DNA of 20,989 nt from a virus: the IMG/VR virus record IMGVR_UViG_3300017773_000190, positions 1 through 20,989 of that record; one strand, given 5' to 3'. Of the stretch, positions 1 to 20,989 are shown piece by piece (within the stretch, counting starts at the first letter, position 1; every line of letters starts with the position of its first letter). The notes below the pieces were generated by a model. The model was not told the DNA's origin. It was given only the letters and a program-made list of their open reading frames with translations, and did no database searches. The position numbers were made by a program, and so were the translations under genes.

Positions 1-109
1 AGAAAAATTAAAAGCACCTAAAACAGTTCAACTTGCTAAGAAAATTAAAAGAGATATAGAAGAAAAGAAAACGGGTTTAATTAAACCAAATACAGATATC
101 ATTACCTAA
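1..109 (+). CDS. 3' end of an unidentified gene (partial)
   Basis: An open frame enters from the left edge (codons from position 2) and ends with TAA at 107-109, which overlaps the ATG of the next gene (TAATG). About 35 residues are visible. They are lysine-rich and probably helical (around AKKIKRDIEEKK), with a polar tail ending in DIIT. In T4 the late sigma factor gp55 lies upstream of gp47, but this tail lacks the acidic/hydrophobic clamp-binding end expected of gp55. I therefore give no name. Close coupling to gp47 implies the same transcript. Confidence 0.6.
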   Translation, partial: EKLKAPKTVQLAKKIKRDIEEKKTGLIKPNTDIIT

Positions 110-1170
110 TGAAAGTAGCAATAATAAATGATACGCACTTCGGTGCAAGAAACGATAGTCAATTCTTTAGTGATTATTTTTATGAGTTTTATGAAGGCAT
201 TTTTTTTCCTTATCTAGAACAACATAATATTAAAACAGTTTTTCATTTAGGTGACTTAATGGATAGACGTAAGTATGTTTCTTTTAAAACTGCAAAAGAA
301 TTTAGAGAAAGATTTGTATTTCCTTTACAACATTTAAAAATTGACTTTCATTGTTTAGTTGGTAATCATGATATCTATTACAAGAATACAAATGATGTAA
401 ACTCATTAAAAGAATTAATTGGTGACAAAAGTAATAAGTTTCATTTATATGAAGATGCAACTGACGTTAATATTGGTGGATTAGATATTTTATTTTTGCC
501 ATGGATTAATCCACAAAATTATATTTACTCTATGGGAATGATTGATGAAACAAAAGCAAGGATTGCTATGGGGCATTTAGAAATAAAAGGTTTTCAAATG
601 CACAAAGGTCAAGTAAATGAAAATGGTTATGAAAAAGAAATATTTAGAAAGTTTGATACAGTATTCTCTGGTCACTTTCATACAAAGAACGATGATGGTC
701 AAATATACTATCTAGGAGCACCGTATGAGATATATTGGAATGACTTTAATGATACAAAAGGATTTCACATATTTGATACAGAAACTTTAGAACTAGAAAG
801 AATAGTAAATCCTCTAAGGATATATGAAAAAATTTATTATGATGATGCAGACAAAAGTTATGCAAATGAAGATGTATCAAAATATGCTAAAAAATTTGTT
901 AAGTTAATTGTTGTCAATAAAAAAGATTTATATCAATATGATAGATTTGTTGATAGATTAATGAAAGCAAATGCTTATGAAGTAAAAATAATAGAAGACT
1001 TTTCTGATATGCAAGCTGATAGTGTATCAGATGATATAGTACAATATGCTGAAGATACAACAACTTTACTAAACAAATATATCGATGAGCTAGATATAGA
1101 ATTAGATAAAGATAGATTAAAAGGTATTATGCGAGGATTATATAATGAAGCTCAAGACTTGGAAATCTAA
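109..1170 (+). CDS. 47: Recombination endonuclease subunit gp47 (SbcD/Mre11-like)
   Basis: This is the nuclease subunit of the phage Mre11/Rad50-type complex, which resects DNA ends for recombination-dependent replication. The 353-aa length fits T4 gp47. All calcineurin-like metallophosphoesterase motifs are visible: D8 and H10 (NDTHFG), GDLMDRR at about 48-54, GNHD at 85-88, GHLE at 155-158 and SGHFH at 187-191. The C-terminal third is acidic and helical, as in the capping and Rad50-binding regions of the family. The start ATG overlaps the upstream stop codon. The 3' end overlaps the methyltransferase by 26 bp. Its partner gp46 lies two genes downstream, so the pair is split by two accessory genes. 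Motifs and context agree, so the call is firm. Confidence 0.95.
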   Translation: MKVAIINDTHFGARNDSQFFSDYFYEFYEGIFFPYLEQHNIKTVFHLGDLMDRRKYVSFKTAKEFRERFVFPLQHLKIDFHCLVGNHDIYYKNTNDVNSLKELIGDKSNKFHLYEDATDVNIGGLDILFLPWINPQNYIYSMGMIDETKARIAMGHLEIKGFQMHKGQVNENGYEKEIFRKFDTVFSGHFHTKNDDGQIYYLGAPYEIYWNDFNDTKGFHIFDTETLELERIVNPLRIYEKIYYDDADKSYANEDVSKYAKKFVKLIVVNKKDLYQYDRFVDRLMKANAYEVKIIEDFSDMQADSVSDDIVQYAEDTTTLLNKYIDELDIELDKDRLKGIMRGLYNEAQDLEI

Positions 1171-1684
1171 CTATAAGGTAATATATGCAGACCCCCCTTG
1201 GCACTTTAAATCATATAGTCCAAAAGGTGACGGCCGTAATGCTAACCAACATTATTCTTGCATGTCTATTTCTGACATTTGTAATTTACGTGTTTCTGAT
1301 TTGGCTGCAGATGATTGCGTCTTACTCATGTGGTGCGTTGACCCTATGTTACCAGAAGCTTTGGAAGTTATTAAAGCGTGGGGTTTCAAATATAAAACAG
1401 TAGGATTTACCTGGGCAAAGCAAAACAAAAATGATTTAGGTATGTTTACAGGTTTAGGTTATTGGACTAGATCAAACCCAGAGATGTGTTTACTTGCAAC
1501 AAAAGGAAAACCTAAAAGATTATCTAAAGCAGTTAGACAATTAATTATAAGCCAAAGACAAGAACATAGTAGAAAGCCAGATGAAGTATATGATAGGATA
1601 GAACAATTATTAGATGGTCCTTATGTTGAGTTATTTGCAAGAAGAGAACGAAAAGGTTGGGATAGTTGGGGCAATGAATTATGA
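1145..1684 (+). CDS. MT-A70 family adenine-N6 DNA methyltransferase
   Basis: This is a predicted SAM-dependent methyltransferase of the MT-A70 family, which methylates adenine at N6. The catalytic motif DPPW is at residues 16-19, straight after a beta strand (KVIYA). It is followed by the aromatic HFKSY and, further on, by LLMWCVDPML and the FTWAK segment. The C-terminal region (about 105-170: WTRSNPEMCLLATKGKPKR, then QRQEHSRKPDEVYDRIE and YVELFARR) is typical of phage MT-A70 enzymes. At 179 aa it is a minimal catalytic domain without an obvious separate recognition domain. It starts inside the gp47 gene with an AGG-type ribosome-binding site at about 1135, and its stop overlaps the next ATG. 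No restriction partner is visible, so self-modification of phage DNA is the likeliest role. That role is inference. Confidence 0.9.
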   Translation: MKLKTWKSNYKVIYADPPWHFKSYSPKGDGRNANQHYSCMSISDICNLRVSDLAADDCVLLMWCVDPMLPEALEVIKAWGFKYKTVGFTWAKQNKNDLGMFTGLGYWTRSNPEMCLLATKGKPKRLSKAVRQLIISQRQEHSRKPDEVYDRIEQLLDGPYVELFARRERKGWDSWGNEL

Positions 1685-1926
1685 AAATAAGATATTATAA
1701 AGATTTGAATGCTGGACGTTGGTTAGGATTTTTAATCGCAATGACTGGTTGTTTTGTTTTAAGTAATGCAGATGTTGATACACAATGGATGGGTTGGGCG
1801 ATAGCATGTGTATCTTGTGGCATGTGGATTAGATTTGCAATAAAAGATAAAGACATACCTAGAGCATTAATGGAAGGTATGTATTTGCTCTTGTCATTAA
1901 GAGCAGTTTGGAATTGGTTAGCATGA
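1681..1926 (+). CDS. Small predicted membrane protein, unknown function
   Basis: This 81-aa protein has no family I recognise. Hydrophobic segments at about residues 14-28 (WLGFLIAMTGCFVLS), 36-54 (WMGWAIACVSCGMWIRFAI) and 62-80 (ALMEGMYLLLSLRAVWNWL) suggest two or three membrane passes, with a short basic N-terminus. It is linked by ATGA overlaps to both neighbours, the methyltransferase upstream and gp46 downstream, so it is translated within the recombination operon. Tight coupling and a clean open frame support a real gene. A gp46/gp47-related role is possible, but nothing in the sequence shows it. Confidence 0.75.
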   Translation: MKIRYYKDLNAGRWLGFLIAMTGCFVLSNADVDTQWMGWAIACVSCGMWIRFAIKDKDIPRALMEGMYLLLSLRAVWNWLA

Positions 1927-3629
1927 TACACTTTACAAAAGTACGTTGGAAAAACTTTTTATCTACTGGTAATAATTTTACAGAGGTACAATTAGATAGA
2001 CAAACAACAACACTAATCATAGGTGAAAATGGTTCAGGTAAATCAACAATACTTGATGCATTGTGTTTTAGTTTATTTGGAAAACCATTTAGAGTAATTA
2101 GTAAATCACAATTAGTTAATACTATTAATGATAGAGAAACAGTTGTTGAAGTAGAGTTTAATATTGGAACTAAAGAATGGAAAATAGTTAGAGGTATTAA
2201 ACCAAACAAGTTTGAAATTTGGTGTGATGGTATTATGGTAAATCAAGAGGCAAATGCTAGAGATTATCAAAAGTATTTAGAACAAACTGTACTAAGATTA
2301 AACTTTAGGTCTTTTACTCAAGTTGTAATATTAGGTTCATCAACCTTTATACCTTTCATGCAACTAAAGGCAGTTCATAGAAGAGAAGTAGTTGAAGAGA
2401 TACTTGATATAAAAATATTTTCATTGATGAATATGGTATTGAAAAATCAATTGAAAGACATACAAGACGATATCAAAGATATGGATTATCAGTTTGAGAT
2501 GGCAGTAGAAAAAATTGCTATGCAAACAAATTATATTGATGATATGAAAAAGAACAAAGATAAAATCATAAAAGAGAAACAAGACTTATTTCAATCTAAT
2601 CAAACTATACTAACAGATAGAGAGAAAGAAAAGGCCCTTTTAGAGACTGCTAGCGATGATCTGACAGGTGAAATCAATGATAAGACACATACAGAGAGCA
2701 AATTATCTAAACTTAATAATATACGTGCTACGTTAACAGAAAAACATAAACAACTAGCAAAAGATATGGAGTTTTTTAAGAACAATGATTCGTGTCCTAC
2801 ATGTGAACAAGACATACAACAATCACACAAAGAAAAAATGATTGCAGACAGAGAAATCAAAACAAGAGAAATACTTGATGGTGCAATAAAATTAAAAGAA
2901 GAATTATTAACTGTAAATAAACGTTTAGAGGAAATAACTGGTATAACAAAAACCATACGTGAGAATGAAGTAAGACAAGCAGAGATTTATAGTTCTGTTG
3001 CAGAGTTACAAAAATATAATAGAAAACTAAAAGAAGATATAGAAAATTTTGAAAGTGGTTCTGTATCTGAAAAAGATATAGATAAATTAAATCAGATGAA
3101 AACAGATTGCAAAAAAGTTGAGTATCAAAGAAGTAATTTAAAAGATCAAAAAACTTACATACTTGCAGCTAGAGATATGTTGAATGATACAGGTATTAAA
3201 ACTAAAATTATAAAACAATATTTACCTATCATGAATCAATTAATTAACAAATATCTTATGTCAATGGATTTTTACGTAAACTTTAATCTAGATGAAAACT
3301 TTAATGAAACAATTAAATCTAGATTTAGAGATACGTTTAATTATGCCTCTTTTAGTGAAGGTGAAAAAATGCGTATCGATTTAGCGCTACTCTTTACATG
3401 GAGAGCAATAGCAAAAATGAAAAATAGTGTTAACACAAACTTATTAATACTAGATGAAATATTTGATAGTAGTTTAGATGGTCAAGGTACAGATGAGTTT
3501 TTAAGAATATTAAATACTCTTGGCGATGAAAATACTTTTGTAATATCTCACAAAGGAGATCAGTTAGTAGATAAGTTTAGAAACAGTATTAAATTTGAAA
3601 AACAACAAAACTTTTCAAGGATAGCATAA
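1923..3629 (+). CDS. 46: Recombination endonuclease subunit gp46 (SbcC/Rad50-like ATPase)
   Basis: This is the ATPase subunit that partners gp47 in end resection and recombination-dependent replication. With the start at 1923 (ATGA overlap with the preceding stop) the protein has 568 aa, close to T4 gp46. In order: Walker A GENGSGKST at 34-42, a Q-loop region with QVVILGSSTFIPFM, a first coiled coil, the zinc hook CPTC at 291-294, a second coiled coil, the ABC signature FSEGEK at 477-482, Walker B LLILDEIFD with D511/E512, and the switch histidine in VISHK. An in-frame ATG at 1908 exists, but MIHFTKVRWKNFLS aligns with the expected family N-terminus. The short coiled coils are normal for phage Rad50 homologues. 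Confidence 0.96.
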   Translation: MIHFTKVRWKNFLSTGNNFTEVQLDRQTTTLIIGENGSGKSTILDALCFSLFGKPFRVISKSQLVNTINDRETVVEVEFNIGTKEWKIVRGIKPNKFEIWCDGIMVNQEANARDYQKYLEQTVLRLNFRSFTQVVILGSSTFIPFMQLKAVHRREVVEEILDIKIFSLMNMVLKNQLKDIQDDIKDMDYQFEMAVEKIAMQTNYIDDMKKNKDKIIKEKQDLFQSNQTILTDREKEKALLETASDDLTGEINDKTHTESKLSKLNNIRATLTEKHKQLAKDMEFFKNNDSCPTCEQDIQQSHKEKMIADREIKTREILDGAIKLKEELLTVNKRLEEITGITKTIRENEVRQAEIYSSVAELQKYNRKLKEDIENFESGSVSEKDIDKLNQMKTDCKKVEYQRSNLKDQKTYILAARDMLNDTGIKTKIIKQYLPIMNQLINKYLMSMDFYVNFNLDENFNETIKSRFRDTFNYASFSEGEKMRIDLALLFTWRAIAKMKNSVNTNLLILDEIFDSSLDGQGTDEFLRILNTLGDENTFVISHKGDQLVDKFRNSIKFEKQQNFSRIA

Positions 3630-3769
3630 TGAGAACAATAAAACAATGGAAGTTATATCTTAGACTATATTGGTCAACATTTTTATCTTATTTTAAAAAG
3701 AAAGAGAAAGATCAAGATGTTTTCATTTATGAAAATGATGATTTTGATAATGACTTTAAAGATGAATAA
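3629..3769 (+). CDS. Small ORF (46 aa), basic N-terminus and acidic tail
   Basis: This short gene is wedged exactly between gp46 and the radical SAM gene. Its ATG overlaps the gp46 stop (TAATG), and its own TAA overlaps the next ATG in the same way. The N-terminal half is basic and aromatic (KQWKLYLRLYWSTFLSYFKKK) and could be an amphipathic or membrane-lying helix. The C-terminal part is strongly acidic with phenylalanines (DDFDNDFKDE). The perfect stop/start coupling on both sides is the main evidence that it is translated. I do not recognise a family. The acidic/Phe tail loosely recalls clamp-binding tails of T4-type proteins, but this is only a resemblance. Confidence 0.6.
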   Translation: MRTIKQWKLYLRLYWSTFLSYFKKKEKDQDVFIYENDDFDNDFKDE

Positions 3770-4515
3770 TGCCAAACTTTTTACAACACCCTCAAGAGAT
3801 GATAGACTTAGGTCAAAGTTTATCAAAAAGAATTGACATTGCGATAACTAATCGTTGTAATGCTAGGTGTCCTCAATGTGATAGAACTAATCCAAATGGT
3901 TTAGGTGCTGTTGATTGGTTACCAATTATATCTTGGCCAGTAGAAAAATTTATAAAATATTTTCCAAAAGAAACTTTAGATGATATAGAAGAGTATGGGT
4001 TTACTAGCACTTGGGGAGACTCAATGATGGCAAAAGACATAGAAAAAATATGTCACTATATTATTGATAATTCAAAAGCAAATGTACTAATAACAACAAA
4101 TGGTAGTTTACGTAATGAAGAGTTTTATTGGAACTTAGGTGTTTATTGTGGGGAGAGACTTACTATTATATTTGATATAGATGGCACCACAGAGGAAATG
4201 CATCAAAAGTATAGAAGAGGCACATCATTAAAAAAATCTTTAGATCATATGTATATGTTTTCACAAACTCAAGGAAAAGCATTATCTCAAACAATATTAT
4301 TTAAACACAATCAAGAATATAAAAAAGATATATTAGATTTAGTAAAAAAATATGGTTCAGCAAATCATGAGTTTTATCCTAGTGATAGATTTGAAAATTC
4401 TATCCCTAATTCAAATCCTACTCATATATTTAATCATAATAAATCTAATAGATTTTATTTTATTAATGAAAAGGGTGAAGAGGAATATCTAGAGGCTGCA
4501 GATGATAAAGTGTAA
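3769..4515 (+). CDS. Radical SAM protein, N-terminal core (split gene, part 1)
   Basis: This is a predicted radical S-adenosylmethionine enzyme core. The 4Fe-4S-binding CxxxCxxC motif is C30-C34-C37 in TNRCNARCPQCDRT, directly after a first beta strand (IDIAIT). A later STWGDSMM segment sits where the GGE-type SAM-contacting motif is expected, and LITTNGSL and LTIIFDIDG fit further barrel strands. The 248-aa protein stops where a SPASM/twitch-type C-terminal domain would begin. That domain is present in the next frame (4502-4780), so a single enzyme of about 335 aa appears to be encoded as two overlapping ORFs. The substrate is unknown. Its neighbours are carbamoyltransferase and sugar-type enzymes, suggesting a role in making or modifying a small moiety. 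Confidence 0.85.
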   Translation: MPNFLQHPQEMIDLGQSLSKRIDIAITNRCNARCPQCDRTNPNGLGAVDWLPIISWPVEKFIKYFPKETLDDIEEYGFTSTWGDSMMAKDIEKICHYIIDNSKANVLITTNGSLRNEEFYWNLGVYCGERLTIIFDIDGTTEEMHQKYRRGTSLKKSLDHMYMFSQTQGKALSQTILFKHNQEYKKDILDLVKKYGSANHEFYPSDRFENSIPNSNPTHIFNHNKSNRFYFINEKGEEEYLEAADDKV

Positions 4516-4780
4516 ATTTTTGGAAGGCACAACTAAAACTATGATAAACCCAGATGGTCAAGTTTGGCCTTGTTGTTATCTTGCTAGTGATCAATATGGT
4601 AAACCAAATAAAGCAAAACATCAACTATTGACAAAGTATCATGATAACAAAGATAGATATAATTTAGAAAATGATAGTATAAAAAATATTACACACAAAG
4701 ATTGGTTTCAAAAAGATTTACCAAAAAGTTTTGAAGACCCAATAGATATATGTCAGTTTAATTGTAAGGTAAACAAATGA
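4502..4780 (+). CDS. SPASM/twitch-like Cys-rich domain (split radical SAM, part 2)
   Basis: This 92-aa protein carries the cysteine pattern of the C-terminal auxiliary cluster domain of SPASM/twitch radical SAM enzymes: CKF near the start, DGQVWPCCYL at about 18-27 and CQFNC near the end. It is in a different frame from the radical SAM core and overlaps its last 14 bp. The overlap is not random: an AGAGG ribosome-binding site at 4491-4495 sits 6 nt before its ATG, so it can be translated independently. Alternatives are a +1 frameshift near GAT-GAT-AAA-GTG giving a fused protein, or a sequencing or assembly indel. It ends in an ATGA overlap with the carbamoyltransferase gene. Confidence 0.75.
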   Translation: MIKCKFLEGTTKTMINPDGQVWPCCYLASDQYGKPNKAKHQLLTKYHDNKDRYNLENDSIKNITHKDWFQKDLPKSFEDPIDICQFNCKVNK

Positions 4781-6108
4781 TTAATGTAGGAATATCAGCA
4801 GGATTTCATGATGCAGCTATTACAGTAATTAATGGAAGAGAAATAATTTATGCTAATCATTGTGAAAGATACTCAAAGATAAAAGGAGACCCTAACTTTA
4901 ATCCTAACCTTTTACCTTTACATTATGATAATACTGCGTTTTATGAAAAACCATTTTTAAAAAATACAAGAAGATTGTTTGCAGGTCAAAGAATGAAATG
5001 GCCTGATAGAAAATATGACTATTACTTTGGTCATCATGAAACCCATGCAGCTGCAGGTTATTATACTTCACCATTTAACGAATGTAATGTTTTGGTCATA
5101 GACGCAATAGGTGAATGGAATACAATATCAATATGGGAAGGTAAAGATGATAAGTTAATAAAATTAAAAACATGGAACTATCCATATTCACTAGGATTAT
5201 TGTATTCAGCGATTACAAGAAGAATAGGATTAAAACCAAACGAAGATGAATATATCACAATGGGTATGGCTGCATTTGGAGAACCAAAGTATGATTTAGA
5301 ATATCTATTACATAAAAATAATCATAGAGGTGTTGGTAAAATATTTCCACGAGCACACCCTAATGATTTAGCAGCTAGTGTACAAAATTTATATGAAACA
5401 AAGTTTTTAGAACTATTAAAATATTGTGACTATAATAACATAGTAATCATGGGTGGTTGTGCTTTAAATTGTGTTGCAAATAGTAAGATACCAGATCGTT
5501 TTAATGTTTGGATTATGCCATCACCTGGTGATGCAGGTTCAAGTCTAGGTGCAGCTGCTTTGATAGAAAAGAAAAAAATAAGATGGCGACACCCATACTT
5601 AGGTCACAATATAATAAAAGAATTAAACCCTAAAGAAATCGTAAAACATTTACTAGAACATAAACTTTGTGGAGTTGCAAACGGAAGAGCAGAGTTTGGA
5701 CCAAGAGCATTAGGTAATAGAAGTTTATTAGCAGACCCTAGACTAGATATTAAAGATACAGTAAATGAAGTTAAACAAAGACAAAAGTTTAGACCTTTCG
5801 CACCAGCAATATTGGAAGAATACTTTGATGATTACTTTGTTGGTAGAAAGAATAGGTATATGCAGTTTGTATCTAAAGCAAGACACGATTATAAATCAGT
5901 CACACACGTTGACGGTACCGCTAGAGTTCAATGTGTTGAGAAAGATAATATAAGTATATTAAGACCTATACTAGAAGAGTGGTATAGTCAAACAGGTTGT
6001 CCTATGTTATTAAATACATCCTTAAACATAAGAGGTAAACCTATAGTTAATAATGTTACTCATGCAGAAAGTTTTGAAAAGAAATATAATGTCAAAGTAT
6101 TCCGATAA
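4777..6108 (+). CDS. Carbamoyltransferase, NodU/CmcH/TobZ family
   Basis: This enzyme is predicted to transfer a carbamoyl group from carbamoyl phosphate, via a carbamoyl-adenylate, to a hydroxyl of a sugar or other acceptor. The N-terminal Kae1-like domain shows GISAGFHDAAITV with H11/D12, the metal-binding HHETHA at about 86-91, and DAIGE at 109-113. The YrdC-like C-terminal part shows MGGCALNCVANS and the hallmark FGPRALGNRS at 307-316, followed by LLADPR and FRPFAPAIL. The end PMLLNTSLN...GKPIV matches the family C-terminus, then a short tail. At 443 aa it is compact relative to family members of about 550-600 aa, but all landmarks are there. Its last 20 bp overlap the next gene. Its position among sugar-type enzymes suggests carbamoylation of a glycan or modified base; the acceptor is unknown. 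Confidence 0.9.
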   Translation: MINVGISAGFHDAAITVINGREIIYANHCERYSKIKGDPNFNPNLLPLHYDNTAFYEKPFLKNTRRLFAGQRMKWPDRKYDYYFGHHETHAAAGYYTSPFNECNVLVIDAIGEWNTISIWEGKDDKLIKLKTWNYPYSLGLLYSAITRRIGLKPNEDEYITMGMAAFGEPKYDLEYLLHKNNHRGVGKIFPRAHPNDLAASVQNLYETKFLELLKYCDYNNIVIMGGCALNCVANSKIPDRFNVWIMPSPGDAGSSLGAAALIEKKKIRWRHPYLGHNIIKELNPKEIVKHLLEHKLCGVANGRAEFGPRALGNRSLLADPRLDIKDTVNEVKQRQKFRPFAPAILEEYFDDYFVGRKNRYMQFVSKARHDYKSVTHVDGTARVQCVEKDNISILRPILEEWYSQTGCPMLLNTSLNIRGKPIVNNVTHAESFEKKYNVKVFR

Positions 6109-6904
6109 AATAATAGTTGGTGGTTGTAGTTTTACAGATAAGAACTATCCTAGTAGAGCAAAACCAAAACCTTTACATTTTAAAATGTGGCCAGAAGTTA
6201 TAGGTGAACTATATGATTGTGAAGTTATTAATACTGCTAGATGTGGATTTGGTAATATGGCAATCTATCATGAAACTTTAGATGCAATAATAAAAAATAA
6301 AGATAATATAAAACATGTATATGTAATGTGGTCAGAATGGGCAAGACAAGATTTTTTACTTAATGATTATTCATATCACATAACTCAAGCAGATGGTAGT
6401 AGAACAAAGATAACAAAAAGATTTGACACTATGATACCTAGAGCTGAGAATGATGAATATGATAAAACACAATTGTGGTATAGAAAGTCTTTTAATTTTT
6501 CTGGCACTATTAAACATGCATACCCAAACTTAGATAATCTTATAGATACTAATTTAAATTACATATATTCAATGCAATCCATATGTGAAAATCTAAACAT
6601 ACCATATACGTTTGCACAAGCAATCAAACCAATACCAGCATTTCATTTTACAAATGACAATCATAAAAGAGATAATGCAATCGCAATAAAATTAATAGAA
6701 CATAAGACCAGTGATTTAATTAAAGAGAATAATTTTTGGGGATGGCCGATAGTACCAGAGATTGGTGGATTTAATGTTTTAAGTTTCTTAAAAAGAGCAA
6801 TGGGTGAAACAGGTTATAAAGTATCATTCAAAGATACACACCCTAACGAAAAAGCACACAGGTTGATAGCAAAAGAACTTTATGATTATAGCATTCAAAA
6901 ATAA
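6089..6904 (+). CDS. SGNH/GDSL-hydrolase-like protein, copy A
   Basis: This 271-aa protein resembles a phage SGNH-hydrolase fold. Block I is seen as IIVGGCSFTDK (nucleophile Ser in the GCS context). The block II glycine is in TARCGFGNMA, a block III-like turn lies around YVMWSEWARQD, and the catalytic Asp-His pair is in KDTHPNEKAH near the C-terminus. The start at 6089 gives MSKYSDKIIVGG. An upstream in-frame ATG at 6053 would extend it uselessly into the carbamoyltransferase gene. It is clearly paralogous to the protein at 7973-8683. SGNH enzymes act as esterases, lipases or acetyl(xylan)esterases or transferases, so a role in deacylating or acylating a glycan is plausible. Strict catalysis is not proven, because the block III Asn is not obvious. 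Confidence 0.7.
   Translation: MSKYSDKIIVGGCSFTDKNYPSRAKPKPLHFKMWPEVIGELYDCEVINTARCGFGNMAIYHETLDAIIKNKDNIKHVYVMWSEWARQDFLLNDYSYHITQADGSRTKITKRFDTMIPRAENDEYDKTQLWYRKSFNFSGTIKHAYPNLDNLIDTNLNYIYSMQSICENLNIPYTFAQAIKPIPAFHFTNDNHKRDNAIAIKLIEHKTSDLIKENNFWGWPIVPEIGGFNVLSFLKRAMGETGYKVSFKDTHPNEKAHRLIAKELYDYSIQK
6551..6588 (+). repeat. Conserved DNA block shared by the SGNH paralogues
   Basis: This block and 8330-8367 agree at most positions, with the first 18 bases identical (AATTTAAATTACATATAT). They encode LNYIYSMQSIC and LNYIYAMQSIC. Conservation at DNA level, including silent sites, indicates a fairly recent duplication or gene conversion between the two genes. Confidence 0.6.
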
Positions 6905-7976
6905 ATCTTTACGTAATTTTTACTCAAAAAAAGAAAACAGACTTTTTAGTGATGTAAGCGATCATTGGATTCCTTTACATAAAGAATTAGGTTATCCTGT
7001 AACAACTTTAGATAAAGTTAAAGGAAAATATATTTACTATGATAATGTAAGAAAGTATAGTCATGATATTATACAAAACAATGAATTTAAGTTATTACCA
7101 GATAAAGTAAAAGATGATATTAATAATGATAAATGTTTTTATATAATTAATGATTCTGAAATTGATTTGTCAGGTGGTAATTGGATTGATACATATCCTC
7201 TTTTATTAAATGAAGCTGGGATAAAACCTAATAAATGTAAAATACTTATCTCAAAGTACAATATTTTATGTGAACCATACAAAAGTAATGTTATTAAAAC
7301 TTACCATTGGGATATATTTGAAAAGTATGTACAAAATCATAATCAACCAGAAATAGTAAAAGTATTAGATGATAATCCTAAAAAATTTTTATGTCTTAAT
7401 AGATCACATTCAAATACTATTGCAAAATCTAAAAGTATGTTTATGTATAAGGTGATGCCAATGATAGAGGATTTTAATGCTAGTATTAATAATGGAGTTT
7501 ATGATTTAGTCTATGATGTAAAATTTAAACAAAGAATTGATAATGGGTTTGCATCTAAAGACAATGACTTATCATATTGGTCAAGAGAAAACTGTATTAA
7601 TATTGTAACAGAGAGTGTTTGTCATAGTATTGATAATACTAATAACGGTATTAATATAACTGAAAAAACTTATAAAGCAATAATGTTAAAAATGCCATTT
7701 ATTTTAGTAGGAACACAATACTCATTAAAAGTTTTAAAACAGCAAGGATATAAAACATTTAATAATTTATGGGATGAGTCATATGATAATATTTACAATT
7801 TTGACGATAGAATAAATGCTGTTGTAGAATTAGTAAAAGAACTAAGAACAAAAAATTTAAAAAAGTTGGTGTTAGATAATTTAGATATATTAGAATATAA
7901 TTACAATAATTTTATTAACAGAAAATCAAAATTAAAAGATTTAAAAAAAGACATAGAGAAATGGTTTAATTCATGA
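6882..7976 (+). CDS. Glycosyltransferase-like protein
   Basis: This 364-aa protein lies between the two SGNH paralogues, overlapping the first by 23 bp and the second by ATGA. The N-terminal half is not recognisable. The C-terminal half contains ITEKTYKAIMLKMPFILVG (about 262-280), then GYKTFNNLWDESYD. This TEKT-x-PF pattern recurs in phage proteins distantly related to fucosyltransferase-type GT-B glycosyltransferases, where it marks the donor-binding region. I base the call on this motif and on the neighbourhood (carbamoyltransferase, SGNH proteins), not on full-length similarity. The upstream VTESVCHS segment fits a preceding strand of the same domain. It could instead be a LPS-biosynthesis-type protein of unknown reaction. 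Confidence 0.5.
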   Translation: MIIAFKNKSLRNFYSKKENRLFSDVSDHWIPLHKELGYPVTTLDKVKGKYIYYDNVRKYSHDIIQNNEFKLLPDKVKDDINNDKCFYIINDSEIDLSGGNWIDTYPLLLNEAGIKPNKCKILISKYNILCEPYKSNVIKTYHWDIFEKYVQNHNQPEIVKVLDDNPKKFLCLNRSHSNTIAKSKSMFMYKVMPMIEDFNASINNGVYDLVYDVKFKQRIDNGFASKDNDLSYWSRENCINIVTESVCHSIDNTNNGINITEKTYKAIMLKMPFILVGTQYSLKVLKQQGYKTFNNLWDESYDNIYNFDDRINAVVELVKELRTKNLKKLVLDNLDILEYNYNNFINRKSKLKDLKKDIEKWFNS

Positions 7977-8683
7977 TTATAGTAGGTGGATGTAGTTATA
8001 CAGATAAAAGTTATTATGATTTCAAAGTATGGCCAACAATACTTGGTGAGATAAAAAAATGTGAAGTCATTAATACAGCGAAAGCAGGTTATGGTAATCG
8101 AGCAATATTTCATAATACTTTACAAGCAATACAAAACAATCTTAATAAAGTAGAACATGTTTATATAATGTGGACTGCATTTGATAGACAAGACTTTCTT
8201 ACACAACCCGATTGGAAAACAATAAGTGTTACAACTAACGATTACGATTACACCTATGAAAAAGCAAATAAACTTTACAATGAATTTTTAAGTCAAGACT
8301 TTCCTAATTTAAAACAAATAATTAATAATAATTTAAATTACATATATGCTATGCAATCTATATGTAGAGATAACTTTATTAACTACACATTTTGTCAAGC
8401 AATGCCTTTGCTTACAGGTAATCATATAAAACACTTTTCGAATGATTTTAAAACACAATCAAAAGTTGTGCTATCAAAAGAAATTATTAATCATATGTTA
8501 ACGGATAAGATTAAAGATTTTTATGGGTGGCCATGTATATCTGAAATAGGAGGGTTTAATATTCAAGATATATTGAATAAAGAGTATGGTAAAAAAGGAT
8601 GGTGGATATCGGAAGATGATGGTCACCCAAGTGAAAAAGCACATACTCATATAGCATCCAATTTACTTGCATTTACGATATAA
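7973..8683 (+). CDS. SGNH/GDSL-hydrolase-like protein, copy B
   Basis: This 236-aa paralogue of the protein at 6089-6904 has the same landmarks in the same order: IIVGGCSYTDK, TAKAGYGNRA, YIMWTAFDRQDF, LNYIYAMQSIC, FYGWPCISEIGGFN and DDGHPSEKAH. It lacks about 35 residues that copy A has in the middle (around the IPRAENDEYDKTQLW region) and near the start. The presumed catalytic residues (Ser in GCS, Asp-His in DGHP) are kept in both copies, so neither looks decayed. It starts in an ATGA overlap with the glycosyltransferase-like gene and ends the accessory cassette. A GC-rich intergenic segment follows. Confidence 0.7.
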   Translation: MIIVGGCSYTDKSYYDFKVWPTILGEIKKCEVINTAKAGYGNRAIFHNTLQAIQNNLNKVEHVYIMWTAFDRQDFLTQPDWKTISVTTNDYDYTYEKANKLYNEFLSQDFPNLKQIINNNLNYIYAMQSICRDNFINYTFCQAMPLLTGNHIKHFSNDFKTQSKVVLSKEIINHMLTDKIKDFYGWPCISEIGGFNIQDILNKEYGKKGWWISEDDGHPSEKAHTHIASNLLAFTI

Positions 8684-8807
8684 CCCCCGAATCAACATCG
8701 AATCCTTAAAAAAAGAGGCGCTGAGAACGTGCTGAGCGGGTATTTCAAGGGGTACCCCTGCCCCTACTACCCCCTAAAATCGTTGATTTTACTTGCTTTT
8801 TATCGCC
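8684..8807. other. GC-rich structured intergenic segment
   Basis: No gene is seen here. The first ~97 bp (8684-8780) are about 52% G+C by direct count, against about 30% in the surrounding genes. It contains C-runs at 8684-8688, 8755-8758, 8761-8764 and 8770-8774, and a palindrome GGGGTACCCC at 8749-8758. Two CGAATC repeats lie at about 8688 and 8699, and a GCTGAG repeat lies in the stretch before GCGGG. A perfect inverted repeat TAAAATC-GTT-GATTTTA spans 8775-8791 and is followed by CTTGCTTTTT. On the minus strand an imperfect hairpin is followed by CCTC and seven T, which looks like a terminator for a leftward transcript. See the findings for interpretation. Confidence 0.6.
8775..8800 (+). 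terminator. Possible weak intrinsic terminator
   Basis: A perfect 7-bp inverted repeat (TAAAATC, loop GTT, GATTTTA) is followed by ACTTGCTTTTT. It lies after the accessory cassette and just before the promoter of the next operon, where a terminator is expected. The stem is AT-rich and the T-run is interrupted, so termination would be weak. Confidence 0.35.
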
Positions 8808-8836
8808 TTGACAATATACCCCCTACCTGATACATT
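8808..8836 (+). promoter_or_regulatory. Sigma-70-type promoter for the VWA/CobT-like gene
   Basis: A perfect -35 box TTGACA (8808-8813) is followed after 17 bp by TACATT (8831-8836), preceded by TG at 8828-8829 as in an extended -10 element. Transcription would begin around 8843, giving a very short leader before the AGAGAGG ribosome-binding site and the ATG at 8860. Intergenic position and near-consensus spacing support it. Confidence 0.65.
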
Positions 8837-8859
8837 ATAAGAGTATGAGAGAGGTTAAT

Positions 8860-11079
8860 ATGCAAAACAAAAAATCAACTATTGCAAAATTACTTGCCGA
8901 AGAGGATATTTCAATAGTTCACAAAAAAACTAGAACTGCTTCTTTTGATGTTAAAAAGAGAGAGTTAGTTTTACCAATATTCAAAGATCAAATATCTAAC
9001 GATGTGTATGACATGTTTGTATGTCATGAAGTTGGCCATTCACTTTGGACTCCTTTAGATATGTTAAAAAAAATTCATAAAGAAGGTATCGATCATTCTG
9101 TAGTTAACGTTATCGAAGACGCTAGAATAGAAGCGATGATACAAAAAAGATATCCTGGTTCTCAAAAAAACTTTACTCAAGGTTACAAAGAATTATTAGA
9201 TAGAGATTTCTTTGGTGTTAAAAACAAAGATTTATCTAAACTTAATGTTATCGACAAAATTAATATTTACTTCAAGACTGGTCTTGATGTAGGATTTAAC
9301 ACTAAAGAAAAATTACTTGCTGACAAAGTTGCAAAATGTAAAACACCAGATGATGTAATTAAACTTGCAATTGAGATTTCTGGTTATCACAAAAAGAAAT
9401 CAAAGGAAGATAAAAAAGATGAATTAACTATTATTGTTCCTAATAATGCTCCTAAACAAGAGGACGAAGACTCTGATAATAATGAGTCTTCATCTTCTGA
9501 TTCTCATACGGATGCTGAGAACAATCAAGATACTGATAATAATGATTCAGGTTCAGATGATAAATCTAAAGATAAAAATGATAACGAAGAAAAAGACTCT
9601 GATACGCAAAGTCAAGTTGGTGGTGACGGTGCAGGTCTAGGAATTAAAAGTGACTTAGTTGCTCATACAGATGCAGCTTATCAATCAGCAATGGATGATC
9701 ATAACGATCACGAAGCAAGAGATAGAAGTTATGTTAACATACCAAAAGTTAATCTTAAAAATTTAATTATATCATACAAAACTGTATTGTCAGATTTAAA
9801 AGAACATTATAAAAATGACAGTTCAGGTGCTAACGATTTTATTCATAGTGAATATACTAAGATACTTAATGATAATAAAAAAGTAGTTTCATACATGGTC
9901 AAAGAATTTGAAATGAAAAAACAAGCAGATTTATATAAAAGAGCAACTATTGCAAAAACTGGTGTTCTTAATATGAGTAAGTTACATACTTACAAATACA
10001 ATGATGACTTGTTTGCAAAAATGACTACTATACCTGGTGCAACTAATCATGGTATGATTATGTATGTTGACTGGTCTGGTTCAATGAGTGACAACATGGA
10101 TTTTACACTAAAACAATTATACAATCTTATTTGGTTTTGTAATAGAACAAAGATACCTTTTCAAGTTCTTGCTTTTTCTGATAGAGAACATAGATGTAAT
10201 GTATATGAAGGTGAATCAGTTAATCAGAGTCAACAACAAAAAGTTGGTGATATGGATTTAGAGAATGTTAAACTAATAGAATTGTTTAGTTCTAATATGA
10301 CTAAAGCAGAACAAGAAGAGCAAATTAAAAACTGTATTAGAATGTCTTGTCAATGGAATTACAGACATGATAATCGTATGGATTTATCTTATGTCTCTTA
10401 TGTTCATGACAAATATAATTTAGGTGGTACACCACTTAATCATGCTATCGCTTGTGCAGCTCAAGTTATTGAAAACTTTCAAATGCAAACTAGAGTTCAA
10501 AAAACAAACTTAATATTTTTAACTGATGGTGATAGTCATGCTGCTAGATATTATTTTGATTACAAAAAAGATTGGAATGATAACGAAGTATTTGGTCAAG
10601 TTGATGTTCCTTATGATAATCACATTGTTTATTCAGATAAAACAAGAGGTATCAAATTACTTCAAAATCATGAAAGTTATTACAGAAATCAACAAACTAC
10701 AGCTTTATTGAGTATGCTTAAAAAACAAGTTCCTGGTCTTAATATTACAGGTTTCTTTATTGAGGGTAGAGGTAGACATGGTAGAGTTAACGTTGATACT
10801 ATTTGCAGAAAAATGGGTTGGTCTAGAGGTTCAGATGAACAAAAGATTTTAGATGCACAAAAACAATTAAGAAAAGAAAAAGTATTAGTATGTAAGTCTC
10901 AAGGTTATGATGAGTATTATATCTTACCAAGAGGTCCTATAGATCAAGGTGAAGATGAAATACTAGATATAGTGCCAAATGCAAAATCGAATCAAATACT
11001 AAAAGCATTCAAAAAAGCAAGTGGTTCTAAGACTTTAAATAGACAATTACTTAACAAATTCATAGATATGGTGGCGTAA
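8860..11079 (+). CDS. VWA-domain protein with N-terminal HExxH motif (CobT-like)
   Basis: This 739-aa protein pairs with the AAA+ gene downstream, like the VWA partner of MoxR/CobS-type ATPases. Visible parts: an N-terminal zincin-like CHEVGHSL with HEVGH at 56-60 and EDARIE at about 86-91; a long acidic, Ser/Asp/Asn-rich linker at about 195-260; and a C-terminal VWA domain with the MIDAS motif DWSGS at 404-408, a LGGTPLNHA threonine loop and FLTDGDSH. The start at 8860 is preferred over the ATG at 8845, because AGAGAGGTTA lies just before it, as before the CobS-like gene. CobT-type annotation rests on architecture, and cobalt chelation itself is doubtful without a CobN. A metal-dependent protease or a chaperone-like AAA+/VWA function are alternatives. 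Confidence 0.8.
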   Translation: MQNKKSTIAKLLAEEDISIVHKKTRTASFDVKKRELVLPIFKDQISNDVYDMFVCHEVGHSLWTPLDMLKKIHKEGIDHSVVNVIEDARIEAMIQKRYPGSQKNFTQGYKELLDRDFFGVKNKDLSKLNVIDKINIYFKTGLDVGFNTKEKLLADKVAKCKTPDDVIKLAIEISGYHKKKSKEDKKDELTIIVPNNAPKQEDEDSDNNESSSSDSHTDAENNQDTDNNDSGSDDKSKDKNDNEEKDSDTQSQVGGDGAGLGIKSDLVAHTDAAYQSAMDDHNDHEARDRSYVNIPKVNLKNLIISYKTVLSDLKEHYKNDSSGANDFIHSEYTKILNDNKKVVSYMVKEFEMKKQADLYKRATIAKTGVLNMSKLHTYKYNDDLFAKMTTIPGATNHGMIMYVDWSGSMSDNMDFTLKQLYNLIWFCNRTKIPFQVLAFSDREHRCNVYEGESVNQSQQQKVGDMDLENVKLIELFSSNMTKAEQEEQIKNCIRMSCQWNYRHDNRMDLSYVSYVHDKYNLGGTPLNHAIACAAQVIENFQMQTRVQKTNLIFLTDGDSHAARYYFDYKKDWNDNEVFGQVDVPYDNHIVYSDKTRGIKLLQNHESYYRNQQTTALLSMLKKQVPGLNITGFFIEGRGRHGRVNVDTICRKMGWSRGSDEQKILDAQKQLRKEKVLVCKSQGYDEYYILPRGPIDQGEDEILDIVPNAKSNQILKAFKKASGSKTLNRQLLNKFIDMVA

Positions 11080-11118
11080 ATGATTGATATTACTAGCTTT
11101 ATTGATATGGTTATATGG

Positions 11119-11148
11119 TTGACAATAAACACTATATTATGATAGAAT
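11119..11148 (+). promoter_or_regulatory. Sigma-70-type promoter for the CobS-like gene
   Basis: A perfect TTGACA (11119-11124) is followed after 18 bp by TAGAAT (11143-11148), a five-of-six match to the -10 consensus. It lies in the 112-bp gap between the VWA gene and the AAA+ gene, about 45 bp before the ATG. The -35 box is preceded by two tandem ATATGGTT copies (11105-11120). The gene therefore has its own promoter as well as possible read-through. Confidence 0.65.
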
Positions 11149-11191
11149 TAATGTATAAGGTGATAAAAACAACAACAAGAGAGGTTATATT

Positions 11192-12391
11192 ATGTTAACA
11201 CCCAATAAACAAGCGTTTGTTGATAAAGCGTCAAAACACTTCGGTGTTGGTGCTATCGTTTCTAGGAACGAGATCAATGAGTTCGCTAAATCAATAGGAT
11301 TTTCTAATCCTAGTTGGTTTAAGAAACCTGCTTACAAAGTAGGTCACGGTAAATATCAATTACCGACAAGTGACACAGCTGAACAAGATGATGTTGAAAT
11401 TAAACAAATCAGTTCAACTGTTTCTAATAATACTGATAATGCAATGTCAGTTAACTTAATCGCTACAAATTCTGGTTCTGAAAGTTTAGTACCTTCAATG
11501 TTTAAAGGATTTGTACCTTGGGGTCATTACTCTACAATCAATCAGATTGTTAAGTCTGGCATGTTTTACCCAGTTTTTGTTACTGGTCTATCTGGTAATG
11601 GTAAAACTCTTATGGTAGAACAAGTTCATGCTGCTAACAAAAAAGATTTAATCAGAGTCAATATTACAATTGAAACTGATGAAGATGATTTGTTAGGTGG
11701 TTTCAGACTTGTAAATGGTGAAACTAAATTTGTTCCTGGCCCAGTGGTCGAAGCAATGGAAAAGGGTTGTACTTTGTTGCTTGACGAGTGTGACTTAGGT
11801 TCAAACAAGTTAATGTGTTTACAACCAGTTCTTGAGGGTAAAGGTGTTTATCTTAAAAAAGTAAACAAATGGATTACGCCAAAAGCTGGATTTAATATTC
11901 TTGCAACAGCAAATACCAAAGGTAAAGGTTCTGAGGATGGTAGATTTATCGGTACGAATGTTTTGAACGAAGCATTTTTAGAAAGATTTGCTATCACAAT
12001 TGAACAACCTTATGCTGCTAAAAAGACCGAAGAGAAGATTATACTTGGGTCTATGGATAAGTATGGTAAGTCTGATAAGAAGTTCGCTGCCAACTTATGT
12101 ACTTGGGCAGAGGTTATCAGAAAAACTTTTTACGATGGTGGTGTAGATGAGATTATATCTACTAGAAGACTTGACCACATTGTTAAAGCATTTTCTATCT
12201 TTGGTGATAAAATGAAAGCAATCGAGTTATGTGTTGCTAGATTTGATGATGACACTAAAGAGTCATTCTTAAATCTTTATACTAAGATTGATGCTGGAGT
12301 TACAGTTGATTCTTTAAACTCTGATTCTCAAACTCAAGTTGAGGAAGATGAGAAAGAGCCAGAGGATGAGGACGCTGTCGCTACTATCTAA
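11192..12391 (+). CDS. cobS: AAA+ ATPase, MoxR/CobS-like
   Basis: This 399-aa protein is the CobS-type ATPase common in T4-like marine phages. Walker A is GLSGNGKT at 132-139, Walker B is TLLLDEC at 194-200 (D198/E199), sensor 1 is ATAN at 238-241 and the arginine-finger region is AFLERF at 261-266. The insert between Walker A and B (VNITIETDEDDLLGG) is typical of the MoxR/CobS clade. The N-terminal ~60 residues form a small helical domain before a low-complexity Ser/Asn stretch. The C-terminus is acidic (EEDEKEPEDEDA). It follows the VWA protein, its likely substrate-recognition partner. An AGAGAGG ribosome-binding site precedes the start. In bacteria CobS acts with CobN/CobT in cobalt insertion into corrinoids; whether the phage protein does so is unproven. 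Confidence 0.88.
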   Translation: MLTPNKQAFVDKASKHFGVGAIVSRNEINEFAKSIGFSNPSWFKKPAYKVGHGKYQLPTSDTAEQDDVEIKQISSTVSNNTDNAMSVNLIATNSGSESLVPSMFKGFVPWGHYSTINQIVKSGMFYPVFVTGLSGNGKTLMVEQVHAANKKDLIRVNITIETDEDDLLGGFRLVNGETKFVPGPVVEAMEKGCTLLLDECDLGSNKLMCLQPVLEGKGVYLKKVNKWITPKAGFNILATANTKGKGSEDGRFIGTNVLNEAFLERFAITIEQPYAAKKTEEKIILGSMDKYGKSDKKFAANLCTWAEVIRKTFYDGGVDEIISTRRLDHIVKAFSIFGDKMKAIELCVARFDDDTKESFLNLYTKIDAGVTVDSLNSDSQTQVEEDEKEPEDEDAVATI

Positions 12392-12402
12392 AAAATTTAT
12401 TT

Positions 12403-12440
12403 TAGGGGTTGACTTTTGAAGGTCAATCCCTATATAAATA
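12403..12440 (+). promoter_or_regulatory. Hairpin-embedded promoter with T4-type late motif before hsp20
   Basis: A hairpin with left arm 12405-12413 (GGGGTTGAC) and right arm 12422-12430 (GTCAATCCC) has an 8-nt loop. It holds one G-T pair and is extended by two A-T pairs. The left arm contains TTGACT (12409-12414), a -35 box 18 bp before TATAAA (12433-12438). That -10 box is part of TATAAATA (12433-12440), the exact T4 late-promoter consensus. So both a sigma-70-type and a late (gp55-type) promoter can be read here. The hairpin has no T-run on the + strand; on the minus strand it is followed by an A/T-rich stretch ending in T-runs. Confidence 0.55.
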
Positions 12441-12503
12441 ATAATGACATGCTCATAAGAGGTGTCAAAATTAAACTTTGCTTAATATAAGGAGGTATCA
12501 ATC

Positions 12504-12932
12504 ATGACCAATCTAAGCATATTCAATCAATTAAGACCATTCTCAATAGGATTTGACGACATGTTCGATCATTTCGATTCAATGGTAAGTATGGCACCAA
12601 ATAACTATCCACCATACAATATAGTAAAAACTGATAAGAATAGTTACAATGTAGAAATCGCACTAGCTGGTTTCAACAAAAAAGATATATCAGTTGAAGT
12701 AGAGAATGGTATATTAACCATCGAGTCTATCAAAACAAAAGACGAAAAAGAAGTTGAAGATAATGATGGTGCATTGTATAAAGGTATATCTAAAAGATAC
12801 TTTAAAAAACAATTTACAATTGCAAAAGATGTAAAAGTAAATGGGGCTGAATTAAAAGACGGTCTTTTAAAAGTGTCTATGGAAAAAATTATACCAGAGG
12901 CAATGAAATTAAAACAAATTACTGTTAAGTAA
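12504..12932 (+). CDS. hsp20: Small heat-shock protein, Hsp20/IbpA type
   Basis: This is a 142-aa alpha-crystallin-domain chaperone expected to hold unfolded proteins in the host cytoplasm, perhaps during virion assembly. The N-terminal IGFDDMFDHFD, then YPPYNIVKTDKNSYNVEIALAGFNKKDISVEVENG, and the late YKGISKRYFKKQFTIA and LKDGLLKVSMEKIIPEA segments follow IbpA order and spacing (A-G-F and the L-x-D/N-G-L-L motif are clear). The short IxI/V-like tail KQITVK is kept. A strong ribosome-binding site, GGAGG at 12491-12495, precedes the ATG by 8 nt, suggesting high expression. It is a stand-alone transcription unit with promoter elements upstream and a terminator hairpin downstream. Hsp20 genes are common in T4-like marine phages. 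Confidence 0.95.
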   Translation: MTNLSIFNQLRPFSIGFDDMFDHFDSMVSMAPNNYPPYNIVKTDKNSYNVEIALAGFNKKDISVEVENGILTIESIKTKDEKEVEDNDGALYKGISKRYFKKQFTIAKDVKVNGAELKDGLLKVSMEKIIPEAMKLKQITVK

Positions 12933-12949
12933 TATAACCTAAAAAAGAT

Positions 12950-12989
12950 AAAAGAGGGGTTGACAACGACCCCTCTTTTGTTGTATCTT
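12950..12989 (+). terminator. Terminator hairpin carrying a -35 box in its loop
   Basis: A perfect 10-bp stem (AAAAGAGGGG at 12950-12959, CCCCTCTTTT at 12970-12979) has a 10-nt loop and ends in TTTTGTTGT, which fits an intrinsic terminator for hsp20. The loop begins with a perfect TTGACA (12960-12965), and 18 bp on lies TATCTT (12984-12989), a weak -10. The element may both stop the hsp20 transcript and start the next one, for the genes from 13004 onward. Confidence 0.7.
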
Positions 12990-13003
12990 GAGCTTAATAT
13001 ATT

Positions 13004-13180
13004 ATGAAAATACATGGTCGTCAAGAAGTTGATTCAGAAACTAGAAAACAACTTACATCTATAGAAAAAAAGTTAGACAAGTTAGATAAAAAACTTGATA
13101 GACATATTGATGAGATATGGACAGTATATAAACCTATAAAAAAACTATTAGAAAAATTAGAGAGATTTAAATTATGGTAA
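13004..13180 (+). CDS. Small coiled-coil protein (58 aa), unknown function
   Basis: This is a short ORF just downstream of the terminator/promoter hairpin, with its stop (TAA 13178-13180) overlapping the ATG of the next gene by 7 bp. The protein is highly charged. Residues 16-36 (QLTSIEKKLDKLDKKLDRHID) show clear heptad leucine/isoleucine spacing, and a second stretch (IKKLLEKLERF) continues it. A dimeric or trimeric coiled coil is therefore likely. I do not recognise a family. Stop/start coupling and position at the head of the operon support translation. Confidence 0.7.
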   Translation: MKIHGRQEVDSETRKQLTSIEKKLDKLDKKLDRHIDEIWTVYKPIKKLLEKLERFKLW

Positions 13181-13767
13181 AAGTATTTGATTTAGAACCA
13201 GGTGGTTTAAAAGATGGTGGACAAGCTAAACTTAATAAAGAAGAGTCTGCCAAGTTTGATAAAGAACAAGAATTAAAAAAGAAACATGAAGAGACTAATA
13301 AAGGTCTTGGTATAGAATTAAGAAATAAAATATCTGCACCTATGATGCGTGTAGAATTTCCTAGTGAAATATTAGAAGAAGTAATAGATGGTATTGATAA
13401 TCCTACAGATGAATTTAGAAATAATTTAGAAAACATTTTTAAACAAATTGCTAAAACATTTTTGAAAAAAACTTACACATTAGAAAAACAATTGAAAATA
13501 GATTTTAGGTTATATCAAAATAATCCTAATAATATCTATGATCATAAATTAAAAGCATTATTTTTTACAGATGGTGGTGGTTTATTTAATTTAAAATGGG
13601 CAGATGATATAAAAGATCATCCATTAAGACCTTCTAATAATGAAGACGTAACTACAGAACCAGGTGTATTAATAATATATCCTAGTTATGTAACATTTAA
13701 TAAAACACCTACAGATGATTATCTAGAAAAATCACCTGTTATAGAAATAGGTGTTGATTATGAGTGA
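13174..13767 (+). CDS. Conserved-type phage protein, unknown function
   Basis: This is a 197-aa protein with a charged, helical N-terminus (about residues 15-45, rich in K and E), then a more globular part from MMRVEFPSEILEEVIDGID. No confident family is recognised. The C-terminal TEPGVLIIYPSYVTFNKTP followed by SPVIEIGVDY loosely resembles the last strands of phage 2-oxoglutarate/Fe(II) oxygenases (pattern G-x-L-I-x-[FY]-P-S). The iron-binding HxD is not visible, so this is only a weak lead. It overlaps both neighbours by 7-8 bp and sits in the operon leading into gp45, so it may be replication-associated. It is translated from an ATG. Confidence 0.65.
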   Translation: MVKVFDLEPGGLKDGGQAKLNKEESAKFDKEQELKKKHEETNKGLGIELRNKISAPMMRVEFPSEILEEVIDGIDNPTDEFRNNLENIFKQIAKTFLKKTYTLEKQLKIDFRLYQNNPNNIYDHKLKALFFTDGGGLFNLKWADDIKDHPLRPSNNEDVTTEPGVLIIYPSYVTFNKTPTDDYLEKSPVIEIGVDYE

Positions 13768-14071
13768 TAGTATTTACAGGTATAGTGAAGATAAAATTTT
13801 AAAAGAATTAAAAGAATATATCGACAGTACCTATAAACAGCATTATTCTAAAAATAAATTTCAAGCAACAGAGTTTATTATGGATAGTGGACACGGTGAG
13901 GGATTTTGTATTGGCAACATTATGAAATACGCTCAGCGTTTTGGCAAAAAAGATGGCAAGAATAGAAAAGACTTGCTTAAAGTAATACATTATGGTATAA
14001 TGGCATTACATAATTTAGATAATGGAGAAGTGAATAATGAAATTGAGCAACGAGACCATTGGGGTTCTTAA
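13760..14071 (+). CDS. DUF3310-like protein
   Basis: This 103-aa protein contains FCIGNIMKYAQRFGKKDGKNRKDLLKVIHYGIMALHNLD (about 53-91), cited here in parts: FCIGNIMKYAQRFGKK and KNRKDLLKVIHYGIMAL. This matches the helical core of the small phage family DUF3310, which often accompanies nucleotide-metabolism and replication genes. The ATG at 13760 is preferred to a GTG at 13751. The start overlaps the previous gene by 8 bp, and the end overlaps gp45 by 35 bp. Coupling to gp45 suggests early or middle expression with the replisome. The function of the family is not established. Confidence 0.75.
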   Translation: MSDSIYRYSEDKILKELKEYIDSTYKQHYSKNKFQATEFIMDSGHGEGFCIGNIMKYAQRFGKKDGKNRKDLLKVIHYGIMALHNLDNGEVNNEIEQRDHWGS

Positions 14072-14711
14072 AAACTTTGGTAGTATAAATCAAAATTTAG
14101 TTATCAAAGAAGGCAATACCCTTACTACAATGTCAGCGATGAAAAACATTGTGGCAAAAGCAGATGTTGTTGAGACATTTCCTAAAGAAGTAGCGATATA
14201 TGATTTGAATGAATTCTTATCATCACTATCACTATTTACTCAACCAGTTCTTGATTTTCAAGATCAATACATGACAATGAAAGATGAGGGTTCAAAAGCA
14301 ACTCTTAAATATTGGTATTCTGACCCTAGTGTTGTAACAAGTCCTAGTAAGATGATTACAATGCCAAGTGAGGATGTTAAACTTACTTTGTCAAGTGAAG
14401 ATATAGAAAAACTAAAAAGAGCAGCTAGTGTCGTTCAAGCACCCGATATGGTTCTTGAAAAAACTGACAATGGATGTGCTTTAACTGTATGTGATAAAAA
14501 AAATAATACTGCTAATAATTATGCAATAGATGTAGATTGTTCTTCTAACGCAAAATCATTTAAGTTCTTTTTTAAAGTAGAGAATATGAAATTATTACCT
14601 GGTACATATGACATTACAATATCGTCAAAAAATATCAGTAATTTTAAAAACTCTGCTAAGAATATTGAATATTGGATTGCATTAGAACCTGAATCAACAT
14701 ATGAGGCGTAA
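14037..14711 (+). CDS. 45: DNA polymerase sliding clamp gp45
   Basis: This is the trimeric processivity clamp for gp43 and the mobile platform for late transcription. The 224-aa length equals that expected for T4 gp45 (228 aa), and the start MKLSNETIGVLKNFGSIN closely resembles the T4 N-terminus. Further matches are AIYDLNEFLSSLSLF (about 54-68), the YWYSDPSVVTSPSK segment, and the ending NMKLLPGTYDITIS...YWIALEPEST. It lies directly before gp44 in T4 order. The ribosome-binding site GGAG at about 14024 is inside the preceding gene, with a 35-bp overlap, so translational coupling is likely. Confidence 0.96.
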   Translation: MKLSNETIGVLKNFGSINQNLVIKEGNTLTTMSAMKNIVAKADVVETFPKEVAIYDLNEFLSSLSLFTQPVLDFQDQYMTMKDEGSKATLKYWYSDPSVVTSPSKMITMPSEDVKLTLSSEDIEKLKRAASVVQAPDMVLEKTDNGCALTVCDKKNNTANNYAIDVDCSSNAKSFKFFFKVENMKLLPGTYDITISSKNISNFKNSAKNIEYWIALEPESTYEA

Positions 14712-14713
14712 TT

Positions 14714-15649
14714 ATGGAAACATTTCTATGGGTCGAGAAGTATCGACCAAAGACAGTAGATGAATGTATATTATCTACTGAACTAAAGAAAACTTTTACA
14801 GAGTTTGTAAAAGATCAACATATACCTAATCTTATATTATCTGGGTCTGCTGGAACTGGCAAAACTACTATTGCAAAAGCAATGGTAGAAGAGATTGGTT
14901 CTACGTGGATGTTAATTAATGGTTCAGAGGAATCTGGTATTGATGTACTAAGAACTAAAATTAAAAACTTTGCATCAACTGTATCGCTAGAAGGTGGTAG
15001 AAAGTATATTATACTAGACGAGGCAGATTATCTTAATCCTCAATCAACTCAGCCTGCCTTACGTGGATTTATGGAAGAGTTTCATAAGAACTGTGGTTTT
15101 ATATTAACATGTAATTATAAGAATAGATTAATTGAACCTTTACAATCTAGATGTTCTAATATTGATTTTACAATAAGAAACGGTGAAAGAATAAAACTTG
15201 CTAAATTATTCTTTGAAAGAGTACAAGATATTCTTAACAAAGAACAAATTAAGTTTGAACCTAAAGCTATTGCTGAATTAATTAATAAGTATTTTCCCGA
15301 TTGGCGAAGATGTTTAAATGAATTACAAAGATATTCTTCTTCTGGTCAAATAGATGCAGGTATACTTGTAAATCTTTCAAGCGAAAACATAAAAGAGCTT
15401 ACAGGTTTTTTAAAAGCAAAAGAGTTTACCAATGTTCGTAAATGGATTGTTAATAATTTAGATAATGACCCATCAAGAATTTTTAGAACAATTTATAATT
15501 CTTTATATGACAATTTAGACCATAGCACAATACCACATGCAGTTGTTATTATTGCAGATTATCAATACAAATCTGCATTTGTAGCAGATCAAGAAATAAA
15601 CATGTTGGCTTGTATGACTGAATTAATGTCTCAAGTAAAGTTTAAATAA
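14714..15649 (+). CDS. 44: Clamp loader large subunit gp44
   Basis: This AAA+ ATPase of the gp44/gp62 complex loads the gp45 clamp at primer-template junctions. Residues are in family order: an N-terminal WVEKYRPKTVDE, Walker A GSAGTGKT at 44-51, Walker B LDEAD at 101-105, sensor 1 in LTCNYKN (N134), and the SRC motif at 145-147 that gives the trans arginine finger. Sensor 2 is around PDWRRCLNELQRY. The 311-aa length is typical. It starts 2 nt after the gp45 stop. Unusually, two sugar-type genes separate it from its partner gp62 (T4 has 44-62 adjacent). Confidence 0.96.
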   Translation: METFLWVEKYRPKTVDECILSTELKKTFTEFVKDQHIPNLILSGSAGTGKTTIAKAMVEEIGSTWMLINGSEESGIDVLRTKIKNFASTVSLEGGRKYIILDEADYLNPQSTQPALRGFMEEFHKNCGFILTCNYKNRLIEPLQSRCSNIDFTIRNGERIKLAKLFFERVQDILNKEQIKFEPKAIAELINKYFPDWRRCLNELQRYSSSGQIDAGILVNLSSENIKELTGFLKAKEFTNVRKWIVNNLDNDPSRIFRTIYNSLYDNLDHSTIPHAVVIIADYQYKSAFVADQEINMLACMTELMSQVKFK

Positions 15650-15665
15650 GATAAATAATGAGTCT

Positions 15666-16322
15666 ATGATGCAAAAAAACGAGTGGCATGTCGTCACAGA
15701 GTTTGAAAACAAAGTCGCAGAATTCTTTGGTGCTCCATATGCGGTTGCCACAGATTGTTGCACAAATGCTTTAGAGCTTTGCTTAAGATTAGAAAAACAA
15801 AAGCAAGGTAAAGAAGTTCGTGCTATCAAAGTTCCATTTCACACATACGTTTCAGTTCCAAACATGCTAATTAAAAATGGTTGGAAGTTTCAATGGGGTG
15901 ATGTGCATTGGCATGAGTATTATTATCTAACAAAAGAAACTATTGATGCAGCTGTGTATTGGAAAAAGAATGGTTACGAACCTGGCACCAGAATGTGTTT
16001 AAGTTTTTTTTATAGAAAACATTTAAGTACAGACAGAGGTGGCATGATACTTTTAGATAATAAAGAAGATGCTGATTTATTAAGGTTAATGTGTTACGAT
16101 GGTAGAACAAGATCAAGTGTGCCATGGAATGAACAACATATAGATGTGTTTGGTTATCATTATTATATGACACCACACAAAGCAAAAATAGGATTAAAAA
16201 ATTTTGAGAAAGTGAAAGACGTAAAACCTATGAAAAAAGATTGGGATTACTACCCAGATATTCATAAGTTGCCTGTCTATAAAAAGTTTGGTTATGAAGA
16301 GTTTGATATTAGTACAAAGTAA
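15666..16322 (+). CDS. Compact DegT/DnrJ/EryC1/StrS-type sugar aminotransferase
   Basis: This is a predicted PLP-dependent aminotransferase of the family that puts amino groups on nucleotide sugars. At 218 aa it is much shorter than the usual ~370-400 aa. The key residues survive: DCCTNALEL (30-38) for the phosphate, VPFHTYVSVPNMLIKNGW, the cofactor-ring Asp94 in IDAA, and the Schiff-base Lys118 in SFFYRKHLSTDRGG. The middle of the large domain and most of the C-terminal small domain are missing. Reading frame and catalytic set are intact, so it looks like a minimised enzyme and not a decaying gene. It sits 16 nt after gp44 and overlaps the glycosyltransferase gene by 29 bp. Product and partner substrate are unknown. 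Confidence 0.8.
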   Translation: MMQKNEWHVVTEFENKVAEFFGAPYAVATDCCTNALELCLRLEKQKQGKEVRAIKVPFHTYVSVPNMLIKNGWKFQWGDVHWHEYYYLTKETIDAAVYWKKNGYEPGTRMCLSFFYRKHLSTDRGGMILLDNKEDADLLRLMCYDGRTRSSVPWNEQHIDVFGYHYYMTPHKAKIGLKNFEKVKDVKPMKKDWDYYPDIHKLPVYKKFGYEEFDISTK

Positions 16323-17385
16323 TACTGGTCATGGACATATCAGTAGAGCAAACGCATTAGGCGAATATTTAAATGATAGAGTTATCATAACTCGACCTTT
16401 TACAGGTAAATCAAAATCAATAGACTTCTTTGGTAAAGATAAAGAGTATAACGATCTATATCAAGACTATAGAGAGTATGACCCAGATGTAGTTATTACA
16501 GAGGGTTATCCTTTTGGTCGATATGGTTGGGACCCCTTTTGGACAGAGCAAAGAGGTGAACTATGGGAACATGGCGGTATACTTGATATATTAGAACATG
16601 CAAAAGAAGCAGGTAAAAGAATATATTCTTTAGATAGAGACATACCTTGGATTAAACCAGAGGATATGTATTTCTATACTGAAAGACTTAATGAATTTTA
16701 CGATGGCATATTTTTTGCAGGTGACGATAATTTTATAGATGCAACTTTACAATTACATGAAACACCAATGATAGATTGTGAAATACATAATACAGGTTAT
16801 GTTACACTTCCATATAAAAAACCTAGTATAGATAAAAGAGATGGCATATTAGTATCAGGTGGTGATTGGTATGAACTAACTCATCATTATCAAAGATTGT
16901 TTTTACAAGTTAAAGAAAAGATGATGTGGCAAAAGATGTCATTTATAGTTGGACCAAAGACACCAAAAGATATTAGAATTATGGCAGAGAATAGAGGCAT
17001 ACATTTAATTGAAAGACCTAGTGTAAATGAATTTAGAGATTATCTATCAATACATAAAATGGCTTTTACAATGTTAGGATATATGACTTTTACAGATTTA
17101 AATATAACTAAAACACCAGCATTAGTTACACCAAATGAAGCTACTTCGTCTGAAATGTATGATGTTAATAATAATATCATTGCAACTGAGGAACCTTTTA
17201 GAGCAGATGCATATTCTAAAGCTGGTGGTTGCCATTGGTTAACAAATAATGATTTAGATGCCGACATGCTTGTTGAAGGTATCAGACAAACAAATAAAAT
17301 AAAAGAACAAGACATACCAGATATTAATTTAGATGGTGGCGAATATATAAAAAATATTATCAATAGTAAGATAGTATATAACTAA
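16294..17385 (+). CDS. GT28/MurG-like glycosyltransferase
   Basis: This is a predicted GT-B glycosyltransferase of 363 aa. The N-terminus shows the glycine-rich acceptor-side loop SNTGHGHISRA (G12-R18) after the strand SLILVQ, as in MurG and related UDP-sugar transferases. DPDVVITEG and a central hinge around GYVTLPYKKPSIDKRDGILVSGG follow. The C-terminal half has FIVGPKTPKD and the donor-side region TPALVTPNEATSSEMYD, in place of the PALLVP-type motif. The ATG at 16294 is chosen; the frame is open from a TTG at 16288, but MKSLILVQ is the natural start. It follows the aminotransferase in an overlap, so an amino-sugar donor is an attractive guess. The acceptor could be modified DNA or a surface glycan. 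Confidence 0.75.
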   Translation: MKSLILVQSNTGHGHISRANALGEYLNDRVIITRPFTGKSKSIDFFGKDKEYNDLYQDYREYDPDVVITEGYPFGRYGWDPFWTEQRGELWEHGGILDILEHAKEAGKRIYSLDRDIPWIKPEDMYFYTERLNEFYDGIFFAGDDNFIDATLQLHETPMIDCEIHNTGYVTLPYKKPSIDKRDGILVSGGDWYELTHHYQRLFLQVKEKMMWQKMSFIVGPKTPKDIRIMAENRGIHLIERPSVNEFRDYLSIHKMAFTMLGYMTFTDLNITKTPALVTPNEATSSEMYDVNNNIIATEEPFRADAYSKAGGCHWLTNNDLDADMLVEGIRQTNKIKEQDIPDINLDGGEYIKNIINSKIVYN

Positions 17386-17395
17386 GGATTAAATT

Positions 17396-17791
17396 ATGTA
17401 TGAATTGAAAGAATATCTTAATAGTATAAACTATGAAAAAAATAATCTTATGGATAGTGGTGATGTCACATGGGAAAAAAAGTATCCAGCATATGTTGTT
17501 AATAAATGCCTAGCACCTTTTAATGATACGGTCATGTTAGTAAATGAAATGAATCGTAATCATCATCTAGACAAGAAACTTCAGTATGATTTTTTACTAA
17601 ATAGTTTAAGGACACGTAGAAGGTTTGCACCTTGGATGAGGTCAAGCAAGTCCAAAAATTTAGAGTATGTAAAAGAGTATTATGGTTATAATAATGAAAA
17701 AGGAAAATCTGCTCTTAACATATTAAACGATGAACAAATAAAACAAATAAAAGAAAAGTTGAATAAAGGTGGTAAACATGGAAAACGTTAA
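17396..17791 (+). CDS. 62: Clamp loader small subunit gp62
   Basis: This small, ATP-independent subunit joins four gp44 subunits to form the clamp loader. It has 131 aa, shorter than T4 gp62 (187 aa) but typical for the compact cyanophage/marine form. That form is recognisable by YPAYVVNKCLAPFNDTVMLVNEMN, then HHLDKKLQYDFLLNSLRTRRRF and the helical LNILNDEQIKQIKEKLNKGG tail. Its position immediately before RegA matches T4. The start has an AGGA ribosome-binding site at 17386. It overlaps regA by 14 bp. The two glycan-type genes upstream are the only interruption of gp44-gp62. Confidence 0.9.
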   Translation: MYELKEYLNSINYEKNNLMDSGDVTWEKKYPAYVVNKCLAPFNDTVMLVNEMNRNHHLDKKLQYDFLLNSLRTRRRFAPWMRSSKSKNLEYVKEYYGYNNEKGKSALNILNDEQIKQIKEKLNKGGKHGKR

Positions 17792-18209
17792 ATGGTCAAG
17801 AGAGCAAATGTTGGAAGTGACTCTAAAACAACCTGACGATTTCCTTAAGGTCAGAGAGACACTTTCACGTATCGGCGTAGCATCAAGAAAAGAAAAAAAA
17901 TTATATCAATCATGTCATATACTTCACAAGCAAGGTAAGTATTACATAGTACATTTCAAAGAGCTGTTTGCATTAGATGGTAAGGAAACAAACTTATCAG
18001 AAAATGATATAGGTCGTAGAAATCGTATAGCATCATTATTAAGCGATTGGGGTTTAGTATCAATTATAGGTACAACAGAACCTATCGCACCATTAAGTCA
18101 GATTAAAATTATTTCATTTAAAGAAAAATCAGAGTGGAATTTAGAAACAAAATATAATATTGGAAAGACTAAAGAAGTGAAAAATGATGCAAAACCTATC
18201 GGAACTTAA
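17778..18209 (+). CDS. regA: Translational repressor RegA
   Basis: This RNA-binding repressor occludes initiation sites of phage early mRNAs, including replication genes. The core follows T4 RegA almost residue for residue: LEVTLKQPDDFLKVRETLSRIG, KKLYQSCHILHKQGKYYIVHFKELFALDG, then a divergent middle and ISFKEKSEWNLETKYNIGKTK. The ATG at 17778 is preferred to a GTG at 17769. It is preceded by AGGTGG and gives 143 aa, about 10 residues longer at the N-terminus than T4 RegA, plus a short C-terminal extension. It lies between gp62 and, in T4, gp43. Here four further genes come before gp43, including the FkbM-like and amidinotransferase genes. Confidence 0.96.
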   Translation: MENVKWSREQMLEVTLKQPDDFLKVRETLSRIGVASRKEKKLYQSCHILHKQGKYYIVHFKELFALDGKETNLSENDIGRRNRIASLLSDWGLVSIIGTTEPIAPLSQIKIISFKEKSEWNLETKYNIGKTKEVKNDAKPIGT

Positions 18210-18924
18210 ATCACAATTAAGAAAAATAGAGGAAATACATTTAGACTATACACCATATGAAGAGTATGGTCGATATCGTTTCCCTATTGATAAAATAAAA
18301 GAATATTCAACAGTCTATAGCATTGGTGTATCAAAAGATGTTGACATGGAAATAGCTATGGCAACAGATAATCCTAATTTAAAATTTCATTGTTTTGATG
18401 GTTCACCTGAATCAGCACAATGGTGGAAAGAAGATAGTTGGCCATTTAAACCACAAATGAAATTTCATAATGTTTGTTATGCAAAAGAAAATGGTGAAAT
18501 GCCATTTTACTATAATCCAACATTATTAGAAACTGAACTTGGATATGGTGATAATCCGTATGGTAGAGAATATAATTTAAAACCACATTTTATTAAATCA
18601 ATAGACTCTATCTATGAAGATAAAAATCAATCACATGTTATGGTTAAAACAGAAAATTTAAGTACCATGATTAAAAAACATGGTATGCCTGATTTGATTA
18701 AAGCAGATACTTGGGGAGTATGGTATGATACTTGTCGAGAAATATTAGATAACAACATACCAATTAAATGCTTTCATGTTAGAGCTCATTTATATTGTCC
18801 TAATCCTCATGAGGCAATGTTTGATATGATTGAAGTTATAGATGAATTTAAATCGAAAGGATACAACGCTTGTTTATCTCGACAGAGAGATAACTTTGGT
18901 TGTGATATGTTTTTTATAAAATGA
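18184..18924 (+). CDS. FkbM-like SAM-dependent methyltransferase
   Basis: This 246-aa protein has the layout of an FkbM-family (Methyltransf_21) O-methyltransferase. A SAM-binding first strand and loop is in VYSIGVSKDVDMEIAMA, and the acidic end of strand two is in KFHCFDGSPESAQWW. The segment DLIKADTWGVWYDTCREIL replaces the usual IDxxKIDVEGAE motif. The expected glutamate of that motif is absent (TWGVW), so activity is less certain. The C-terminus MFDMIEVIDEFKSKGYNACLSRQRDNFGCDMFFI fits the last strands. It overlaps regA by 26 bp and the amidinotransferase by ATGA, so it belongs to the same transcript. Methylation of a sugar hydroxyl is the natural guess. Confidence 0.65.
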   Translation: MMQNLSELKSQLRKIEEIHLDYTPYEEYGRYRFPIDKIKEYSTVYSIGVSKDVDMEIAMATDNPNLKFHCFDGSPESAQWWKEDSWPFKPQMKFHNVCYAKENGEMPFYYNPTLLETELGYGDNPYGREYNLKPHFIKSIDSIYEDKNQSHVMVKTENLSTMIKKHGMPDLIKADTWGVWYDTCREILDNNIPIKCFHVRAHLYCPNPHEAMFDMIEVIDEFKSKGYNACLSRQRDNFGCDMFFIK

Positions 18925-20105
18925 CAGTTTATGATGAGTGGACACCTCTTAAAAAAGTCCTAATAGGTAAAACCTATGATGTCAGTAAAGTAGAAGATGA
19001 ATTTGAGAATAAGATTCTCATGGAGTACGACAATACAGTACGAAATAGAAGCGTGGAATATGCTGATGATACTCTAGATTACACTAATCATAAAAGAGAT
19101 ATCAAAGAACAATTACCATTATACAAAGATACTTTAAAAAAAATACATGATGAAACAAATGAAGATTTAAATTTACTTGCCAAGTTGTGTCAACAGTATG
19201 GTGCTGAAGTTGTAAGACCAGATGTTATTCCTAACATTGAAGATGGTTTAAGTCACCCGATGCAATGTAGAGATACAATAGGAAAGATTGGTAATACCAT
19301 ATTCGAAGTTTACACAGCTAAAAAAGAAAGAGGTTTAGAAAACTTAAATCATCAAAAAGTAATGTTAGATGAATTTAAGAATGGTGCTAGATACATTGCA
19401 ATGCCACCAATGATGTATGAAAGTAAACCACAACAAGTCACAACAGATATAGATGAAGTAAACAGATATTGCAATGAACAGATAGAATCATATGATAATC
19501 AAAATAATATCATAGGTGATACAGCTGCTTTCTATAAATGTGGAAAACATATATTTCATACTTTTGCAAACCCTCAAGATAGATTAGGTATAAAAGAACA
19601 TTCACAAATATGTATTACTAACAATGGGTTAGAATGGTACAAAAGGGAGTTTCCTAAACACAAATTTGTTCAGATGCAAGCTTACGGACATGTAGATGGT
19701 AAGATAGCAATATTAAGACCAGGGTTAGTATTAACATGGAAAAAAGAATACGTACCAAAAATAATGGTTGACAATAATTGGGAAATCATTATAATGGACC
19801 CATCAGCAGAATATGATGGTAAAACTATAAAAGCATTGTGCGAAGAGAGAGGTGTAAAAAACTATCCTATGCCAGAGTTATTAGGTATAGCTCAAGAAAC
19901 AAGATTTGATTGTAACGTATTATCTTTAGATGAGAATACTATTATCACTTCTGGTTATGATAAGAACTTAGCTGATAAATTAAAAAAATATAACATTGAA
20001 ATGATACCTTGGGTTAATCGTTGGAACTTTTTATGGTCTGGTGGTGCTCATTGTTGTTCAGTAGATTTAAGTAGAACAGGTAAACTAGAAAATTATTTTG
20101 AATAA
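18921..20105 (+). CDS. Amidinotransferase (glycine/inosamine-phosphate type)
   Basis: This enzyme is predicted to move an amidino group from arginine to an amine, giving a guanidino product. The 394-aa length fits the family. The start DEWTPLKKVLIGK is typical. The active site shows Asp118 in CRDTIGKIGN, His257/Asp259 in GHVDG and the nucleophilic Cys in GGAHCCSVDLSR (C378, just after His377), the equivalent of the GGGxHC motif of AGAT and StrB. No residue of the catalytic set appears lost. Upstream it is coupled to the FkbM-like gene by ATGA. Together with the StrS-type aminotransferase it resembles an inosamine or amino-sugar guanidination pair. The true acceptor is unknown. Confidence 0.85.
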   Translation: MTVYDEWTPLKKVLIGKTYDVSKVEDEFENKILMEYDNTVRNRSVEYADDTLDYTNHKRDIKEQLPLYKDTLKKIHDETNEDLNLLAKLCQQYGAEVVRPDVIPNIEDGLSHPMQCRDTIGKIGNTIFEVYTAKKERGLENLNHQKVMLDEFKNGARYIAMPPMMYESKPQQVTTDIDEVNRYCNEQIESYDNQNNIIGDTAAFYKCGKHIFHTFANPQDRLGIKEHSQICITNNGLEWYKREFPKHKFVQMQAYGHVDGKIAILRPGLVLTWKKEYVPKIMVDNNWEIIIMDPSAEYDGKTIKALCEERGVKNYPMPELLGIAQETRFDCNVLSLDENTIITSGYDKNLADKLKKYNIEMIPWVNRWNFLWSGGAHCCSVDLSRTGKLENYFE

Positions 20106-20130
20106 ATTTTATACAAATATTATATTATGA
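20098..20130 (+). pseudogene. Relic of a gp43 start (about 10 codons)
   Basis: Reading from TTG at 20098 the frame gives (L/M)NKFYTNIIL and a TGA at 20128-20130. The real gp43 begins MSRFYTNIIQ. FYTNII is identical at protein level, and the DNA is identical over 19 bp. The stretch between the amidinotransferase end and the membrane-protein ATG therefore looks like a leftover 5' end of gene 43, now ending in a stop. It is too short to be functional; it records a rearrangement. Confidence 0.6.
20106..20124 (+). repeat. 19-bp direct repeat, copy 1 (upstream relic)
   Basis: The sequence ATTTTATACAAATATTATA is identical to 20488-20506. It is AT-rich, but 19 identical bases 382 bp apart are unlikely by chance. 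It lies between the amidinotransferase stop and the membrane-protein ATG. Confidence 0.85.
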
Positions 20131-20480
20131 CAGTCTTGCAAGTAACAGTTTCAACAATTATATGGTTGATCATCGTTCATATATTATATAAACGTATCAC
20201 TTACCTTAAAATAAAAGAATGCTATAGTATGTGGTTTCAACGTAAATATTGGACGGACTATAATACAGTAGAAGCATTAGCGTGGGTAACTAAAGCTATA
20301 ATTATAATACCAGGATTAATATTTAAGATAGAAATATGGTGGTTATATGTTTTTAGTTTAGTGACAAGCACTATGTTAGTGTGGGCATCAGAGAAAAAAT
20401 TATTACCAACACTTGTAGGGTTTAATACTATGTGGATTTGGCTTAGTCTTATGGTACTAGCACAACAATTAAAAATTTGA
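20127..20480 (+). CDS. Predicted multi-pass membrane protein, unknown function
   Basis: This 117-aa protein has hydrophobic segments at about residues 4-21, 50-66, 70-87 and 92-111, separated by a basic/aromatic loop (about 22-46), so three or four membrane passes are likely. I do not recognise it. No good ribosome-binding site precedes the ATG: the upstream DNA is the repeat relic of the gp43 start. Its TGA overlaps the gp43 ATG (TGATG). The 19-bp repeats before it and inside gp43 mean the gene may have entered between two copies of the gp43 start. Expression by read-through or coupling is possible, and it could influence gp43 translation. Confidence 0.75.
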   Translation: MTVLQVTVSTIIWLIIVHILYKRITYLKIKECYSMWFQRKYWTDYNTVEALAWVTKAIIIIPGLIFKIEIWWLYVFSLVTSTMLVWASEKKLLPTLVGFNTMWIWLSLMVLAQQLKI

Positions 20481-20989
20481 TGAGTAGATTTTATACAAAT
20501 ATTATACAATGGGGTAACAATCTTTTATTGAGAGAGATTGTAAATGGTGAACGTATTAATCGTAGGGTTAAATATTCGCCAACTATGTTTTGTCCTGTTA
20601 TGAGAGAAACAAAATATAAAACTTTACAAGGCAAATATGTTATGCCTATTAAACATGAAACAATCAAAGAAGCAAAGAACTGGGTACAACAATACGAAGA
20701 TCAACCTCATCTAGTATATGGTAATACCAACTTTCAATTTAGTTATTTGTATGAACAATATCCTAATCTTGAATGGAATATGGATGAAGTATTAATTATT
20801 ACAATTGATATAGAAGTTGCTTGTGAAAATGGTTTCCCAAATCCTCAAGAAGCTTCTGAAGAATTATTATCTATTACAATTAAAAATCAACAAAACAAAC
20901 AGATATTTGTATGGGGTGTAGGTAAATTTAAAACAGAAAGAAAAGACGTTGTTTATATTGAGTGTGATAATGAATACGAATTACTTACA
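20480..20989 (+). CDS. 43: DNA polymerase gp43, family B (N-terminal part)
   Basis: This is the replicative polymerase with 3'-5' proofreading, cut by the right edge after 170 codons. The N-terminus MSRFYTNIIQWGNN...SPTMFCPV follows the T4 gp43 layout (FYISIETVGNN...LPTMFRHC). The exonuclease I motif is visible in ITIDIEVACENGFP with D110 and E112, equivalent to T4 D112/E114. The remaining exonuclease and polymerase motifs lie outside the window. The ATG overlaps the TGA of the membrane-protein gene, and no clear Shine-Dalgarno precedes it, so translation probably relies on coupling. The second copy of the 19-bp repeat (20488-20506) lies within codons 3-9. Confidence 0.96.
   Translation, partial: MSRFYTNIIQWGNNLLLREIVNGERINRRVKYSPTMFCPVMRETKYKTLQGKYVMPIKHETIKEAKNWVQQYEDQPHLVYGNTNFQFSYLYEQYPNLEWNMDEVLIITIDIEVACENGFPNPQEASEELLSITIKNQQNKQIFVWGVGKFKTERKDVVYIECDNEYELLT
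20488..20506 (+). repeat. 19-bp direct repeat, copy 2 (inside gp43)
   Basis: ATTTTATACAAATATTATA is the second copy of the repeat at 20106-20124. Here it encodes the gp43 residues around FYTNII, so this copy is the functional one and the upstream copy is the derived one. Confidence 0.85.

Follow-up and report, generated by a model that had tools for sequence, protein, structure and literature searches.

The cobS gene belongs to the core genes of cyanophages (PMC3037559) and has been counted among the cobalamin genes that phages carry for host metabolism (PMC2984593, PMC9599517). Liu et al. (2021) considered that the cyanophage cobT had been "mistakenly annotated as a peptidase" (PMC8651126), and for the group 2.2 jumbo phages Iyer et al. 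(2021) reported MoxR-vWA pairs carrying an N-terminal metallopeptidase domain and proposed a role in virion assembly (PMC7824862). Related pairs include CobST (PF06213/PF11775, TIGR01650; PDB 9uka, 21vu), which also consists of an AAA+ and a VWA protein, and NorQ-NorD, which shares the VWA fold and the MoxR partner with the phage pair analyzed here. Unlike the phage VWA protein, NorD has no zincin domain described in the parts of PMC13036017 consulted.

The 20,989-nucleotide stretch of viral DNA analyzed here (the window) comes from a marine T4-like phage in which two genes encode a predicted machine, consisting of a putative ring ATPase and of a partner whose metalloprotease-type zinc site is predicted to be intact. 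All window features given with coordinates below, apart from the Hsp20 gene, are encoded on the plus strand. The T4-type recombination nuclease subunits gp47 (109-1170, phrog_100, 6.4e-101) and gp46 (1908-3629, phrog_77, 2e-170) are located upstream of the pair, and the gp45 sliding clamp (14037-14711, phrog_223, 1.3e-77) and gp44 clamp loader (14714-15649, phrog_168, 8.9e-121) downstream, with an Hsp20 gene close to the 3' side of the pair. The VWA gene (8845..11079) encodes a protein of 744 amino acids; position 8860, where the first-pass annotation placed its start, is the next in-frame ATG. This protein shows a full-length match to phrog_459 'peptidase' (1.2e-198, residues 5-744 on positions 2-736 of the 736-position profile), which corresponds to T4-GC 146 in the records of Synechococcus phage S-PM2 and Prochlorococcus phage P-SSM2. 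Members of this family have the same motif and occupy the same slot between gp46 and cobS/gp45, and the window differs from them only in sequence (less than 60% identity to all 463 phage records) and in the extra genes between gp46 and the pair. The suggestion of the first-pass annotation that the partner had been overlooked does not hold, since phrog_459 and most of the cyanophage records listed from GenBank carry the label 'peptidase', and the architecture is presented in Iyer et al. (2021) (PMC7824862). Thus, the phage VWA protein is not new as an object.

The N-terminal domain (residues ~11-192, 8875..9420) contains an HEVGH sequence (residues 61-65, 9025..9039), a predicted HExxH zinc-binding and catalytic motif, followed by EDARIE (residues 91-96, 9115..9132). 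In the AlphaFold2 model of residues 1-195 (pLDDT 88.5, pTM 0.83), which represents a small zincin as had been anticipated, both motifs are helical and lie in successive helices (52-68 and 84-102). Their predicted gluzincin-like spacing was borne out, with E91, D92 or E96 as the candidate third ligand. A VIA search with the predicted model gave abylysin (Z 8.1), ZMPSTE24 (8.0), BlaR1 (7.6) and IrrE (7.6) as the top rows, and rows 1-19 were all metallopeptidases or zincin-fold proteins (Z 6.1-8.1, a range that VIA itself calls common). Foldseek matched zincins with a probability of up to 0.98, yet with E-values of at least 0.14 and none below 0.001 in the PDB. Because these E-values are weak and the VIA Z scores modest, the zincin assignment draws on the fold together with the invariant motif. 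A search of PDB sequences with the phage-family profile found neither a zincin nor CobT.

HExxH was present in all 105 N-termini from viral and MAG contigs, and each of the 90 sequences left by an 85% redundancy filter, which share 14-72% identity with the window, retained it unchanged, whereas only 0.036 occurrences are expected by chance from the composition of the VWA protein. The positions E91, D92 and R94 were likewise invariant in the 90 sequences, with E or D at position E96. None of the search patterns used to collect these loci held HExxH, but one held EDARIE, so the conservation of the latter is partly circular. The protein of Vibrio phage ICP2 has V at the E91 position. Lack of HExxH conservation in homologues, which the first-pass annotation had named as a refuting outcome, was thus not observed; as to its second such outcome, an N-terminal fold without a metal site, the modelled fold is zincin-like and the metal site putative. 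The domain architecture is well supported, and the zincin-like domain may bind zinc and cleave peptides. According to the predicted model, the same fold is found in the minigluzincins (abylysin, jannalysin, selecase), ArdC, IrrE/PprI and Wss1, at 6-18% sequence identity in the Foldseek and VIA listings. These proteins are not known to have a VWA or AAA+ partner.

The zincin-like domain is followed by an acidic linker (residues 193-269, 9421..9651; 29% D+E), which is predicted to be disordered (pLDDT below 50 in the full-length model), and by a VWA domain (residues ~400-640, 10042..10764). Its MIDAS elements DWSGS (409-413), T529 and D561 are invariant in an alignment of 15 sequences, and the best Foldseek match of the VWA model was the NorD VWA domain in complex with NorQ (E 2.2e-4). 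The adjoining gene (11192..12391) encodes a CobS-like AAA+ ATPase of the MoxR clade (399 amino acids) with a Walker A motif GLSGNGKT (11585..11608) and a Walker B motif LLLDE, which matches phrog_249 (2.6e-112), TIGR01650 (PD_CobS, 9.4e-21), AAA_5 (2.1e-16) and the solved CobS structure 9ujv (6.6e-20). With its AAA_5/MoxR-type ATPase gene beside that of a VWA protein whose MIDAS is intact, the window shows the arrangement of a MoxR-VWA chaperone pair. The initial observation of HEVGH, EDARIE, an acidic linker, a MIDAS VWA domain and an adjoining AAA+ gene was confirmed.

The neighbourhood survey proposed in the first-pass annotation revealed a CobS-like gene downstream of the HExxH-VWA gene on the same strand in 105 of the 112 loci with enough flank (13 of 125 loci were omitted for insufficient flank). 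In four of the remaining seven loci the CobS-like gene was upstream on the opposite strand, and three had none. Of the 35 loci with a length of 10 kb or more, 34 had a homologue of gp44, 45, 46 or 47 no further than about 4 kb away, and 11 of the 13 named phage records carried a gene annotated for replication or recombination at a distance of up to 3-4 kb. The latter was also true of all three plasmids read for context (pol III alpha in two, ssb-bet-exo on IncC). These neighbours may merely mirror an early/middle gene module; in the main text of the paper searched for the expression class of cyanophage P-HM2, the VWA and AAA+ genes are unmentioned.

Relatives were found on plasmids of Klebsiella, E. 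coli, Salmonella and Acinetobacter. A homologous HExxH-VWA/AAA+ pair is borne by a conjugative IncC plasmid (HMM 3.3e-17), and among the HExxH-VWA genes of ICE-like, MAG or IncC loci, nine of 11 have the AAA+ gene within ~10 kb. The related proteins encoded by SSU5-like phage-plasmids, by IncC plasmids and by ICE-like elements share HExxH, ED.x.[ED], the VWA domain and a CobS/CbbQ-type AAA+ partner with the phage pair. Their usual label is CobT, porphyrin biosynthesis or VWA protein. Genes for DUF3150 and for recombination adjoin them, and the ICE-like loci also hold DUF3150, YqaJ, SSB or primase genes. At the IncC locus, the ribonucleotide-reductase maintenance gene yfaE is located 2.8 kb downstream. 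With the Ochrobactrum phage protein as query, tblastn against plasmids gave no match, and a scan of viral contigs gave seven stretches with zero relatives. For the Listeria P100 and Staphylococcus G1 ATPases retrieved with the AAA+ query, none of the neighbouring genes read encodes a VWA protein bearing these motifs, and PADLOC assigned neither the phage pair nor the IncC VWA protein to a catalogued defence system.

Given this domain order, the conserved HExxH and ED.R.[ED] motifs and the AAA+ linkage, we favour a MoxR-type machine of mobile elements, which would act on replication-recombination proteins as an ATP-driven metalloprotease or as a remodeller, with a probability of about 0.5. The CobS-like protein would form a ring, on which the VWA protein would dock via its C-terminal VWA/MIDAS domain, with the flexible acidic linker tethering the gluzincin-type zinc domain. 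ATP hydrolysis could then pull or twist the VWA-bound substrate, which the tethered zincin would cut or trim. Likely substrates are proteins that take part in, or obstruct, the replication and recombination of phage or plasmid DNA.

In the published view of Liu et al. (2021) (PMC8651126), the pair would instead be a CobST that hijacks the host CobN for cobalt insertion into the corrin ring, and the 'peptidase' label would be a mistake. This is compatible with the TIGR01650 and CobS matches of the AAA+ protein, with two CobN/ChlH-type genes in a Prochlorococcus genome, and with the apparent ancestry of the N-terminal domain. A direct hhalign comparison of this domain with bona fide CobT gave just 17%, but 99% and then 96.6% via intermediates, and an SSU5 protein with HExxH matches PF06213 at 2.1e-37. 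The window protein itself reaches just 0.12 with PF06213 and has no match to PF11775 (CobT_C) up to E 10, although its distant relatives do match PF11775. Judged by these profiles, it appears to be a remote CobT homologue, a claim made through intermediates only. CobT entries were not among the Foldseek and VIA matches, an absence that carries no information. However, HExxH is missing from all 33 bona fide CobTs, as the first-pass annotation had surmised, CobN was found neither in the window (a 21-kb virus fragment) nor in any of 18 longer phage records, and 39 of 127 CobT-bearing genomes have CobST without CobN. The Klebsiella, E. coli, Salmonella and Acinetobacter plasmid relatives also speak against it, these hosts not being known for CobN. 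We consider the cobalt-insertion role very unlikely. The earlier statement that the pair is no simple cobalt chelatase thus stands with respect to the intact HExxH and the CobN missing from these records, but has to accommodate apparent distant homology to CobT. The views of Iyer et al. and Liu et al. appear reconcilable at the sequence level, with a remote CobT homologue that keeps HExxH; the phage protein and CobT would then share an origin and differ in function. Should the partner prove to be a metalloprotease instead of a chelatase subunit, the cobalamin reading of cobS would not hold in these phages.

For the jumbo phages, whose pair has the same architecture and partner (compared by description only), the proposal of Iyer et al. 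(2021) was a MoxR-vWA chaperone with trimming of structural proteins as an additional task (PMC7824862). Such a role would agree with the Hsp20 gene just downstream in the window and with a MoxR-vWA system required for archaeal virus tail assembly, cited in the same article. It is nevertheless unlikely, as homologous pairs reside on the conjugative IncC plasmid and in ICE-like loci, where no virion is expected, and the neighbours in T4-like phages are gp44-47 and not structural genes. Alternatively, the pair might load metal into or remodel an apoenzyme, the HExxH domain binding metal without peptide cutting. The VWA domain is closest to NorQ-bound NorD, NorQD drives metal insertion (PMC13036017), and yfaE is present in the IncC locus. 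Against this, the catalytic-base position E62 is invariant along with both histidines, which metal binding alone would not need, and no metalloenzyme neighbour recurs across the lineages examined, making this role quite unlikely. The replication-recombination machine remains our preferred reading.

In a tree of 43 sequences, CobT is placed within a set of HExxH-bearing proteins from phages, plasmids and ICE-like elements, which suggests that CobT is a relative that lost the HExxH site, 'loss' presupposing a root outside CobT. Some branches of the tree are long (ICP2, ICE_L189, OspM_OC, T5S1), and it was rooted at the midpoint solely for display. Gordonia phage Shelley, which has HEIGH but an unclear second motif, was omitted from the tree and from the alignment. 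The 33 CobTs comprise the 30 loci L150-L179 minus L175 (missed by the ORF filter), L162 and L170, plus L135 and L195-L199; the motif regions of L162 and L170, skipped at trimming, likewise have no HExxH. We tentatively propose, at somewhat less than even odds, that the ancestor of CobT was an ATP-driven metalloprotease co-chaperone serving DNA replication or recombination in phages, phage-plasmids, IncC plasmids and ICE-like elements. Its protease site would have died when the pair was recruited for making vitamin B12 and, independently, in some lineages of phages; the phage 'cobS' would then be no B12 gene. If so, many claims of phage-boosted cobalamin synthesis need revisiting, and a dead zincin within CobT would give its N-terminal domain a clear, testable origin. 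No paper with both 'CobT' and 'HEXXH' was found in the literature searched, which otherwise yielded just the architecture papers cited above. The substrate could be sought in SSU5-like phage-plasmids and in IncC plasmids, both of which are tractable. A point against the favoured metalloprotease reading is that HExxH is also gone from three related mobile-element proteins that retain the VWA domain and the AAA+ partner, so part of the function appears independent of this site. D92 is lost alongside HExxH in two of these three proteins and in all 14 CobT and CobT-like rows, while the E91 and E96 positions are kept.

The VWA protein (744 aa, encoded at 8845-11079) belongs to phrog_459, a family annotated as 'peptidase' (1.2e-198). 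It carries the motifs HEVGH (residues 61-65) and EDARIE (91-96), followed by an acidic linker (193-269, 29% Asp + Glu) and a VWA domain with DWSGS, T529 and D561. Its composition predicts 0.036 HExxH motifs. HExxH, which was never part of any search pattern, was present in all 105 N-termini analyzed (the window protein and 104 viral or MAG loci), confirming that the motif noted in the first-pass annotation is a genuine feature of this VWA/AAA+ pair. After filtering at 85% redundancy, P44, H61, E62, H65, N88, E91, D92, R94 and G105 were invariant in 90 sequences sharing 14-72% identity with the window protein; EDARIE was one of the search patterns for part of the loci, where its conservation is partly circular. 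Among 16 named records retrieved by tblastn, HExxH was found in 13 (S-PM2, P-SSM2, Mosig, vB_OspM_OC, DLP6, SSU5, RHph_Y2_11, V1VFA-S, T5S1, ICP2, Shelley, the E. coli plasmid NZ_CP029421 and an IncC plasmid) and was absent in Pseudomonas phage hairong, Stenotrophomonas phage BUCTxx99 and an Acinetobacter plasmid. Vibrio phage ICP2 has Val at the E91 position with HExxH intact, an observation relevant to identifying the acidic third ligand. In NZ_CP029421, the CobT-like HExxH gene stops early and is followed by a transposase-like ORF, as though an insertion sequence had disrupted it.

An AlphaFold2 model of residues 1-195 built on the 90 sequences (mean pLDDT 88.5, pTM 0.83) predicts three strands followed by an HExxH-bearing helix (52-68) and a helix with ED.R (84-102). 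Its Foldseek PDB neighbours were abylysin, ArdC, selecase, jannalysin and PprI, with probabilities up to 0.98, yet E values of at least 0.14. VIA-align placed abylysin at the top (Z 8.1, 93 residues, rmsd 3.4), followed by ZMPSTE24 (8.0), BlaR1 (7.6) and IrrE (7.6), Z scores near 8 being by themselves common according to the tool's own note. Rows 1-19 were all metallopeptidases or zincin-fold proteins according to their titles or, for IrrE/PprI, BepA and ArdC, according to the class to which these proteins belong. It is the consistency of the neighbour list, together with the invariance of the motif, that argues for a zincin domain. The earlier suggestion of a zincin fold is supported by the predicted model and the VIA-align rows, whereas the Foldseek E values are weak. 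The full-length model (pLDDT 66.8) has a disordered linker before the VWA domain, whose best PDB match is NorQ-bound NorD (E 2.2e-4); the midasin MIDAS domain ranks next among its matches.

The AAA+ partner (11192-12391, 399 aa), encoded 112 bases from the VWA ORF, contains Walker A and Walker B motifs (AAA_5, 2.1e-16) and resembles CobS both by profile (TIGR01650, 9.4e-21, far under the profile cut-off) and by sequence comparison with the solved CobS (6.6e-20). A linkage survey covered 125 loci, 112 of them with sufficient flank; a CobS-like gene lay downstream on the same strand in 105 of the 112 (median gap 181 bases), upstream on the opposite strand in four, and was absent in three. The window, a virus record of 20,989 bases, is T4-like, with gp47 (109-1170) and gp46 (1908-3629) upstream of the VWA gene, and hsp20 (at 12504) and gp45 and gp44 (14037-15649) downstream of the pair. 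Among the 35 loci spanning 10 kb or more, 34 contained a homologue of gp44, 45, 46 or 47. In 11 of 13 named phage records, a gene annotated for replication or recombination lay no more than 3-4 kb away; Shelley and ICP2 had none this close. The IncC plasmid shows the order AAA+, hypothetical, ssb, bet, exonuclease, DUF3150 and VWA (HEAAH), and ICE-like loci (labelled so from gene content alone) also carry YqaJ recombinase, SSB or zinc-ribbon/Toprim primase genes. An AAA+ partner was found within ~10 kb in nine of 11 IncC, ICE-like or MAG HExxH-VWA loci, and was not found in the stretch covered in L130 and L131. A CobT query retrieved relatives on 955 plasmid records, foremost from Klebsiella, Escherichia and Acinetobacter, including a few bona fide CobTs. 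In the plasmid or ICE-like loci L187, L188, L189, L192, L193, L202 and L204, the HExxH-VWA gene has DUF3150 (PF11348) nearby, which may represent a third component.

None of 33 bona fide CobT N-termini carries HExxH, and the motif is absent from the aligned stretch of the solved CobT chain, in agreement with the initial remark that CobT is not known for HExxH. HExxH proteins from Salmonella phage SSU5 (2.1e-37), an ICE-like locus (6.2e-13) and the IncC plasmid (5.2e-6) matched the CobT family PF06213. Comparing the profile of the phage proteins with that of ICE-like HExxH proteins gave 99% (5e-18), the latter with CobT 96.6% (5e-10), and SSU5-like with phage proteins 98.6% (8e-16); phage proteins compared directly with CobT reached only 17%. 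Judged from these profiles, the phage HExxH-VWA family and CobT appear to be homologous, linked via intermediates. A window-family HMM, which includes four distant bacterial rows, detected the N-terminal domain in all of 16 records except Shelley and ICP2; among the 14 detected were IncC (3.3e-17) and SSU5 (7e-12). In the alignment, CobT has S/M/R, S/I/K, Q/A/F and similar residues at the HExxH columns and Q, E, N, T or K at the D92 column; E91 is kept in all and E96 as Glu or Asp. In a tree of 43 rows with the four site columns removed, the 14 CobT or CobT-like rows formed one group (100/100 support) among HExxH-bearing rows, and the presence of HExxH required at least three changes. Grouping all 17 HExxH-less rows by constraint was rejected (p-AU 0.0013); therefore, the site changed more than once. 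The change in CobT is a loss provided that the root, whose position is not given by the tree, lies outside CobT. CobT looks like a dead member of the zincin-VWA family, which is a new and testable point.

The absence of CobN from the window extends to all 18 phage records searched (PF02514), with two matches in a Prochlorococcus genome in the same search. In a survey of 398 Pseudomonadota genomes, CobN was absent from 39 of 127 with a strong CobT match, some of which could reflect draft incompleteness; all 39 matched CobS, 38 of them above the cut-off. In the Caulobacter vibrioides control, CobT and CobS were found and CobN was not. CobST may also act outside the chelatase. In one surveyed genome (G396, loci L188 and L199), a bona fide CobST pair coexists with a distinct HExxH-VWA gene that is accompanied by a second CobS-like ATPase.

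Relatives occur in 463 GenBank phage records, mostly cyanophages, and among the 60 matches listed most are annotated as peptidase. For group 2.2 jumbo phages, Iyer et al. 2021 (PMC7824862) described the pairing of MoxR with a vWA protein that has an N-terminal metallopeptidase domain, and proposed virion assembly as its role, whereas Liu et al. 2021 (PMC8651126) regarded the cyanophage gene as cobT, mistakenly annotated as a peptidase; no paper reconciling the two was found in open-licence PMC text. The proposal that the pair is unlikely to be a simple cobalt chelatase is partly supported by the conserved HExxH, its absence from CobT and the lack of CobN; the zincin-VWA/AAA+ architecture itself is already known, and the evolutionary reading is sharper here. 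By analogy with NorQD (PMC13036017), the AAA+ ring would grip the VWA protein and ATP hydrolysis would strain the linker to the N-terminal domain. Since this domain is a predicted zincin, such a machine would present a captured client protein to its putative protease site. The gene neighbours and the presence of the pair on a virion-less element suggest that the clients are proteins of replication or recombination, and they argue against virion assembly as the general role. Some lineages dropped HExxH and retained the rest, which suggests that, as in CobST, remodelling can be enough by itself. In this most likely model, zinc binding, cleavage, the ring and the client are all putative.

Several other window genes deserve mention. 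An MT-A70 methyltransferase gene (1145-1684) lies between gp47 and gp46, and the stretch from gp46 to the VWA gene contains an inserted NodU/Nol-like carbamoyltransferase (4777-6108; phrog_1601, PF16861/PF02543). Two overlapping ORFs (3769-4515 and 4502-4780) together make up a radical SAM protein, whose split suggests a frameshift or sequencing error. The DegT/DnrJ aminotransferase ORF (15666-16322) is short, with 218 aa for a model of 360 positions; it overlaps the ORF that follows and is possibly truncated or frameshifted. The similar ORFs 6053-6904 and 7973-8683 had no Pfam match and, with IIVGGCS(F/Y)TDK near both starts, look like paralogues.
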